Positions 1-64,000 of a stretch of 64,000 nucleotides of DNA are shown in pieces (positions within the stretch are counted from its first letter, which is position 1; the number at the start of each line of letters is the position of its first letter). A program made the translations under genes and the position numbers. The notes beneath the pieces were generated by a model. The model had not been told where the DNA came from. It made no database searches and saw only the letters and a program-made list of their open reading frames with translations. Source of the DNA: Pseudobutyrivibrio sp. (GTDB lineage: Bacteria > Bacillota > Clostridia > Lachnospirales > Lachnospiraceae); the NCBI RefSeq assembly GCF_017471675.1, contig NZ_JAFUSK010000031.1, positions 43,593-107,592 of the forward strand, read 5' to 3'.

Positions 1-1
1 T

Positions 2-1744
2 GTCACTCTTGAAAAGGACGGTAGCTGTACTGTAGAGGATAACGGTAGAGGTATTCCAGTTGGCTTACATGCTAAGGGGGTTCCTGCTGCACGTCTTGTT
101 TTTAGTACACTGCACGCTGGAGGTAAGTTTGACGACAGCGTTTACAAGACCAGTGGTGGTCTTCACGGTGTAGGTTCATCTGTTGTTAATGCACTTAGCA
201 CATATATGACAGTTGATATTTCACGTGAAGGATATGTTCATCACGATAGATATGAAAGAGGTGTTCCAGTTGAGAAGCTTGTAGATGGACTTCTTCCTAA
301 GATTTCTAAGACTACGAAGCATGGTACAAAGATTAATTTCTTACCAGATCCAGAAATCTTTGAAAAGACATATTTTAAAGAGGATGATATTAAAAGCCGT
401 CTTCATGAGACAGCTTATCTTAATCCGGGGCTTACAATTCACTATGCAGATTTAAGAGGGGAAGAGCCAGATTATGCCACTTTCCACGAGCCAGATGGAA
501 TAAAGGGCTTTGTTAAGGAAATTAACAAGACAGCAGAGGCTCTTCATGATGTTATTTATTTTAAGGGAAGTGCTGATGGTATTGAGCTTGAGGTTGCATT
601 CCAGTATTGCAACGAATTTAAGGAGAATATCCTAGGCTTCTGTAACAACATTTACAACTCTGAGGGTGGCACACATATCACTGGATTTAAGACAGTTCTT
701 ACTACTGTGATTAATAACTATGCAAGAGAGCTAGGAATCCTTAAGGACAAGGATGCTAACTTTACCGGCGCAGATGTAAGAAACGGCATTACTGCAATTG
801 TTTCAATAAAGCATCCAGACCCTAGATTTGAAGGTCAGACTAAGACTAAGCTTGATAACCCTGATGCATCTAAGGCTACACAAAAGGTTTGTCAGGATGA
901 ATTTACCCTTTACTTCGATAGAAACCTTGAGACACTTAAGGCTATTATTTCCTGTGCAGAAAAGTCTGCCAAGATTCGTAAATCAGAAGAGAAGGCAAAG
1001 ACTAATATGCTTACAAAGCAAAAGTTCTCTTTTGACCAAAATGGTAAGCTTGCCAACTGCGAATCAAGGGATGCCAGCAAGTGCGAAATATTCATCGTAG
1101 AGGGAGATTCCGCTGGTGGCTCTGCCAAGATGGCTAGGAATCGTATGTATCAAGCAATTATGCCAATCCGTGGTAAGATTCTTAACGTAGAAAAGGCTTC
1201 AATGGACAAGGTTCTTGCAAACGCTGAAATCAAGACACTTATTAATGCCTTTGGCTGTGGGTTCTCAGAGGGATATGGCAACGATTTTGATATTACAAAG
1301 CTTCGCTATGACAAGATTGTTATCATGGCCGATGCGGATGTGGATGGTGCTCACATCTGTACATTGCTTTTAACATTCTTCTATAGATTCATGCCTGAGC
1401 TTATTAAGGAAGGACATGTTTATATTGCTATGCCACCTCTTTATAAAGCTATTCCTGCAAAGGGGGAAGAGGAATATCTATATGATGATGTTGCCCTTGA
1501 AAAGTATCGTAAGAAGATGAATGGTAAAACATTTACACTTCAAAGATACAAAGGTCTTGGTGAAATGGATAAGGATCAGCTTTGGGAAACAACCCTTGAT
1601 CCAGAAAGAAGAAAGCTTAAATTAGTTGAAATCGAGGATGCCCTTATGGCATCGGAGGTAACAGAGCTTCTTATGGGTAGTGATGTTGCACCTCGTAAAG
1701 ACTTTATTTATAAGCATGCAAAGGAGGCTGAAATAGATGCCTAG
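2..1744 (+). CDS. parE: Type IIA DNA topoisomerase subunit B (ParE/GyrB-like), 5' end missing
   Basis: This is the ATPase/TOPRIM subunit of a DNA-gating topoisomerase (topoisomerase IV or a second gyrase). The reading frame is already open at base 2, so the first 60-70 residues lie outside the window; 580 residues are visible. Seen in order: Bergerat-fold ATP-site motifs (E-D-N-G-R-G-I-P, then G-G-L-H-G-V-G-S-S), the TOPRIM entry EGDSAGGSA, the metal-binding DADVDGAHI, and the conserved RYKGLGEMD segment. The ATG at 206 is internal and is not the start. The stop overlaps the start of the partner A subunit by 8 bases, so the two are translationally coupled. ParE rather than GyrB is inferred from the pairing with a ParC-length A subunit and from the absence of recF/dnaA neighbours. 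Confidence 0.9.
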   Translation, partial: VTLEKDGSCTVEDNGRGIPVGLHAKGVPAARLVFSTLHAGGKFDDSVYKTSGGLHGVGSSVVNALSTYMTVDISREGYVHHDRYERGVPVEKLVDGLLPKISKTTKHGTKINFLPDPEIFEKTYFKEDDIKSRLHETAYLNPGLTIHYADLRGEEPDYATFHEPDGIKGFVKEINKTAEALHDVIYFKGSADGIELEVAFQYCNEFKENILGFCNNIYNSEGGTHITGFKTVLTTVINNYARELGILKDKDANFTGADVRNGITAIVSIKHPDPRFEGQTKTKLDNPDASKATQKVCQDEFTLYFDRNLETLKAIISCAEKSAKIRKSEEKAKTNMLTKQKFSFDQNGKLANCESRDASKCEIFIVEGDSAGGSAKMARNRMYQAIMPIRGKILNVEKASMDKVLANAEIKTLINAFGCGFSEGYGNDFDITKLRYDKIVIMADADVDGAHICTLLLTFFYRFMPELIKEGHVYIAMPPLYKAIPAKGEEEYLYDDVALEKYRKKMNGKTFTLQRYKGLGEMDKDQLWETTLDPERRKLKLVEIEDALMASEVTELLMGSDVAPRKDFIYKHAKEAEIDA

Positions 1745-3977
1745 TGAAATTATAAGAACAGAATATTCTGAGATAATGCAGAAATCCTTCATAGATTATT
1801 CTATGTCAGTTATCCTTGCTCGTGCAGTACCTGATGTTAGAGATGGTCTTAAGCCGGTACAGCGTCGTACACTTTACGATATGTATGAGTTAAAGGTTGA
1901 TTATAATAAGCCATACAAGAAGAGTGCTCGTATCGTGGGTGATACCATGGGTAAATATCATCCACATGGTGATAGCTCTATTTACGAAGCACTTGTAGTT
2001 ATGAGCCAGGATTTTAAGAAGAGCCTTCCTCTTGTGGATGGTCATGGTAACTTTGGTTCAATCGAAGGTGATGGAGCCGCTGCTATGCGTTACACCGAGG
2101 CTCGTCTTGCAAAGGTGGCCCAGGAGGTTTACCTTGGAGACCTTGATAAGAATGTTGTTGATTTCGTCCCAAACTATGACGAAACAGAAAAGGAGCCAGA
2201 AGTACTTCCTGTTCGTGTTCCAAATATCTTAATTAACGGATCTGATGGTATTGCTGTAGGTATGGTTACATCTATCCCTCAGCACAACTTTGGAGAGGTT
2301 ATTGATGGCGTTATAGCCTACATGAAGGATCCTGATATTAACACAGCTCAGATGCTTAAGATTATCCCTGGTCCTGATTTTCCAACTGGAGGAATCATTA
2401 CAAATAAGGATGATTTACAGGAGATTTATTCTACTGGCGTTGGTAAAATCAAAATTCGTGGTAAGGCAGAAATTGAAAAGATTAAAGGTGGTAAGGAGCA
2501 GATTGTTATTACAGAGATTCCTTACACTATGATAGGTGCTAATATCGGTAAGTTCTTAAATGACGTTTACTCACTTGTTGAGACAAAGAAGACAAACGAT
2601 ATTACAGATATTTCCAACCAGTCATCTAAGGATGGTATGCGTATTATCATCGAGCTTAGAAAGGGTGCTGATGCCCAGAATGTACTTAATCTTTTATATA
2701 AAAAGACAAGATTAGAGGATACCTTTGGTGTCAACATGCTTGCTGTTGCTGATGGTAAACCAGAGACACTTGGCATTGTTCCAATCATTAGACATCACGT
2801 TAATTTCCAGTACGAGCTTTGCACTAGAAAGTACACACATCTTCTTGGCAAGGAGCGTGAAAAGAAGGAGATTCAGGAAGGCTTAATTAAGGCTTGTGAT
2901 GTTATTGACTTGATTATCGAAATCCTACGTGGTTCTAAGGATGTTAAGCAGGCTAAGGCTTGCCTTGTTGATGGTATCACAGAGGGAATCAAATTTAAAT
3001 CAGAGCAGTCTAGAAAGGATGCTGCACTTCTTAAATTTACAGAGCGTCAGGCACAGGCAATCCTTGATATGCGTCTTCACAGATTAATCGGCCTAGAGAT
3101 TGAAGCTCTTAGAGGTGATTATGCTGAAACAATGCAGCGTATTTCTAATTATACTAAGATACTTGAAAGCCGAGCTGAAATGGCAAAGGTTATTATCAAG
3201 GATCTTCAGGCAATCAAAAAGGAATATGCCACAGAAAGACGTACTGTTATTGATAATGTGGAAGAGGCTGTGGTTGAAGAAAAGCCTATTGAGGTTATTG
3301 ATGTAGCAGTTCTCATTGATAGATTTGCTTACGCAAGGGTTGTGGATATGCCTACCTTCGAGCGTAACAAAGAGGCTGCAGAGGCAGAATCCAAGAAGAT
3401 TGTACTATGTAAAAATACTGATAAGCTGTGCCTGTTTACCGGAAGCGGTGACATGCATACAATTAAGGTTCTTAGCCTTCCATTTGGTAAATTTAGAGAT
3501 AAGGGACAGCCTATTGATACGGCAGAAAAGGGCTCAAAGCTTGACCTTACAAAGGAAAATCTGATTTTTGCCGATTCAATGGAACATATTATTAGTAAAA
3601 AGCTTTTATTTGGAACTAAGACAGCCATGATTAAGGTGGTAGATGGTACTGAGTTTGATGTTTCACGAAAGCTTATTGCTGCAACTAAGCTTGCTGACAA
3701 GGATGAAGTAATCTGCGTTAAGGTACTTAATCCAGGAAGCTCTGTAGTTATGCAATCTAAGAAGGATATGTTCCTTAGAATAGAAGGAGACACTATTCCT
3801 GAAAAGAAAAAGACTGCTGTAGGCGTTAGAGGTATGAAGCTTGCCAAGGGTGACGAGCTTACAGACATTTATGTTCTTGCAGATGGTGAGAATATCGACG
3901 TAAAGGTTAAGGACAAAACAGTTTCTATAGGCAGACTTCACGTGGCATCAAGAGATACAAAGGGCGTTAAGAAATGA
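1737..3977 (+). CDS. parC: Type IIA DNA topoisomerase subunit A (ParC-like)
   Basis: This is the DNA-cleaving subunit that pairs with the upstream B subunit to pass one duplex through another. It has 746 residues, close to ParC length and shorter than most GyrA. The catalytic tyrosine is Tyr119 in A-M-R-Y-T-E-A. The quinolone-contact region reads HPHGDSSIYEA, with Ser80 and Glu84, the same residues at the same positions as drug-sensitive E. coli ParC. The C-terminal beta-pinwheel region lacks a recognisable GyrA box (QRRGGKG type), which favours decatenation over supercoiling; that functional call is inference. It overlaps the next gene by 4 bases (ATGA). Confidence 0.9.
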   Translation: MPSEIIRTEYSEIMQKSFIDYSMSVILARAVPDVRDGLKPVQRRTLYDMYELKVDYNKPYKKSARIVGDTMGKYHPHGDSSIYEALVVMSQDFKKSLPLVDGHGNFGSIEGDGAAAMRYTEARLAKVAQEVYLGDLDKNVVDFVPNYDETEKEPEVLPVRVPNILINGSDGIAVGMVTSIPQHNFGEVIDGVIAYMKDPDINTAQMLKIIPGPDFPTGGIITNKDDLQEIYSTGVGKIKIRGKAEIEKIKGGKEQIVITEIPYTMIGANIGKFLNDVYSLVETKKTNDITDISNQSSKDGMRIIIELRKGADAQNVLNLLYKKTRLEDTFGVNMLAVADGKPETLGIVPIIRHHVNFQYELCTRKYTHLLGKEREKKEIQEGLIKACDVIDLIIEILRGSKDVKQAKACLVDGITEGIKFKSEQSRKDAALLKFTERQAQAILDMRLHRLIGLEIEALRGDYAETMQRISNYTKILESRAEMAKVIIKDLQAIKKEYATERRTVIDNVEEAVVEEKPIEVIDVAVLIDRFAYARVVDMPTFERNKEAAEAESKKIVLCKNTDKLCLFTGSGDMHTIKVLSLPFGKFRDKGQPIDTAEKGSKLDLTKENLIFADSMEHIISKKLLFGTKTAMIKVVDGTEFDVSRKLIAATKLADKDEVICVKVLNPGSSVVMQSKKDMFLRIEGDTIPEKKKTAVGVRGMKLAKGDELTDIYVLADGENIDVKVKDKTVSIGRLHVASRDTKGVKK

Positions 3978-4627
3978 TAAAGAATGTTTATTTTGATTTA
4001 GATGGTACTTTGGTTGATTCAGCTCCTGGAATTATCGAGGGGCTGAAGATTGCACTTACAAAATATGGATATGATATTCCTGATTTTGCAACACTTCGTA
4101 AATGCGTAGGACCTCCGTTTACATATTCATTTCCTAATATTTTGCATATTAGGGATGAAGACTTTCATGATGCTGTTGCAACCTACAGAAAGTTTTATGA
4201 TGATGAAAATGGAATGTTTAATGCAAAAGTTTATGCAGGCATAGAAGAAATCCTTGCAGATTTAGTTAAGCGAGGCTACTGTCTTTTCGTTTGCACTTCT
4301 AAGCCTGAGCCTACTGCAAGAAAGCTGCTTAAAAAGCTTGGGATTGACCATTATTTTACTGATATTTGTGGGGCCACACTTGATGCAAAGATTGATACTA
4401 AGACACAGGTTATTGAGCTTTGCTTTAGGAGGGCACCATGGCACAAGCGTGAGGAGACAGTTCTTGTAGGTGATACTAAATATGATGCCCAAGGTGCAAA
4501 GCAATCTGGAATTGATTGTATAGGCATCACTTGGGGCTTTGGTTCTAGATGGGATTTAGAGGATGCAGGTGCATCTGTTATCTTAGATTATCCAGGCGAG
4601 GTATTAGATTACATTGAAGCAAATTAA
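3974..4627 (+). CDS. HAD-superfamily hydrolase, phosphoglycolate phosphatase-like
   Basis: The product is a 217-residue HAD phosphatase. Motif I is F-D-L-D-G-T-L-V-D-S at residues 7-16, with the nucleophile Asp and the acid/base Asp. Motif II is the Thr/Ser in C-T-S-K-P. A late V-G-D-T-K-Y-D segment supplies the Mg-binding acid of motif IV. The cap is of the small helical (C1) type seen in Gph/PGMB-like enzymes. The substrate cannot be told from sequence; a small phosphate ester is likely. The start overlaps the ParC-like stop (ATGA), so it is probably co-translated, and it overlaps the downstream gene by 14 bases. Confidence 0.85.
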   Translation: MIKNVYFDLDGTLVDSAPGIIEGLKIALTKYGYDIPDFATLRKCVGPPFTYSFPNILHIRDEDFHDAVATYRKFYDDENGMFNAKVYAGIEEILADLVKRGYCLFVCTSKPEPTARKLLKKLGIDHYFTDICGATLDAKIDTKTQVIELCFRRAPWHKREETVLVGDTKYDAQGAKQSGIDCIGITWGFGSRWDLEDAGASVILDYPGEVLDYIEAN

Positions 4628-5255
4628 AACTAATCGTATCATTCAAATATTCTATCCTATACTTGTATATTTTATTGTCTATCAATTGGGCGTGGCCCTT
4701 TTGATAGATATTATAGGTGATAAATACGGGAAGCTTACATGTCTGCTGATAGCAGGCATTGTTTGCATTATACCCATGTATATCATATTTCAATCTGTGC
4801 CAAAGCTTATACCGGATAAAATAACTGATAGGAATCAGATTATAAAGTATGTGCTCTGGGTTATAGGTGTATGCCTTGCTGGGATTGTTTTAAATGTAAT
4901 ACTTACACAGTTTGGTATTGCAGAATCATCAGAAGGCTTTGAAAGAGCACAGAATACTTTATCAGATGGTAGCTTATTAATAAAAATACTATGTAACTGC
5001 CTTGTAATTCCTATACTAGAGGAACTTTTGCTTCGAGGAATTGTAACAGGTCAGCTATATCTTATGTATGGCCTTATTCCATCTGTTTTTATTTCTTCGA
5101 TTTTTTTTGGAATTCTACACAATAATATAGTACAATTTATATATGCTTTAGTAGTGGGGATTTTACTTGGTCTAATGTACGTTAAAACCAAACGTTTATC
5201 TCTTTGTATAATTACCCATTGCCTTATTAATTTTATCGTAATAATTTTTAGCTAG
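4614..5255 (+). CDS. CPBP-family intramembrane metalloprotease
   Basis: This is a 213-residue, strongly hydrophobic protein with about six to seven membrane segments. The CPBP (CaaX protease/bacteriocin-processing, 'Abi') motifs are visible: E-E-L-L-L-R-G (motif 1, glutamate pair plus Arg), F-F-G-I-L-H (motif 2 His) and I-I-T-H-C-L-I-N (motif 3 His/Asn). Family members cleave membrane-embedded peptides, and some confer immunity to or mature bacteriocins. It lies 4 kb from the putative peptide cluster and in another operon, so a link is only speculation. The best start is TTG at 4614, inside the end of the HAD gene; its ribosome binding site is weak (GAGG about 13 bases upstream). Confidence 0.8.
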   Translation: MKQIKTNRIIQIFYPILVYFIVYQLGVALLIDIIGDKYGKLTCLLIAGIVCIIPMYIIFQSVPKLIPDKITDRNQIIKYVLWVIGVCLAGIVLNVILTQFGIAESSEGFERAQNTLSDGSLLIKILCNCLVIPILEELLLRGIVTGQLYLMYGLIPSVFISSIFFGILHNNIVQFIYALVVGILLGLMYVKTKRLSLCIITHCLINFIVIIFS

Positions 5256-5278
5256 AATAAAGCAAATAGGAGGATACT

Positions 5279-6016
5279 ATGGCTCAAAACATACAAGAAA
5301 TCAAAGAATCAAAGGCAGGGCTTGCTGCTAATATCATCGGAGCAATTGCATTTTTGGCACTTGGTATTTGTCTAGTGACACTTGATGTAAGCTTTATAGC
5401 TCGGATTATTTACTCATTTTCTATCCTTGCCATTGGCATTTTGTTTATATGCTTTGGTATGTATTACATGATTAAATACTTCTTTAATCACGAATATGTT
5501 AGGATTACAAGCTATGGATTTACCATGGGTGTTATTCTTGTAATTATTGGCGCTACATTTATTATCAACGCAGGCACTGTTTCTGCATTTATCGATGCAT
5601 TGGTTTGCCTTATAGGTATTGTTTTTGGAGCTGTTATGCTTCAGCAATCTTTCGCACTGTTTCATATACAAAGAGGCTCATGGTTTATAAGCCTTCTTCT
5701 TGGGATAGCAACCATAGCTGCAAGCATTTATATTCTTCTTACTCCATTAAAGATATTTGATGGCGCTATTTTGTCAAGCATTTATCTTATTGTAGTAGGC
5801 GGATTTTCTCTGTTTTCACTGCTTTTAATGGTAATAGGTCTTAATGATCACAAGAAGGATTCAGACAGGATATTTAAGCGTAATATGGAAGAATCACCAA
5901 TTGCTTCTAAGCAAAGGGTGGATGAATCTATTTTTGAGGATGAACCATCTTTTGATGTTAAGGAAGATACAGGCACTCAGCCAAAGGAAGGTAGCGACGA
6001 CTTATTTGAGGAATAG
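5279..6016 (+). CDS. DUF308/HdeD-like multi-pass membrane protein
   Basis: The 245-residue product has six predicted membrane helices in three similar pairs, rich in small residues with G-A-I-A-F-L-A-L-G-I type turns. This resembles the DUF308/HdeD fold. The last 60 residues are hydrophilic and acidic (many Asp/Glu), predicted cytoplasmic. The ATG follows a strong AGGAGG at 5269-5274. Function is unknown; HdeD itself is linked to acid stress in enterobacteria, which should not be transferred here without evidence. It sits between the CPBP protease and an Mbeg1-like hydrolase, with 5 bases to the latter. Confidence 0.65.
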   Translation: MAQNIQEIKESKAGLAANIIGAIAFLALGICLVTLDVSFIARIIYSFSILAIGILFICFGMYYMIKYFFNHEYVRITSYGFTMGVILVIIGATFIINAGTVSAFIDALVCLIGIVFGAVMLQQSFALFHIQRGSWFISLLLGIATIAASIYILLTPLKIFDGAILSSIYLIVVGGFSLFSLLLMVIGLNDHKKDSDRIFKRNMEESPIASKQRVDESIFEDEPSFDVKEDTGTQPKEGSDDLFEE

Positions 6017-6021
6017 TTTGT

Positions 6022-7167
6022 ATGGCTAACATAGTAGATTACTTAAAATGGAGAGGGGATGTTCCTTTTGAAATATCCCCATTTAATGAGGTGGATGCAC
6101 TGGTTCTTTGTGAGCTGGTGTATTCACCTTTTGATGGTTTAGTACCAGGTCCTGGCCATAAAGAAAAGATTTCAATTGAAGATTTATGCGATAAATTTTT
6201 TATGAAATTTACAGAGGATGAACTTTTAAGTAGAGCTGCTCTTACTAGATTAGCTCCTTTTATGTTAAAGGACTTAGCACATTCTAAAAGATTTGGTGGA
6301 ATGAAAATTGCTGGATTTATGAACGAGGTTGATAATGAAAATCAAAGTCAATTTTCTGTCTGCACATTTTATGTTCCTGATGGCACTATATTTGTTGCAT
6401 TTAAAGGTACCGACGATTCCTTGGTAGGGTGGAAGGAAGACTTTAATATGTGTTTTTCACCAGGAACCGGAGGCCAGCTGAAGGCTGTTAATTATTTAAA
6501 TAACAGTCTGGCTAGAACTATGAAGCAAATTAGAATTGGTGGACATTCTAAGGGGGGTAATTTCGCTGTATATGGAAGTGCTTTTTGTAAATCTCATATA
6601 AAAGACAGCATAATTGACATCTATAATTTTGATGGTCCAGGTTTTATTCCTGAGCTTCTCAAAACAAAGGAATATAAACAGATAGTAAAAAGAATTCATA
6701 AATTTATACCTGAGGAATCCATTATAGGGCTTCTTATGTATACAAAATCAAAGACAATGGTTGTGGCAAGTAGCGCAAAGGGCATCAATCAACATGACCC
6801 AATGTCATGGCAAGTAGGTAGGACTTGTTTTGAATATAAGGACAAGGTTGCAGCCTCATCGGAAGTGATTGATGAAATTATTACAAAATGGTCCCTGCAA
6901 TTTGATTATGAAACAAGAGCTGCGTTTGTGGATGTATTTTTTGCCTCTTTACAATCATCAGGTGCAACCAAAATGTCTGAAATTACTTCTAGTAAGGTAA
7001 GGTCAGTGGCTTCCCTTACAAAAGAGATTCAATCCCTTGACCCTGAAAATCAGGCGTTGGTTATTGATGTTTTTGTAAAACTGCTTACTTCTGGCGGTGA
7101 TAGTCTTAAGAATACACTGCTTTCTAAGCTATCGAAAATTCCAATAATGAGAAAAAAAGAGAAATAA
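6022..7167 (+). CDS. Mbeg1-like (DUF2974) alpha/beta-hydrolase-fold protein
   Basis: The product has 381 residues. The N-terminal part (L-C-E-L-V-Y, then F-K-G-T-D-D) and the nucleophile elbow G-G-H-S-K-G-G-N (about residues 173-180, Ser the presumed nucleophile) are typical of DUF2974/Mbeg1-like proteins, which have a lipase-like fold and mostly unknown substrates. No signal peptide is seen, so it is probably cytoplasmic. The C-terminal 100 residues are helical, Ser/Lys-rich and not assigned. The start is 5 bases after the DUF308-like gene. A long hairpin and the groESL promoter follow. Confidence 0.75.
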   Translation: MANIVDYLKWRGDVPFEISPFNEVDALVLCELVYSPFDGLVPGPGHKEKISIEDLCDKFFMKFTEDELLSRAALTRLAPFMLKDLAHSKRFGGMKIAGFMNEVDNENQSQFSVCTFYVPDGTIFVAFKGTDDSLVGWKEDFNMCFSPGTGGQLKAVNYLNNSLARTMKQIRIGGHSKGGNFAVYGSAFCKSHIKDSIIDIYNFDGPGFIPELLKTKEYKQIVKRIHKFIPEESIIGLLMYTKSKTMVVASSAKGINQHDPMSWQVGRTCFEYKDKVAASSEVIDEIITKWSLQFDYETRAAFVDVFFASLQSSGATKMSEITSSKVRSVASLTKEIQSLDPENQALVIDVFVKLLTSGGDSLKNTLLSKLSKIPIMRKKEK

Positions 7168-7187
7168 AGAGAAAACGAGAGTATTTG

Positions 7188-7248
7188 ATAGGATTCTATA
7201 GAAATAGCTGCAAGATTTTTACTTGCAACTATTCCCGTAGAATCCTAT
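7188..7248. repeat. Long imperfect inverted repeat overlapping the groESL promoter
   Basis: The outer arms 7188-7198 and 7238-7248 are perfect 11-base complements. The inner arms continue (7202-7214 with 7222-7235, two mismatches) to a loop of about 7 bases. No T-run follows, so it is not a standard terminator. The right half contains the -35 and the start of the -10 of the groES promoter. Confidence 0.75.
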
Positions 7249-7251
7249 TAT
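7223..7251 (+). promoter_or_regulatory. sigma-A promoter of groES-groEL
   Basis: The -35 is TTGCAA (7223-7228), followed by a 17-base spacer and the -10 TATTAT (7246-7251). The predicted start near 7258 puts CIRCE at the very 5' end of the transcript, the usual layout for HrcA-controlled operons. Confidence 0.8.
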
Positions 7252-7262
7252 ACATCATGTAG

Positions 7263-7289
7263 TTAGCACTCGATGATAACGAGTGCTAA
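7263..7289. promoter_or_regulatory. CIRCE operator (HrcA binding site)
   Basis: TTAGCACTC, 9 bases, GAGTGCTAA: a perfect match to the CIRCE consensus. HrcA is expected to repress groESL here and release it on heat shock. hrcA itself is not in this window. Confidence 0.97.
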
Positions 7290-7329
7290 TAAATAAAATT
7301 GATAATATAATTATAGGAGGTAATATAAA

Positions 7330-7614
7330 ATGAAATTAGTTCCATTATCTGACAGAGTTGTTTTAAAGCAATGCGAAGCAGAGGAGACTACAAAGTCTGG
7401 TATTATTCTTGCATCAGCTGCTCAGGAAAAGCCACAGGAGGCACTTGTAGTTGCAGTTGGTCCAGGTGGGGTTGTTGATGGTAAAGAAATTACTATGCAG
7501 GTTAAAGAAGGACAGAAGGTTATTTATTCTAAATACGCTGGTACAGAGGTTAAGCTTGAGGGCGAGGAATATATCATCGTTCGCCAGAATGATATCTTGG
7601 CAGTTGTAGAATAA
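7330..7614 (+). CDS. groES: Co-chaperonin GroES
   Basis: This is the 10-kDa lid of the GroEL folding chamber. The 94-residue length is normal. Seen: L-S-D-R-V-V-L-K near the N-terminus, a mobile-loop region T-K-S-G-I-I-L (residues about 22-28) that docks on GroEL, and the C-terminal I-V-R-Q-N-D-I-L-A-V. A strong AGGAGGT precedes the ATG. It is the first gene of the CIRCE-controlled operon, with groEL 59 bases downstream. Confidence 0.97.
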   Translation: MKLVPLSDRVVLKQCEAEETTKSGIILASAAQEKPQEALVVAVGPGGVVDGKEITMQVKEGQKVIYSKYAGTEVKLEGEEYIIVRQNDILAVVE

Positions 7615-7667
7615 AATATTGTTTTCGCTTACAACATTTAACCCTAAAATTTATAGAAGAGAGGTAG

Positions 7668-9308
<1,641 letters not shown>

Positions 9309-9333
9309 AATAGAGGATAAGGTGAATATATTA

Positions 9334-9372
9334 AATACTTTCACTGAATGTTCAGTGGAAGTATTTTTTTTT
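9334..9372 (+). terminator. Rho-independent terminator of groESL
   Basis: A 15-base stem (9334-9348 with 9351-9365, one G-U pair) is followed by a run of nine T, 9364-9372. It cleanly separates the heat-shock operon from the peptide cluster. Confidence 0.9.
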
Positions 9373-9465
9373 AGAAATATTATTCATCTAAAACAATAAA
9401 TTTAGTAATTAAAAATTTGCGTTAAAAATTTTTATCAAATATATGAGAAATTAATTAAAAAAATA

Positions 9466-9494
9466 TTGCGCTTAGTGAGGGAAATGTGTAAAAT
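9466..9494 (+). promoter_or_regulatory. Predicted sigma-A promoter of the peptide cluster
   Basis: The -35 is TTGCGC (9466-9471), the spacer is 17 bases and the -10 is TAAAAT (9489-9494). It lies in a very AT-rich stretch between the groEL terminator and the small peptide gene; no operator was recognised. Confidence 0.65.
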
Positions 9495-9519
9495 TACTCA
9501 ACAAAGGAGGTGAAGTGAA

Positions 9520-9645
9520 ATGAAAAAGGAATACAAAAAACCAGAAATGCATTGCATTTTATCTTGGGGTCGTCATGGTTTAATTGTTTCACAACATGAA
9601 TGTGAAAATAGTGATGCCGTAAAGAACCAAGAGAAGGCAGCTTAG
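9520..9645 (+). CDS. Putative RiPP precursor peptide (41 aa)
   Basis: This is a short reading frame found by reading the DNA. It has an excellent AAAGGAGGTG ribosome binding site (9503-9512), ATG at 9520 and stop TAG at 9643-9645. The peptide has a Lys-rich N-terminus with Y5-K-K-P8-E-M10, then a hydrophobic/aromatic stretch (C12, W16-G-R-H19-G-L-I-V), a second Cys (C28) and an acidic/polar tail ending K-A-A. The YxxP element resembles leader motifs bound by PqqD-like recognition domains in other RiPP families, and exactly such a domain is encoded 1.2 kb downstream. Cys12, Cys28, Trp16 and the His residues are candidate modification sites. No Gly-Gly cleavage site is present. That this is a precursor is inference from size, RBS and neighbours; I do not recognise the family. 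Confidence 0.65.
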   Translation: MKKEYKKPEMHCILSWGRHGLIVSQHECENSDAVKNQEKAA

Positions 9646-9663
9646 CTGTACTAATTTTTTACT

Positions 9664-9686
9664 TAGCGCGAATTTAATTCGCGCTA
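9664..9686 (+). promoter_or_regulatory. Perfect hairpin between peptide gene and radical SAM gene
   Basis: Two 11-base arms (9664-9674 and 9676-9686) are perfect complements around one central T, followed only by TATTTGT. It is too weak in T to be a full terminator. It may partly attenuate transcription or protect the short upstream mRNA, so that peptide is made in excess over enzymes, as in many peptide operons. Confidence 0.6.
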
Positions 9687-9709
9687 TATTTGTGCTGGAG
9701 GATATGTAT

Positions 9710-10828
9710 ATGAATGAATATATAAAAAAGCCCTATTATGTGGATTTATCAGTAACACCTTTTTGTAATTTAAAATGTCCTTTTTGTTCTGCTGGTGCGG
9801 CAGGAAGAATGAATGATAGCAAAAAAGCGCCATTTACGCTTAGTAAACTTGAGGATATTTTTAATCAATTAGATGAGAATGATGTTATGCGAGTTAGTTT
9901 AGAAGGTGGAGAACCTTTTACTAGATCAGATATTATAGATGTATTAAATTTAGCAGATAAACACAATTTTTGGTATATGATTAATACAAACGCTACATTG
10001 ATAACAGAGGAATTGGCAAAGAAGATTTCAAAAACTAATGTTGATAAGCTTTGTATTAGCATAGATGGACCAGAAAAAATACATGATTTATCTAGAGGAA
10101 GTGTGGGAAGTTTTAATAAAATGAAAGAAGCTGTGGGATATTTAAATAAATATAATGTTTCTATGGATGGCATCATAACTTTAACTAATATAAATATAGA
10201 CTATTTATTTGAGACACTAGAATTAATAAAAAATATGGGTATTAGTAATGTGGCAATAATGCTATTGGCATCTGTGGGGAAAGCATTTTGCAATAAGCAT
10301 AGCGTGGAAGTTAATTACAATGACTGGAAAAAAGTTTATTTAAAGTTAACTGATTTAAAGAAAGAGGATAAATTACCTGTTAATGTTAATATTGTTCCAA
10401 CAGGAGAAGCAACTCATCCATGGATGCTTTATTTACCATTACATGAAGAACACAGAGAAGATGATTTAAAATTGTTGTTAAGTCCAAGTGCTATTAGTAC
10501 AATTAATAATAATAGATTTGCATGTACTGCGGGAACAGACAATTTTGCTATTGATGGATATGGTAATGTATATGGATGTAGTCTTATGTATACTGAAAAA
10601 GACTTAATAGCAGGTAATGTATATGAAAATTCGATTACAGATATATGGAATAATTCTTCGATATTTAAAAAATTAAGAGAAATAGAAATCGATGATGTAA
10701 AAGGGGATTGTGCTGAATGCGAATTTCTTAGTGTTTGTCGTGGCGGTTGTCGAGTTTGTTCTTATGCAGTTAGTAAGGACTTATATTCCTCAGATGTTCG
10801 ATGCCCAAAATGTGAAAGGAGCTTATAA
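9710..10828 (+). CDS. Radical SAM/SPASM peptide-maturase-like enzyme
   Basis: The chosen start gives 372 residues. The radical SAM cluster motif is C19-N-L-K-C23-P-F-C26, with G-G-E-P at 66-69 for SAM binding. The C-terminal SPASM domain fits the family pattern exactly: C272-x12-G-x4-C290, then C334-x2-C337-x5-C343-x3-C347, and further Cys at 350, 365 and 368, enough for two auxiliary Fe-S clusters. Such enzymes install thioether, C-C or other crosslinks on peptides. I start at ATG 9710 because GGAGG at 9697-9701 is 8 bases upstream; GTG 9692 and ATG 9704 are badly spaced. Leu codons are mostly TTA and many Ile are ATA, unlike groEL. The stop overlaps the next ATG by one base (TAATG). Confidence 0.9.
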   Translation: MNEYIKKPYYVDLSVTPFCNLKCPFCSAGAAGRMNDSKKAPFTLSKLEDIFNQLDENDVMRVSLEGGEPFTRSDIIDVLNLADKHNFWYMINTNATLITEELAKKISKTNVDKLCISIDGPEKIHDLSRGSVGSFNKMKEAVGYLNKYNVSMDGIITLTNINIDYLFETLELIKNMGISNVAIMLLASVGKAFCNKHSVEVNYNDWKKVYLKLTDLKKEDKLPVNVNIVPTGEATHPWMLYLPLHEEHREDDLKLLLSPSAISTINNNRFACTAGTDNFAIDGYGNVYGCSLMYTEKDLIAGNVYENSITDIWNNSSIFKKLREIEIDDVKGDCAECEFLSVCRGGCRVCSYAVSKDLYSSDVRCPKCERSL

Positions 10829-11133
10829 TGGTAAATAAATTAAATCTAGACGAATCATGTAAACCGGTATTTATTAGAAATGACGGTGATCAGTTTATTA
10901 TATCATCAGGATTAGGGTTGAACTCCACAAGTGAGATTGGTGCTAGAATTATGTTGGGCATAAATAACGGTCTCAGCATATTAGAAATAAAGAATGAATT
11001 ATTGGAGACATATGATGTTGAAGAAAAGGATTTATGTTTGGACATGATTGATTTTCTAATATCCCTTAACGAATTACAAATTATTTCAGATAGCAAAGCG
11101 AAATTTTATATTAATGAGTTGAGGTTGGTGTAA
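10828..11133 (+). CDS. PqqD-like RiPP recognition element protein
   Basis: The product is a small 101-residue protein. The pattern L-N-S-T-S-E-I-G-A-R-I, a helix-turn-helix-like N-G-L-S-I-L-E-I-K-N-E-L, a segment ending Y-D-V-E-E-K-D-L, and D-M-I-D-F-L-I-S-L matches the PqqD/RRE fold, a winged-helix domain that binds leader peptides and presents them to the maturase. It overlaps both neighbours by one base (TAATG on each side), so the maturase, this protein and the exporter are translationally coupled. I infer that it binds the 41-residue peptide through its YxxP segment. Confidence 0.75.
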   Translation: MVNKLNLDESCKPVFIRNDGDQFIISSGLGLNSTSEIGARIMLGINNGLSILEIKNELLETYDVEEKDLCLDMIDFLISLNELQIISDSKAKFYINELRLV

Positions 11134-12443
11134 TGGATTTTGATTTAATAAAAAAAATTAATACAATAGCTATTCCTGGGATTCTTTCGACATTATTAAA
11201 TACAATTTTTACCCTTGCTGATGAAGCAATAGTAGGACGATTGGATGTTGATGGATACACAGCAGTTTCTATTTCTGCAAATTTAATATATCAAATTATC
11301 GGAAACATTGGTGTAATATCTATTGTATTTGCGATAATGTTTGCAAAGAGTATAGGCTCTAAAGATGAGAAAAAATGTAATGAAATATATAATTCATTAA
11401 TTACTATATCAAGTATAATAGGAGTTATTATTGTTTTAATGTCTTGCCTCATAGGAAAAACACTTTTAAGACAGATTTATGGAATTTCTGGCTCTATACT
11501 TAATGAAGCACATTTATATCTTTGTATTGCTTCTTTTACAGTTGGATTAAATCTTATTTGTTTTATTATGTCTTCTTTTTTTAAGAATATTTTTAAACCT
11601 CGCATTACTCTTTTGGCAACTGGGCTATCTCTTCCTATAAATTTTTTTGTTGATTACATTTTAGTTTTCGGAAAATTTGGATTTCCTAAAATGCGTGTGG
11701 CTGGAGCTGCTATTGGAACGGTAGTTGGTGTTCTTGTTGAACTTTCAATTTTTATTATTTATTTTGTTAAAGAAAACAAAATTAAGTTTAAATTCTGTAT
11801 TTCATTAGATGTGTTTAGCAATGCTATAAAGATGTTTATTCCTTTACTAGGACAAGATATAATTGAAAACACACTGTTTATAATAATTGTTGGAGCAATT
11901 ATTACAAGATATAGTACGGCTTTATTTGCATCATATTCTGTGATTGTAGCTATAATTACGAGCATAAATATAATTATATATGCATACGCGGGCGCCACTA
12001 TGACTATAGTGGGGCAATCTTTTTCGGATAAAGATAAAAGAAAAAAATGCCTTATTATACCTCTGTATACTTCTATATTGATATTAATAATATATTTACC
12101 ACTATTGATATGCTCGTTTTTATTTCCAAATCAAATTTGCGGATTGATAACTAATCAAAGTTTGATTATTAACACTGCTGTATCGATTTTATCTTTTGCT
12201 TTTATAATGAATTTACTTAATATTCCGTGTCAGGTATATAAGTATGCATTGCAATCAATGGGAAAAGAAAGATACACTTTCGTTTCTACAGGAGTATCAT
12301 CGGTTATTTCATGTTTATGCTTATATATATTTGTGGATTATTTTAAACTAGAATTATATGGCGTTTTTTGTGCTTATGGCATATTGTATGTAATACTTAA
12401 TATATTATTTATTAAAAAATATATTTATGCTCTTCGGCAATGA
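11133..12443 (+). CDS. MATE-family transporter, candidate peptide exporter
   Basis: This 436-residue membrane protein has about 12 helices in two homologous bundles, starting at an N-terminal L-A-D-E-A-I-V-G-R-L stretch typical of MATE (multidrug and toxin extrusion) antiporters, which use Na+ or H+ gradients. It is coupled to the PqqD-like gene by TAATG. As the only transporter in the cluster it is the obvious candidate to export or give resistance to the product. That is unusual, because most peptide clusters use ABC transporters with a peptidase domain. Very AT-rich codon use continues to its end. Confidence 0.85.
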   Translation: MDFDLIKKINTIAIPGILSTLLNTIFTLADEAIVGRLDVDGYTAVSISANLIYQIIGNIGVISIVFAIMFAKSIGSKDEKKCNEIYNSLITISSIIGVIIVLMSCLIGKTLLRQIYGISGSILNEAHLYLCIASFTVGLNLICFIMSSFFKNIFKPRITLLATGLSLPINFFVDYILVFGKFGFPKMRVAGAAIGTVVGVLVELSIFIIYFVKENKIKFKFCISLDVFSNAIKMFIPLLGQDIIENTLFIIIVGAIITRYSTALFASYSVIVAIITSINIIIYAYAGATMTIVGQSFSDKDKRKKCLIIPLYTSILILIIYLPLLICSFLFPNQICGLITNQSLIINTAVSILSFAFIMNLLNIPCQVYKYALQSMGKERYTFVSTGVSSVISCLCLYIFVDYFKLELYGVFCAYGILYVILNILFIKKYIYALRQ

Positions 12444-12468
12444 TTGTATTTCTTTTAGTTATTAATTG

Positions 12469-12477
12469 TGTTAAAAT
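12469..12477 (+). promoter_or_regulatory. Possible extended -10 promoter of degV
   Basis: TGTTAAAAT has the TGn extension directly before TAAAAT, 36 bases before the degV start. No good -35 is found at 16-18 bases, so this is tentative. Confidence 0.35.
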
Positions 12478-12512
12478 ATCACTTGCGTTTAAATTAGTAG
12501 TTGAGGTGAATT

Positions 12513-13385
12513 ATGAGCAAAGTAGCAATACTTACAGATAGTAACAGTGGCATTACACAGGCAGAAGCCAAGGAGCTTGGTGTTTATGTTATTCCAATGC
12601 CATTTTATATTAATGAACAGTTATATTATGAGGATATTGATTTAACACAGGAACAATTTTACGAGAAGCTGACACAGGGTGGAGAAATCACTACTTCAAT
12701 GCCAATCACAGGTAATCTTATAGATTTATGGGATAAGCTTTTAGAGGACTACGATCAGGTTGTATACATTCCTATGTCTTCAGGTCTTTCTTCATCTTGT
12801 GCTACAGCTAAGATGCTTGCTGAGGATTATGATGGTAGAGTTGTAGTTGTTGACAATCAGCGTATTTCTGTTACTCAGAAGCTTTCTGCACTTGAGGCTA
12901 AGAAGCTTGCTGATATGGGCAAATCAGCTCAGGAGATTTGCGACGCTTTAATGGAAATTAAGGCAGCTTCTACAATCTATATTACAGTAGATACTCTTGA
13001 ATATCTTAAGAAGGGCGGACGTCTTACTCCTGCAGTTGCAGCTATTGGCTCTTTACTTAAGATTAAGCCAGTGCTTTCTATTTACGGAGAGAAGCTTGAT
13101 AAGTTTGCAATGGCCCGCACTATGAAGCAGGCTAAATCTATTATGATAGATGCATTAAAGAAGGATATGAAAAATGTTCTTCATACAGATAACTTGGATG
13201 ATGTGATTATTTCTATTGCACACACTAATAATCTGGAGGCTGCTGAGAAGTTTAAAGAAGAGCTTTTAGCAGAGTTCCCAGGTAAAGAAATTTGGATTGA
13301 TCCGTTATCACTTTCAGTTTCATGTCATATTGGACCAGGCGCTTTAGCTTGTACAGTGACTAAGAAATTGATTGATATAAATTAA
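12513..13385 (+). CDS. DegV-family fatty-acid-binding protein
   Basis: DegV proteins of 280-290 residues bind a fatty acid and, in Firmicutes, act as FakB, presenting it to the kinase FakA for phosphorylation. Seen: the N-terminal T-D-S-N-S-G-I, T-S-M-P-I-T-G in the middle, the S-S-G-L-S-S-S motif (a head-group-binding serine loop) and E-Y-L-K-K-G-G-R. The 290-residue length is normal. The RBS is TTGAGGTG. A FakA gene is not in the window. Codon use returns to the housekeeping pattern, so the AT-rich island ends before this gene. Confidence 0.88.
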   Translation: MSKVAILTDSNSGITQAEAKELGVYVIPMPFYINEQLYYEDIDLTQEQFYEKLTQGGEITTSMPITGNLIDLWDKLLEDYDQVVYIPMSSGLSSSCATAKMLAEDYDGRVVVVDNQRISVTQKLSALEAKKLADMGKSAQEICDALMEIKAASTIYITVDTLEYLKKGGRLTPAVAAIGSLLKIKPVLSIYGEKLDKFAMARTMKQAKSIMIDALKKDMKNVLHTDNLDDVIISIAHTNNLEAAEKFKEELLAEFPGKEIWIDPLSLSVSCHIGPGALACTVTKKLIDIN

Positions 13386-13407
13386 ATATTGTTTTAGGAG
13401 GATTGTT

Positions 13408-14682
13408 ATGGTTAAAGCAGTTGTAGGCGCCAATTGGGGCGATGAAGGCAAAGGTAAGATTACTGACATGATGGCAGCTGATGCAGACATCATCGTACGT
13501 TTTCAGGGTGGTGCTAATGCAGGACACACTATCGTAAACAATTATGGTAAGTTTGCACTTCACACATTACCTTCAGGAGTTTTTTATAATCATACAACAA
13601 GTATTATTGGAAACGGTGTTGCACTTAACATCCCTGTTCTCATTAAGGAAATCAAGTCTATAGAGGAGAAAGGGGTTCCAGCTCCACATATACTTGTGTC
13701 AGATAGAGCTCAGATTGTTATGCCATATCATATCCTTTTTGACCAGTATGAAGAAGAGAGATTAGGTAAGGCTTCATTCGGTTCAACAAAGAGCGGTATT
13801 GCACCATTTTATTCTGATAAGTACGCTAAAATCGGTTATCAGGTTCAGGAGCTTTTTGATGAAGATTTACTTAAGGAAAAGGTAGTTCGTACATGTGACC
13901 AGAAGAACGTTCTTTTAGAGCATCTTTATCACAAGCCACTTCTTACACCAGAGGAATTACTTAATACTCTTCATGAATACCGTGATATGATTGCTCCTTA
14001 TGTATGTGATACATCAGCATACTTATGGAATGCAATCAAAGAGAACAAGACTATTCTTTTAGAGGGACAGCTTGGTACTCTTAAGGATCCTGATCATGGT
14101 ATCTATCCTATGGTTACATCATCATCAACACTTGCACCTTATGGATGTATCGGTGCTGGCATTCCTGCACAGGAGCTTAAGCAGGTTGTTACTGTATGTA
14201 AGGCATATTCATCTGCTGTTGGTGCTGGCGCATTTGTTTCAGAAATCTTTGGAGATGAGGCTGATGAACTTAGACGTCGCGGTGGTGACGGTGGAGAGTT
14301 TGGCGCCACAACAGGTCGTCCTCGTCGTATGGGATGGTTCGATTGCGTTGCTTCTAAGTACGGGTGTAGAATGCAGGGTACAACAGATGTTGCATTTACA
14401 GTAGTTGATGTTCTTGGATACCTTGATGAAATTCCTGTATGTGTTGGCTATGAAATTGATGGAGAGGTTACTACAGACTTCCCTGTTACATCTAAGCTTG
14501 AAAAGGCTAAGCCAGTACTTAAGACACTTCCAGGTTGGAAGAGTGATATTAGAGGTATCAAGAAATACGAAGATTTACCAGAAAACTGTAGAAAGTACAT
14601 TGAGTTTATTGAGAAGGAAATTGGATTCCCAATTACAATGGTTTCTAACGGTCCTGGAAGAGAAGACATTATTTATAGATAA
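13408..14682 (+). CDS. purA: Adenylosuccinate synthetase
   Basis: This enzyme joins IMP and aspartate with GTP, the first committed step to AMP. It has 424 residues. Seen: the N-terminal G-A-N-W-G-D-E-G-K-G-K phosphate loop with catalytic Asp, G-G-A-N-A-G-H-T with catalytic His, G-S-T-K-S-G-I-A-P, and the C-terminal T-G-R-P-R-R-M-G-W-F-D. A strong TAGGAGG precedes the ATG, and a terminator sits 7 bases after the stop. It may be co-transcribed with degV (22-base gap). Confidence 0.97.
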   Translation: MVKAVVGANWGDEGKGKITDMMAADADIIVRFQGGANAGHTIVNNYGKFALHTLPSGVFYNHTTSIIGNGVALNIPVLIKEIKSIEEKGVPAPHILVSDRAQIVMPYHILFDQYEEERLGKASFGSTKSGIAPFYSDKYAKIGYQVQELFDEDLLKEKVVRTCDQKNVLLEHLYHKPLLTPEELLNTLHEYRDMIAPYVCDTSAYLWNAIKENKTILLEGQLGTLKDPDHGIYPMVTSSSTLAPYGCIGAGIPAQELKQVVTVCKAYSSAVGAGAFVSEIFGDEADELRRRGGDGGEFGATTGRPRRMGWFDCVASKYGCRMQGTTDVAFTVVDVLGYLDEIPVCVGYEIDGEVTTDFPVTSKLEKAKPVLKTLPGWKSDIRGIKKYEDLPENCRKYIEFIEKEIGFPITMVSNGPGREDIIYR

Positions 14683-14689
14683 ACAGATT

Positions 14690-14714
14690 AAAGCCGTCGT
14701 TTGACGGCTTTTTT
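14690..14714 (+). terminator. Rho-independent terminator of purA
   Basis: A 9-base stem, AAAGCCGTC with GACGGCTTT, a 4-base loop, then Ts to 14714. Confidence 0.93.
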
Positions 14715-14830
14715 GTTGCAAATTTTTCATATTTGATGAAAAAAATGTGAAAATAAAAATTTAGCGTAGGAAAAGGGATATAATATCTACATGTATTACT
14801 AGAATGTCAATTTATTTAAAGGAGGGTGTT

Positions 14831-15508
14831 ATGTGGTCAATTGGTGAAATTAAAGCAAGAGGTAAGGCGGCATTTAAGGCAAACTATTGGAACTCTGTTA
14901 TAGTTGCATTTATACTATCAATATTAACAGCAGGTTCTTCAGTTGCAACAAGAAATCAGACAGGTTCTGAGGATGTGCAAGAAAGCTTACTTGCAGCTGA
15001 TCCGATGGTATTGCAAATTATAGCAGGCGGATTATTTGCCATCATGATTGTATCTTTATTGCTTAGAATTTTTATTTTTAATCCACTTCAGGTTGGAGGT
15101 TATCAATTTTTTAAAAAGAATGTGACAGAAGGGCATGCAACTCTTGGTACAATAGGTGAGGGCTTCAGTGGATATGGACATACTTTTATTACATTGTTAC
15201 TTAGAGATATATTTTTAGCTTTATGGTGCTGTTTATTTGTGATTCCGGGATTAATAAAGAGCTATTCATATAGAATGGTTCCATATATTATAAAAGATAA
15301 TCCAGAGCTTTCTGCTACAGAGGTTATTACAAAATCTAGAAAGATGATGGATGGACATAAATGGCGTGCATTCTTGCTTGATTTGTCATTTATCGGATGG
15401 CTGCTTCTTTCTTTAGTCACACTTGGCATTGTGGGATTATTATGGACTAATCCTTATATGCAAAATACTAATGCTGCATTATATCAGGAATTATCTAAGA
15501 ATAATTAG
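14831..15508 (+). CDS. DUF975-family membrane protein
   Basis: The product has 225 residues and about five membrane helices. The opening W-S-I-G-E-I-K-A-R-G-K and N-Y-W-N-S-V-I-V, and the later G-Y-G-H-T-F-I-T-L-L-L-R-D-I-F and S-R-K-M-M-D-G-H-K-W-R-A-F motifs, mark the DUF975 family, common in Firmicutes and of unknown function. I place the start at ATG 14831, after AAAGGAGGG at 14817-14825, and not at the upstream in-frame ATG 14804, which has no ribosome binding site. A TATAAT at 14779-14784 may be its -10, without a clear -35. Its own terminator follows, so it is likely monocistronic. Confidence 0.8.
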   Translation: MWSIGEIKARGKAAFKANYWNSVIVAFILSILTAGSSVATRNQTGSEDVQESLLAADPMVLQIIAGGLFAIMIVSLLLRIFIFNPLQVGGYQFFKKNVTEGHATLGTIGEGFSGYGHTFITLLLRDIFLALWCCLFVIPGLIKSYSYRMVPYIIKDNPELSATEVITKSRKMMDGHKWRAFLLDLSFIGWLLLSLVTLGIVGLLWTNPYMQNTNAALYQELSKNN

Positions 15509-15531
15509 TGTTAAAAATTATGGACATAATT

Positions 15532-15569
15532 AAAAAAGACCTTAGTCATAAAAGATTGAGGTCTTTTTT
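15532..15569 (+). terminator. Rho-independent terminator after the DUF975 gene
   Basis: The 16-base A-start/T-end stem (15532-15547 with 15554-15569) has a 6-base loop and ends in six T. Confidence 0.9.
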
Positions 15570-15648
15570 ATAATTAGAGTTATTAATTTAGGAATTAAAT
15601 TTTTATATTTCTGATTAGGAAAGTAAGGCTGTATTTAAGGAGAAAGTG

Positions 15649-16251
15649 ATGAAAGCTTTTATTTTAAAATATTACAAATTGTTAATTCTATTGATAGCTA
15701 TTGGATTGTTAGCTGTTTTTTTACTAATCACCTTTAACCACAAATCTCCAGCAAAAATGATTAAGGACTCTCAATCCAGCCATGAATCTGCCAAAATTCT
15801 TGATGAAGCAAGTGAAATTGAGGATGAAGGGGAATATGTAATCAAAATGGATAAAAACGAAGTATATAGCTTTCAGATGACAGACAATAAGGATATAATT
15901 CTTAATTTTGAGAGGAAAGCTGATAAGTGGATTTATTCTGATGATACATCTATTGAACTGAATCAAGAGAGAGTTGATAAAATATTAAATTACCTTACTG
16001 ATGTAAGATTTTTGAATGTTATTGCTTTAGGGGATGATAAGGAAAGTGACAGCTATGGGCTAAATCAGGATTCTCCTGTTTATGTAATAAAAGATGCTAA
16101 CGATTATTCTACTTATATATCCCTTGGCACTGTTGATGAAAAAACAGGGCAGGTATATTTTGCTTTAAATTATGATTTTTCCAATATATATGTTAATAGT
16201 GGAAAGCTGGCTGGCCTGCATTATTATTCTATTACAGATTTGGTTCAATAA
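15649..16251 (+). CDS. Membrane-anchored DUF4340-like protein
   Basis: The product has 200 residues with one N-terminal membrane helix (residues about 9-27) and an extracytoplasmic domain. The pattern E-R-K-A-D-K-W-I-Y-S, V-D-K-I-L-N-Y-L, then Y-G-L-N-Q-D-S-P-V-Y-V-I-K resembles DUF4340, a beta-rich domain usually found with gliding/ABC-export complexes; here no such partner is adjacent and the function is unknown. AAGGAG at 15637-15642 is 6 bases before ATG 15649, which I prefer to GTG 15646. It appears to be a single-gene unit between a terminator and the rpsO promoter. Confidence 0.6.
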   Translation: MKAFILKYYKLLILLIAIGLLAVFLLITFNHKSPAKMIKDSQSSHESAKILDEASEIEDEGEYVIKMDKNEVYSFQMTDNKDIILNFERKADKWIYSDDTSIELNQERVDKILNYLTDVRFLNVIALGDDKESDSYGLNQDSPVYVIKDANDYSTYISLGTVDEKTGQVYFALNYDFSNIYVNSGKLAGLHYYSITDLVQ

Positions 16252-16301
16252 ATCAAATTTAGGTTAAAGAAAAATCTTAATTAAAGATATTATTTACTTT
16301 G

Positions 16302-16330
16302 TTTACAATAAAATCAAACTGTGCTATCAT
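16302..16330 (+). promoter_or_regulatory. rpsO promoter
   Basis: The -35 is TTTACA (16302-16307), the spacer is 17 bases and the -10 is TATCAT (16325-16330), preceded by TGC, an extended -10. The match is strong, as expected for a ribosomal protein gene. Confidence 0.85.
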
Positions 16331-16351
16331 AGTTCAGGTATTAATTTTACT

Positions 16352-16392
16352 GTAACTCAGGTTTTGGACACTCCGACCTTTACCTTAGTTAC
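16352..16392 (+). promoter_or_regulatory. Structured rpsO leader, candidate S15 autoregulatory site
   Basis: The outer stem pairs GTAACT (16352-16357) with AGTTAC (16387-16392); an inner stem pairs AGGT (16359-16362) with ACCT (16376-16379). Leaders of rpsO in several phyla bind S15 and shut off translation. I infer the same here from position and folding potential alone. Confidence 0.5.
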
Positions 16393-16421
16393 GGCATATA
16401 TATTAATTAGGAGGTAGTAAA

Positions 16422-16688
16422 ATGATTACAAAAGAAAAGAAACAGGCTATTATCAATGAGTACGCTAGAACAGCTGGTGACACAGGTTCTCCAGAGGTTC
16501 AGATTGCTGTTCTTTCAGCACGTATCGCTGAGCTTACAGAGCATCTTAAGGCTAACCCAGGTGATCATCATTCACGTCGTGGTATGATGAAGATGGTTGG
16601 TAAGAGAAGAAACCTTCTTGCATACCTTAAGAACACAGATATCGAGAGATATCGTTCAATCATTGAGCGTCTTGGCTTAAGAAAGTAA
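16422..16688 (+). CDS. rpsO: 30S ribosomal protein S15
   Basis: This is an 88-residue primary binder of 16S rRNA helices 20-22 in the small subunit. Seen: [17 protein letters not shown] near the start, [14 protein letters not shown] in the middle (rRNA contact loop) and K-R-R-N-L-L-A-Y-L. It has a strong TAGGAGG before ATG, its own promoter and structured leader, and a terminator before pnp, the conserved rpsO-pnp pairing. Confidence 0.98.
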
Positions 16689-16695
16689 TCTATAG

Positions 16696-16727
16696 GAGCG
16701 GAGTACTATTACTCCGCTCATTTTCTT
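16696..16727 (+). terminator. Terminator between rpsO and pnp
   Basis: A GC-rich 10-base stem, GAGCGGAGTA with TACTCCGCTC (loop CTAT), is followed by ATTTTCTT. The short T-tract suggests partial read-through into pnp. Confidence 0.8.
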
Positions 16728-16750
16728 ATGAAATCGGTTTATAGCAAAAT

Positions 16751-16819
16751 CCGAAGCCACTGAATTAGGAGCGATGATATGGAAGTTTGTTATCCGCGCT
16801 TCGTTTTCAGTAGTTTCGG
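16751..16819 (+). promoter_or_regulatory. Long hairpin in the pnp leader
   Basis: The 14-base arms (16751-16764 with 16806-16819, 13 pairs counting G-U) enclose a second stem, GGAGCG (16768-16773) with CGCTTC (16797-16802). In E. coli the pnp leader forms a long hairpin cut by RNase III and then attacked by PNPase, giving autoregulation. A like role here is inference. Confidence 0.55.
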
Positions 16820-16855
16820 GTTGATGCTTAAATAATATAATTGAAGGAGAAAACC

Positions 16856-18937
16856 ATGAAGACTTTTACAATGGATTTAGCTGGTAGAACACTTCGTGTT
16901 GATATCGGCAGAGTTGCTGCACAGGCTAATGGCGCAGCATTTATTCAGTATGGTGAAACAACAGTATTATCTACTGCTACAGCATCTGATAAGCCTCGCG
17001 ATGGTATCGATTTCTTCCCACTTTCAGTTGAGTTCGAAGAGAAGACATACGCTGTTGGTAAAATCCCAGGGGGCTTTAATAAGAGAGAGGGAAAGGCATC
17101 AGAGAATTCTATCCTTACAGCACGTGTTATTGATAGACCAATGAGACCTTTATTCCCAAAGGATTATCGTAACGATGTTACACTTAACAATATGGTTATG
17201 TCTGTAGATCCACAGTGCAGACCTGAGCTTGTTGCAATGCTTGGTGCTGCAATTTCTACATGTATTTCTGATATTCCTTTCGATGGCCCATGTGCTATGA
17301 CACAGATGGGTATGATTAATGGTGAATTTATTGTTAACCCTTCACAGGAGCAGTGGGATAAGGGCGACCTTAAGCTTACAGTAGCTTCTACTAGAGAAAA
17401 GGTTATCATGATTGAGGCTGGTGCCAACATCATCCCTGAGGACAAGATGATTGAGGCTATTTACAAGTGCCACGATGTTAACCAGACAATCATCGCATTT
17501 ATCGATGAAATGGTTAAGGAATGTGGTAAGCCAAAGCATGAATATACATCATGCGCTATTCCTGAGGAGCTCTTTGCTAAGATGAAAGAGATTGTTACTC
17601 CTGAGGAAATGGAAGGCGCTGTATTCACAGATGAAAAGCAGGTTCGTGAGGAGAATATCCGTAACATTACAGCTCGTCTTGAAGAGGCATTTGCAGATAA
17701 CGAGGAATGGCTTGCAGTTTTAGGCGAAGCTATTTATCAGTATGAAAAGAAGACAGTACGTAAGATGATTCTTAAGGATCACAAGCGTCCAGATGGTCGT
17801 GAAATCACTCAGATTCGTCCACTTGCTGCTGAGGTTGATATTGTACCACGTGTACATGGTTCATCTATGTTCACTCGTGGACAAACACAGATTTGCGATG
17901 TTGTAACTCTTGCACCTTTATCAGAGGCTCAGAAGATTGATGGACTTGATCCATTTGTTACTGAGAAGAGATATATGCATCACTATAACTTCCCTGCATA
18001 TTCTGTAGGTGAGACAAAGCCATCACGAGGACCAGGACGTCGTGAAATTGGACACGGAGCACTTGCTGAGCGTGCACTTTTACCTGTACTTCCTAGTGCA
18101 GAGGAGTTCCCATACGCTATTCGTGCCGTATCTGAGACATTTGAGTCTAACGGTTCTACATCAATGGCTTCAACATGCGCATCATGTATGTCACTTATGG
18201 CTGCTGGTGTTCCAATTAAGGCTATGGTTGCTGGTATTTCTTGTGGTCTTGTTACAGGAGATACAGATGATGATTTCGTACTTCTTACAGATATCCAGGG
18301 TCTTGAAGATTTCTTCGGAGATATGGATTTCAAGGTTACAGGTACTAAAGAAGGTATCACAGCAATTCAGATGGATATTAAGATTCACGGTCTTACTCGT
18401 CCAATCGTTGAGGGCGCAATCGCAAGATGTCGTGAAGCTAGATTCTTTATCATGGATAACTGCATGAGCAAGGCTATTGCTGAGCCACGTGCACAGGTTG
18501 GTGAATATGCACCTAAGATTATCCAGCTTTCAATTGATCCAGAGAAGATTGGTGATGTTGTTGGTCAGCGTGGTAAGACAATCAATGAAATCATTGCTAG
18601 ATGTGATGTTAAGATTGACATCACTGATGAGGGCAATGTTTCTATCTGCGGTACAGATGCTGCTAAGATGGATGAAGCTAAGCGTATGATTGAAATCATT
18701 ACAACTGACTTCGAGCAGGGCCAGATTCTTACAGGTAAAGTTGTAAGCATTAAGGAGTTCGGTGCATTTATCGAGTTTGCCCCTGGTAAAGAGGGAATGG
18801 TTCACATTTCAAAGATTGCTAAGGAAAGAATTGATAGAGTAGAAGATGTACTTACACTTGGCGATACTGTTAAGGTTGTATGCCTTGGCAAGGACAAGAT
18901 GGGACGTATCAGTTTCTCTATTAAGGATGTACAGTAA
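16856..18937 (+). CDS. pnp: Polynucleotide phosphorylase
   Basis: This is a 3'-5' phosphorolytic exoribonuclease of mRNA decay. The chosen start gives 693 residues. In order: two RNase PH domains (the first contains F-F-P-L-S-V-E-F-E, the second G-R-R-E-I-G-H-G-A-L-A-E-R-A), a KH domain (G-D-V-V-G-Q-R-G-K-T-I) and a C-terminal S1 domain (G-K-V-V-S-I-K-E-F-G-A-F). ATG 16856 follows GAAGGAG at 16843-16849; the in-frame TTG at 16841 overlaps that ribosome binding site, so it is not the start. It is likely regulated through the leader hairpin and by read-through from rpsO. Confidence 0.97.
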   Translation: MKTFTMDLAGRTLRVDIGRVAAQANGAAFIQYGETTVLSTATASDKPRDGIDFFPLSVEFEEKTYAVGKIPGGFNKREGKASENSILTARVIDRPMRPLFPKDYRNDVTLNNMVMSVDPQCRPELVAMLGAAISTCISDIPFDGPCAMTQMGMINGEFIVNPSQEQWDKGDLKLTVASTREKVIMIEAGANIIPEDKMIEAIYKCHDVNQTIIAFIDEMVKECGKPKHEYTSCAIPEELFAKMKEIVTPEEMEGAVFTDEKQVREENIRNITARLEEAFADNEEWLAVLGEAIYQYEKKTVRKMILKDHKRPDGREITQIRPLAAEVDIVPRVHGSSMFTRGQTQICDVVTLAPLSEAQKIDGLDPFVTEKRYMHHYNFPAYSVGETKPSRGPGRREIGHGALAERALLPVLPSAEEFPYAIRAVSETFESNGSTSMASTCASCMSLMAAGVPIKAMVAGISCGLVTGDTDDDFVLLTDIQGLEDFFGDMDFKVTGTKEGITAIQMDIKIHGLTRPIVEGAIARCREARFFIMDNCMSKAIAEPRAQVGEYAPKIIQLSIDPEKIGDVVGQRGKTINEIIARCDVKIDITDEGNVSICGTDAAKMDEAKRMIEIITTDFEQGQILTGKVVSIKEFGAFIEFAPGKEGMVHISKIAKERIDRVEDVLTLGDTVKVVCLGKDKMGRISFSIKDVQ

Positions 18938-18954
18938 AATTATTTGATTTATTT

Positions 18955-18987
18955 TGCGCCTGGCATTTTATGTCAGGCGCATTTTTT
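18955..18987 (+). terminator. Rho-independent terminator of pnp
   Basis: An 11-base stem (18955-18965 with 18971-18981, one G-U pair) is followed by six T. Confidence 0.93.
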
Positions 18988-18998
18988 AAGGGAAAGCT

Positions 18999-20909
18999 AT
19001 GTTACTTAACGTATCACATATATACAAATCATTTGGTGAAGAAAACATTATAAGGGATGCTACATTTACTGTAGATGAAGGCTCTAAGGTTGCTATAGTA
19101 GGCAATAACGGTACCGGCAAATCAACTTTATTAAAGGTAATCATTGGAGAGCTTACTCCTGATGAGGGTGAGGTAACTCTTAAAAAGGATGCTACCTTTG
19201 GATATTTAGCCCAGTATCAGGAGGACCATTATGGCACTAACATCTTGGATACCGTTTTAAATGCCAGGGAAGATTTACTTTCTATGGAAAAAAGGCTTTC
19301 AGAAATGGAAGCTAAAATGAGCAATATCCCAACTGATGAAATGGCTGCATTTATGGATAATTATCACAAAATACAGCATCAGTTTGACTTGCAAGGGGGA
19401 TATACCTTCCGCTCAGAAGCTATTGGTATCCTAAAGGGATTAGGCTTTGAGGGAGATGATTTAAACAAGAGTATGAACGAGCTTTCAGGTGGTCAAAAGA
19501 CACGTGTAAGCCTTGGTAGATTACTTGCTTCATCACCTGATTTATTACTTCTTGATGAGCCTATTAACCACCTTGATTTAAATTCTATTGTTTGGCTTGA
19601 AGGTTATCTTGCTTCGTATAAAGGGTCAGTTGTTATTGTTGCGCATGATAGATATTTCCTTGATAAGATTGTTGATCATGTGGTTGATTTATCTTACGGC
19701 AAAACTGCTGTATACACAGGAAACTATTCTTCTTATGCTGAGCAAAAGGCTTTGTTTCAGCTTACCTACGAAAGATCCTATGAAAAACAGCAAAAGGAAA
19801 TCGAGCATCAAAAGGCAGTAATAGAAAAGCTACAATCATTTAACAGGGAAAAATCCATAAAAAGAGCGGAAAGTAGAAAGAAACTTCTTGAAAAAATGGA
19901 TATAATGGATGCTCCCGATAAGGATTCAGATGGAATGCGCTTAACCCTTGAGATAGAAAAAGAAAGCGGTAAGGATGTTTTAGAATTTTCTCATGTAACT
20001 AAATCATATGATGATAAAAATATCTTTACTGATTTATCATTTGAGGTTCATAAAGGGGATAGGATTGCGATCCTTGGAGATAATGGTACAGGTAAGACTA
20101 CAATTCTTAAATGTATTAACGGCTTAACACCTTTTGAATCAGGAGAAATCAAATTTGGTGCTAATGTTACTGTTGGATATTATGACCAGGAACAGCAGGG
20201 GCTAACTGAATCTAATACCATATTTGATGAATTACATGATGCATATCCTTTCCTTACTGAAACAAAGGTAAGAAATACTCTGGCTGCATTTATGTTTACT
20301 GAAGATGATGTTTTTAAAAGAATCAGCGAATTATCAGGTGGCGAGCGAGGTCGTGTTTCCTTGGCTAAGCTTATGCTTTCCAAGTCCAATTTCCTGATTC
20401 TTGATGAGCCAACGAATCATCTTGATATGGATTCAAAGGAAAAGCTAGAGGATGCTTTAAATGAATATGATGGTACTCTTTTATATGTAAGTCACGATAG
20501 ATATTTTGTTAATAGAACAGCTAATATTATTTTAGAGCTTTCAGATGGTGGCTTCACAAAATATCTTGGTAATTATGATGACTACATTGTAAAAAAAGAG
20601 CAGTTATACGGCCCTGGCAATTCTACTTTAGATTCAAGTAGTGATTCAGAGGAATCTGCAGCAAAGCTTGACTACAAGGAACAAAAGAGAATTGAAGCTC
20701 AAAAGCGCAAGCTTCAAAACGAGATTAATAAAATAGAAGATGAAATCGAAAAGCTTGAATCAGAAAAGGCTAAGCTGGAAGAAGAGTTTGTAAAGCCTGA
20801 AAACATGACTAATTCTGCCAAGCTAAATGAGCTTTCTGCAAAGCAGGCAGATATTGATGGAAAGCTTGAAAATCTATATGAAAAATGGGAAGAGTTAAAT
20901 ATGAACTAG
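18999..20909 (+). CDS. ABC-F family ribosome-associated ATPase (Uup/YdiF-like)
   Basis: The product has 636 residues and no membrane segment, so it is not a transporter. It has two ABC cassettes: Walker A G-N-N-G-T-G-K-S-T, signature L-S-G-G-Q-K-T-R, Walker B L-L-L-D-E-P-I-N-H-L; then G-D-N-G-T-G-K-T-T, L-S-G-G-E-R-G-R, L-I-L-D-E-P-T-N-H-L. A charged linker sits between them, and the last 80 residues are a coiled coil (K-L-Q-N-E-I-N-K-I-E). Two cassettes plus linker plus C-terminal coiled coil is the Uup/YdiF layout of ABC-F proteins that act at the ribosomal E site. It is not clearly a drug-resistance type. It sits 12 bases after the pnp terminator. Confidence 0.88.
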   Translation: MLLNVSHIYKSFGEENIIRDATFTVDEGSKVAIVGNNGTGKSTLLKVIIGELTPDEGEVTLKKDATFGYLAQYQEDHYGTNILDTVLNAREDLLSMEKRLSEMEAKMSNIPTDEMAAFMDNYHKIQHQFDLQGGYTFRSEAIGILKGLGFEGDDLNKSMNELSGGQKTRVSLGRLLASSPDLLLLDEPINHLDLNSIVWLEGYLASYKGSVVIVAHDRYFLDKIVDHVVDLSYGKTAVYTGNYSSYAEQKALFQLTYERSYEKQQKEIEHQKAVIEKLQSFNREKSIKRAESRKKLLEKMDIMDAPDKDSDGMRLTLEIEKESGKDVLEFSHVTKSYDDKNIFTDLSFEVHKGDRIAILGDNGTGKTTILKCINGLTPFESGEIKFGANVTVGYYDQEQQGLTESNTIFDELHDAYPFLTETKVRNTLAAFMFTEDDVFKRISELSGGERGRVSLAKLMLSKSNFLILDEPTNHLDMDSKEKLEDALNEYDGTLLYVSHDRYFVNRTANIILELSDGGFTKYLGNYDDYIVKKEQLYGPGNSTLDSSSDSEESAAKLDYKEQKRIEAQKRKLQNEINKIEDEIEKLESEKAKLEEEFVKPENMTNSAKLNELSAKQADIDGKLENLYEKWEELNMN

Positions 20910-20929
20910 TCAGCCCTATTGTTAAAATC

Positions 20930-20958
20930 TTGACATAGTTTTATCTGAATTTTATAAT
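20930..20958 (+). promoter_or_regulatory. rex promoter, consensus sigma-A
   Basis: TTGACA (20930-20935), a 17-base spacer and TATAAT (20953-20958): a perfect consensus promoter, the best in the window. No Rex-type palindrome (TTGTGA...TCACAA) is seen beside it, so autoregulation is not evident. Confidence 0.92.
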
Positions 20959-20989
20959 TATATTACAGTTCACTGAGGAGGCGTTAGAT

Positions 20990-21619
20990 TTGGATAAACA
21001 GATATCACAGGCGGTTATCAGAAGACTACCTAGATATTATAGATATTTGGGTGAGCTTTTGGACGACGGTGTTGAAAGAATTTCATCTAATGATTTAAGC
21101 AAACGTATGCATGTAACTGCATCACAGATTAGACAGGACCTTAACAACTTTGGTGGCTTTGGTCAGCAGGGTTATGGATATAATGTGGCATATTTGCATG
21201 ATGAGATAGGCAATATATTAGGTGTTAATGATACGCATAATGTTATAGTTATTGGAGCAGGTAATTTAGGTCAGGCTATAGCAGGATACGTTAAGTTTGA
21301 ACGTGTAGGCTTTAAGATAATTGGTCTTTTTGATGTAAACCCTGAGCTTAAGGGCAAAATGGTAAGGGATTTACCTGTACAGATGCTTGATGAATTACCT
21401 GAATTTATTAAAAATAACAATGTAGAGATAGCAGCTCTTACATTACCTAAGCAAAACGCTAAGAGTACAGCTTTAAAGCTTGTTTCTTTAGGTGTTCATG
21501 CTATCTGGAATTTTGCTCATGTTGATTTAGATGATATACCTGATGTAGTAATCGAGAACGTACATCTTTCTGATAGTTTAATGCAACTTTCTTACAATAT
21601 TACACAGCATAAAAAGTAG
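20990..21619 (+). CDS. rex: Redox-sensing transcriptional repressor Rex
   Basis: Rex binds DNA when NAD+ is high and lets go when NADH rises, controlling fermentation and respiration genes. The product has 209 residues. The N-terminal winged helix is visible (V-T-A-S-Q-I-R-Q-D-L-N-N-F-G, recognition helix), followed by a Rossmann domain with G-A-G-N-L-G-Q-A-I-A-G-Y (NAD(H) site) and the C-terminal swap helix. The start is TTG, supported by GAGGAGG at 20975-20981, 8 bases upstream. In butyrate-producing clostridia Rex controls the crotonyl-CoA-to-butyrate genes; targets here are unknown. Confidence 0.96.
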   Translation: MDKQISQAVIRRLPRYYRYLGELLDDGVERISSNDLSKRMHVTASQIRQDLNNFGGFGQQGYGYNVAYLHDEIGNILGVNDTHNVIVIGAGNLGQAIAGYVKFERVGFKIIGLFDVNPELKGKMVRDLPVQMLDELPEFIKNNNVEIAALTLPKQNAKSTALKLVSLGVHAIWNFAHVDLDDIPDVVIENVHLSDSLMQLSYNITQHKK

Positions 21620-21627
21620 GTGATTTT

Positions 21628-22404
21628 ATGTCTGAAAAGGATTTTTCTAATGCTTTAGCTAATATAAAGATTCCAATTCTTATATTGGATCAAAAGTGGC
21701 ATAGGCTTTTTGCTTTGGGCGGTAAGCCAGAGTCTGTAAAAGAGCTTGAATCTAAGGAAAACGACTTGATTAAGCGTGAGGCAGAGCTTAAGCAGGAACT
21801 TAAGGATTTAAAGAAGGTTAAGGAAAATCTCATGGCATCGGTGATGTCTAATATGGAAGGCACATCGGATTTGGTTTCCAAAAAGCTGGATGATGATAAA
21901 AGATTGCTTGAGGAATGCAAAGAACGTATTGCAAGTAACGAGGACGAGCTTCTAGATATACCTAATCAAATAGATGAAGTAAATCATGAGCTTATGCTTG
22001 CCACTATGGATTATTGCTATGATAAGCTCCGCACTAATTCCAATGAAGCTGAGGAAATAACCGAGTGGATAAAGGATGTTAGGGTTAAGCTTAAGAAAAA
22101 TGTTATAAGAAAGCATAATAGAGAGATTAATAATAAAGAAATATATTCCTATATGCATGATGTTTTTGGCATGGAGGTGCTTAATCTTTTTGATATGCAA
22201 AATGGTCAGTTTTATATTGGTAGCATTGATGATAAAGAGGCTCCAGCTAAGGAAAAGGCTGACGATAAGGATAAGGATTTGTCCAATGTGGAATTAGAAG
22301 ACATAGATTTGGATGCTGTTGCAAAAGAAACAAAGGCTGACGAGGAAGCTTCTAAAGAAATTGTAGAGGAATCTGTTGAAGAATCAGCGTCAGAAGAATC
22401 CTAG
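21628..22404 (+). CDS. Conserved coiled-coil protein, function unknown
   Basis: I do not recognise the family. The 258-residue product starts with a short conserved-looking segment (I-P-I-L-I-L-D-Q-K-W-H-R-L-F), followed by a long coiled coil with many Lys/Glu (about residues 38-140), a helical region (E-I-T-E-W-I-K-D-V-R-V-K-L-K-K) and a very acidic, disordered tail rich in Glu/Asp/Ala/Ser. There is no signal peptide, so it is cytoplasmic. It lies 8 bases after rex in the same transcript and is closed by a terminator, so it may be expressed with Rex. Confidence 0.6.
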   Translation: MSEKDFSNALANIKIPILILDQKWHRLFALGGKPESVKELESKENDLIKREAELKQELKDLKKVKENLMASVMSNMEGTSDLVSKKLDDDKRLLEECKERIASNEDELLDIPNQIDEVNHELMLATMDYCYDKLRTNSNEAEEITEWIKDVRVKLKKNVIRKHNREINNKEIYSYMHDVFGMEVLNLFDMQNGQFYIGSIDDKEAPAKEKADDKDKDLSNVELEDIDLDAVAKETKADEEASKEIVEESVEESASEES

Positions 22405-22428
22405 AATCCCAAAATTCACGAAATTTTT

Positions 22429-22461
22429 AAAGACTAAACACTATTATGTTTAGTCTTTTTT
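22429..22461 (+). terminator. Terminator of the rex operon
   Basis: A 12-base stem, AAAGACTAAACA with TGTTTAGTCTTT (6-base loop), runs into T to 22461. Confidence 0.92.
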
Positions 22462-22514
22462 ATTTAGGTATGTTATCATATTATAGTAATATTTATGTAT
22501 AGAAAGGAGTTTTT

Positions 22515-23396
22515 ATGGAAGACGGGTCGAATCCCTATTTGTTAATTGTTTTTATTATTATTGCATTAATTGAATTTGCGCTACTTATTATTTTTTACCG
22601 CAAATCCAAGCAGGAAAATGTAACAGAAGAAGATGTTATTTCACTGGTGAATGAAGGTCATGAGGATGGCAATATCCTAGCCTCTGAGGCTGCTATGATT
22701 CAAAATATCTTTGAGTTTTCTGATACGGATGCAAAAGATATTATGACCCATAGAAAGAGTATTGTTGCTATAAATGGCGATTGCACCTTAAGAGAAGCTA
22801 TTAGCTTTATTAATGAAAATAACATGAGTCGATATCCTGTATATATTGATGAGCTGGATAATATCATTGGTATATTGCACATTAAGGATATTTTAATGTA
22901 CTACGATAAGGATATTGATAATTTAAAAGTGAAGGATTTGAAGGAACTTTTATCTGTAGCTGAATTTGTTCCAGAGACACATGGAATCAACACATTATTT
23001 GCCAAAATGCAATCTAAAAAAAGGCACATGGTGATTGTTGTTGATGAATACGGCCAGGTATCAGGATTACTTTCTTTAGAGGACATCCTTGAAGAAATAG
23101 TTGGTAATATTGAGGATGAACATGATGAAGAAGAGGCTTCTATAGAGGTTAAAACAGAAGATTCATACCTTATGGATGGCTCTACCACTTTAGAAGAAGT
23201 GGAAGAAATGCTTGGAACCAAGTTTTCTAATGATTATGAAACCTTAAATGGCTATTTGGTTTCCTTGTATGGTAAGATTCCAGAGGATGGTAAATCCTTT
23301 ACATTAGAGGATGAAAACTATGTTTTTTATATTAAAAACGTGACAGATAAGGTAATTGACGGAGTTTACGTTAGAAAGAAAAGGCACGTTGAATAA
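22515..23396 (+). CDS. CBS-domain protein of the CorC/hemolysin-C family
   Basis: The product has 293 residues: a single N-terminal membrane helix (residues about 8-27) in place of the usual multi-helix DUF21 domain, then two CBS repeats (A-K-D-I-M-T-H-R opening and G-I-L-H-I-K-D-I; M-V-I-V-V-D-E-Y-G-Q-V-S-G-L-L-S-L-E-D-I-L-E-E-I-V-G-N-I closing), then the CorC_HlyC domain. CBS pairs bind adenine nucleotides; relatives are implicated in Mg/Co handling. The V-V-D-E-Y-G motif is diagnostic. A TGTTATCAT extended -10 at 22471-22479 may drive it. Confidence 0.85.
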   Translation: MEDGSNPYLLIVFIIIALIEFALLIIFYRKSKQENVTEEDVISLVNEGHEDGNILASEAAMIQNIFEFSDTDAKDIMTHRKSIVAINGDCTLREAISFINENNMSRYPVYIDELDNIIGILHIKDILMYYDKDIDNLKVKDLKELLSVAEFVPETHGINTLFAKMQSKKRHMVIVVDEYGQVSGLLSLEDILEEIVGNIEDEHDEEEASIEVKTEDSYLMDGSTTLEEVEEMLGTKFSNDYETLNGYLVSLYGKIPEDGKSFTLEDENYVFYIKNVTDKVIDGVYVRKKRHVE

Positions 23397-23417
23397 AAAA
23401 CTGTTATTTGATATAAT
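23389..23417 (+). promoter_or_regulatory. Promoter of yebC
   Basis: The -35 is TTGAAT (23389-23394, overlapping the stop of the preceding gene), the spacer is 17 bases and the -10 is TATAAT (23412-23417) with a TGA extension. Confidence 0.85.
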
Positions 23418-23453
23418 TTTTTAGATTCACAATAGAAAAGAGGTATTAATTTT

Positions 23454-24182
23454 ATGTCAGGACATTCAAAATTTGCTAATATTAAGCACAAAAAGGAAAA
23501 GAATGATGCTGCAAAGGGTAAGATTTTTACAATAATTGGTCGTGAAATCGCTGTCGCAGTAAAAGAGGGCGGCCCAGACCCTAACAATAATTCTAAGCTT
23601 CGCGATGTAATCGCAAAGGCTAAGTCTAATAACGTACCTAATGCTACAATCGAAAATGGTATTAAGAAGGCAGCTGGTAACATTGATGCTGTTAACTATG
23701 AGAACGTTACTTACGAAGGCTATGGCCCAAATGGTACAGCTATTATTGTAGATTGCCTTACAGATAACAGAAATCGTACAGCAGCTAATGTAAGGAATGC
23801 ATTTACTAAGGGTGGCGGAAGCATTGGCACACCTGGTTGTGTATCATTTATGTTTGATAACAAGGGGCAGATTATCATTTCTAAAGAAGATTGCTCTATG
23901 GAAGCTGACGATTTAATGATGATAGCTCTTGATGCAGGAGCTGAGGATTTCTCAGAGGAAGAGGATTGCTTCGAAATTTATACAGCACCAGATGATTTTT
24001 CTGCTGTAAGAGAGGCTCTTGAGGCTGAGAACATTCCTATGGCTGATGCTGAGGTTACAATGATTCCTCAGACTTATGTTGAACTTACTGACGAGCAGGA
24101 TCTTTACAAAATCAATAAGATTTTAGATCTTCTTGATGAAGATGATGACGTGCAGAATGTTTATCATAACTGGAATGAATAA
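23454..24182 (+). CDS. yebC: YebC/TACO1-family protein
   Basis: The 242-residue product has the hallmark start [13 protein letters not shown] and D-A-A-K-G-K-I-F, then [11 protein letters not shown] and the Y-E-G-Y-G-P-N-G-T domain. Family members were described as transcription regulators (PmpR) and more recently as helpers of translation through proline-rich stretches; either is possible here. The first residues after the Met are basic. It has its own promoter, and glgA follows after 25 bases with no terminator, so co-transcription is likely. Confidence 0.93.
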
Positions 24183-24207
24183 ATAAAATAAGAGGGGTTG
24201 AGTACTG

Positions 24208-25656
24208 ATGAATAAGATACTTTTTGCGGCAAGCGAATGTGTACCATTTGTTAAAACTGGCGGATTGGCAGACGTTTGCGGAGCTTTACCAAAGGAGTTT
24301 TCCAAGGAATACTTCGATGTTAGAGTTGTTTTACCATACTATACATTTATACCTGAGAAATACAAAAAGGATTTTAAATTTTTAACTAGCTTCCATATGA
24401 ATATGGGACCATTAGTTGGTACTAAATACGTAGGTGTTTTTGAATACGAGCTTGATGGTGTTACATTTTACTTTATAGATAATCACGATTATTTTGATTG
24501 CTTTTATCCATATTCAGAGGATAGATGGGATCTTGAAAAGTTCATCTTTTTCGATAAGGCTGTACTTTCAATGCTTCCACTCATTGGTTTTCAACCAAAT
24601 CTTATTCACTGCCATGATTGGCAGACTGGTTTTATCCCAGTATATCTTAAGAATGATTTCCAAGGAGATCAGTTCTTCTGGGGGATGAAGTCGGTTATGA
24701 CTATTCATAATCTTAAGTTCCAGGGTATGTGGGATACTAAGACAGTAGCTGGTATTTCAGGTTTATCTATGAATCTTTTCACACCAGATAAGCTTGAATA
24801 CAAAAAATGCGGTAATATGCTTAAGGGCGGACTTGTATATGCAGATTACATAACAACAGTTTCTTCTACATATTGCGAAGAGATTCAAATGCCATATTAC
24901 GGCGAAGGCTTAGATGGCTTGCTTCGTGCACGTCACTATGATATGCAGGGCATTGTTAACGGCATAGATAACGATTTATACAATCCAGCTACAGATGAAA
25001 AAATCTATAAGAATTTTGATATCAAGACCTTTAGAAAAAATAAAAAAATTAACAAGACTAAAATTCAAGCTGATTTGGGCTTAGAAGTAGATTCTAAGAA
25101 ATATATGATAGGTTTGATTTCACGTCTTACAGACCAAAAGGGTCTTGATTTGATTAACTACTGTATTGAAGGAATCGTTGACGATTTCACACAGCTTGTA
25201 GTTATTGGTACTGGCGAATCTAAATATGAGAATATGTTTAGACACTACGCTTGGAAGTACCCTGAGAAGATTTCTGCAAATATTTGCTATGATGACAATC
25301 TGGCTCATAAATTATATGCTGCTGCAGATGCATTTTTGATGCCATCCAGATTCGAGCCATGTGGCTTGACACAGCTGATATCATTTAGATATGGAACAGT
25401 TCCAATTGTAAGAGAAACAGGTGGGCTTTCTGATACAGTTGAAGCATATAATGAATATATGAAGACAGGAGATGGTTTCTCATTTGCTAATTATAATGGT
25501 GATGAGTTGCTTAATACTGTTAACTATAGTAAATATATTTATTTTGAGAAAAAAGCTCAGTGGAACAAGATGATTGAGCGTGGTATGAGCAAGAACTATT
25601 CATGGTCTGTTCAAAAAGAAAAATACGAAAATATTTATAACTATTTAATTGGTTGA
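24208..25656 (+). CDS. glgA: Glycogen (starch) synthase, GT5
   Basis: This enzyme transfers glucose from ADP-glucose to growing alpha-1,4-glucan. The 482-residue length is usual. Seen: the ADP-glucose-binding K-T-G-G-L-A-D-V near residue 16, H-C-H-D-W-Q-T-G, G-L-I-S-R-L-T-D-Q-K-G-L-D at the start of the second Rossmann domain, and E-P-C-G-L-T-Q followed by V-R-E-T-G-G-L-S-D-T-V, the catalytic C-terminal motifs. No other glg gene is nearby. The RBS is AGAGGGG. A symmetric hairpin lies after it. Confidence 0.95.
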   Translation: MNKILFAASECVPFVKTGGLADVCGALPKEFSKEYFDVRVVLPYYTFIPEKYKKDFKFLTSFHMNMGPLVGTKYVGVFEYELDGVTFYFIDNHDYFDCFYPYSEDRWDLEKFIFFDKAVLSMLPLIGFQPNLIHCHDWQTGFIPVYLKNDFQGDQFFWGMKSVMTIHNLKFQGMWDTKTVAGISGLSMNLFTPDKLEYKKCGNMLKGGLVYADYITTVSSTYCEEIQMPYYGEGLDGLLRARHYDMQGIVNGIDNDLYNPATDEKIYKNFDIKTFRKNKKINKTKIQADLGLEVDSKKYMIGLISRLTDQKGLDLINYCIEGIVDDFTQLVVIGTGESKYENMFRHYAWKYPEKISANICYDDNLAHKLYAAADAFLMPSRFEPCGLTQLISFRYGTVPIVRETGGLSDTVEAYNEYMKTGDGFSFANYNGDELLNTVNYSKYIYFEKKAQWNKMIERGMSKNYSWSVQKEKYENIYNYLIG

Positions 25657-25670
25657 TAAATATATATTAG

Positions 25671-25701
25671 CAAAAGAGAATAGTTTAACTATTCTCTTTT
25701 G
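25671..25701. terminator. Perfect hairpin after glgA
   Basis: 15-base perfect arms surround one central base. T bases are only inside the stem (TTTTG), so termination may be weak. Being symmetric it could act on both strands. Confidence 0.65.
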
Positions 25702-25718
25702 AATGTAGAGGTTATATT

Positions 25719-28472
25719 TTGGCACAAAAAGGGACGAATAATTCTAAAAGAAAATCAAATAGCAAAAAATCCCAAAACACAACAAGGAATACTACTAAAA
25801 GAAAAAATACTAGAGTTAAGGCTGAAGAATTAGAATTTGAGGATCCATTTTTTGAAGATTCTTCAAAGGAAATTATCCTTTGGGGTTCCTTAGTACTGTG
25901 TATTTTACTTTGCATAAGCAATTTTGGAATTGGCGGAATGGTTGGAAATGCAGTATCCAACTTTCTGTTTGGTGTTTTTGGTGTAATTCAATTTGTATTG
26001 CCATTCATGGTGGCATTTTCTGCATTTTTCATTATTTCTAACTATGGCAATAAGGTTGCAGTGGCTAAGGTTGTAGCAGGCACTGTACTATTAATATTTA
26101 TTAGTGTTTTTGTTGAGCTTATTTTTAATGGACAAAGTATTCTTAATCCTTTAGAAGCTTTTTACTTTGCTAAGGAGCATCATTATGGCGGCGGCTTAAT
26201 TGGCGGTGCTATTGTGTTTGCTGTTTTTGATAGCTTTGGGCTTCTTGGGGCATATCTTATTGATATTATCATAATGATTGTATGTGTAATTATTATTTTA
26301 GAGCGTTTCGCTTTTGATAAGGTTCAGCAATCTTCCAGATATCATGCAGATAGAGCAGCAGCTAAAAGAAGAGCCAGAAGAGAACGACAGCTTTTAGAAA
26401 GAGAAGCTAATCAAACCAGATTCAATGATAATCGTCAGGCTATTATAAATAAAATAAATGATGATATTGCTTTAGAACAGCAACAGATGAATCAAACTGA
26501 AGGTAACAGAAGAGACAGAAAGCATACAGGAATCACCAGCAACACAACACTTATGCCTGATTACTCGGATATTACTGCGGGCGGAGATGTTAATGAAATC
26601 AAATTTAACCTTGCTGAGGGTGAGTCTGATGTTGAGGTTACAAAAACAAAACGCCATAAGCTAAAGGCGTTTGACAGAAAATCAAGAAGTACTCATTCAT
26701 TTAAGAATCTTGATTCAGATATTGATAATAACGAAAATATAGCAGTGGTGTCACAACAGGCTGTAGCTACTCCTATTATTGCAGAGCCTGAGCCTATAGT
26801 TTATCAGGCACCTGTTATTAATACACCACCAGAGCCTCCTGTTCAGGAGCCGGTAAAAGAGCCTGTAGAAGAGGCTGTAGTAAATGAAGCACCAGTAAGA
26901 AGAGCTAAGGCTTCTTCATCTACTAAAGAAGAGATTGAAAATTCATCAGAGTCACTTCGTACTTCTATTGAGGCCGACAAAAAGAAAACTAATAAGCCAT
27001 ATAAATATCCACCACTTACTCTGTTAAATGACGCTAAAAAGGGTAGCGGGGATTCTAAGGAATATTTACAGGAGATGGCTGGCAAGCTTCAGCGTACTCT
27101 TGGTAACTTTGGCGTTCAGGCTAACGTTACAGAGGTTACCCTTGGCCCATCAGTTACAAGATATGAGCTTGAAATCGCAGAAGGCACCAGGGTATCTAAG
27201 GTAGTTAACTTATCAGATGATATTAAGCTGAACATGGCAGTTACTGACGTTAGAATAGAAGCTCCAATTCCAGGTAAATCTGCAATTGGTATAGAGGTTC
27301 CTAACAAAGTAAAATCTATGGTTGGCTTTAAAGAGCTGGTTGCTTCAAAAGAGTTTAAGAATGCTAAATCTAAAATATCCTTTTGCGTTGGTAAGGATAT
27401 TTCAGGTTCAGTTATTGTTGGAAACATTGAAAAGATGCCTCACCTTCTTATTGCAGGTGCTACAGGTTCAGGTAAATCAGTTTGTATTAACACCATTATC
27501 ATGAGTATTCTGTATCATGCTAAGCCTGATGAGGTTAAAATGATAATGGTTGACCCTAAGATGGTTGAGCTTTCAGTATACAATGGTATTCCACACCTTC
27601 TTCTTCCAGTTATTACTGATGCCAAGAAGGCTGCTGGTGCTCTTCATTGGGCTGTAAAGGAAATGACGGATAGATATGAGCTTTTGGCTGCTGCAGGGGT
27701 ACGTAATATCGAAGGCTTTAATGAAAAGGTAGAAAGCGATGCCCTGCCTGATTCTATTCCAGAAGAAAAAAGGGTTAGAATGTCTCAGCTTGTTATTATA
27801 CTTGACGAGGTTGCTGACCTTATGATGGTTGCAGCTGCTGACGTTGAGGATTCCATTGTTAGACTTGCGCAGCTTGCCCGTGCTGCAGGTATTCATTTGA
27901 TTATTGCAACACAAAAGCCTACTGTAAATGTAATTACAGGTCTTATTAAGGCTAATGTTCCTTCTCGTATAGCATTTTCTGTTTCATCAGGAAATGATTC
28001 GCGAGTTATCCTTGATATGAATGGTGCAGAGGATTTGCTTGGTAATGGTGATATGTTATATGCTCCACAAAATCTTTCTAAGCCTATTCGTGTTCAAGGT
28101 GCTTTTGTTAGTGATGAAGAGGTTAGTGCAGTTGTTGATTTCTTGAAAAATAACAACGATTCAGCAGAATATAATTCTGATATAGAAACTCAAATTCAAA
28201 ACTCTGAGGCAGGCAGTGGTTCAGTGTCTATATCTGGGGAACCGGATAATTCCAGAGACCAACTATTTAATGAAGCCGGACGCCTTGTTATAGAAAACCA
28301 AAAGGGTTCCATTGGATATTTACAAAGGAACTTTAGGATTGGATTTAACAGAGCAGCTAGAATCATGGATCAGCTGGCAGAGGCTGGGGTAGTTGGCCCT
28401 GAAATGGGTACTAAGCCTAGAGAAATTCGCATGTCCATTTCAGAGTTTGAAGAACTAATAAATGCACAATAA
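25719..28472 (+). CDS. ftsK: FtsK/SpoIIIE-family DNA translocase
   Basis: This is a septal motor that pumps chromosomal DNA into daughter cells and helps resolve chromosome dimers. The product has 917 residues: a basic N-terminus, about four or five membrane helices (residues about 50-190), a long charged, Pro/Glu-rich linker (about 200-430), then the motor with Walker A G-A-T-G-S-G-K-S beginning at Gly580, Walker B I-I-L-D-E-V-A-D-L-M, and a C-terminal gamma winged helix (about the last 65 residues) that reads polar DNA motifs. The start is TTG at 25719 with AGAGG 7 bases upstream. fhs follows within 15 bases. Confidence 0.95.
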   Translation: MAQKGTNNSKRKSNSKKSQNTTRNTTKRKNTRVKAEELEFEDPFFEDSSKEIILWGSLVLCILLCISNFGIGGMVGNAVSNFLFGVFGVIQFVLPFMVAFSAFFIISNYGNKVAVAKVVAGTVLLIFISVFVELIFNGQSILNPLEAFYFAKEHHYGGGLIGGAIVFAVFDSFGLLGAYLIDIIIMIVCVIIILERFAFDKVQQSSRYHADRAAAKRRARRERQLLEREANQTRFNDNRQAIINKINDDIALEQQQMNQTEGNRRDRKHTGITSNTTLMPDYSDITAGGDVNEIKFNLAEGESDVEVTKTKRHKLKAFDRKSRSTHSFKNLDSDIDNNENIAVVSQQAVATPIIAEPEPIVYQAPVINTPPEPPVQEPVKEPVEEAVVNEAPVRRAKASSSTKEEIENSSESLRTSIEADKKKTNKPYKYPPLTLLNDAKKGSGDSKEYLQEMAGKLQRTLGNFGVQANVTEVTLGPSVTRYELEIAEGTRVSKVVNLSDDIKLNMAVTDVRIEAPIPGKSAIGIEVPNKVKSMVGFKELVASKEFKNAKSKISFCVGKDISGSVIVGNIEKMPHLLIAGATGSGKSVCINTIIMSILYHAKPDEVKMIMVDPKMVELSVYNGIPHLLLPVITDAKKAAGALHWAVKEMTDRYELLAAAGVRNIEGFNEKVESDALPDSIPEEKRVRMSQLVIILDEVADLMMVAAADVEDSIVRLAQLARAAGIHLIIATQKPTVNVITGLIKANVPSRIAFSVSSGNDSRVILDMNGAEDLLGNGDMLYAPQNLSKPIRVQGAFVSDEEVSAVVDFLKNNNDSAEYNSDIETQIQNSEAGSGSVSISGEPDNSRDQLFNEAGRLVIENQKGSIGYLQRNFRIGFNRAARIMDQLAEAGVVGPEMGTKPREIRMSISEFEELINAQ

Positions 28473-28487
28473 AAGGGAGTCATGCAA

Positions 28488-30158
28488 ATGAAGACAGACA
28501 TTCAAATCGCACAGGAAGCAAAAATGGCTAATATCAAGGATGTAGCGGCATTACTTGATATTACAGAGGATGATTTAGAGTTATACGGAAAGTATAAAGC
28601 TAAATTATCCGATGAATTGCTTGCAAAATTAGAGGGTAAAAAGGATGGTAAGCTTGTTCTTGTTACAGCAATCAATCCTACACCTGCCGGTGAAGGTAAA
28701 ACTACTACATCTGTAGGACTTGGCCAGGCAATGGGTGTTCTTGGTAAAAAGGCTTGTCTTGCTTTAAGAGAACCATCTTTAGGACCTTGCTTCGGTATAA
28801 AGGGCGGAGCGGCAGGTGGCGGTTACGCACAGGTTGTTCCAATGGAGGATTTGAACCTTCACTTTACAGGTGATTTTCATGCTATTACATCTGCAAACAA
28901 TCTTCTTGCAGCTATGCTTGACAATCATATTCAGCAGGGTAATTTACTTGGTATCGACCCTAGACAAATCGTTTGGAAGAGATGCCTTGATATGAATGAT
29001 AGAGTCCTTAGAAATATCGTAGTTGGTCTTGGCGCAAAGGCTGATGGTATGGTAAGAGAGGATCATTTCGTTATTACAGTTGCCTCTGAGATAATGGCGA
29101 TTTTATGTCTTGCCAATGATATGCATGACTTAAAGGATAGATTAAGCAAGATTATTGTTGCTTATACTTTTGATGGAAAGCCTGTTACTGCTGGTGATTT
29201 GCAGGCTACAGGTGCTATGGCGGCACTTCTTAAGGATGCTCTTAAGCCTAACCTTATTCAGACATTAGAGCATACACCTGCTATTGTACATGGTGGACCA
29301 TTTGCAAATATTGCCCATGGCTGTAACTCAGTTCGTGCAACAAAGGCATCTATGAAGCTTGCTGATATTACAATTACAGAGGCTGGCTTTGGAGCTGACC
29401 TTGGCGCTGAGAAATTCTTTGATATTAAATGTAGAATGGCAGGACTTAAGCCTGATGCAGTAGTTTTAGTAGCTACAATTAGAGCGCTTAAGTATAATGG
29501 TGGTGTACCTAAGACTGACCTTACTGCAGAAAACCTTGATGCATTAAAGAAGGGTATTGTTAATCTTGAAAAGCATATAGAAAACCTTCAGAAATATAAT
29601 GTACCTGTAGTTGTTACACTTAATTCATTTATTACAGATACTGATGCAGAGACAAACTTTGTTAAAGAATTTTGCGAATCTAGAGGATGTGAATTTGCTC
29701 TTTCTGAAGTTTGGGAAAAGGGCGGTCAAGGTGGCGTAGAGCTTGCTAAGAAGGTTCTTGACGTACTTGAAAATAAAGAGAGCAACTTCAAACCATTATA
29801 TGAAGATGACCTTTCATTAAAGGATAAGATTTCTAAGGTGGCAACAGAGATTTATGGAGCCAAGGATGTATCTTATTCACCAGCGGCTGAAAGAGAGCTA
29901 AAGCGTATTACAGATCTTGGCATGGGCAACTTCCCTGCATGTATGGCAAAGACTCAGTATTCTTTATCTGATGATGCAACTAAGCTCGGAAGACCAGAGG
30001 GATTTACATTAAATGTTAGAGAAGTATATGCTTCTGCAGGTGCAGGCTTTGTTGTTGCTGTAACAGGCAGCATTATGACTATGCCGGGTTTACCAAAGCA
30101 GCCTGCTGCAAATAATATAGATGTAACTGATGATGGAGTTATTACAGGATTATTCTAA
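28488..30158 (+). CDS. fhs: Formate-tetrahydrofolate ligase
   Basis: This ATP-dependent enzyme makes 10-formyl-THF from formate, feeding purine and one-carbon metabolism. The product has 556 residues from ATG 28488, chosen because GGGAG at 28475-28479 is 8 bases upstream (ATG 28482 is only 2 away). Seen: [14 protein letters not shown] (P-loop), then [19 protein letters not shown], and the C-terminal [12 protein letters not shown]. It is common in acetogens and butyrate-forming clostridia. A full Wood-Ljungdahl set is not in the window. Confidence 0.97.
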
Positions 30159-30161
30159 AAT

Positions 30162-31334
30162 ATGAATTGTAAAAAATGTGGAGCTGAAATTGAAAATGGA
30201 TTAATGTACTGCCCAAAATGCGGGGAGTCTATTCAGCTTGTGCCTGATTACAATGTTTTAGAAGAAGAACTTTTATCAAAAGTTGTAGAAGATAAAAACA
30301 AAAATAAAGATGACAAGTTTGCTACTGGAGTATATAAGCCGATTGAAAAGGTTGAAAATAATGTTTCAGTAGAAGCACCTAAAACCAGTTCAACAGAATA
30401 TGAGCCTAAGGTTTTCACTAAAAAGATTCGTACCCTGCTATTTATAGCTATAATCATTGTTGCAATCATAGGAGCATTAATGATTATTCCTTATGTGGGT
30501 AGTCACTCCTACGACAATATTATGAATATGGCTGTGGATGCAGAAAACAACGCTCAGTATGCTAAGGCCTTAGGCTATTATGAAGAAGCCTATACAATAG
30601 ATGACAGCTCATATGAGGTTATTTATGGACTGGGAAGAATGTATTACAGGGTAAAGGATTACGAAAAGGCAGTCTCATTTTTGGAGCAGGCTCTTATAAT
30701 TGATCCGGATAATAAAAAAATATATACATATCTTCTTAATTCACTTAGCGCTTTAGATGACACTGCTAGAATTTATGAACTGGCTCAGGGTGCTACAAAT
30801 GATGAAATTAAAGAGCTCATTAGTGCATATATTATGATGCCACCATCATTTAGTTATGAGGCTGGCACGTATGATAAGGATTTCTTATTACAGCTTTCTA
30901 CCAATGGTGATTACCAAATATTTTATACAGTAAACGGTAAGAATCCAACTACATCAGGCAAGCTTTATTCAAAGCCTATACCAATAACAGAAGGAACCAC
31001 TGTTGTTAAAGCTGTTGTGCAAAATGAAGCGGGAGAATATTCAGATGTTGCTATAGCAGAGTATACAGTTGCTTACAAAAAGCTGGCCCTTCCTGTTGTA
31101 ACACCAACTGATGGTGTATACAATGAAAAGGTTATGATATCAATAGATGTGCCAGAGGGGTGTAAGGCATTTTACACCTGGGATGGTACAAGCCCTACAA
31201 AAAACGGAATACAATATATTGACCCATTCCCAATTTTGGAGGGTACAAGCGTATTATCTGTAGTTATTGTTGATGAGGATGGTAATGTTAGTCCTACATA
31301 TCATGGCAACTATATTTACCAACCATGGATTTAA
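30162..31334 (+). CDS. Zinc-ribbon, TM, TPR and chitobiase-C-terminal-domain protein
   Basis: The product has 390 residues in an unusual mix: a zinc ribbon (C3-K-K-C6-G and C18-P-K-C21-G), a charged linker, one membrane helix (about residues 88-107), TPR-like repeats (about 122-215, with G-L-G-R-M-Y-Y and Y-E-K-A-V-S-F-L-E-Q-A-L) and two copies of a chitobiase-C-terminal-like domain (Y-T-V-N-G-K-N-P-T-T-S-G-K-L-Y; Y-T-W-D-G-T-S-P-T-K-N-G). The N-terminus is predicted cytoplasmic and the rest outside. Function unknown; cell-surface sensing or scaffolding is possible. The start is 3 bases after fhs, with no clear ribosome binding site, so coupling is likely. Confidence 0.65.
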   Translation: MNCKKCGAEIENGLMYCPKCGESIQLVPDYNVLEEELLSKVVEDKNKNKDDKFATGVYKPIEKVENNVSVEAPKTSSTEYEPKVFTKKIRTLLFIAIIIVAIIGALMIIPYVGSHSYDNIMNMAVDAENNAQYAKALGYYEEAYTIDDSSYEVIYGLGRMYYRVKDYEKAVSFLEQALIIDPDNKKIYTYLLNSLSALDDTARIYELAQGATNDEIKELISAYIMMPPSFSYEAGTYDKDFLLQLSTNGDYQIFYTVNGKNPTTSGKLYSKPIPITEGTTVVKAVVQNEAGEYSDVAIAEYTVAYKKLALPVVTPTDGVYNEKVMISIDVPEGCKAFYTWDGTSPTKNGIQYIDPFPILEGTSVLSVVIVDEDGNVSPTYHGNYIYQPWI

Positions 31335-31433
31335 CAAATATTTCACATTTAATACTCTATTTAAACATAATTAATTAGTACAATAGCATCATCTCAATAA
31401 GAGATACATTTTTCATAACATTATTCTCCCTTT

Positions 31434-31465
31434 AAAAGACACGTCACCGCAGGCGTGTCTTTTTT
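31434..31465 (+). terminator. Rho-independent terminator upstream of rlmH
   Basis: AAAAGACACG pairs with CGTGTCTTTT over a 10-base loop, followed by T. It ends the ftsK-fhs-zinc-ribbon transcript and isolates the rlmH promoter. The preceding 31335-31433 holds only AT-rich sequence with a small ATCTC/GAGAT hairpin at 31391-31405. Confidence 0.9.
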
Positions 31466-31478
31466 GTATTTATAGCGG

Positions 31479-31507
31479 TTGTTTAAATTGCATAAATGGG
31501 CTAAAAT
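31479..31507 (+). promoter_or_regulatory. rlmH promoter, predicts a leaderless mRNA
   Basis: The -35 is TTGTTT (31479-31484), the spacer is 17 bases and the -10 is TAAAAT (31502-31507). Transcription should start at about 31513-31515, on or next to the ATG of rlmH. Confidence 0.75.
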
Positions 31508-31514
31508 AGATTAC

Positions 31515-31994
31515 ATGAATGTAAGAATTCTATGTGTTGGCAAAATTAAAGAAAAGTTTTATAGGGATGCAATTTTAGAGTATTCAAAAAGGCTATCTAA
31601 ATATTGTTCTCTCGAGATAGTTGAAGTAAACGATGAAAAAACTTCGGAAAATTCAACTGAAAATGAGATTAATATTATTAAGGATAAAGAGGGAGAAAGA
31701 ATCTTAAAGCATATCAAGGACAGAGATTATACTATTGCTTTAGCAATTCAAGGAAAGCAGCAGGATTCAGTTGCTTTTTCTAAATATATAGAGAATCTTG
31801 GGATTACAGGTAACAGCTCCATTTGCTTTATTATCGGAGGCTCCTTAGGGTTATCAGATGCTGTTATGAAGCGCTGTAATGATTCTATTTCTTTTTCCAA
31901 AATGACTTTTCCGCATCAGCTTATGAGGGTAATTCTATTAGAGCAGATATATAGAGCTATGCGAATAATGAATAACGAGCCATATCACAAATAG
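31515..31994 (+). CDS. rlmH: 23S rRNA m3-pseudouridine-1915 methyltransferase RlmH
   Basis: This SPOUT-family methylase acts on helix 69 of the 70S ribosome. The product has exactly 159 residues, the usual length, starting M-N-V-R-I-L-C-V-G-K; the in-frame TTG at 31479 would add 12 unrelated residues and is part of the promoter. Seen: F-I-I-G-G-S-L-G-L-S (SAM knot) and the C-terminal S-K-M-T-F-P-H-Q-L-M-R-V-I-L-L-E-Q-I-Y-R-A, then Y-H-K. No Shine-Dalgarno sequence precedes the ATG. It is 22 bases upstream of pdp. Confidence 0.95.
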   Translation: MNVRILCVGKIKEKFYRDAILEYSKRLSKYCSLEIVEVNDEKTSENSTENEINIIKDKEGERILKHIKDRDYTIALAIQGKQQDSVAFSKYIENLGITGNSSICFIIGGSLGLSDAVMKRCNDSISFSKMTFPHQLMRVILLEQIYRAMRIMNNEPYHK

Positions 31995-32016
31995 TATTAA
32001 AAGGGGTGTATATCTA

Positions 32017-33321
32017 ATGAGAATGTATGATTTAATCGAAAAAAAGAAAATGGGGGAGGCTCTAACAACAGAGGAAATCTACCATATCGTAAATGGCTAC
32101 ACACATGATGAGATTCCTGATTATCAGATGTCTGCACTTTTGATGGCCATATACTTTAAGGGGATGGATGTTAGAGAGCGTTATGATTTAACAATGGCAA
32201 TGAGAGATTCAGGGGATATTCTTGATCTTTCATCAATAGATGGTGTTAAGATTGATAAGCATTCAACAGGTGGTGTAGGAGACAAGGTTACACTTGTACT
32301 TGGACCTATCATTGCTTCAATTGGCGTTCCTGTTGCTAAGATGTCTGGTAGAGGACTTGGACACACAGGTGGAACTATTGATAAGCTTGAGGCTTTCCCA
32401 GGGTTCAATGGAGCTCTTTCAGAGGAACAGTTTATTAGCCAGGTTAATAATATTAAAATTGCAGTAACTGGTCAGTCGAAGAATCTTGCACCAGCTGACA
32501 AGAAGCTATACGCTTTGCGTGATGTTACAGCTACTGTTGATGAGATTTCTCTTATTACTGGTTCAATCATGTCAAAGAAGCTTGCTGCAGGTACAGATGC
32601 CATCGTTCTTGATGTTACAGTTGGTGACGGTGCTTTCATGAAGACTAAAGAATCAGCATTAGAGCTTGCTAAATCAATGGTAGATATTGGAAAGCGTGCT
32701 AATAAGAAGATTGCTGCTGTTCTTACTAATATGGATGAGCCACTTGGTTTTGCAGTTGGTAACAACCTAGAGGTTATAGAAGCCATCAATGCATTAAAGG
32801 GCAACGGTCCTGAGGATTTGATGGAAGTTGTTTATGAGCTTGGTTCCCAGATGATAGTTTTCTCTGAAATTGAAACAGACAAGAAAAAAGCAAGAGCTCT
32901 CATGGAAGAAGCTGTTGCAAATGGCAAAGCTTTTGAAAAGTTCTTGGAATTTATTGAAATGCAAGGTGGCGATGCATCTTATGCCAGAGATATAAACAAA
33001 TTTGCACCTGCTAAATATGTTATACCTGTTGAAGCTGAATGTGATGGATATGTTCATGCACTTAAGGCTGAGACATTTGGTCTTGCATCAATGTCACTTG
33101 GAGGTGGCCGTGAGACCTTTGAGGATGTTATTGATATGTCTGTTGGTATTATCCTTAATAAAAAGGTTGGAGACCAGGTTAAGAAGGGCGAAGCTATCGC
33201 TTACGTACATGCAAATGACGAAGCCAAGGCTAAGCATGCTATCGAAATGATTAAGAGTGCTACTGAGGTTTCTAGCGAAAAATGCGACCACATGAAGTTA
33301 ATTATTGACATTGTAGAATAA
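32017..33321 (+). CDS. pdp: Pyrimidine-nucleoside phosphorylase
   Basis: This enzyme phosphorolyses thymidine, uridine and deoxyuridine to a base plus (deoxy)ribose-1-phosphate in salvage. The 434-residue length is usual. Seen: K-H-S-T-G-G-V-G-D-K near residue 82 (phosphate site), M-S-G-R-G-L-G-H-T-G-G-T-I-D-K and D-E-I-S-L-I-T-G-S-I-M-S-K-K (substrate loop), and a C-terminal beta-grasp domain. PyNP versus thymidine phosphorylase specificity (DeoA) cannot be settled by eye; Pdp is the Firmicutes norm. The RBS is AAGGGGTG. Confidence 0.93.
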   Translation: MRMYDLIEKKKMGEALTTEEIYHIVNGYTHDEIPDYQMSALLMAIYFKGMDVRERYDLTMAMRDSGDILDLSSIDGVKIDKHSTGGVGDKVTLVLGPIIASIGVPVAKMSGRGLGHTGGTIDKLEAFPGFNGALSEEQFISQVNNIKIAVTGQSKNLAPADKKLYALRDVTATVDEISLITGSIMSKKLAAGTDAIVLDVTVGDGAFMKTKESALELAKSMVDIGKRANKKIAAVLTNMDEPLGFAVGNNLEVIEAINALKGNGPEDLMEVVYELGSQMIVFSEIETDKKKARALMEEAVANGKAFEKFLEFIEMQGGDASYARDINKFAPAKYVIPVEAECDGYVHALKAETFGLASMSLGGGRETFEDVIDMSVGIILNKKVGDQVKKGEAIAYVHANDEAKAKHAIEMIKSATEVSSEKCDHMKLIIDIVE

Positions 33322-33322
33322 A

Positions 33323-34306
33323 ATGAGTGATTTTTCTTTAAATATTAATATTCCTGCAGAGCATACAGGCAATATATTTGGACAGTTTGATAAAAACATA
33401 AAAGCTATCGAAAAAGGGATGAACATATCATTTATTCCTAGAGAGGATTCCATCAAGGTGGTGGGAGACAAGGAACATGTTAAACATGGAATAAGTGTTG
33501 TGGATGAGTTATTATCCCTATCGAAAAAAGGCAATATTATTACTACACAGGATGTTAATTATATTATGTCTATAGAACAAGAAAAGATTGAAAACCATGA
33601 TGTATCAGAGGCTAGGGGCGAGATAATCTGCCATACAACTACAGGTAAGCCTGTAGCCCCTAAAACACTTGGACAAAAGAAATATGTAGATGCAATCACT
33701 AACAACATGATTGTATTTGGCGTTGGGCCAGCTGGAACAGGTAAGACTTATCTTGCCATGGCTAAGGCAATCACTGCATTTAAAAACGAAGAGGTATCAA
33801 GAATCATTCTTACACGTCCTGCCATAGAAGCGGGAGAAAAGCTTGGTTTCTTACCAGGAGATTTGCAGAGCAAAGTAGATCCATATCTTAGACCATTATA
33901 TGATGCTTTGTATCAGATTATGGGAGCGGAGGCATTCCAAAGGAACATGGAAAAGGGCCTTATAGAAGTGGCGCCTCTTGCGTATATGAGAGGTCGCACC
34001 CTTGATAATGCATTTATCATATTAGACGAGGCTCAAAATACCACTCCAGCTCAGATGAAAATGTTTCTTACCAGAATTGGTTTTGGTTCTAAGGCTGTTA
34101 TTACAGGTGATAAAACCCAAAAGGATTTACCTTCTGGAGTTAAATCTGGCCTTGATGATGCAATGAGTGTACTTAAAAATATTGATGATATTAAAATCTG
34201 CAATCTAGATTCAAAGGATGTTGTAAGACATCCTTTGGTTCAGAAGATTGTTAACGCCTACGAGATTCATGACAAAAAACTTGAAAGCAAAAAAAGGACA
34301 AAATAA
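33323..34306 (+). CDS. phoH: PhoH-family ATPase
   Basis: The 327-residue product has an N-terminal KH-like segment and a helicase-like ATPase core. Walker A is G135-P-A-G-T-G-K-T142, and Walker B is I-I-L-D-E-A-Q-N with the following T-R-I-G-F-G-S-K sensor stretch. In Firmicutes this gene (phoH/ybeZ) is next to ybeY and acts in RNA/ribosome quality control; the same neighbourhood is seen here. It starts one base after the pdp stop and its stop overlaps the next ATG by one base. Confidence 0.92.
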   Translation: MSDFSLNINIPAEHTGNIFGQFDKNIKAIEKGMNISFIPREDSIKVVGDKEHVKHGISVVDELLSLSKKGNIITTQDVNYIMSIEQEKIENHDVSEARGEIICHTTTGKPVAPKTLGQKKYVDAITNNMIVFGVGPAGTGKTYLAMAKAITAFKNEEVSRIILTRPAIEAGEKLGFLPGDLQSKVDPYLRPLYDALYQIMGAEAFQRNMEKGLIEVAPLAYMRGRTLDNAFIILDEAQNTTPAQMKMFLTRIGFGSKAVITGDKTQKDLPSGVKSGLDDAMSVLKNIDDIKICNLDSKDVVRHPLVQKIVNAYEIHDKKLESKKRTK

Positions 34307-35499
34307 TGAGACAAACAGATAGATTTTCATCAATAAGATCCATTTATGCTATTTTGATTGCGTTAATTTTTATAGCTGCAAACACCTTATTGTGTTCACT
34401 GGCTTCTGTATTGATTGATAAATTTTTTTGTATTATTGGAATCAACATATGTTTTTTCTGCTTATTTTTGTTACTTATAATTCGCAGAAGGTTAGAAAAT
34501 AAGCTACCGGAATTCAATTATATTTCCTATAGCAAGATTGCAATTGTAGTATTAATTGATTGGGCTATTACAATTGCATGTAGTGTTTTTGCTCCGGATT
34601 TTTTTGCACCATTAATTGTTTTGCCTATTGTTGCAAGTGCGGTTTTTGATGACAGTCTTTCAAATGTTTTTAGTCTTTATTTGGTAATCATCACATCTCT
34701 TTGTTATGATTACAGTATTTATATGGTTTTATGCTATATTACAATGATTCTGTTTGGCAATTTGCTAACAGGCTTCTTTAGAAGAACGGAGAATATCCAG
34801 AAGCTATATGCTTTAATTATGCTATTTGCTATTAATACAATGGTTTCTGTGATTTTCTATTATTTTAACTATATAGAATTAAACTTATCTATACTTGTAT
34901 ATGGAATTGTCAGTGGACTTTTGGCATGCCTTATAACTATCTGTACCCTTCCAGCTTTAGGTTTAATGGTTGAAAAGGAACAGGTTATTGTATACGATGC
35001 TTTTTTAGACCCGGATTTTTCCCTTTGCAATGAGATACGTAAATTTTCTTATATTGAATATCAGCACGCCAAAAGAATATCTGCCTTATCCAGAAAATGT
35101 GCTAAGGCAATTAATGCCAACGAAGGTCTGGCGGCATGTGGCGCATTTTATTATCGCTTGGGTAAGATAGAAGGTGAACCTATGATTGACAATGCTATTC
35201 GCATTGCTAACAACCATTGCTTTCCAAATGATGTAATCCAAATTATATCTGAGTACGGGGGCATTGTTTCACTTCCTAGCACAAAGGAATCTGCTATAGT
35301 TCACATGGTTGATTCTGTTGTTACAAAGGTGGAGCTTTTTGATTCAGATTCTATGAGCAGTTCATGGAATCAGAACATGGTAATATATCAGACTATTAAT
35401 GAATTATCGCAAAAGGGCTTTTATGATAATTCAGGTCTTACTATGAATCAGTTTTTGGTTATAAGAGAAATATTAGCAAACGAGGATATTTTAGCATGA
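34306..35499 (+). CDS. Membrane protein with degenerate HD domain (PgpH/YqfF remnant)
   Basis: The product has 397 residues: seven or so membrane helices in the first 225, then a cytoplasmic HD-type fold. Its place between phoH and ybeY is where clostridia and bacilli carry yqfF/pgpH, a c-di-AMP phosphodiesterase of about 700 residues. Here the large extracellular 7TMR-HDED part is missing, and the catalytic H-D pair is replaced by Tyr283-Arg284 (context F-Y-Y-R-L-G-K); the later His-His metal ligands also appear lost (S-E-Y-G-G). His254 and a late Asp remain. I infer a pseudo-enzyme that may still sense or bind. It overlaps ybeY by 4 bases. Confidence 0.7.
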   Translation: MRQTDRFSSIRSIYAILIALIFIAANTLLCSLASVLIDKFFCIIGINICFFCLFLLLIIRRRLENKLPEFNYISYSKIAIVVLIDWAITIACSVFAPDFFAPLIVLPIVASAVFDDSLSNVFSLYLVIITSLCYDYSIYMVLCYITMILFGNLLTGFFRRTENIQKLYALIMLFAINTMVSVIFYYFNYIELNLSILVYGIVSGLLACLITICTLPALGLMVEKEQVIVYDAFLDPDFSLCNEIRKFSYIEYQHAKRISALSRKCAKAINANEGLAACGAFYYRLGKIEGEPMIDNAIRIANNHCFPNDVIQIISEYGGIVSLPSTKESAIVHMVDSVVTKVELFDSDSMSSSWNQNMVIYQTINELSQKGFYDNSGLTMNQFLVIREILANEDILA

Positions 35500-35993
35500 C
35501 AATTTATTTTGAAAGTGAGTGCGAAGCAGATTTTAATTTCGACCATGAGAAAATCGCTAAGGATGTAATAAATACAGCCATAGATCACATGAATTTTCCA
35601 TTTGAAGCAGAGGTTAGTGTTACCCTCACAGATGATGAAGGCATCCAGACAATTAATAAGGAATTTAGACAGATTGATTCACCTACAGATGTTCTTTCAT
35701 TCCCAATGATTGAATATAAAAATGCTGGAGATTTTTCTGAAATAGAAGAAAATGATGATTTATTTAACCCAGAATCAGGAGAAGTTATTCTCGGAGATAT
35801 AGTTCTTAATGTTCAAAGAATATATAAACAAGCTGAAGAATACGGTCATTCTACTCTAAGGGAATATGCTTTTCTTATAGCCCATAGTATGTTACATTTA
35901 TTTGGGTTTGATCATATGACAGAGGCGGAGGCTTCAGTTATGGAACAAAAACAACGAGAGATATTAGATATTCTTGGTATTTCTCGAGATTAA
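35496..35993 (+). CDS. ybeY: Endoribonuclease YbeY
   Basis: This is a zinc-dependent RNase needed for 16S rRNA 3'-end maturation and ribosome quality control. The 165-residue length is usual. The metal site is H130-x3-H134-x5-H140 in A-H-S-M-L-H-L-F-G-F-D-H. The conserved T-D-V-L-S-F-P lies upstream. It is coupled to the HD-domain gene by ATGA and 20 bases before a lipoprotein gene. Confidence 0.95.
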   Translation: MTIYFESECEADFNFDHEKIAKDVINTAIDHMNFPFEAEVSVTLTDDEGIQTINKEFRQIDSPTDVLSFPMIEYKNAGDFSEIEENDDLFNPESGEVILGDIVLNVQRIYKQAEEYGHSTLREYAFLIAHSMLHLFGFDHMTEAEASVMEQKQREILDILGISRD

Positions 35994-36013
35994 CGAAAAG
36001 GAGACAATAATCT

Positions 36014-37141
36014 ATGAAAAAACAATTGGTATCCGCAATGCTTGTACTTTCAATGGCAGCTTCTATTGTAGGCTGTGGAAAAAAGGACGCAGAAGATGTT
36101 GCAGAAATTAGTACAATTGAGCCTGAGGAGGAAGTGGAAGCAGTTGATGATTCTGTTGCTTTCTGGGATCAGTCCTCTGAGGATGGTAGGGTACGCAGTT
36201 ACCTTACAGGAGATTGGGTAGATGCCAAATATGGTAGACAACGCCCTGTTGCAGTTATGATTGAAAATACAAAGGCCGCAATACCTCAATATGGTATTGG
36301 AAATGCAGGTGTAATATATGAGTGTGTTGTTGAAGGTGGCATTACACGTATGATGGCTATTTTTGATGATTACTCTGGACTTGACCAGATTGGTAACGTC
36401 AGAAGTTCTCGACCATATTATGTATATTTTGCCAGCGAATATGATGCAATCTATATGCATGCAGGTGGAAACCCAGCAGCTTTTGAACTTATTGATGACA
36501 AGAATCTTGTAGATAATCTTAACGCTTTAACACTTGAAGGAAAGAAGGGCTCTAGTGCTTCTTATCGTACAGGTAAATCAGAGCATACACTTTACACCAA
36601 TTCAGAGGGTATTGATATTGGTATTAAGAAGCTTGGATACGATATGACACTTCCAGCTAATTACGAACCACACTTTAAGTTTGCCGCAGATGGCAACACA
36701 CTTGAGTCTGGTAAGGACTGCGAGGCTATACAGCTTTATTACTATACTAACAAGCCATACTGGATTTACAACGAAGATGACGGTTTGTATTACAGATATG
36801 AGTTTAACCAGAAGCAGGTAGATGCGCTCTCTGGACAGCAGCTTACTGCAAAGAATATTATTATCGAAAATGTTGACTGGTGGACATATGAAGGCTCTCA
36901 GTACTTAGGCTATGTTCTTTCATACAACACTGGAACAGGTAAGTATATTTCAAATGGTAAGATGATTGATATTGTTTGGTCTAAGGATGGGGATTCTGAT
37001 ATTACTCATTACTATGACTTAAATACTGGTGAGGAAATTCAGCTTAATGTAGGAACAACCTGGATTCAGGCATGCCAGAAGGAATACACAGACGAAACAG
37101 TTTACTACGAGAATAAATCAGAATTTAGTAAGGCAAAATAG
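36014..37141 (+). CDS. DUF3048 (YerB-like) lipoprotein
   Basis: The product has 375 residues. The N-terminal signal ends in a lipobox S-I-V-G-C, with Cys22 the lipid site, then an acidic linker. The main domain has R-P-V-A-V-M-I-E-N (about residue 76), Y-E-C-V-V-E-G-G-I-T-R-M and R-S-S-R-P-Y-Y-V, typical of DUF3048, whose B. subtilis member is YerB. Role unknown; anchored to the outer face of the membrane. A strong AAGGAGA precedes the ATG. Confidence 0.87.
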   Translation: MKKQLVSAMLVLSMAASIVGCGKKDAEDVAEISTIEPEEEVEAVDDSVAFWDQSSEDGRVRSYLTGDWVDAKYGRQRPVAVMIENTKAAIPQYGIGNAGVIYECVVEGGITRMMAIFDDYSGLDQIGNVRSSRPYYVYFASEYDAIYMHAGGNPAAFELIDDKNLVDNLNALTLEGKKGSSASYRTGKSEHTLYTNSEGIDIGIKKLGYDMTLPANYEPHFKFAADGNTLESGKDCEAIQLYYYTNKPYWIYNEDDGLYYRYEFNQKQVDALSGQQLTAKNIIIENVDWWTYEGSQYLGYVLSYNTGTGKYISNGKMIDIVWSKDGDSDITHYYDLNTGEEIQLNVGTTWIQACQKEYTDETVYYENKSEFSKAK

Positions 37142-37148
37142 TTAGTTT

Positions 37149-38831
37149 ATGACAAAAAGAACAAAAGGTAGCGATGCCAGCTTCCTAATGCAGGGAAGCA
37201 TCCTTGCTATTGCTTCAATTGTTAGCCGTATAGTGGGACTCATATACAGAATCCCACTACAGGCTACTATTGGGGATACAGGAAACGATTATTATGGCAC
37301 CGCATACGAGATTTACAATATAATATTACTTATATCTTCATACAGCATTCCTCTTGCAGTATCAAAGCTGGTATCTGCAAGAATGGCGAAGGGGCACGTC
37401 AAGGACGCAAACAAAGTATTGCACGGCGCCCTTCTTTTTGCGTTTATCAGTGGAAGTCTTGCTTCAATCATTGTTTTCTTTGGAGCAGAGTTTTTTACAG
37501 GATCCCTACTTAAAACACCGTTTTCTGCCATTGCTCTTAAGGTTCTTGCACCAACACTTTTAGTAGTGGCTATTCTTGGTGTATTTAGAGGATTCTTCCA
37601 AGGCCTTGGAACTATGATTCCTAGTGCTATTTCTCAAATTGGAGAGCAGATTGTTAATGCTATTGTCTCTGTAGTTGCAGCAAATATACTATTTAGCTAC
37701 GGCAAACGAGTAGGTGGAGTTTTAGGAGATGTTAAAGGCTATTCTGCTGCCTTTGGTGCTGCAGGTGGTACTCTTGGAACATCAACTGGTGCAGGCTTTG
37801 CATTAATATTTATTCTTTTTATTTTTTTCGCTTTTAAAAAGCCTTTTGCGAGAATGCAAAAAAAGGATATTCATAAGCATTTAGAGTCCTACGGAGATGT
37901 TCTTCCAATACTTGTTATGACAATTATACCAGTACTTCTTAGTACTACTGTTTACAATATTAGTTCTATTATTGACCAGGGTATTTTCAAAAATCTTGCT
38001 TTGCTCCAAGGCTATGAAGCATCTGTTACATCAAAGGCCTGGGGAGTATTTACAGGAAAGTACAAGGTACTTATAAACGTACCTCTTTCTATAGCATCAG
38101 CTATGGCTGCATCTACGGTGCCAAGCCTTACTGCTGCATTTAATTCTAATGATACTAAGCTTGTTAAAAAGCAGATTAACATGGCAAACAGATTTGTTAT
38201 GATTATCGCTTTCCCATGTACTGTTGGAATAATGGTGCTTGCATCACCAATATTACAGCTCCTTTTTAATGATGCTGAGAAATCATCAGCGATGATGCTT
38301 ATAATTGGTGGATGCTCTGTAGTATTTTATTCATTATCCACCTTATCAAATGGTATTTTGCAGGGAATTGATAAGATGACAATTCCTGTAAAGAATGCAT
38401 TAATAGCACTTGTTGCACATGTTGTGCTTTTATTTATTCTTATGGAAGCATTTCATTTGCATATTTATGCCGTAATTATTGCAAATGCATTTTATGCTCT
38501 GATGATGTGTGTTCTTAATCAATCTGCTGTACTTAAGTTTTCAGGGGCATATATTGATATTAGAAGAGTAGTGTTAGCACCACTTGAAGCATCTGCTATT
38601 ATGGGCGTTGTTGCTTACCTTATTTATCACGTGTTCGATGGTATCTTTGTTATGATTACATCAGCTAGAGTTGCTAATTTCTTCGCATGTTTAATAGCTA
38701 TTTTGGTGGCTATTATAGTTTACTTTGTTTCACTACTTTTATTTAAGGGTGTGGATGAAGAAACATTGCTTAAATTCCCAGGAGGAAGAAAGCTTTGTGA
38801 TATGGCATATAGCTTACATTTACTGAGGTAG
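37149..38831 (+). CDS. MOP-superfamily lipid/polysaccharide flippase (SpoVB/YtgP-like)
   Basis: The product has 560 residues and about 14 membrane helices. The start S-F-L-M-Q-G-S-I-L-A-I-A-S-I-V-S-R-I-V-G and the Y-R-I-P-L motif match the YtgP/SpoVB group of oligosaccharide or lipid-II flippases in Firmicutes. It could supply lipid II to the RodA/PBP2 system encoded 10 kb downstream, or move another glycan; MurJ activity has been shown for some relatives. The name SpoVB alone does not prove sporulation. It is 7 bases after the lipoprotein gene. Confidence 0.85.
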   Translation: MTKRTKGSDASFLMQGSILAIASIVSRIVGLIYRIPLQATIGDTGNDYYGTAYEIYNIILLISSYSIPLAVSKLVSARMAKGHVKDANKVLHGALLFAFISGSLASIIVFFGAEFFTGSLLKTPFSAIALKVLAPTLLVVAILGVFRGFFQGLGTMIPSAISQIGEQIVNAIVSVVAANILFSYGKRVGGVLGDVKGYSAAFGAAGGTLGTSTGAGFALIFILFIFFAFKKPFARMQKKDIHKHLESYGDVLPILVMTIIPVLLSTTVYNISSIIDQGIFKNLALLQGYEASVTSKAWGVFTGKYKVLINVPLSIASAMAASTVPSLTAAFNSNDTKLVKKQINMANRFVMIIAFPCTVGIMVLASPILQLLFNDAEKSSAMMLIIGGCSVVFYSLSTLSNGILQGIDKMTIPVKNALIALVAHVVLLFILMEAFHLHIYAVIIANAFYALMMCVLNQSAVLKFSGAYIDIRRVVLAPLEASAIMGVVAYLIYHVFDGIFVMITSARVANFFACLIAILVAIIVYFVSLLLFKGVDEETLLKFPGGRKLCDMAYSLHLLR

Positions 38832-38835
38832 TTCT

Positions 38836-40053
38836 ATGAATACAGATGAAAAGATTTATGATGTTTGTATAGTTGGAGCTGGTTTTTCTGGACTTGTTCT
38901 TGCAATAAGGCTTGCAAGAGCAGGTCTTTTGGTATGTTTAACAGACTTAAATAGAATTGTTGGCAGAAAAATTCTTTCAACCGGTAATGGACGCTGTAAC
39001 TTTACAAACAGCAGAATGGGAAAAGATTATTATTATAGCAATTCAGATTTATCATTTATAGGTGATAATCATCAGGAATTAAGAGAGTTTATTAAAGAAC
39101 TTGGCGTTTTTGATAAGGATATGGATGGATACTTTTATCCATATACCAATCAGGCCAAGACTATCAGAGAAGCTTTAGAAAACGAAATAAAAGCATTAAA
39201 TATTGATGTTTTTCTAGATAACAGAGTTACTGATATTTCTTTTGATAACGTATATACGATAACAACCAACAGGCTTAAGCTTACTTCTAAAAAGGTATGT
39301 ATTGCCTGCGGTGGATTATCTGCTGCAACACTTGGTTCATCTAAGCTTGGCTATAAAATGGCTAATAAATTTGGCATGAAAACTACAAAGCTTGCACCTG
39401 CACTTGTGGGCATTACTTCAAATGATATTTGTCTTAAAGAGCTTGCTGGTGTTAGAGCTACTGGCATAGTGCATTATAAGGATTATTCCTGTGAGGGGGA
39501 AATACAGTTTAATAAAGATGGAGTTTCAGGTTATCCTGTAATGTGTATTAGTCGCTTCATAGGATTTGATGAGCTTGATAAAAAAATATCGGATATACGG
39601 ATTGATTTTATTCCATACCTAGATAAAGAAAAGCTTACTAATGAGCTTATGGATAGATTTAAAAGAAATCCAGACAAAACAATAACCAATTCCCTGGTAG
39701 GTTTGTGTAACGAAAAAGCTATAGAGCAGGTAGTTAGTCTATCTAGAATTTACAGTGATACTTTGGTATCAAAGCTTGATGAGAAGGATATAGAAAATCT
39801 GGTATATAATTTTAAATCCTTTGTTATCTCTATTAAAGGGACAAAGGGATTTGATAGCTCCCAGGTTACAGCAGGCGGTGTGGATTTATCAGATATAAAT
39901 ATTAATACCATGGAATCCCAAAAATCTGCTGGCTTATATTTTATTGGTGAGGTTTTGGATGTTGATGGTATTTGCGGTGGCTATAATCTTACCTGGGCCT
40001 ATACATCTGCAACATTAGCAGCAAATGATTTAATTAAGGTGATTAAATGTTAA
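38836..40053 (+). CDS. HI0933/BaiN-family flavoprotein
   Basis: The product has 405 residues. The N-terminal FAD motif is V-G-A-G-F-S-G-L, followed by the family signature G-R-K-I-L-S-T-G-N-G-R-C-N-F-T-N (residues about 42-57), and a C-terminal S-Q-V-T-A-G-G-V and G-G-Y-N-L-T-W-A. Members are NAD(P)/FAD oxidoreductases of mostly unknown substrate; BaiN acts on bile acid intermediates, which should not be assumed here. Its end overlaps the next flavoprotein by 7 bases. Confidence 0.88.
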   Translation: MNTDEKIYDVCIVGAGFSGLVLAIRLARAGLLVCLTDLNRIVGRKILSTGNGRCNFTNSRMGKDYYYSNSDLSFIGDNHQELREFIKELGVFDKDMDGYFYPYTNQAKTIREALENEIKALNIDVFLDNRVTDISFDNVYTITTNRLKLTSKKVCIACGGLSAATLGSSKLGYKMANKFGMKTTKLAPALVGITSNDICLKELAGVRATGIVHYKDYSCEGEIQFNKDGVSGYPVMCISRFIGFDELDKKISDIRIDFIPYLDKEKLTNELMDRFKRNPDKTITNSLVGLCNEKAIEQVVSLSRIYSDTLVSKLDEKDIENLVYNFKSFVISIKGTKGFDSSQVTAGGVDLSDININTMESQKSAGLYFIGEVLDVDGICGGYNLTWAYTSATLAANDLIKVIKC

Positions 40054-41630
40054 AAGTAGATCAGATTAAACTTAGTGTAAATGATAGTGAATCAAAGCTT
40101 AAAGGAATAATCGCTCATAAGCTTAAGGTGAATGAAAATGTCATTAAAGATTTTTCTATTCTAAAAAAATCTATTGATGCCAGAAAGAAGCCTGATGTTT
40201 ACTATGTATTTTCAGTAATAGTTACTTTATCAAAGGATGATGAAAAAAGAATCCTGGCAAAATGTAAGAAGGATAATAATATAAATCCTTATAAACCTAT
40301 GGTATATACCATACCAAAGTTTAATAAAGAATCTGATTCTCCTATTGTTATTGGAGCAGGACCAGCAGGATTATTTGCAGCTTATATATTAGCTCTTAAT
40401 AACATGCATCCTCTAATCCTTGAAAGAGGTAAGATGGTAGAAGAAAGAACAAACGATATTCTTAAATTCTGGGAGACAGGAGTTCTTGATACTTCATCAA
40501 ATGTTCAGTTTGGTGAAGGAGGAGCAGGTACTTTTTCAGATGGTAAGCTTAATACACTTGTTAATGATAAGCTTGGAAGAAATAAATTTGTATTAGAAAC
40601 CTTTGTTAAGTTCGGTGCACCTTCTAACATTTTATACGATTACAAGCCACATATAGGTACAGATATTTTAAAGATTGTAATTGCTAATATGCGTAAGGAA
40701 ATAATATCACTTGGCGGTGAGTTTAAGTTTAATACTACAGTTAGTGACTTTATTTTTGAAAATAATAAAATTATAGGTGTTAAGGCTAATGGAAAATCAT
40801 ATTTCAGTGATACAGTGATTTTAGCTATTGGTCATAGTGCCCGTGACACATTTAAAAAATTACATGATTTAAATGTGTACATGGAAGCTAAGGACTTTGC
40901 TGTAGGTTTTAGAATAGAGCATCCACAGGAAATGATATCATACACCATGTATTCTGATGCTTTCTCAAAGCTTGAGCCTGCACCATACAAGCTTGCTGCA
41001 AATCTTAACAATGGCAGAGGCGTATATTCATTTTGTATGTGTCCTGGAGGCTTTGTTGTTAATTCTTCCTCTGAAGAAAACAGGCTGGTTGTTAATGGCA
41101 TGAGCTACTCAAAGCGAGACAGTAAAAACGCCAACAGTGCTATTGTTGTTTCTGTTGGAGCAAATGAATTTGATAAATCAAATCCACTTTCAGGAATAGC
41201 TTTCCAAAGAGCAATTGAAGAAGCTGCTTTTAAAGCTGGCAATGGATATATTCCACAGCAGCTATATGGAGATTTTAAGGTCAAAAGATTAAGCAAATCT
41301 TATGGGGATTTTTCATCAGAAACAAAGGGTAAAACAAGCTTTGGAATGCTTTCTGATATATTTTCTCAAGATATTTATCAGTCTTTTATTGACGGAATGG
41401 GTATCTTTGGGTCTAAAATAAAAGGGTTCGATAGAGATGATGCAATACTAAGTGGTGTAGAAAGTAGAACATCTTCTCCGGTTAGAATTAATCGTAATGA
41501 ATATTTTCAAGCAAATATAGCAGGTCTTTACCCTTGTGGTGAGGGGGCTGGCTATGCAGGTGGAATAACATCTGCAGCAATGGATGGTATTAAGGTTGCT
41601 GAAGCAGTTATTTCCAACTTAAATTTATAG
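40047..41630 (+). CDS. FAD-dependent dehydrogenase (COG2509-like)
   Basis: The product has 527 residues. An N-terminal 90-residue domain (K-S-I-D-A-R-K-K-P) precedes the FAD fold, with I-G-A-G-P-A-G-L-F-A-A-Y at about residue 106, then F-G-E-G-G-A-G-T-F-S-D-G-K-L and a C-terminal G-E-G-A-G-Y-A-G-G-I. That layout is the uncharacterised FAD-dehydrogenase family widely found beside or near cell-wall and mismatch-repair genes in clostridia. The substrate is unknown. It is preceded by the BaiN-like gene and followed 16 bases later by mutS. Confidence 0.85.
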   Translation: MLKVDQIKLSVNDSESKLKGIIAHKLKVNENVIKDFSILKKSIDARKKPDVYYVFSVIVTLSKDDEKRILAKCKKDNNINPYKPMVYTIPKFNKESDSPIVIGAGPAGLFAAYILALNNMHPLILERGKMVEERTNDILKFWETGVLDTSSNVQFGEGGAGTFSDGKLNTLVNDKLGRNKFVLETFVKFGAPSNILYDYKPHIGTDILKIVIANMRKEIISLGGEFKFNTTVSDFIFENNKIIGVKANGKSYFSDTVILAIGHSARDTFKKLHDLNVYMEAKDFAVGFRIEHPQEMISYTMYSDAFSKLEPAPYKLAANLNNGRGVYSFCMCPGGFVVNSSSEENRLVVNGMSYSKRDSKNANSAIVVSVGANEFDKSNPLSGIAFQRAIEEAAFKAGNGYIPQQLYGDFKVKRLSKSYGDFSSETKGKTSFGMLSDIFSQDIYQSFIDGMGIFGSKIKGFDRDDAILSGVESRTSSPVRINRNEYFQANIAGLYPCGEGAGYAGGITSAAMDGIKVAEAVISNLNL

Positions 41631-41646
41631 AATAGGTGGTATAAAC

Positions 41647-44256
41647 GTGGCAGAATACACTCCAATGATGCAGGAGTATCTTAAGACAAAATCAGAATAT
41701 GAGGATTGCATTTTATTTTATCGTCTAGGGGATTTCTATGAAATGTTCTTTGAGGATGCCAAGACTGCATCTAAAGAGCTGGAACTTACCCTTACAGGAA
41801 AATCCTGTGGCGCTGAGGAAAGGGCACCTATGTGTGGCATTCCATTTCATGCGGCAGACACTTACATAAACAGACTTGTTGCAAGAGGCTACAAGGTGGC
41901 CATCTGCGAACAGGTTGAAGATCCAAAGGAAGCCAAAGGTCTAGTTAAGAGAGAGGTTATCAGGGTAGTAACACCTGGTACCAATATTGACCAACTTGCC
42001 CTTGAAGAAGGAAGCAACAATTACATCATGTCTTTGGTATACAACAAGGGTATTTTTGGAATAGCATCCTGTGATGTATCTACAGCCGATTTCTTCCTTA
42101 CAGAGGTAGACAGCATTAGAAAGCTTACAGACGAGCTTTTTAGATTTAATCCAGCAGAGATTATTTATCATAAATCTCTATATGAATCTGGAATAGATAT
42201 TACAGATTTAGCAGAAAAGCTAGAAAGTTCCCTATCACAGCTAGATGAATCATATTTTGATGATACCCTTAGCACTAGAGAGCTTTTAAATCATTTTAAG
42301 GCTCACTCATTAGAAGGGCTTGGGTTAATTGATTTTCCTGTAGGTAAAAATGCGGCAGGCTCCCTAATGCTTTATCTTAAGGAGACTCAGAAATCAGAGC
42401 TTACACATCTTACACATATTACGCCTTATACTGATGGCAAGTTTATGCTTATAGATAGCTCCACAAGAAGAAATCTTGAGCTGACAGAAACTATGCGTGA
42501 TAAGCAAAAGCGTGGTTCACTTCTTTGGGTTTTAGACAAAACAAAGACTGCCATGGGTGCAAGACAGCTAAAAAGCTTTATTGAGCAGCCTTTGATATCT
42601 GTAGATGAAATTATCAGAAGACAGGATGCCATTGAGGAAATCAATAATGCCTTAATAGACAGAGAGGAGCTTAGGGAATATCTTTCATCGGTTTATGATT
42701 TAGAGCGTCTTATTACAAAGATTACCTATCAGTCCGCTAATCCTAGGGATTTAATTGCTTTTAAACAATCTATTGGAATGCTTTCTCCAATAAAGGCACT
42801 GTTGGATGGGTTCCATTCTCATTTGCTTTATGACTTAAATGCGAATATAGATAATTTAAAGGATTTATATAGTCTTATTGATGCAGCTATTGCTGAGGAA
42901 CCACCGATTTCAGCTCGCGATGGTGATATCATAAGGACCGGCTATAATGAAGAGGTAGATAGACTACGTGCTGCCAAAATAGATGGTAAGAAATGGATTG
43001 CTGATTTGGAGGCTAAGGAGCGAGATAAGACAGGTATCAAAAACCTTAAAATTAAATTTAACAAGGTTTTTGGATTTTACCTTGAGGTAACTAATTCCTA
43101 CAAGGATTTAGTACCTGATTATTATGTTAGAAAACAGACTTTAGCAAATGCTGAAAGATACTATACTCCTGAATTAAAGGAATTAGAGGATAGCATTTTA
43201 GGCGCTGAGGACAGGCTTAATACTATAGAATATGAATTCTTTAAATCTGTGAGAGATACAATCGCTGGTGAAGTAGATAGAATACAAATTAGCGCTAAGG
43301 CAATTGCTGTATTAGATGCAATTATTTCCCTGGCTGTTGTATCTGAGAAAAATCATTACGTAAAGCCTGTTATCAATAACAGAGGTGTAATTGATATAAA
43401 AGAAGGCAGACACCCTGTTGTAGAGCAGATGATAAATGCAGACCAGTTTATTGCAAATGATTGTTATCTTGATTTAGATACAAACACTATTGCAATTATT
43501 ACAGGACCAAACATGGCTGGTAAATCAACCTATATGAGACAGGTTGCACTTATTGTGCTTATGGCGCAGATTGGAAGCTTTGTTCCAGCAAGTGAAGCAA
43601 CAATAGGTGTTGTAGATAGAATATTTACCCGTGTAGGAGCTTCAGATGATTTGTCTACAGGTCAATCTACATTTATGGTAGAGATGAATGAAGTTGCAAA
43701 TATTCTTCATAATGCCACTAGCAAATCTTTACTTATTTTAGATGAAATCGGTCGTGGTACATCTACATACGATGGTCTTTCTATCGCCTGGGCTGTAGTT
43801 GAACATATTGCGTACAATATCGGTGCAAAAACACTATTTGCTACACATTACCACGAGCTTACTGAGCTTGAAGGGCAATTAAAAGGAGTTCACAATTACT
43901 GCATAGCCGTTCAGGAATTAGGCGAGGATATTATTTTCCTTCGCAAGATTATTTCTGGCGGCGCAGATCAAAGCTACGGTATACAGGTTGCCAGACTGGC
44001 AGGGCTACCTGAGGAGGTGCTATCTAGAGCCCGCACAATTGTTAATTCACTTAATGAAAATGACATTGCTGCGGTATCAGATAAAATAGCTTTACAAGAA
44101 AAGATGGAGGAAAAATTACAAACCTTAGAAGGAATTACTATTTCCGAAGAGGATGCATCAATTATTTCTGAAATCAAGAATTTAGATGTAACTAAAATCA
44201 CTCCATTAGAAGCTATGAACATATTGTATGAGTTGCATAATAGGGTTAATGAATAA
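41647..44256 (+). CDS. mutS: DNA mismatch repair protein MutS
   Basis: This is a mismatch-sensing clamp. The 869-residue length is usual. Seen: the N-terminal mismatch-reading F-Y-E-M-F-F-E-D, core domains with a long clamp, Walker A G-P-N-M-A-G-K-S-T-Y-M-R, Walker B L-I-L-D-E-I-G-R-G-T-S-T and A-T-H-Y-H-E-L. The start is GTG at 41647 with AGGTGG upstream. The stop shares one base with the mutL ATG. Confidence 0.97.
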   Translation: MAEYTPMMQEYLKTKSEYEDCILFYRLGDFYEMFFEDAKTASKELELTLTGKSCGAEERAPMCGIPFHAADTYINRLVARGYKVAICEQVEDPKEAKGLVKREVIRVVTPGTNIDQLALEEGSNNYIMSLVYNKGIFGIASCDVSTADFFLTEVDSIRKLTDELFRFNPAEIIYHKSLYESGIDITDLAEKLESSLSQLDESYFDDTLSTRELLNHFKAHSLEGLGLIDFPVGKNAAGSLMLYLKETQKSELTHLTHITPYTDGKFMLIDSSTRRNLELTETMRDKQKRGSLLWVLDKTKTAMGARQLKSFIEQPLISVDEIIRRQDAIEEINNALIDREELREYLSSVYDLERLITKITYQSANPRDLIAFKQSIGMLSPIKALLDGFHSHLLYDLNANIDNLKDLYSLIDAAIAEEPPISARDGDIIRTGYNEEVDRLRAAKIDGKKWIADLEAKERDKTGIKNLKIKFNKVFGFYLEVTNSYKDLVPDYYVRKQTLANAERYYTPELKELEDSILGAEDRLNTIEYEFFKSVRDTIAGEVDRIQISAKAIAVLDAIISLAVVSEKNHYVKPVINNRGVIDIKEGRHPVVEQMINADQFIANDCYLDLDTNTIAIITGPNMAGKSTYMRQVALIVLMAQIGSFVPASEATIGVVDRIFTRVGASDDLSTGQSTFMVEMNEVANILHNATSKSLLILDEIGRGTSTYDGLSIAWAVVEHIAYNIGAKTLFATHYHELTELEGQLKGVHNYCIAVQELGEDIIFLRKIISGGADQSYGIQVARLAGLPEEVLSRARTIVNSLNENDIAAVSDKIALQEKMEEKLQTLEGITISEEDASIISEIKNLDVTKITPLEAMNILYELHNRVNE

Positions 44257-46151
44257 TGGGAAAAATTAATTTACTAAGCCAGGAAACAATTGACAAAATT
44301 GCGGCAGGAGAAGTGGTAGAACGTCCTGCTTCTGTTGCAAAGGAGCTTATCGAAAACAGTATCGATGCCGGAGCAACAGCCATCTCTGTAGAGATAAAGG
44401 GCGGTGGAATAGAATACCTTAGAATCACTGACAATGGTTCTGGAATTGAAAAGGATCAAATTCAAATTGCCTTTTTAAGACATTCTACCAGCAAGATTGC
44501 AGATGCATCAGATTTAGCCTCTGTTCGTTCTCTAGGTTTTAGAGGAGAGGCTCTTTCTAGTATTTCAGCTGTTTCTAAGGTGGAGCTTATTACAAAAACT
44601 AAGGACTCACTACTTGGAGCAAGTTATATCATAGAAGGTGCAAAGGAGATATCACTAACTGATATAGGTGCCCCAAACGGAACAACCTTTATTGTAAGGC
44701 AGCTATTTTTCAATACTCCTGCCAGAAAGAAATTTCTTAAATCAGAAAGTACCGAGGGAAGCTATGTTTTTGATGTGGTAGAGCATTTAGCTCTTTCTCA
44801 TCCTGAGATTTCATTTAAGTTTCTTTTAAACGGCAAAGAGAAATTAATGACATCAGGAAACGGCAGCTTATCTGATACTATCTACCAGATTTATGGAAGG
44901 CAGATTGCATCTAATGTGTTAGATATTGATTATGAAGATGATAAGGTAAGGCTTTCAGGATTCATTGGTCAATCGGTAATTGCCAGAGGAAACAGAGCCT
45001 TTGAGCATTTCTTTGTAAACAATAGATATATCAAAAGCAACCATCTATCTAAGGCCTGTGAGGAAGGCTATTATGGATTTTTAATGGGTCATCAATATCC
45101 GTTTTTTGTTATAAATATTGATTTTGATGCTGATGTTGTAGATGTAAATGTGCATCCTACAAAGCAGGAGGTTAGATTTGAGGATGAGGCATACATTTTA
45201 GAATTACTGACTAAAACCATTAATAATCGACTTAGAAAAAGAGAGGATGTGCTTGAAGCTCATATTGACGAGCAAAAGTCTGTTACACATTCTGTGCCAC
45301 TTCAGGTTATGCCTGAAATAACAAGTCAGCAACCATCTTTTAATGCTGACTATACACCTTCTATAGCTTCTGCTGAAAAGCAGACAGTGGCTATAGAACA
45401 GGAAGTAAAGCCTATTAAAATGCCTGAGCCTTTTGAAAGAGATAGATTAGAAAAGATAAAGGCTCAAGTAACAGCTCAAATCAGAAATGACACACCTTAC
45501 GAAAAAAAATTTACAGAGAATAATAAAGGTGGAGAAAAATACGAACAAATCAGTTTCCTGAAAAAAGAGGCTATTAAAGAACATAAGATTATCGGTCAGG
45601 TTTTTGATACATATTGGATTATTGAATATGATAAAAATATGTATATTATAGACCAGCATGCAGCTCATGAAAAAGTGTTGTTTGAAAAGACCATGGCTCG
45701 CCTCAAAAATAACGAGATGACTTCTCAGATGATTAGTCCACCGGTAATTATTTCCCTTGCACCACAGGATGTGCTTTTGTATGAAAACTATCATGAGGCT
45801 TTTGAAAAAATTGGTTTTCAAATATCATCCTTCGGAGGCAATGAAATTGCTATAAATGGTGTGCCAGGAAATATGCTTAATCTTGACCCTAAAATGCTGT
45901 TTATGGAAATTTTGGCAGATTGCAATAATTACAAATCATCAGATTCCTTTGATATGATTGTGGAACGTGTTGCATCTATGTCATGTAAGGCAGCTGTAAA
46001 GGGAAATAATCGCTTATCAATTCCAGAGATTAAAACTCTTGTAGATGATTTGTTAAAGCTTGAGAACCCATATCATTGCCCACATGGAAGACCAACTATG
46101 ATATCTTTTTCCGAGTATGAGCTGGCAAAGAAATTTAAAAGGATTGTCTAA
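44256..46151 (+). CDS. mutL: DNA mismatch repair endonuclease MutL
   Basis: The product has 631 residues. The N-terminal GHKL ATPase has E-L-I-E-N-S-I-D-A-G, D-N-G-S-G-I and G-F-R-G-E-A-L-S-S-I-S. The C-terminal domain carries the metal-dependent nicking motif D466-Q-H-A-x2-E472-x4-E and the late C-P-H-G-R-P-T, so it is the self-nicking type found in organisms without MutH. The linker around residues 330-440 is variable. It is coupled to mutS (TAATG) and directly abuts miaA. Confidence 0.97.
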   Translation: MGKINLLSQETIDKIAAGEVVERPASVAKELIENSIDAGATAISVEIKGGGIEYLRITDNGSGIEKDQIQIAFLRHSTSKIADASDLASVRSLGFRGEALSSISAVSKVELITKTKDSLLGASYIIEGAKEISLTDIGAPNGTTFIVRQLFFNTPARKKFLKSESTEGSYVFDVVEHLALSHPEISFKFLLNGKEKLMTSGNGSLSDTIYQIYGRQIASNVLDIDYEDDKVRLSGFIGQSVIARGNRAFEHFFVNNRYIKSNHLSKACEEGYYGFLMGHQYPFFVINIDFDADVVDVNVHPTKQEVRFEDEAYILELLTKTINNRLRKREDVLEAHIDEQKSVTHSVPLQVMPEITSQQPSFNADYTPSIASAEKQTVAIEQEVKPIKMPEPFERDRLEKIKAQVTAQIRNDTPYEKKFTENNKGGEKYEQISFLKKEAIKEHKIIGQVFDTYWIIEYDKNMYIIDQHAAHEKVLFEKTMARLKNNEMTSQMISPPVIISLAPQDVLLYENYHEAFEKIGFQISSFGGNEIAINGVPGNMLNLDPKMLFMEILADCNNYKSSDSFDMIVERVASMSCKAAVKGNNRLSIPEIKTLVDDLLKLENPYHCPHGRPTMISFSEYELAKKFKRIV

Positions 46152-47099
46152 ATGAAAAATCTAGTTATATTAACAGGTCCTACAGCTGTAGGTAAAACAT
46201 CGCTTTCAATTAATCTCGCCAAGGCTATAAATGGCGAGATTATTTCTGCTGATTCCATGCAGGTATATAAGGGTATGGATATAGGTACTGCAAAGGTTAC
46301 TCCAGATGAAATGGATGGAATTAAGCATTATTTGATTGATGTTATTGAACCTACCGAGGATTTTCATGTTGTTAAGTTTAAAGAGATGGTTGAAAGTGCG
46401 ATAAATGAAATATACGCAAAAGGCAAAATACCAATCATTTGCGGTGGTACCGGTTTTTATATTCAGGCTATTTTATATGATATTGATTTTACAGAAAATG
46501 AAATAGATAAAGGTTACAGAAAAAACTTAGAAGATTATGCAGTCAAATATGGAAACGAAGCATTACATGCCAAGCTTAAAGAAATCGATCCTGTTTCAGC
46601 TGAGAATATTCCTGCTGCCAATGTAAAGCGTGTAATCAGGGCTATTGAGTACTACAATCAGACAGGTGAACAGTTTTCTGTTCATAATGCCACTCAAAAA
46701 GAAAAAAATAGTCCCTATAATTTTGCATATTTTGTACTGAATGATGATAGAAATCTGTTGTATAATCGCATAGATGCAAGAGTTGACAAGATGATTGAAG
46801 ATGGTCTTGTTGATGAAGTAAAAGCTCTTGTAAAGGCAGGGGTTAAAAAGGGCATGACAGCCATGGATGGCATTGGCTATAAGGAGCTTTTGGATTATTT
46901 AGAAGGGGATGGCACTCTTTGCGATGCTATAGAGCTTATCAAGAAGAAATCCAGAAACTATGCCAAAAGACAGCTTACCTGGTTTAGAAGAGAAAAGGAA
47001 GTTATTTGGTTGGATAAAACAGTATATACTTCTGATGATAAATTGTTAGATGTTATTTTATCTAATCTAAGAGAGAAAGGAATTATAGAAAGTGTTTGA
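46152..47099 (+). CDS. miaA: tRNA dimethylallyltransferase
   Basis: This enzyme adds an isopentenyl group to A37 of tRNAs reading UNN codons. The product has 315 residues. Seen: G-P-T-A-V-G-K-T-S (P-loop), S-A-D-S-M-Q-V-Y (substrate loop), G-G-T-G-F-Y-I-Q and the R-Q-L-T-W-F-R near the end. The mutS-mutL-miaA-ynbB order is conserved in Firmicutes. It starts directly after the mutL stop and overlaps the next gene by 8 bases. Confidence 0.96.
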   Translation: MKNLVILTGPTAVGKTSLSINLAKAINGEIISADSMQVYKGMDIGTAKVTPDEMDGIKHYLIDVIEPTEDFHVVKFKEMVESAINEIYAKGKIPIICGGTGFYIQAILYDIDFTENEIDKGYRKNLEDYAVKYGNEALHAKLKEIDPVSAENIPAANVKRVIRAIEYYNQTGEQFSVHNATQKEKNSPYNFAYFVLNDDRNLLYNRIDARVDKMIEDGLVDEVKALVKAGVKKGMTAMDGIGYKELLDYLEGDGTLCDAIELIKKKSRNYAKRQLTWFRREKEVIWLDKTVYTSDDKLLDVILSNLREKGIIESV

Positions 47100-48378
47100 G
47101 ATTTATAAGGAATTTGGAATTTCTAAGGAAGTTTATGATTATGGCAATAAAATCATTAAGGACCTTGAGTCTAGGTTTAAAGAAATAGATGATGTGGCTG
47201 AGTTTAATCAGCTTAAGGTACTTAAGGCTATGCAGGAGCACAAGGTTGCTGCAGAATGCTTTAATACATCTACCGGCTATGGCTATGATGATGTAGGAAG
47301 AGATACCCTTGAAAAGGTATATGCATCAGTTTTTAAGACTGAGGATGCGTTAGTTAGACCTCAAATTACCTGCGGTACACATGCACTTGCCCTCGCATTG
47401 ATGAGTAATCTTCGTCCTGGGGATGAGCTTTTATCTCCTGTAGGAAAGCCTTATGATACATTAGAAGAGGTTATCGGAATCAGACCTTCTAACGGTTCTT
47501 TGGCCGAATATGGTATTACATACGCTCAGGTGGATTTACTTGAAAATGGAGATTTTGATTATGATGGAATAAAAGCTGCCATCAATGAAAAAACAAAGCT
47601 TGTAACTATCCAGCGTTCAAAGGGTTATGCTAACAGACCTACACTTTCTGTAGAAAAAATAGGCGAGCTTATTTCGTTTATCAAGAATATTAAGCCTGAT
47701 GTTGTCTGCATGGTAGACAATTGCTACGGTGAATTCGTTGAAAAAATAGAGCCAACAGAAGTTGGGGCTGATATGTGCGTTGGCTCACTTATAAAAAATC
47801 CAGGTGGCGGACTTGCTCCAATAGGAGGCTATATTGTAGGTACTAAGGAATGTGTTGAAAATGCAGCCCACAGACTTACATCACCAGGCCTTGGAAAGGA
47901 AGTAGGAGCTTCCCTTGGCATTATGCAATCCTTCTACCAGGGATTTTTCCTTGCGCCAACTGTTGTTGCAGGGGCTTTAAAGGGAGCTATTTTTGCAGCT
48001 AATGTTTATGAGAAGCTGGGATATCTTTGCATACCTAATTCTACAGAAGAAAGATACGATATTATTCAGGCTGTATCATTTAATAAGCCAGAGGGATTAA
48101 TTGCCTTTTGTGAAGGTATTCAGGCAGCAGCCCCAGTTGATTCTTACGTAACTCCAGAGCCATGGGATATGCCAGGCTATGACAGTAAGGTTATTATGGC
48201 GGCAGGTGCTTTTGTACAGGGCTCATCTATTGAATTATCAGCTGATGGTCCACTTCGTGCGCCATATACAGCCTTCTTCCAGGGCGGCCTTACATGGAAT
48301 CACGCAAAGCTTGGTATACTAAAATCATTACAAAAACTAGTAGATGCTTGCCTTGTGAACATATCTCAACTGTGTTAA
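47092..48378 (+). CDS. YnbB-like PLP-dependent methionine gamma-lyase family protein
   Basis: The product has 428 residues and a fold-type I PLP enzyme layout. Seen: the T-S-T-G-Y-G-Y-D-D-V-G-R-D start region, R-P-Q-I-T-C-G-T-H-A (cofactor phosphate loop) and G-S-L-I-K-N-P-G-G-G, whose Lys is the probable PLP lysine. B. subtilis ynbB, next to miaA, is the relative ('aluminium resistance' in older naming). The true substrate is unknown; a cysteine/methionine-type lyase is likely. The start is GTG 47092. Its final codons carry the mreB promoter. Confidence 0.85.
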   Translation: MFEIYKEFGISKEVYDYGNKIIKDLESRFKEIDDVAEFNQLKVLKAMQEHKVAAECFNTSTGYGYDDVGRDTLEKVYASVFKTEDALVRPQITCGTHALALALMSNLRPGDELLSPVGKPYDTLEEVIGIRPSNGSLAEYGITYAQVDLLENGDFDYDGIKAAINEKTKLVTIQRSKGYANRPTLSVEKIGELISFIKNIKPDVVCMVDNCYGEFVEKIEPTEVGADMCVGSLIKNPGGGLAPIGGYIVGTKECVENAAHRLTSPGLGKEVGASLGIMQSFYQGFFLAPTVVAGALKGAIFAANVYEKLGYLCIPNSTEERYDIIQAVSFNKPEGLIAFCEGIQAAAPVDSYVTPEPWDMPGYDSKVIMAAGAFVQGSSIELSADGPLRAPYTAFFQGGLTWNHAKLGILKSLQKLVDACLVNISQLC

Positions 48379-48381
48379 AAT
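48353..48381 (+). promoter_or_regulatory. Promoter of the mreB cell-shape operon
   Basis: The -35 is TTGTGA (48353-48358), the spacer is 17 bases and the -10 is TAAAAT (48376-48381) with TGT extension. It overlaps the stop of the ynbB-like gene. Confidence 0.75.
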
Positions 48382-48439
48382 TTGATTTGTCTGTGAGCAA
48401 AAATACTTACGACTAGTTTATTATTTATGGAGGGACGTC

Positions 48440-49453
48440 ATGGCCAATTCATTTGGTATTGATATAGGAACACAGAACCTTAAGGTTTTCAGTGGTTCTA
48501 ACAATCAGATTACAAATATTAAAAATACAATCGCTATCGTTAACAAGAATCAGATGTATTCTTATGGTGACAGCGCTTATTCTATGTACGAGAAAGCTCC
48601 TGAAACAATCAATGTTTCATTCCCAATTGTTTCAGGCGTTATTGCAGATTTTGATAATATGCAGACTCTTTTGTTCCAGGTTTTAGAGAATGACCTTAAG
48701 GGCAAAATCAAGGGCAGTGATATTGTTGTTGCTGTTCCAACAGATATTACAGAGGTAGAAAAGAAGGCTTTCGCTGATTTATTTAGTAAATCAAAGAACA
48801 AGCCACATTCTATTCGTGTTTGCGAAAAGCCTATTGCATCAGCTATAGGTTTAGGCTTAGATGTTTCTGAACCTACAGGCGTTATGGTTGTAGATTTAGG
48901 TGCTGATACTACAGAAATATCTGTTATTTCATTAGGCGGTCTTGTACTTTCTGAGCTTTTACCATTTGGTGGTAATCAGATTGATGAATCTATCGTTACA
49001 TATCTCAAGCGTAACTTTAATCTTGTTATTGGACAGAAAACTGCTAAGCAGCTTAAAGAAGAAATCGGTTCTGCCATCGAGGGAAGAGGAGAGAAGCTTA
49101 CAGTTGTTGGAAGAGATGTAGTTAGTGGTCTTCCTATTGAAATGGAAATCGAAAGCGACACTATTTATAATGCAATCAAAGCTGATTTAGAGAACTTCTG
49201 TACAAATGTTAAACTTATACTTGAAAAGGTTCCACCTGAGCTTGCAAAGGATATTGTACATTCTGGTATTTACCTTACAGGTGGTACATCTCAGCTTTAC
49301 CGTTTAACAGATTTATTTTCTGAGGTTACTAACATTAAGGTTAATTCATTTGAAGAACCTCAAGAATCTTGCGTCAGAGGTCTTGGTGCAGTTCTTTCAG
49401 ACAGTAAATTCAAGGTTTACGGTTACAGTATGAAAAATAGAATTTTTAAATAA
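48440..49453 (+). CDS. mreB: Rod-shape actin homologue MreB
   Basis: This cytoskeletal filament guides lateral wall synthesis. The 337-residue length is usual. Seen: the phosphate-1 loop G-I-D-I-G-T-Q-N-L, phosphate-2 V-V-D-L-G-A-D-T-T-E and the late T-G-G-T-S-Q-L adenosine motif. The sequence is rather divergent from classic MreB (for example G-S-N-N-Q near the start), but the mreC, mreD, pbp2 and rodA genes behind it leave little doubt. The RBS is GGAGGG. Confidence 0.9.
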   Translation: MANSFGIDIGTQNLKVFSGSNNQITNIKNTIAIVNKNQMYSYGDSAYSMYEKAPETINVSFPIVSGVIADFDNMQTLLFQVLENDLKGKIKGSDIVVAVPTDITEVEKKAFADLFSKSKNKPHSIRVCEKPIASAIGLGLDVSEPTGVMVVDLGADTTEISVISLGGLVLSELLPFGGNQIDESIVTYLKRNFNLVIGQKTAKQLKEEIGSAIEGRGEKLTVVGRDVVSGLPIEMEIESDTIYNAIKADLENFCTNVKLILEKVPPELAKDIVHSGIYLTGGTSQLYRLTDLFSEVTNIKVNSFEEPQESCVRGLGAVLSDSKFKVYGYSMKNRIFK

Positions 49454-49465
49454 TTAAGAGGTAAT

Positions 49466-50329
49466 ATGAGACAAAGAAAAGCGAGTGGTGGTATTCCAAG
49501 TAAATACTTACTCATGATTTTATCTATTGTTTGCATAATGCTGTTATTCTTTAGTTATTCAACAGGCTTTACAGGTGGTCCACTTGAGACAGTTGCCAAT
49601 CATATATTCATACCTATGCAAAAGGGTATTGATTTTATTGGAAGCAGTATTGCTATTTCTTCTGCGGATACCAAAACAAAAGAAGAGCTTGTTGAAGAGA
49701 ACGAAGAATTAAGAGCACAGGTTGATGATTTGAATTCTACTATTAGCAGCATGGAGCTTAAGATAAAAGAATTAAATGAGCTTCAAGAGTTGTACAAGCT
49801 AGATCAGACATACTACGATTATGAAACAACTGGTGCAAGAATTATAGGTAGAGGAACATCTAACTGGTTTAATACCTTTACCATTGATAAGGGTTCTAAG
49901 GACGGAATCCAAAAGAACATGAATGTTATTGCTGATGGCGGTCTTGTTGGTATAGTTTCATCAGTTGGTGATTCTTATGCAGTTGTTAGAGCAATTATCG
50001 ATGATACTTCTAACGTAAGTGCTACCATTTCATCTACTGAGGACAATTGTATAGTTTCAGGCTCATTAGAGAAGATGACTGATGAGAATCTTATACTATT
50101 GTCAAATCTGGATGATGAAGAGGATAAGGTAGCTATTGGTGATGTGATTGTTACATCTAATATTTCTGACAAGTATTTGCCAGGTTTAATGATTGGTTAT
50201 GTTTCAAGTGTTTCTTTAGATGAAAACGAACTTACCAAATCAGGAACTGTTACACCAGTGGTAGATTTCAAGCATCTTTCAGATGTACTTGTTATTTTAC
50301 AACAGAAGGAGTCATATAAGAATGAGTGA
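49466..50329 (+). CDS. mreC: Rod-shape protein MreC
   Basis: The product has 287 residues: a short cytoplasmic basic start, one membrane helix (about residues 13-32), a coiled coil (about 68-112) and the C-terminal beta domain with G-A-R-I-I-G-R, F-T-I-D-K-G-S-K-D-G-I and G-L-V-G-I-V-S. MreC links MreB to PBP2 outside the membrane. It overlaps mreD by 8 bases. Confidence 0.95.
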   Translation: MRQRKASGGIPSKYLLMILSIVCIMLLFFSYSTGFTGGPLETVANHIFIPMQKGIDFIGSSIAISSADTKTKEELVEENEELRAQVDDLNSTISSMELKIKELNELQELYKLDQTYYDYETTGARIIGRGTSNWFNTFTIDKGSKDGIQKNMNVIADGGLVGIVSSVGDSYAVVRAIIDDTSNVSATISSTEDNCIVSGSLEKMTDENLILLSNLDDEEDKVAIGDVIVTSNISDKYLPGLMIGYVSSVSLDENELTKSGTVTPVVDFKHLSDVLVILQQKESYKNE

Positions 50330-50867
50330 TATTAAGCAATACATCAGAAGAATATTGATTATTGCCCTTGTTATATATGTTTCTTTTCAGTTGCAGGTTA
50401 GTATATTTGGGCAAATTCCTTTAGGCGGGGTTACTCCTAATATTCTTATAGCTGTTGTATCTACTTATGGCTTTATGAAGGGCAGAAGATATGGCATTGT
50501 CACAGGATTTTTTGCCGGATTACTTCTTGATATTTTTTCTGGTGGAATTTTTGGAATGTACGCCCTTATATATATGTATATAGGTTTCTTAAATGGTTTA
50601 TTTAGAAAACAGCTTTTTGGAGATGATCTTAGACTTCCAATGATTCTTATCGGTGCAAGCGATTTTATATATGGCTTAGTTACATTTTTATTTTTATTTG
50701 CTATCAGATCTCAGTATGATTTTTACTTTTACTTAATGAATATCATTTTACCTGAGGTTGTTTATACAATACTTGTATCCATTTTTGTTTATTACATAAT
50801 TCTTCATATAAACAATTGGGTAGAAAAATTAGAAAAGAAAGGTTCTGATAGAATTGGAAATTATTAA
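50322..50867 (+). CDS. mreD: Rod-shape protein MreD
   Basis: The product has 181 residues and five or six membrane helices. P-N-I-L-I-A-V-V and G-F-F-A-G-L-L-L-D are typical of MreD. I start at ATG 50322, after AAGGAG at 50306-50311; the open frame runs further upstream inside mreC but without a ribosome binding site. It overlaps pbp2 by 14 bases. Confidence 0.92.
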   Translation: MSDIKQYIRRILIIALVIYVSFQLQVSIFGQIPLGGVTPNILIAVVSTYGFMKGRRYGIVTGFFAGLLLDIFSGGIFGMYALIYMYIGFLNGLFRKQLFGDDLRLPMILIGASDFIYGLVTFLFLFAIRSQYDFYFYLMNIILPEVVYTILVSIFVYYIILHINNWVEKLEKKGSDRIGNY

Positions 50868-53694
50868 GGACTTTTTATCAAATTTATTATCGTCGCGAAT
50901 TCGTGTTGTTTCAGTAGCAATGATTGCATTTGCTACTGTTCTTATATCACGTCTTTTTTATTTACAGATTATCAATGGTAGTGAATACCAGGACAATTAT
51001 AATCTCAAACTTGAAAAAACAGAAACAATTCCAGCTACAAGAGGTAATATTTACGATAGAAATGGTAATTTACTTGCTTATAACGAACTTGTTTATGCTG
51101 TTACCATTCAGGATAATGGTACATATAGCTCTAAAGCAGAGCGTAGCAAATCCTTAAACACAGAAATTGGTCGTATCGTAAAAAAACTGGAACAAAACGG
51201 AGATAAAATCGATAACAATTTCGGAATTTTTATAGATTCCTCTGGTCAGTATCAGTTTTTAAGTTCAGGAAATTCCTTACAGCGTTTTAGAGCTGATGTA
51301 TTTGGCAGAAACAGTATCGATGATTTGGAATACAATGAAAAATTAGGATTTGATGAAGCTACTGCTACAGCAGATCAAATAATAGATTATCTTCAGGGTG
51401 AAAAGGTATATAACATCTCTAAGGATTATTCTAAAAAGCTTAGATATGAGATTATGGTTGTCAGATATAATATGGGACAAAACTCATATCAAAAATATAT
51501 TTCAACTGTAATTGCGTCAGATGTTTCAGATGAATCTGTTGCATTTATTAAAGAGAATATAAACGAGCTTACAGGTGTAGATGTTGAACAAAAATCTCTT
51601 CGTCGTTATGTTGATAGCGAATATTTTGCTCATATTATCGGTTATACCGGACAGATTTCTACATCCGAATACAATGAGTTATCTAAAACTGACGAGAATG
51701 TCGAAACCACTGATGTAGTTGGTAAATCCGGAATAGAAAAATATATGAATGATTACCTATCTGGTAACAAGGGCTACGAAACTATTTATGTAGATAGTGT
51801 AGGTAACACTATTGCAGAGGGTGAGTACAAGGCTTCCGAATCGGGAAATGATGTGTATCTTTCTATTGATATGGATTTGCAAAAGGCTGCTTATATATTA
51901 CTGGAGCAGGAAATTGCAGGTATTCTATATTCAAAAATAGAGAATATTAAGGAATCAAATATTAATTCATCATCAGATGTAATTGTTCCAATCTATGATG
52001 TTTATTATTCCCTAATTAAAAACGGGTTAATAGATATTAATGCTTTTTATGATACCAAAGCTTCTGAGACAGAAAAAACAGTTCTTAGAGCATATCAAGC
52101 TAAAGAAAAGGAAGTTTTATCTACTCTAAAGACACAGCTTAGAGTAAATAATGAGGTAGTGTATAAGGATCTTCCAAAAGAATATCAGGCATATTCTACA
52201 TATATCGTTACTAAGCTAAAGAGCCTTGGAATATTTGATTCTTCTGCCATTGATACATCCTCAGATATTCAAAACAGTTGGACATCTGAAGAGATGGCTG
52301 TTAATAAGTATTTAATCTATGCAATTGAGCAAAACTGGATTGATATTACAAAATATGAATCTGAGGCTAAATATGCTGATACAGAAGAGTTGTATAACGA
52401 TTTAGTTGATTATGTTATAGATTACCTGTCTACTGATAGCGGTTTTGAAAGATTGGTTTACAAATATTTACTATTAGATGATGGAATTACAGGTAGTCAG
52501 CTTTGTATGATTCTATATGACCAGGGAGTGCTTTCTAAAGATGATGAAGATTACACAGCGCTTTCATCAGGACAGATAACAGCCTTTGATTTCATGAAAA
52601 AGAAGATTAAATCTCTTGAAATCACACCAGGTCAAATAGCTTTGGATCCATGCTCAGGTTCAACAGTAATGCTTGATACCAAAACTGGAGAAATCCTTGC
52701 TATGGTTACTTATCCAGGCTACGATAATAATAAGCTTGCTAATTCAGTAGATTCTGATTACTATGCTTATCTTACAAACAATGCTGCTAATCCTTTGTAT
52801 AACTATGCTACACAGCAGAGAACAGCCCCTGGTTCTACATTTAAGATTGTCAGCTCTACTGCAGGTCTTGCAGAGGGAGTTATAACCACATCCTCTGAAA
52901 TTAACGACTTAGGTCAATTTACAAAGGTTTCCAACAATCCTAAATGTTGGATTTATCCAAGCAACCACGGTAGTATTAATGTATCTGAGGCTATCAGGGA
53001 TTCTTGTAACTACTTCTTCTATGAAGTTGGTTGGAGACTTGCTGGTGGTGATGGTGCCTATGATGATGTTACTGGTATTAAAAAGATTACAGAATATGCA
53101 TCTTTGTTTGGCTTGGATGAAACTACTGGTGTTGAAATAGAAGAAAATTCACCACATATTGCTACAGAGTACCCTGTCATGGCGGCCATCGGTCAGTCAG
53201 ATAACAACTTTACTACAGTAGGACTTGCAAGATATGCAACTGCTATAGCAAGTAGAGGAACAGTGTACAATCTAACACTTCTCGATAGTGTTAGAGATTC
53301 AGATGGCAATGTAATAGAAGATTACAAGCCATCGGTGCGCAACCAGGTAGATGTATTAAATGGTGCCGAGTGGGATGCTGTTCATTATGGTATGAGAATG
53401 GTGTGCGAATCATTATCTTCATTTAATGGATTTTCTGTAGAAGTTGCAGGTAAAACCGGTACTGCTCAGCAGGTGTCAAATAGACCTAACCACGCTTTGT
53501 TTATTGGATTTGCTCCATATAATAATCCTGAGGTTTCCATCGCAACACGTATTGCCTATGGTTATACTTCTCACAATGCTGCAGAAGTATCGAAGGATAT
53601 TTTGGCATATTATTTTGGTGTTACAGAAACTGAAGATATATTAGATGGTGAAGCAAATATTGTTTCAAATTCAGGAAATGAATTTACTGATTAA
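50854..53694 (+). CDS. mrdA: Class B penicillin-binding protein 2 with a large insertion
   Basis: This is the transpeptidase partner of RodA for side-wall peptidoglycan. The 946-residue length is well above the usual 600-720. In order: a membrane helix (about residues 16-34), the pedestal domain with A-T-R-G-N-I-Y-D-R-N-G, the D333-V-Y-L-S-I-D-M-D-L-Q strand, then about 250 extra residues (roughly 350-600) rich in Asp/Glu/Tyr with no known motif, then the catalytic domain with Ser661-T-F-Lys664, Ser717-C-N719 and Lys867-T-G869. The start is TTG 50854 with AGAAAGG about 11 bases upstream. All active-site residues are intact. Confidence 0.92.
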   Translation: MEIIKDFLSNLLSSRIRVVSVAMIAFATVLISRLFYLQIINGSEYQDNYNLKLEKTETIPATRGNIYDRNGNLLAYNELVYAVTIQDNGTYSSKAERSKSLNTEIGRIVKKLEQNGDKIDNNFGIFIDSSGQYQFLSSGNSLQRFRADVFGRNSIDDLEYNEKLGFDEATATADQIIDYLQGEKVYNISKDYSKKLRYEIMVVRYNMGQNSYQKYISTVIASDVSDESVAFIKENINELTGVDVEQKSLRRYVDSEYFAHIIGYTGQISTSEYNELSKTDENVETTDVVGKSGIEKYMNDYLSGNKGYETIYVDSVGNTIAEGEYKASESGNDVYLSIDMDLQKAAYILLEQEIAGILYSKIENIKESNINSSSDVIVPIYDVYYSLIKNGLIDINAFYDTKASETEKTVLRAYQAKEKEVLSTLKTQLRVNNEVVYKDLPKEYQAYSTYIVTKLKSLGIFDSSAIDTSSDIQNSWTSEEMAVNKYLIYAIEQNWIDITKYESEAKYADTEELYNDLVDYVIDYLSTDSGFERLVYKYLLLDDGITGSQLCMILYDQGVLSKDDEDYTALSSGQITAFDFMKKKIKSLEITPGQIALDPCSGSTVMLDTKTGEILAMVTYPGYDNNKLANSVDSDYYAYLTNNAANPLYNYATQQRTAPGSTFKIVSSTAGLAEGVITTSSEINDLGQFTKVSNNPKCWIYPSNHGSINVSEAIRDSCNYFFYEVGWRLAGGDGAYDDVTGIKKITEYASLFGLDETTGVEIEENSPHIATEYPVMAAIGQSDNNFTTVGLARYATAIASRGTVYNLTLLDSVRDSDGNVIEDYKPSVRNQVDVLNGAEWDAVHYGMRMVCESLSSFNGFSVEVAGKTGTAQQVSNRPNHALFIGFAPYNNPEVSIATRIAYGYTSHNAAEVSKDILAYYFGVTETEDILDGEANIVSNSGNEFTD

Positions 53695-53712
53695 AATAAT
53701 TGGAGATTAATT

Positions 53713-54393
53713 ATGAGTAATGATGCTGTTGTTTTAAAAAGTAACAAATACGGATTAACTCTGCAGTTAGATGGAACAATTCCCTTCGAGGAGCTTGTTA
53801 GAAAGGTTTGCGAGAAATTTGCTGCATCTAGTGATTTTTTCGGTGAGACATCAATGATTCTTGAAACCATAGGAAGAGAGCTTTCAGCAGAAGAGGGACT
53901 TGTTTTAATTCAAGCAATAGAGCTTAATTCAAAGATTAAGGTTATTCTTCTTAATGAAAATAACGAGCTAAAAGACACAAGGATGCTTGGACAAATAGAC
54001 AGGTTTTATAAAGATGATATTTTTGAAAATGCAAAAATAATAAGAGGTAGTGTTATCAAAAATGACATTATAGAATCTGATTCAAGTCTTGTTATCCTAG
54101 GTGATGTAAAATCAAAAGCCACTGTTAAGGCCAAAGGCAATATAATTGTTTTTGGTGCCTTAGAGGGCACGGCTCATGCCGGATATCCTGACAATTCAGG
54201 ATGTTATATAGTAGCTGGTGAACTTAATCCTAAATTTATTCAGATTGGTACAGTCACAGGAGATATTAAGGTTCAAGAAAAATGGTCTCTTAGAGTTCGC
54301 CGTAAAGAGAGCGAGCCAATGGGAATCACTGTATGGAATAGAGAATTGCTTGCTGAACCATTATCTAGCGGGCTTCTAAAAAGGATAAAATAA
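53713..54393 (+). CDS. minC: Septum-site inhibitor MinC
   Basis: The product has 226 residues: an N-terminal domain that blocks FtsZ assembly and a C-terminal beta-helix with V-I-L-G-D-V, A-K-G-N-I-I-V-F-G-A-L-E-G-T-A-H-A-G and I-V-A-G-E-L. Most MinC proteins carry an R-S-G-Q motif at the start of the beta-helix, where MinD binds; here the segment is R111-G-S-V114. minD and minE, which normally follow, are absent: rodA begins on the last base of minC. Confidence 0.88.
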   Translation: MSNDAVVLKSNKYGLTLQLDGTIPFEELVRKVCEKFAASSDFFGETSMILETIGRELSAEEGLVLIQAIELNSKIKVILLNENNELKDTRMLGQIDRFYKDDIFENAKIIRGSVIKNDIIESDSSLVILGDVKSKATVKAKGNIIVFGALEGTAHAGYPDNSGCYIVAGELNPKFIQIGTVTGDIKVQEKWSLRVRRKESEPMGITVWNRELLAEPLSSGLLKRIK

Positions 54394-55508
54394 TGTTTCA
54401 TAATTATAAATTTAAAAATTTAGATATAAGATTAATAATTGCAGTTATAGCCCTTACAATAATCGGTATTTTTGTAATCGGTAGTGCCAATGAAGCCAAT
54501 CAGCAAAAGCAGATTCTAGGAATGATTCTTGGAATTTTAGTAATGACGGGTATGGCTTTGATTGATTATGACTTTTTATTGCATTTTCATTGGTTTTTCT
54601 ACGCTATTGTAATAGGACTTTTGTTATCAGTTCTGTTATTTGGTGAAAAAACTGGTGGTGCAACCAGATGGATTGATGTTGGTATTAGATTTCAGCCATC
54701 GGAATTGGCTAAAATTTTGCTTATCTTGTTTTTTGCATGGTTTTTAATGATGTATGAGGAAGATGTAAATAAGCCTAAAATACTGGCATTTATCATAGGC
54801 CTATCAGCATTTCCATTATTTTTAATAGAAAAAGAACCAGATTTATCCACTACAATTGTCACAATGATGATAATTTGTGTTATGATATTTGTAACAGGAG
54901 TTAGTTATAAATTAGTTGGTGCAGTTTTAGGTGTATCTATTCCGTCTATAATTATTCTGCTATTTCTTATCAGCAGAGAAGGACAGACTATACTTGATGA
55001 ATATCAGGGTTTACGTATTCTGGCATGGCTTAATCCTGAAAAGTATCCGTCTTCTTCATATCAGCAACAGAATTCTATAATGGCCATAGGTTCTGGCCAA
55101 TTACTAGGCAAGGGTCTTGGTAATGAAGCATTTGATTCTGTTAAAAACGGAAATTACATTTCTGAACCTCATACTGATTTTATCTTTGCTGTTGCGGGAG
55201 AAGAGTTAGGTTTTATAGGTACAGTAGTAATTATTGCACTTATTTTCTTTATTACACTGGAAATTTTGCTTATTGCAAAGCGGGCAAAGGACATTTCTGG
55301 TAAACTAATTTGTGTAGGAATGGCTACATTAATAGGCTTCCAAAGTTTTGTTAATATTTGTGTTGTTACAGGGCTTATGCCAAATACAGGATTGCCACTT
55401 CCATTTGTAAGTTATGGCTTAACATCACTTGTTACTGTATATTTTGGTATTGGAATAGTTTTAAATGTTGGTCTTCAATCAAAAAATAATAACGGGAGGC
55501 TTTTTTAA
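54393..55508 (+). CDS. rodA: RodA peptidoglycan glycosyltransferase (SEDS)
   Basis: This SEDS-family polymerase makes glycan strands with PBP2. The product has 371 residues and about ten membrane helices. Seen: the R-W-I-D-V-G-I-R-F-Q-P-S-E-L-A-K-I block after helix 3, E-K-E-P-D-L-S-T (catalytic Asp region) and G-L-P-L-P-F-V-S-Y-G-L near the end. It is coupled to minC (TAATG) and abuts mgsA. RodA rather than FtsW or SpoVE is chosen from the mreBCD-pbp2 context. Confidence 0.95.
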   Translation: MFHNYKFKNLDIRLIIAVIALTIIGIFVIGSANEANQQKQILGMILGILVMTGMALIDYDFLLHFHWFFYAIVIGLLLSVLLFGEKTGGATRWIDVGIRFQPSELAKILLILFFAWFLMMYEEDVNKPKILAFIIGLSAFPLFLIEKEPDLSTTIVTMMIICVMIFVTGVSYKLVGAVLGVSIPSIIILLFLISREGQTILDEYQGLRILAWLNPEKYPSSSYQQQNSIMAIGSGQLLGKGLGNEAFDSVKNGNYISEPHTDFIFAVAGEELGFIGTVVIIALIFFITLEILLIAKRAKDISGKLICVGMATLIGFQSFVNICVVTGLMPNTGLPLPFVSYGLTSLVTVYFGIGIVLNVGLQSKNNNGRLF

Positions 55509-55904
55509 ATGAATATTGGATTAGTTGCACATGACTCAAAGAAGAAGCTTATGCAGAATTTCTGTATAGCTTACAGAGGTATCCTTAGTAAAAATGAGAT
55601 TTTTGCCACTGGAACCACAGGACGTTTAGTTGAAGAGGTTACTAATCTTAGCGTACATAAATATTTGGCTGGTCACCTTGGTGGAACTCAGCAGTTAGGT
55701 GCTCAGATTGAGCAGAATGAGATTGATCTTGTAATCTTTTTACGTGATCCTCTTACTGTTAAATCACATGAGCCTGATGTAAATAACATTGTTAGAATCT
55801 GTGATGCTAATAATATTCCACTTGCAACCAACCTTGCAACTGCTGAATTACTTATTAAATCACTTGATAGAGGAGATCTTGAGTGGCGTGAAATGTATAA
55901 ATAA
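55509..55904 (+). CDS. mgsA: Methylglyoxal synthase
   Basis: This enzyme turns dihydroxyacetone phosphate into methylglyoxal plus phosphate, a bypass of lower glycolysis. The product has 131 residues. Seen: A-H-D-S-K-K near the start, T-G-T-T-G-R phosphate-binding loop, H-L-G-G-T-Q-Q-L-G and F-L-R-D-P-L (residues about 77-82). The mgsA-next-to-rodA arrangement is widespread in clostridia. The ribosome binding site, GGGAGGC, lies inside the rodA end. Confidence 0.95.
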   Translation: MNIGLVAHDSKKKLMQNFCIAYRGILSKNEIFATGTTGRLVEEVTNLSVHKYLAGHLGGTQQLGAQIEQNEIDLVIFLRDPLTVKSHEPDVNNIVRICDANNIPLATNLATAELLIKSLDRGDLEWREMYK

Positions 55905-56868
55905 GATAACCTCAGTTCTTCTTGCCTTAGTTTTATGTTTTTCTTTTGTAGGGTGTAAATCTAAGACTGAATCTGTTGCAACATATAATATGTATGATTC
56001 ATCTTCGGTTTATGGCATTACACATAATGGTTCATCCTCTGATGTAGAAATGTTTGCTAAGGATTTATGTGTGGTAGGAACAGATGATTTGGGTACCTCA
56101 GCGGTACATTCCCAGGTTGCTGGTGCTGCTGGAGCCTTTAATCTTAATGATAAATCTGTTGTGTATGCCCAGAGCATACATGAAAGAATGTATCCAGCAT
56201 CTACTACCAAGATTATGACTGCATATATAGCATGTTTATATGGTGATTTGGATGAATTCTATACTGTTAGTGCCAATGCAGTTAAGCAGGATAGCGATTC
56301 TTCTGTAATTAATCTTAAAGAAGGGGATGTTATTTCCTTAAGAGATTTATTATATGGACTTATGCTTCGTTCTGGAAATGACGCAGCTATTGCTATAGCA
56401 GAAGGCATGTACGGTGATGTTGAGACATTTGTTGCTAAGATGAATGAAACAGCTAAATCACTAGGTGCTACAAATACAAACTTTGTTACACCTAACGGGC
56501 TCCATGATGAGAATCATTATACTACTGTATATGATATGTATCTTATTTTAAATGCAGCAATGCAAAATGAGACTTTCTATACAATCTTTACAGCAAGTAA
56601 TTATACCGCTTCTTATACTAGCGGAGGTTCTAATAAGACTGCAGAATGGAGTACTACTAATCAGTATACAACAGGTAAGATTACTACACCTAGCGGCTTT
56701 ACAATTATAGGTGGAAAGACTGGTACAACTGGCGCAGCGGGGTATTGCCTGGTACTTCTTTCCGAAAACGAAGAGCATGATAAAATAATATCTATTGTTT
56801 TTAATGCTGATTGTCGTTCCAATCTATATCTACTAATGAACGAAATATTGAGCAATTATTGTTTATAA
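55888..56868 (+). CDS. D-alanyl-D-alanine carboxypeptidase (DacA-like) with lipoprotein signal
   Basis: This penicillin-binding peptidase trims the fifth D-Ala from muropeptides. The product has 326 residues with S105-T-T-K108, S162-G-N164 and K277-T-G279. I place the start at GTG 55888, inside the end of mgsA, because it opens a signal peptide ending in F-V-G-C (residues about 15-20), a lipobox; the in-frame ATG at 55789 would bury that signal. The usual C-terminal beta domain and amphipathic anchor of PBP5-type enzymes are missing, so the lipid probably replaces them. Confidence 0.85.
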   Translation: MKCINKITSVLLALVLCFSFVGCKSKTESVATYNMYDSSSVYGITHNGSSSDVEMFAKDLCVVGTDDLGTSAVHSQVAGAAGAFNLNDKSVVYAQSIHERMYPASTTKIMTAYIACLYGDLDEFYTVSANAVKQDSDSSVINLKEGDVISLRDLLYGLMLRSGNDAAIAIAEGMYGDVETFVAKMNETAKSLGATNTNFVTPNGLHDENHYTTVYDMYLILNAAMQNETFYTIFTASNYTASYTSGGSNKTAEWSTTNQYTTGKITTPSGFTIIGGKTGTTGAAGYCLVLLSENEEHDKIISIVFNADCRSNLYLLMNEILSNYCL

Positions 56869-56875
56869 TTAACTA

Positions 56876-56904
56876 TTTAGGTTTCTATAGTGTTATGCTA
56901 TGAT
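56876..56904 (+). promoter_or_regulatory. Possible promoter of the P-loop/HlyD/yggS/sepF group
   Basis: The -35 is TTTAGG (56876-56881), the spacer is 17 bases and the -10 is TATGAT (56899-56904) with TGC extension; a second TATAAT lies at 56908-56913. Confidence 0.55.
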
Positions 56905-56939
56905 AATTATAATAAATAATTTAAGGGAGGTATTTGGAC

Positions 56940-57362
56940 ATGGTGGAAATTATTTCAGGCGAAAAGGGCAAAGGCAAAACAAAGTACTTACTTGACAAAG
57001 TTAATAATGACATCAAAAATGTTGATGGTTCAGTTGTGTACATCGACAAAAACACAAAGCACATGTATGAGCTGGATTCAAAGATTCGTTTGATTAACAT
57101 GGGGGATTATCCAATCGAGTCTTCTGGCGAGTTCTTAGGTTTTCTAAGTGGTGTTTTATCACAAAATTCTGATATTCAAGAAGTGTTCCTTGATAGCTTT
57201 TTAACGGTTTCGAACATAAAAGATAACGACAGCTTGTCCGTAGCCTTAGATAAGCTTGATGAAATTTGCAGCATGTTTAGTGTTAAATTCGTATTATCTG
57301 TTAGTAAGAATGAGCACGATTTACCAGAAAATGCGAAAGATAAGATTATCGTATCTTTATAA
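56940..57362 (+). CDS. Small P-loop protein, function unknown
   Basis: The product has 140 residues. It opens with a phosphate-binding loop, G-E-K-G-K-G-K-T, at residues 7-14, which fits Walker A (GxxxxGKT). A Walker B-like strand may be V-F-L-D-S (about 81-85) and another strand is V-K-F-V-L-S-V-S. It is too short for a full AAA or helicase core; it may be a minimal nucleoside-kinase-like or SIMIBI-type NTPase. I do not recognise it. ATG 56940 is 9 bases after GGGAGG; TTG 56934 is too close. It lies in a group leading to SepF. Confidence 0.6.
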   Translation: MVEIISGEKGKGKTKYLLDKVNNDIKNVDGSVVYIDKNTKHMYELDSKIRLINMGDYPIESSGEFLGFLSGVLSQNSDIQEVFLDSFLTVSNIKDNDSLSVALDKLDEICSMFSVKFVLSVSKNEHDLPENAKDKIIVSL

Positions 57363-57374
57363 TAAATAAAACTT

Positions 57375-57394
57375 AGGGCACGATAACGTGCCCT
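57375..57394 (+). promoter_or_regulatory. GC-rich hairpin before the HlyD-like gene
   Basis: AGGGCACG pairs with CGTGCCCT (4-base loop), then TAAATTATG. No T-run follows and the ATG at 57401 is 6 bases beyond, so it may weaken or control the start of the next gene, which has no clear ribosome binding site. Confidence 0.5.
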
Positions 57395-57400
57395 TAAATT

Positions 57401-58792
57401 ATGTATATGAGAAATAATAAAAATGACAAAATAATTAAATATCCCAAGCAATACCATTTTTCAATTGGATTTATCGTTATTGGTGTTATGTTTATATATA
57501 TGTTATATCATCTATTTACATACATAACTGCTGATAACATTACTATATATGAGGTTTCTCAGGGTTCTATATCAAATAATTTAGAATATAATGCTTTAGC
57601 AATCAGAAAAGAACAGGTAGTTACAGCAGATAATAATGGTGATGTTTTATATTTAGCCGAAAACTTTGGAAAGGTTGGGGCTAAGACCCAAGTATATGCT
57701 CTTGATACTACAGGTGAGATTCTTTCATCTATAGAAGCCAGTACTGCTAAATCTGAAATTCAATTAGATGAGGATGCTTACGCTAAAATTCAAAACATTG
57801 TAAACACTTACCTTGTGGATTACAATCCAATAGAGTTTAACAAGACATATTCATTTAAGAACGAACTACAATCTCAGGTTGAACAGCTCTATACAGTTTC
57901 TGCTATGGCATCAATGGGAGATTCTTTGGAAGCAGCCATATCTTCAGGTTCATTTAATATATACAATAGTCCTGTTCCTGGTCTTGTGGTATATTCTGTT
58001 GATGGTTTAGAAGACATTACTGTCGATTCCTTTGTTTCTGATAGTTTTGATATATCTAATTATTCTGCAGTAAACCTAAAGGCGCAGGAATCTGTAGTAG
58101 CTGGACAGGCTGTGTATAAGGTTATTACCTCGGATCACTGGAATCTTATTTTAGAGGTTGATAAAAATCTTTATGATTCACTTCAAGGGGAAAGTTATTT
58201 AAAAATTAAGTTTCTAGAGGATGAAGTAGAAACCTGGACTAATTTAGATTTTACAGAAAAGGCTGGTAAGTATTATTTAATATTATCACTGGATGATTCA
58301 ATGGACAGATATGCAGATTCAAGATTTGTCCATGTAAAAATAGTTAATAACAATATATCTGGTCTTAAGATCCCAAATTCATCTATTGTAGAGAAGGAAT
58401 TTTATACTATTCCTAAGGATTATATGGTTCAGGGAAATAATGATGATTCCGCAGGCTTTTTGCTTAAATCAGATGCTGGTGGTGTTATTGTTAATCCTAC
58501 AGTATATTATGAAACTGATGATTTTTACTATGTAGATAGCGAAGTTCTAAAAAGGGGAGATAGGCTTGTTAAGCCTAATTCTAAAGAGGAATACGTTGTA
58601 GGCGCAGATATAGATAAATTAAAAGGTGTATATAACGTAAATAAGGGATATGCTGTATTTAAACAGATAGAAATACTTTACCAAAATGATGATTATTCCA
58701 TCATTAAAACTGGAACGAGCTATGGTATATCAATGTATGACCATATAGTATTACAGGGGAATGAAGTAGAAGAGAACACAATCATTAACTAA
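57401..58792 (+). CDS. HlyD-like membrane-fusion protein
   Basis: The product has 463 residues. A cytoplasmic basic N-terminus is followed by one membrane helix (about residues 23-42) and a large outside part rich in beta strands with I-R-K-E-Q-V and G-D-V-L-Y-L-A-E-N (lipoyl/barrel-sandwich-like), a helical hairpin region and a C-terminal V-Y-N-V-N-K-G-Y-A-V-F-K domain. It resembles HlyD/membrane-fusion proteins found next to yggS-sepF in clostridia. No ABC partner is near. The start could also be ATG 57407; the upstream hairpin may matter for it. Confidence 0.7.
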   Translation: MYMRNNKNDKIIKYPKQYHFSIGFIVIGVMFIYMLYHLFTYITADNITIYEVSQGSISNNLEYNALAIRKEQVVTADNNGDVLYLAENFGKVGAKTQVYALDTTGEILSSIEASTAKSEIQLDEDAYAKIQNIVNTYLVDYNPIEFNKTYSFKNELQSQVEQLYTVSAMASMGDSLEAAISSGSFNIYNSPVPGLVVYSVDGLEDITVDSFVSDSFDISNYSAVNLKAQESVVAGQAVYKVITSDHWNLILEVDKNLYDSLQGESYLKIKFLEDEVETWTNLDFTEKAGKYYLILSLDDSMDRYADSRFVHVKIVNNNISGLKIPNSSIVEKEFYTIPKDYMVQGNNDDSAGFLLKSDAGGVIVNPTVYYETDDFYYVDSEVLKRGDRLVKPNSKEEYVVGADIDKLKGVYNVNKGYAVFKQIEILYQNDDYSIIKTGTSYGISMYDHIVLQGNEVEENTIIN

Positions 58793-58803
58793 AGGAGTTT
58801 GTT

Positions 58804-59508
58804 ATGCGACAGGAAGAATTAAGAAATAATCTTGAAGATGTGGAAAGAAGAGTGGCAGAAGCTTGTAAAAGAGCTGGCCGTGATAGAAGTGAGGTTACTC
58901 TTATTGCAGTTAGTAAAACAAAGCCTGTAGAAGATTTGCAGGTTATATATGATGCAGGAATCAGGGAATTTGGTGAAAACAAGGTTCAAGAGCTTACTGG
59001 TAAAATTCCTGAAATGCCAGCTGATATTAATTGGCATCTTATCGGCCATTTACAGCGTAATAAGGTAAAATATATCGTAGATAAAGTAAAGCTTATTCAT
59101 TCAGTAGATAGCTATAGATTGGCTGAAGAGATTAATATCCAGGCAAAGAAGCATGGAGTAATTGTGCCAATCCTTATAGAAGTTAATGTAGCTAACGAGG
59201 CATCAAAATTTGGTGTTAAGTACGAAGAGGCTAAACAACTATGCGAAGAAATTTCTAATCTTGACGCTGTTCACATTGAAGGTCTTATGACAATAGCACC
59301 AAATGTTGTGGTTCCGGAAGAAAATAGAGCGAATTTTCACAAAATAAAGGATTTAGCTGTTGACATAGCAAATGAAAACATTGATAATGTAGATATGAGA
59401 ATTATATCTATGGGAATGACTAATGATTTTGAAGTTGCCATAGAAGAAGGTGCTACCCATGTTAGAGTAGGTACTGCCATTTTTGGAGCAAGAAACTATA
59501 ATATATAG
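58804..59508 (+). CDS. yggS: YggS/PLPBP-family PLP homeostasis protein
   Basis: The 234-residue product has a single alanine-racemase-like barrel. The PLP lysine is in A-V-S-K-T-K-P; F-G-E-N-K-V-Q-E-L and W-H-L-I-G-H-L-Q-R-N-K are hallmarks, and S-M-G-M-T-N-D-F near the end is another. It buffers vitamin B6 and affects amino-acid balance. It lies just upstream of sepF as in most Firmicutes. The RBS is AAAGGAG. Confidence 0.96.
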   Translation: MRQEELRNNLEDVERRVAEACKRAGRDRSEVTLIAVSKTKPVEDLQVIYDAGIREFGENKVQELTGKIPEMPADINWHLIGHLQRNKVKYIVDKVKLIHSVDSYRLAEEINIQAKKHGVIVPILIEVNVANEASKFGVKYEEAKQLCEEISNLDAVHIEGLMTIAPNVVVPEENRANFHKIKDLAVDIANENIDNVDMRIISMGMTNDFEVAIEEGATHVRVGTAIFGARNYNI

Positions 59509-59523
59509 TGAAGGAGTAATATT

Positions 59524-60030
59524 ATGTTTGAAAGAATGTTAGACGCTATGCATCTTAGCGATGACTATGACGATTATGACGACGATGAATTATATGATGA
59601 AGAAGATAAATCCTTCTTTAACAAGTTCTCTAAGAATGATGAGGATAGGCGCCCCGCTTTAAATAAGCCAGCTGAGAAGGAACAACGAGCTGTTAGACCA
59701 GCGCCAAAGATTACACCAATGAGAAATAAATCGAAAGGAACTGTTATGGAAGTTTGTGTTATTAAGCCATCTTCATTTGAGGATGCAAGAGAGATTTCCG
59801 AAACATTATTAGCAGAAAGAACTGTTCTACTTAATATGAAAGGTTTAGATTTAGGAGTTGCTCAGCGTATCATAGATTTTACATGTGGTACATGCTATGC
59901 AATAGATGGAAATCTTCAGCGCATCGAGGATTATATCTTTATTATAACACCTGCAGGAGTTGAGTTATCTGGTGATTTGGCAGGAATCGTAGATGCCTTT
60001 GACTTCACAGGAATTCAAACAGGCTTTTAA
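59524..60030 (+). CDS. sepF: Cell division protein SepF
   Basis: The product has 168 residues: an N-terminal amphipathic membrane-binding helix (M-F-E-R-M-L-D-A-M), an acidic linker (many Asp), and the C-terminal globular SepF domain with I-K-P-S-S-F-E-D-A and F-T-C-G-T-C-Y-A-I-D-G. SepF anchors and aligns FtsZ filaments at the septum. It may partly offset the unusual Min situation in this window, but that is speculation. The RBS is GAAGGAG. Confidence 0.95.
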   Translation: MFERMLDAMHLSDDYDDYDDDELYDEEDKSFFNKFSKNDEDRRPALNKPAEKEQRAVRPAPKITPMRNKSKGTVMEVCVIKPSSFEDAREISETLLAERTVLLNMKGLDLGVAQRIIDFTCGTCYAIDGNLQRIEDYIFIITPAGVELSGDLAGIVDAFDFTGIQTGF

Positions 60031-60042
60031 GTGAATTGTTTT

Positions 60043-60069
60043 GCACCAGACATTAGTCTGGTGCTTTTT
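60043..60069 (+). terminator. Rho-independent terminator of the sepF operon
   Basis: A 9-base GC-rich stem, GCACCAGAC with GTCTGGTGC (loop ATTA), then five T. Confidence 0.93.
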
Positions 60070-60089
60070 GTTTATATGGGAGATAATGC

Positions 60090-61178
60090 ATGAAAGACTT
60101 GAATATTAATTACGAAGGTAAGCCTTGCTACAAGATTTGTTTTAGACCTGATTTTAATGATTTACTTAGTGTATTTAATACTGAAGTGAATCGTAAATAC
60201 GATAATATTTGTATTGTTTCTGATTCTAATGTTGCAAAGCTGTATTTAGCTGAAGTTACATCTATCTTTGAAAAAACAGGAAGTAAGATCTCTTCTTTTT
60301 GTTTTGAAGCTGGTGAAGCATCTAAGAATCTTGACACTGTTAATCAACTTTACGAGCATTTAATTCTTGAACGCTACACCAGAAACTCACTGCTTGTTGC
60401 ACTAGGTGGCGGCGTTGTTGGCGATCTCACAGGCTTTGCTGCAGCTACATTTCTTCGGGGCATTGATTTTATCCAAATACCAACCACACTATTATCCCAG
60501 GTAGATAGTTCTGTAGGTGGTAAAACAGGTGTAGATTTTAAAGGCTACAAGAATATGGTTGGCGCTTTTTATATGCCACGTCTCGTATACATGAATCTAG
60601 GCACATTAAATAGCCTTGATAACTACAATTTTGCTTGTGGCATGGGTGAGGTAATTAAAAGCGCTCTTATTGCTGATGACAAGTTCTATCAGTGGATTAA
60701 GGACAATAAGGATGCTGTTAACGGCAAGGATTATGATGCACTTGCACACACAGTCAGTGAATGCTGCAAAATAAAAGGCCATGTGGTAGAAATCGACCCT
60801 AAGGAAAAGGGAATTCGTGCTTATCTTAATTTCGGTCATACATTAGGTCATGCCATTGAAAAGCTTAGTGATTTTAAACTTGGCCACGGTCAATGTGTAT
60901 CGCTTGGTATGGTATGCGCACTGCATTTATCTAATAAACTTGGTTTTATAAATGAATCAGAAATTTTAGATGTAATTAATGTATTAAAAGAGTATAATTT
61001 ACCTGTTTCTGTTAGCGGATTAAAGAATAATGATATTTTATCTGCTTCAAAATCAGATAAAAAGATGACAGATTCGAAAATAAAGTTTATTATATTAAAA
61101 AATATAGGCGAGGCAGATTCATATCTGGAATTTTCTGATGAGGATTTGTTATTTGCCATTGATAAGGTGTTGGAATAA
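60090..61178 (+). CDS. aroB: 3-Dehydroquinate synthase
   Basis: This enzyme closes DAHP to 3-dehydroquinate, the second step of the shikimate pathway; it needs NAD and a divalent metal. The product has 362 residues. Seen: A-L-G-G-G-V-V-G-D-L-T-G-F-A-A (NAD loop), Q-I-P-T-T-L-L-S-Q-V-D-S-S-V-G-G-K-T-G, and the metal-ligand N-F-G-H-T-L-G-H-A-I-E. No other aro gene is near. The stop shares a base with lspA. Confidence 0.96.
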   Translation: MKDLNINYEGKPCYKICFRPDFNDLLSVFNTEVNRKYDNICIVSDSNVAKLYLAEVTSIFEKTGSKISSFCFEAGEASKNLDTVNQLYEHLILERYTRNSLLVALGGGVVGDLTGFAAATFLRGIDFIQIPTTLLSQVDSSVGGKTGVDFKGYKNMVGAFYMPRLVYMNLGTLNSLDNYNFACGMGEVIKSALIADDKFYQWIKDNKDAVNGKDYDALAHTVSECCKIKGHVVEIDPKEKGIRAYLNFGHTLGHAIEKLSDFKLGHGQCVSLGMVCALHLSNKLGFINESEILDVINVLKEYNLPVSVSGLKNNDILSASKSDKKMTDSKIKFIILKNIGEADSYLEFSDEDLLFAIDKVLE

Positions 61179-61702
61179 TGTTTTACAAGAAAAAAGGAAT
61201 TACATCATTTATTTTTGCATTAGCATTCGTTTTAGTTTTAATTTTATTTGATCAGTTTACAAAGGATTTAGCAGTTTCATTTTTAATGAATAAAGATGAC
61301 TTTATACTGATTCCAGGTGTTTTGCAATTTCACTATTTAGAGAATACTGGGGCTGCTTTTTCATTGTTAGAGGGACAGCAGGTACTATTTGCAATTACAA
61401 CTCCAATTCTTCTGTTATTTATCATTTATTTGCTATTTAGAATGCCACGTGTGAAGAAATACACTGCACTTAACTATGTATTATTATTTTTAATAGCTGG
61501 TGCCATTGGCAATTATATCGATAGGATTATCAATCATTATGTAGTCGATTTTATTTATTTTTCACTTATTGATTTTCCTGTATTTAATGTAGCTGATTGC
61601 TATGTTACTGTAAGTGTAATTATTTTATTCTTCCTTGTTTTATTTTATTATAAGGATGAAGATTTCGAAGAAATTAAGCAAAATCTAAGGATTAAGAGAT
61701 AA
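61178..61702 (+). CDS. lspA: Lipoprotein signal peptidase (LspA)
   Basis: This is an aspartyl membrane protease that trims prolipoproteins, such as the DUF3048 and DacA-like proteins in this window. The product has 174 residues and four helices. Seen: N-T-G-A-A-F-S-L, the G-N-Y-I-D-R loop and catalytic Asp124 (V-V-D-F) and Asp140 (N-V-A-D). It is coupled to aroB and to the next gene by one-base overlaps (TAATG). Confidence 0.96.
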   Translation: MFYKKKGITSFIFALAFVLVLILFDQFTKDLAVSFLMNKDDFILIPGVLQFHYLENTGAAFSLLEGQQVLFAITTPILLLFIIYLLFRMPRVKKYTALNYVLLFLIAGAIGNYIDRIINHYVVDFIYFSLIDFPVFNVADCYVTVSVIILFFLVLFYYKDEDFEEIKQNLRIKR

Positions 61703-62616
61703 TGGATGAATTTAATCTTTCAATTGAAGATGCTGCTGATTCAGGTATTCGTATCGATAAATATTTAGCATCAGCATTACCAGAAAAATCTAGAAGCTAC
61801 TATCAAAAAGCAATTGATAGTGGCTTTGTTTTAGTTAATGGAAAACAGATTAAATCAAAATATCAAACAAAGCTTGGTGATGAAATTGTTGTAAGCATTG
61901 AGCCTGTTAAAGAAATCGATATTGAACCTGAAGATATTCCTATTGATATTCTTTATGAAGATGAAGATGTAATCGTGGTTAATAAACCAAAGGGGATGGT
62001 TGTACATCCTGCACCAGGACATTATTCTGGTACTCTTGTAAATGCACTGATGTATCACTGTAAAGACTCTCTTTCAGGCATTAATGGTGAAATACGTCCC
62101 GGTATCGTCCATCGAATTGATATGAATACCACAGGTTCTCTTCTTGTCTGTAAAAACGACAAGGCACACAATGATATTGCAGCTCAGATAAAGGTTCATT
62201 CTGTTAATAGAATTTACAAGGGAATCGTTGTTGGAAATTTCAAAGAAGAAGAAGGCACAATAAACGCTCCTATTGGTCGAAATCCCAAGGATAGGAAGAA
62301 GATGGCTGTAGTAAATGATGGAAGAGAGGCAATCACTCATTTTACCGTTTTAGAGCAATTTAAAGGGTATTCTTATGTTCAGTTTAAACTTGAAACTGGT
62401 AGAACCCATCAAATTCGTGTGCACATGGCTCATATTGGACATCCTCTTTTAGGAGATGATGTTTATGGTAAGCCTGTAAAGGGGCTAGAAGGTCAAACTC
62501 TTCATGCTCAAACTTTAGGCTTTATTCAGCCAACTACAGGTTTGTATGTGGAGGTTAATGCTCCTTTACCTGAATATTTTGAAAATCTGCTTATCAAATA
62601 TCGTAGGGCATTATAA
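61702..62616 (+). CDS. rluD: RluA-family 23S rRNA pseudouridine synthase (RluD-like)
   Basis: The product has 304 residues: an N-terminal S4 RNA-binding domain (about residues 12-70, S-G-F-V-L-V-N-G), then the catalytic domain with H137-R-I-D140 (Asp140 nucleophile) and G-R-T-H-Q-I-R-V-H. In clostridia the lspA-rluD pair is standard. Which uridine (1911/1915/1917 type or other) cannot be told from the sequence. If RluD-like, it makes the pseudouridine that RlmH methylates. Confidence 0.92.
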   Translation: MDEFNLSIEDAADSGIRIDKYLASALPEKSRSYYQKAIDSGFVLVNGKQIKSKYQTKLGDEIVVSIEPVKEIDIEPEDIPIDILYEDEDVIVVNKPKGMVVHPAPGHYSGTLVNALMYHCKDSLSGINGEIRPGIVHRIDMNTTGSLLVCKNDKAHNDIAAQIKVHSVNRIYKGIVVGNFKEEEGTINAPIGRNPKDRKKMAVVNDGREAITHFTVLEQFKGYSYVQFKLETGRTHQIRVHMAHIGHPLLGDDVYGKPVKGLEGQTLHAQTLGFIQPTTGLYVEVNAPLPEYFENLLIKYRRAL

Positions 62617-62643
62617 AAAAGATTGCATTTAGCAATCCTTTTT
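62615..62643. terminator. Bidirectional terminator between convergent genes
   Basis: GATTGC pairs with GCAATC (loop ATTTA), flanked by six A on the left and CTTTTT on the right, so T-runs exist on both strands. It serves rluD and the opposing xer gene. Confidence 0.85.
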
Positions 62644-62645
62644 AT

Positions 62646-63713
62646 CTATTTATTATCTTTACGGTGAAAATCTACTGCATTACGAGCCTGAAGCTTGTGC
62701 TCGTCTTCAATGGCAGCATAGTAGTCGATAGTAGTATTAATATTTTCGTGGCCTAGTACATCTGCTACCAGACGGATATCCCCAGTTTCGCGATAAAGGG
62801 CAGTACCATAGGTACTTCTAAGCTTGTGGGGAGTGATTTTCTTATTAGGGACAACAATTTTAGCATATTTCTTAACAAGATTTTCAATAGCATCAACACT
62901 AATTCGGTGTCCTTGAAGAGAGTAGAAGAGAGCCTTTTCATGGCCTTCTATAGGCTTAATATATTCACGTTCTCCATTAATATAATTCTGTAAAACCTCA
63001 GCAACCTCGTCATTAAAGTAGATAATATCCTGTCCGCCACCCTTTCGAACGATTGTTAAAGAATTAACATTAAAATCAACATCATTTAAGTCTAGACCAT
63101 TGCATTCGCTGACACGAATACCTGTATTAAGCATCAATGTAAGTATAGCTAGGTCACGACCGCGGGTCTTTTGATTATATTTACGTTGACGTTCAGATGC
63201 GAAGGCATTTCCGTCATCAATTGCCTTTAATATGGCCTGAACCTCGTAATTATTCATACGTACGATATTTTTATCTTTTTTAAGCTTTGGCAAAGCAACT
63301 AACTGTGTTGGATCCTTTGAAATGTATTCCCTTGTAAGCAGATATTTGTACATACTTCTAAGTGGAGACATTTTTCGAGCAATTGCTTTTTTGCCATTTT
63401 CATGTTGCTCACCAATTACATTTAATTCCAAATATCTTTGGTATTCCTCAATATCATCTGGTGTTATTTTATCTAAGAGCCCGTAATCAATTTTTTGAAT
63501 GTCTAAACCTGTAATTGTAGGGTTAGAGGCTATTAAAAATCGAAAGAAGGTTAACAGATCATAGCTATATGAAATCAAAGTACTTGTTTGAGTTGTTTGT
63601 TCCTTAGAGTGAATAAAATCTACAGCTGGTTTAGGCAACTGAGATATAAGCTCACGTAACTTGATTTTTTGCATTTTAGCTTTTTCTTTATAGAATTCAG
63701 AGTCTTTACCCAT
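62646..63713 (-). CDS. Tyrosine recombinase, XerS-like
   Basis: The product has 355 residues. The N-terminal SAM-like DNA-binding domain (about residues 30-150) and catalytic domain show I-R-V-S-E (Arg), H-K-L-R-S-T-Y-G-T (His-x-x-Arg), L-G-H-E-N-I-N-T-T (His) and the Tyr nucleophile in Y-Y-A-A-I. The length and long N-terminus match XerS, the single chromosome-dimer-resolving recombinase of some Firmicutes, better than XerC/D (about 300) or phage integrases. FtsK, the activator of such systems, is also in this window. The ATG is read leftwards from 63713; GGGAG (complement of 63721-63725) is its RBS. Confidence 0.85.
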   Translation of the reverse strand: MGKDSEFYKEKAKMQKIKLRELISQLPKPAVDFIHSKEQTTQTSTLISYSYDLLTFFRFLIASNPTITGLDIQKIDYGLLDKITPDDIEEYQRYLELNVIGEQHENGKKAIARKMSPLRSMYKYLLTREYISKDPTQLVALPKLKKDKNIVRMNNYEVQAILKAIDDGNAFASERQRKYNQKTRGRDLAILTLMLNTGIRVSECNGLDLNDVDFNVNSLTIVRKGGGQDIIYFNDEVAEVLQNYINGEREYIKPIEGHEKALFYSLQGHRISVDAIENLVKKYAKIVVPNKKITPHKLRSTYGTALYRETGDIRLVADVLGHENINTTIDYYAAIEDEHKLQARNAVDFHRKDNK

Positions 63714-63790
63714 AAAAGTTCTCCCTTAAACGAATAGTGTAATTTATCATATATATAAGAATACCACACTTTAAGGCTTTTTCATATACT

Positions 63791-63824
63791 ATCTATCGGA
63801 AAAACAGATATTTATCCGATAGAT
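63791..63824. repeat. 10-base inverted repeat upstream of xer
   Basis: ATCTATCGGA (63791-63800) and TCCGATAGAT (63815-63824) are perfect complements around a 14-base AT-rich centre, 78 bases before the xer start. The geometry (arms of about 10, centre of 10-14) could be an operator or a Xer recombination site. The rest of 63714-64000 is AT-rich, with no gene recognised. Confidence 0.6.
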
Positions 63825-63895
63825 TGATTTATCAAAATACTGCTCTCTTTGTCCCACTTTGACGAGTAATTTTTAGTAACTTTTCTTTTCTTATA

Positions 63896-63916
63896 GATAG
63901 TAAACCATTTACTATC
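63896..63916. repeat. 9-base inverted repeat near the window end
   Basis: GATAGTAAA and TTTACTATC are perfect complements around CCA. Partial copies of the same word, GATAGTAA and AATAGTAA, occur at 63951 and 63991 and in the nearby sequence, which suggests a cluster of protein-binding sites. Confidence 0.55.
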
Positions 63917-64000
63917 CAGAGGATATTTTGCGCTGTAAATAGTAATTTTATTCGCTTTGACTACTACCTGTGGAACAATTTAACTCCTCAGATAGTAACA

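What the first reader, a model, noticed from the sequence alone, without database searches (positions are those of the whole stretch)
9466..12443. A compact, apparently undescribed RiPP cluster: 41-residue peptide, radical SAM/SPASM enzyme, PqqD-like protein, MATE exporter
Seen: a 41-codon frame with a near-perfect ribosome binding site, its own promoter, and three coupled genes (TAATG overlaps). Known: SPASM enzymes with the CX2CX5CX3C pattern plus a PqqD-like protein mature leader-containing peptides. Inferred: peptide excess set by a hairpin, leader recognition through Y5-K-K-P8, crosslinking in the C12-to-C28 segment, export by MATE. I cannot name the family, and no peptidase is encoded.
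Basis: partly seen in the sequence, partly recalled or inferred. Interest (0 to 1): 0.9.

Follow-up and report, generated by a model that had tools for sequence, protein, structure and literature searches.

The report
Tryglysin-like peptide cluster with arginine swap
A bacterium carries a four-gene kit resembling the one streptococci use to make the small antibacterial peptide tryglysin, but in its peptide the lysine that is normally welded to a tryptophan is an arginine, so it may make a related ring of a kind not yet described.

Summary
The cluster is real and intact: a 41-residue peptide, a radical SAM/SPASM enzyme, a PqqD-like protein and a MATE exporter. It is not family-less. Each gene has the streptococcal tryglysin operon wgkA-B-C-D as best NCBIfam match, in the same order, though all four scores lie below the curated cut-offs. 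The peptide reads ...ILSWGRHGLIV...; tryglysin A is VNSWGKH. Two related loci encode peptides with the same layout, Y-x-x-P, seven residues, W-G-K: MKYEQPIVETFVAWGKC (G410) and MKRTKKYDKPIIKFIACWGKCHQVIA (G918). Y..P.{7}WG[KR] occurs in 3 of 22,215 small reading frames of the held sequence, each time just upstream of a WgkB-like gene. Differences from tryglysin: Arg replaces the crosslinked Lys, a 22-residue tail follows the core, and no Rgg regulator was found in the genome. The cluster lies between groEL and degV in 1 of 29 genus genomes; in 23 of 26 relatives these genes are neighbours. Most likely a WgkB-type enzyme welds Trp16 to Arg18 with loss of 4 Da; this chemistry is inferred, not shown. 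New variant of a known kind.

The parts
9333..9366 (+). terminator-like hairpin after groEL, inside the inserted stretch
   Evidence: 15-pair stem with a T run; z -3.48; the nearest relatives have a different hairpin here
9466..9494 (+). possible weak promoter TTGCGC-17-TAAAAT with extended -10
   Evidence: seen by eye only; the sigma-70 scan did not report it
9506..9510 (+). ribosome binding site GGAGG of the peptide gene
   Evidence: sequence
9520..9645 (+). wgkA-like precursor, 41 aa; leader with Y5-K-K-P8, core S15-W16-G17-R18-H19, 22-residue tail
   Evidence: NF050036 tryglysin_RiPP residues 1-19, 13.8 bits, E 0.064, cut-off 34; same Y..P.{7}WG[KR] layout in two related loci; single copy in the own genome
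9565..9573 (+). codons of Trp16-Gly17-Arg18, the predicted crosslink site
   Evidence: comparison with tryglysin A VNSWGKH and with the peptides of G410 and G918
9664..9686 (+). hairpin between precursor and maturase gene
   Evidence: 10-pair stem; hairpins at the matching place in the four other loci folded
9710..10828 (+). WgkB-like radical SAM/SPASM maturase (372 aa from ATG 9710; GGAGG 9697-9701; the searches used the frame from 9704)
   Evidence: NF050035 308.7 bits, next family 152.9; CX3CX2C and seven SPASM Cys; tree
10828..11133 (+). WgkC-like PqqD-type protein, probable leader-binding RRE (101 aa)
   Evidence: NF050069 30.1 bits, E 3.7e-7; PF05402 21.4 bits, just under its cut-off 23.4
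11133..12443 (+). WgkD-like MATE exporter (436 aa)
   Evidence: NF052396 254.1 bits, cut-off 510; PF01554
9312..12502 (.). stretch between groEL and degV that relatives lack (approximate ends)

Best explanation
A tryglysin-type (wgkABCD-like) RiPP operon, probably acquired horizontally, with a natural Lys-to-Arg change at the crosslinked residue. The PqqD-like RRE protein binds the YKKP leader. The WgkB-like enzyme abstracts hydrogen from Arg18 and joins it to the indole of Trp16, most likely by two C-C bonds (Arg C-alpha to Trp C5, Arg C-delta to Trp C6), losing 4 H. Housekeeping proteases then trim leader and tail, and the MATE protein exports a small antibacterial or signalling peptide. Shown here: sequence relation of all four genes to the wgk models, gene order, leader-to-Trp spacing shared with two loci, the W-G-R motif, absence of the stretch from relatives. 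Inferred: leader binding, bond positions, -4 Da, trimming, export, activity and the horizontal route.
For: Four of four genes have the tryglysin models as best NCBIfam hit, and for the peptide it is the only one at E<=1. Closest enzyme found: the broken G918 maturase, 46% and 57% identity over its two pieces, grouped with the window enzyme at 99/98 support; its peptide scores 19.5 bits, E 0.001, for tryglysin_RiPP. G410, 34% identical, has MKYEQPIVETFVAWGKC; its RRE and MATE pass the WgkC and WgkD cut-offs and its maturase reaches 621.8 of 650. P-to-W distance is 8 in all three peptides; Y..P.{7}WG[KR] occurs in 3 of 22,215 small reading frames, the three at WgkB-like genes. Tryglysin A is VNSWGKH with a -4 Da change. 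Linkages in the literature: Trp C5-Lys C-alpha and Trp C6-Lys C-delta (PMC8326336 passage). Arg has the same C-alpha to C-delta chain, and RrrB couples Arg C-delta to a tyrosine ring (PMC8326336 passage; PMC7670169 text passage, whose figure legend says Lys instead), so the chemistry is possible.
Against: All four scores are under the curated cut-offs: 308.7/650, 30.1/110, 254.1/510, 13.8/34. WgkB is also the best model for enzymes whose small upstream ORFs lack WG (199.4 bits in G730, 182.1 in G966, 177.6 in G1505), so a best hit alone proves little. Support for one clade of the three WG[KR] enzymes is only 87/57. The 22-residue tail has no counterpart in tryglysin. No second WGR peptide was found in what was searched. 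The pattern counted was framed after the three peptides had been seen.
Confidence: 0.68

Rival explanations
1. Same operon type, but only one Trp-Arg C-C bond (-2 Da) or an Arg-only change such as desaturation or hydroxylation.
For: Streptide enzymes form a single Lys-Trp bond (passages); Arg has nitrogen on C-delta, unlike Lys.
Against: The nearest characterised enzyme, WgkB, makes two bonds (passages).
Confidence: 0.17
2. A thioether (sactipeptide or ranthipeptide) maturase acting on Cys12 and/or Cys28.
For: Two Cys in the peptide; the G918 and G410 peptides also hold Cys near the Trp.
Against: StsB sactipeptide and PapB ranthipeptide models score 115.9 and 96.2 bits against 308.7 for WgkB. 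Cys positions differ between the three peptides, W-G-[KR] does not. The tryglysin A core has no Cys.
Confidence: 0.06
3. A decaying or non-functional copy, the Arg and the tail being drift.
For: The G918 relative is broken; no Rgg was found in the window's genome; 1 of 29 genus genomes carries the cluster.
Against: All four window frames are open with good ribosome sites or translational overlaps, and all seven SPASM Cys are present.
Confidence: 0.08
4. Not a RiPP system: a sulfatase maturase or another cofactor-type SPASM enzyme with a chance ORF upstream.
For: SPASM-like matches are common in these genomes (57 of 61 genomes at E<=0.001).
Against: Sulfatase maturase model 79.2 bits; the upstream peptide layout recurs in two related loci; a PqqD-like gene overlaps it.
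Confidence: 0.01

Closest known systems
Tryglysin (WGK) system wgkABCD of Streptococcus mutans / S. ferus
   Same: Gene order peptide, radical SAM/SPASM, RRE, transporter; best NCBIfam model for each gene; SWG-basic-H core (VNSWGKH against ILSWGRH).
   Different: Arg for Lys; 41 aa precursor with a 22-residue tail instead of 21 aa ending in WGKH; no Rgg found in the genome; scores far below the curated cut-offs. Compared only through models and papers, not sequence to sequence.
   Same: Peptide MKYEQPIVETFVAWGKC with the same P-to-W spacing; RRE, MATE, hairpin.
   Different: WGK, no tail, 34% identical enzyme; nearly full tryglysin scores.
G918 wgk-like cluster (same family as G410, found here)
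   Same: Closest enzyme (46-57% over two pieces); same peptide layout; short tail HQVIA.
   Different: WGK; maturase and MATE genes are broken.
Ryptides (RrrB) and streptide (StrB/SuiB)
   Same: SPASM enzymes that join a basic residue to an aromatic ring (passages).
   Different: Arg-Tyr, or a single Lys-Trp bond; other precursor motifs (RRR, KxxxW).

Membership tests
Tryglysin / WGK RaS-RiPP | wgkA-B-C-D gene order with MATE exporter | tested here: met
Tryglysin / WGK RaS-RiPP | core motif W-G-K | tested here: not met
   W-G-R in the window
Tryglysin / WGK RaS-RiPP | maturase above the NF050035 WgkB cut-off (650 bits) | tested here: not met
   308.7 bits, but best family by a factor of two
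Tryglysin / WGK RaS-RiPP | WgkC, WgkD and tryglysin_RiPP cut-offs | tested here: not met
   30.1/110, 254.1/510, 13.8/34
Tryglysin / WGK RaS-RiPP | enzyme groups with enzymes that have WGK peptides | tested here: inconclusive
   with G918 99/98; with G918 and G410 87/57; no streptococcal WgkB could be included
Tryglysin / WGK RaS-RiPP | Rgg/SHP regulator | tested here: not met
   0 matches to TIGR01716 at E<=1 in the own genome, 98% complete; SHP peptides were not searched for
Tryglysin / WGK RaS-RiPP | tetrahydro[5,6]benzindole crosslink, -4 Da | not testable with these tools
   needs mass spectrometry and NMR
SPASM peptide maturases | CX3CX2C plus seven SPASM cysteines | tested here: met
   window C21, C25, C28 and C274, C292, C336, C339, C345, C349, C367, numbered from 9704
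RRE / PqqD | PqqD-like sequence | tested here: inconclusive
   PF05402 21.4 bits against 23.4; WgkC E 3.7e-7; structure prediction never ran
anaerobic sulfatase maturase | TIGR03942 cut-off | tested here: not met
   79.2 of 349.45 bits

The most novel reading that the evidence does not exclude
A natural WGR branch of the tryglysin family whose enzyme builds an arginine-derived tetrahydro[5,6]benzindole: the same six-membered carbocycle fused to the Trp indole, carrying a guanidino group where tryglysin carries an aminomethyl group, and placed inside a longer precursor instead of at its C-terminus.
Probability: 0.45. Interest if true: 0.7.

Novelty: new variant of a known kind. Interest (0 to 1): 0.56.

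Why it matters
In the passages read here tryglysin is described from streptococci, apart from a metagenome survey that lists a tryglysin B cluster in primate guts. This cluster and the two related loci take the operon type into Clostridia, and in the window's genome it occurs without a detectable Rgg. As the Hungate1000 paper prints it, its RaS-RiPP detection rule is PF04055 and TIGR01716 together (passage), so a cluster without an Rgg neighbour would be passed over. If the enzyme accepts Arg, it gives a natural lysine/arginine pair of enzymes for asking how a SPASM enzyme picks its carbons, and a guanidino version of a scaffold that stops several streptococci at 100 nM (passage).

Tried and rejected
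Rejected: sulfatase maturase, sactipeptide and ranthipeptide readings (model scores). The wider idea that every WgkB-like enzyme has a W-x-[KR] peptide (WKK in G730, WNK in G966, WSK in G1505) is only a lead: spacing and leader differ, I picked those peptides by eye, and the six enzymes are not one clade in the best tree, though one clade is not rejected either (AU p 0.123).

So no streptococcal Wgk protein was compared directly, only through NCBIfam models and papers. Structure prediction of the RRE never started. The Clark and Seyedsayamdost 2022 atlas, which may list WGR, is not held.
Full report
What is there. Four intact genes lie between groEL and degV: a 41-aa peptide (9520-9645), a radical SAM/SPASM enzyme (9710-10828; searched from 9704), a PqqD-like protein (10828-11133) and a MATE transporter (11133-12443), with TAATG overlaps at the last two junctions.

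What family. NCBIfam names all four after tryglysin as best hit: WgkB 308.7 bits (next best 152.9), WgkC 30.1, WgkD 254.1, tryglysin_RiPP 13.8 bits over residues 1-19 (E 0.064). All are below the curated cut-offs. Pfam agrees on radical SAM, SPASM and MatE; PqqD is just under threshold. In paper passages, S. mutans wgkA encodes a 21-aa peptide followed by wgkB, wgkC and wgkD (PMC8092268); tryglysin A is VNSWGKH with -4 Da (same paper). The window peptide reads ILSWGRH at the matching place. It has a single copy in the own genome.

Relatives. A plain protein search of 61 genomes found nothing nearer than 27% identity outside the own genome. Searches with the WgkB model: 2 of 391 class genomes at E<=1e-60 (own and G410), 2 of 397 family genomes at 1e-45 (own and G730), 3 of 206 genomes of G410's family at 1e-50 (G410, G918, G966), 1 of 398 phylum genomes at 1e-50 (own), 1 of 29 genus genomes at 1e-40 (own). 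With an alignment of the window enzyme and relatives: 2 of 325 order genomes at 1e-60 (own and G1505). These sets overlap, were drawn from larger groups except for the two smallest, and the thresholds differ. G410 has peptide MKYEQPIVETFVAWGKC and G918 has MKRTKKYDKPIIKFIACWGKCHQVIA, both just before their WgkB-like gene. No WG peptide was found at G730, G966 and G1505. G410's RRE and MATE pass the tryglysin cut-offs and its maturase reaches 621.8 of 650, so G410 stands in for the described family.

Is the resemblance more than chance? In the held sequence (1,306,710 bases, eight duplicate loci left out), 22,215 small reading frames of 14-70 aa (inner starts of longer frames included) were examined. 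Y..P.{7}WG[KR] occurs in three, all with a ribosome site and all just upstream of a WgkB-like gene; Y..P.{7}W.[KR] gives the same three. The pattern was framed after seeing the peptides, and some overlapping loci remained in the set. Shuffling the window peptide gave WG[KR][HC] anywhere in 1,081 of 1,000,000.

Tree. With 36 SPASM proteins, the window enzyme groups with the G918 piece (99/98), then G410 (87/57, weak), then G730 (99/98). Of the other rows, 28 came from the 80 loci, chosen by me, and four are the first and second enzymes of G966 and G1505. No streptococcal WgkB and no named sulfatase maturase was in the tree.

Insertion. Six relatives were fetched; in all six, groEL and degV are joined by a spacer of about 30 to 830 bases (between alignment ends) without the cluster; in the nearest one it is 80 bases, with 95% DNA identity upstream. 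Of the 26 relatives with a degV locus held, 23 have groEL 86-862 bases upstream and no maturase match in the locus; 3 were not informative (two contig ends, one with another gene there). The hairpin that follows groEL in the nearest relatives is missing here and another stands in its place. The inserted stretch has 26-33% G+C against 38-45% in groEL and degV, but other genes of the window are as low (27% at 15501-16000, 31% at 5001-5500), so composition is weak evidence. G918 has a resolvase, G730 a transposase and G410 an integrase fragment (just under Pfam's cut-off) nearby, which fits mobility.

How it works. Inferred from the described system: the RRE holds the leader, and the enzyme joins Trp16 to the residue two positions on. 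In tryglysin the bonds are Trp C5 to Lys C-alpha and Trp C6 to Lys C-delta (PMC8326336, passage). Arginine has the same carbons up to C-delta, so the same six-membered ring could close. A -4H shift is therefore the leading guess and -2H the main rival. My mass arithmetic gives 823.385 for tryglysin A against 823.3868 reported. Each of the five gaps between small ORF and enzyme gene that were folded holds a hairpin (z -2.66 to -5.59; the window's gave z -2.01 over a slightly longer stretch); it may set the peptide-to-enzyme ratio, which is not tested.

Differences from tryglysin. Arg for Lys; a 22-residue tail (none in tryglysin and G410, five residues in G918); no Rgg match in the own genome, while S. 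mutans wgk is under an Rgg. I therefore do not file it as a tryglysin system: it most likely works like one and is a divergent WGR relative.

Print. The one search that held WGR as a term (15 of 30 papers listed) showed WGR only in an oncology paper. The searches for tryglysin (21 of 22 listed), wgkB (one listed), tetrahydro/benzindole/WGK (20 of 197), RaS-RiPP with Lachnospiraceae terms (20 of 671), rumen RiPP terms (15 of 61) and tryglysin with arginine and Clostridia (2 of 3) were judged by titles, counts and abstract starts; none pointed to a WGR core. Passages of nine papers were seen, none read whole. A 2026 review names 16 streptococcal subfamilies including WGK and not WGR (PMC13361665, passages). 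Most subscription papers were not searchable.

Host.

Noticed in passing
L116:1313-4097 and L167:1150-4083: Another apparent RiPP family: radical SAM, PqqD-like, radical SAM, preceded by related peptides MMKWNKPVYKIYNNRWLCWNKKSSITIL and MTRKWIKPGFKKYSNRWLCWSKQSPGGGV. The peptides match no NCBIfam model at E<=1; the first enzymes score 182 and 178 bits for WgkB, little more than for other families.
   Followed up: partly
L164:3995-13351 (Acetivibrio ethanolgignens, L035/L034): WgkB-like enzyme plus WgkC-like protein, a B12-type radical SAM and ABC-type transporter genes next to a transposase; the small ORF upstream of the enzyme ends in CWKKE.
   Followed up: partly
L165:180-2914: A broken wgk-like cluster in G918: maturase in two frames, MATE cut short, next to a resolvase.
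   Followed up: yes
L163:10280-17994: The G410 cluster lies among ABC transporter genes, one of them MacB/FtsX-like by Pfam, with an integrase fragment.
   Followed up: partly
window 9312-12502: The groEL-degV gap varies within the genus: some relatives hold spacers of up to about 860 bases and one has an unrelated gene before degV.
   Followed up: partly
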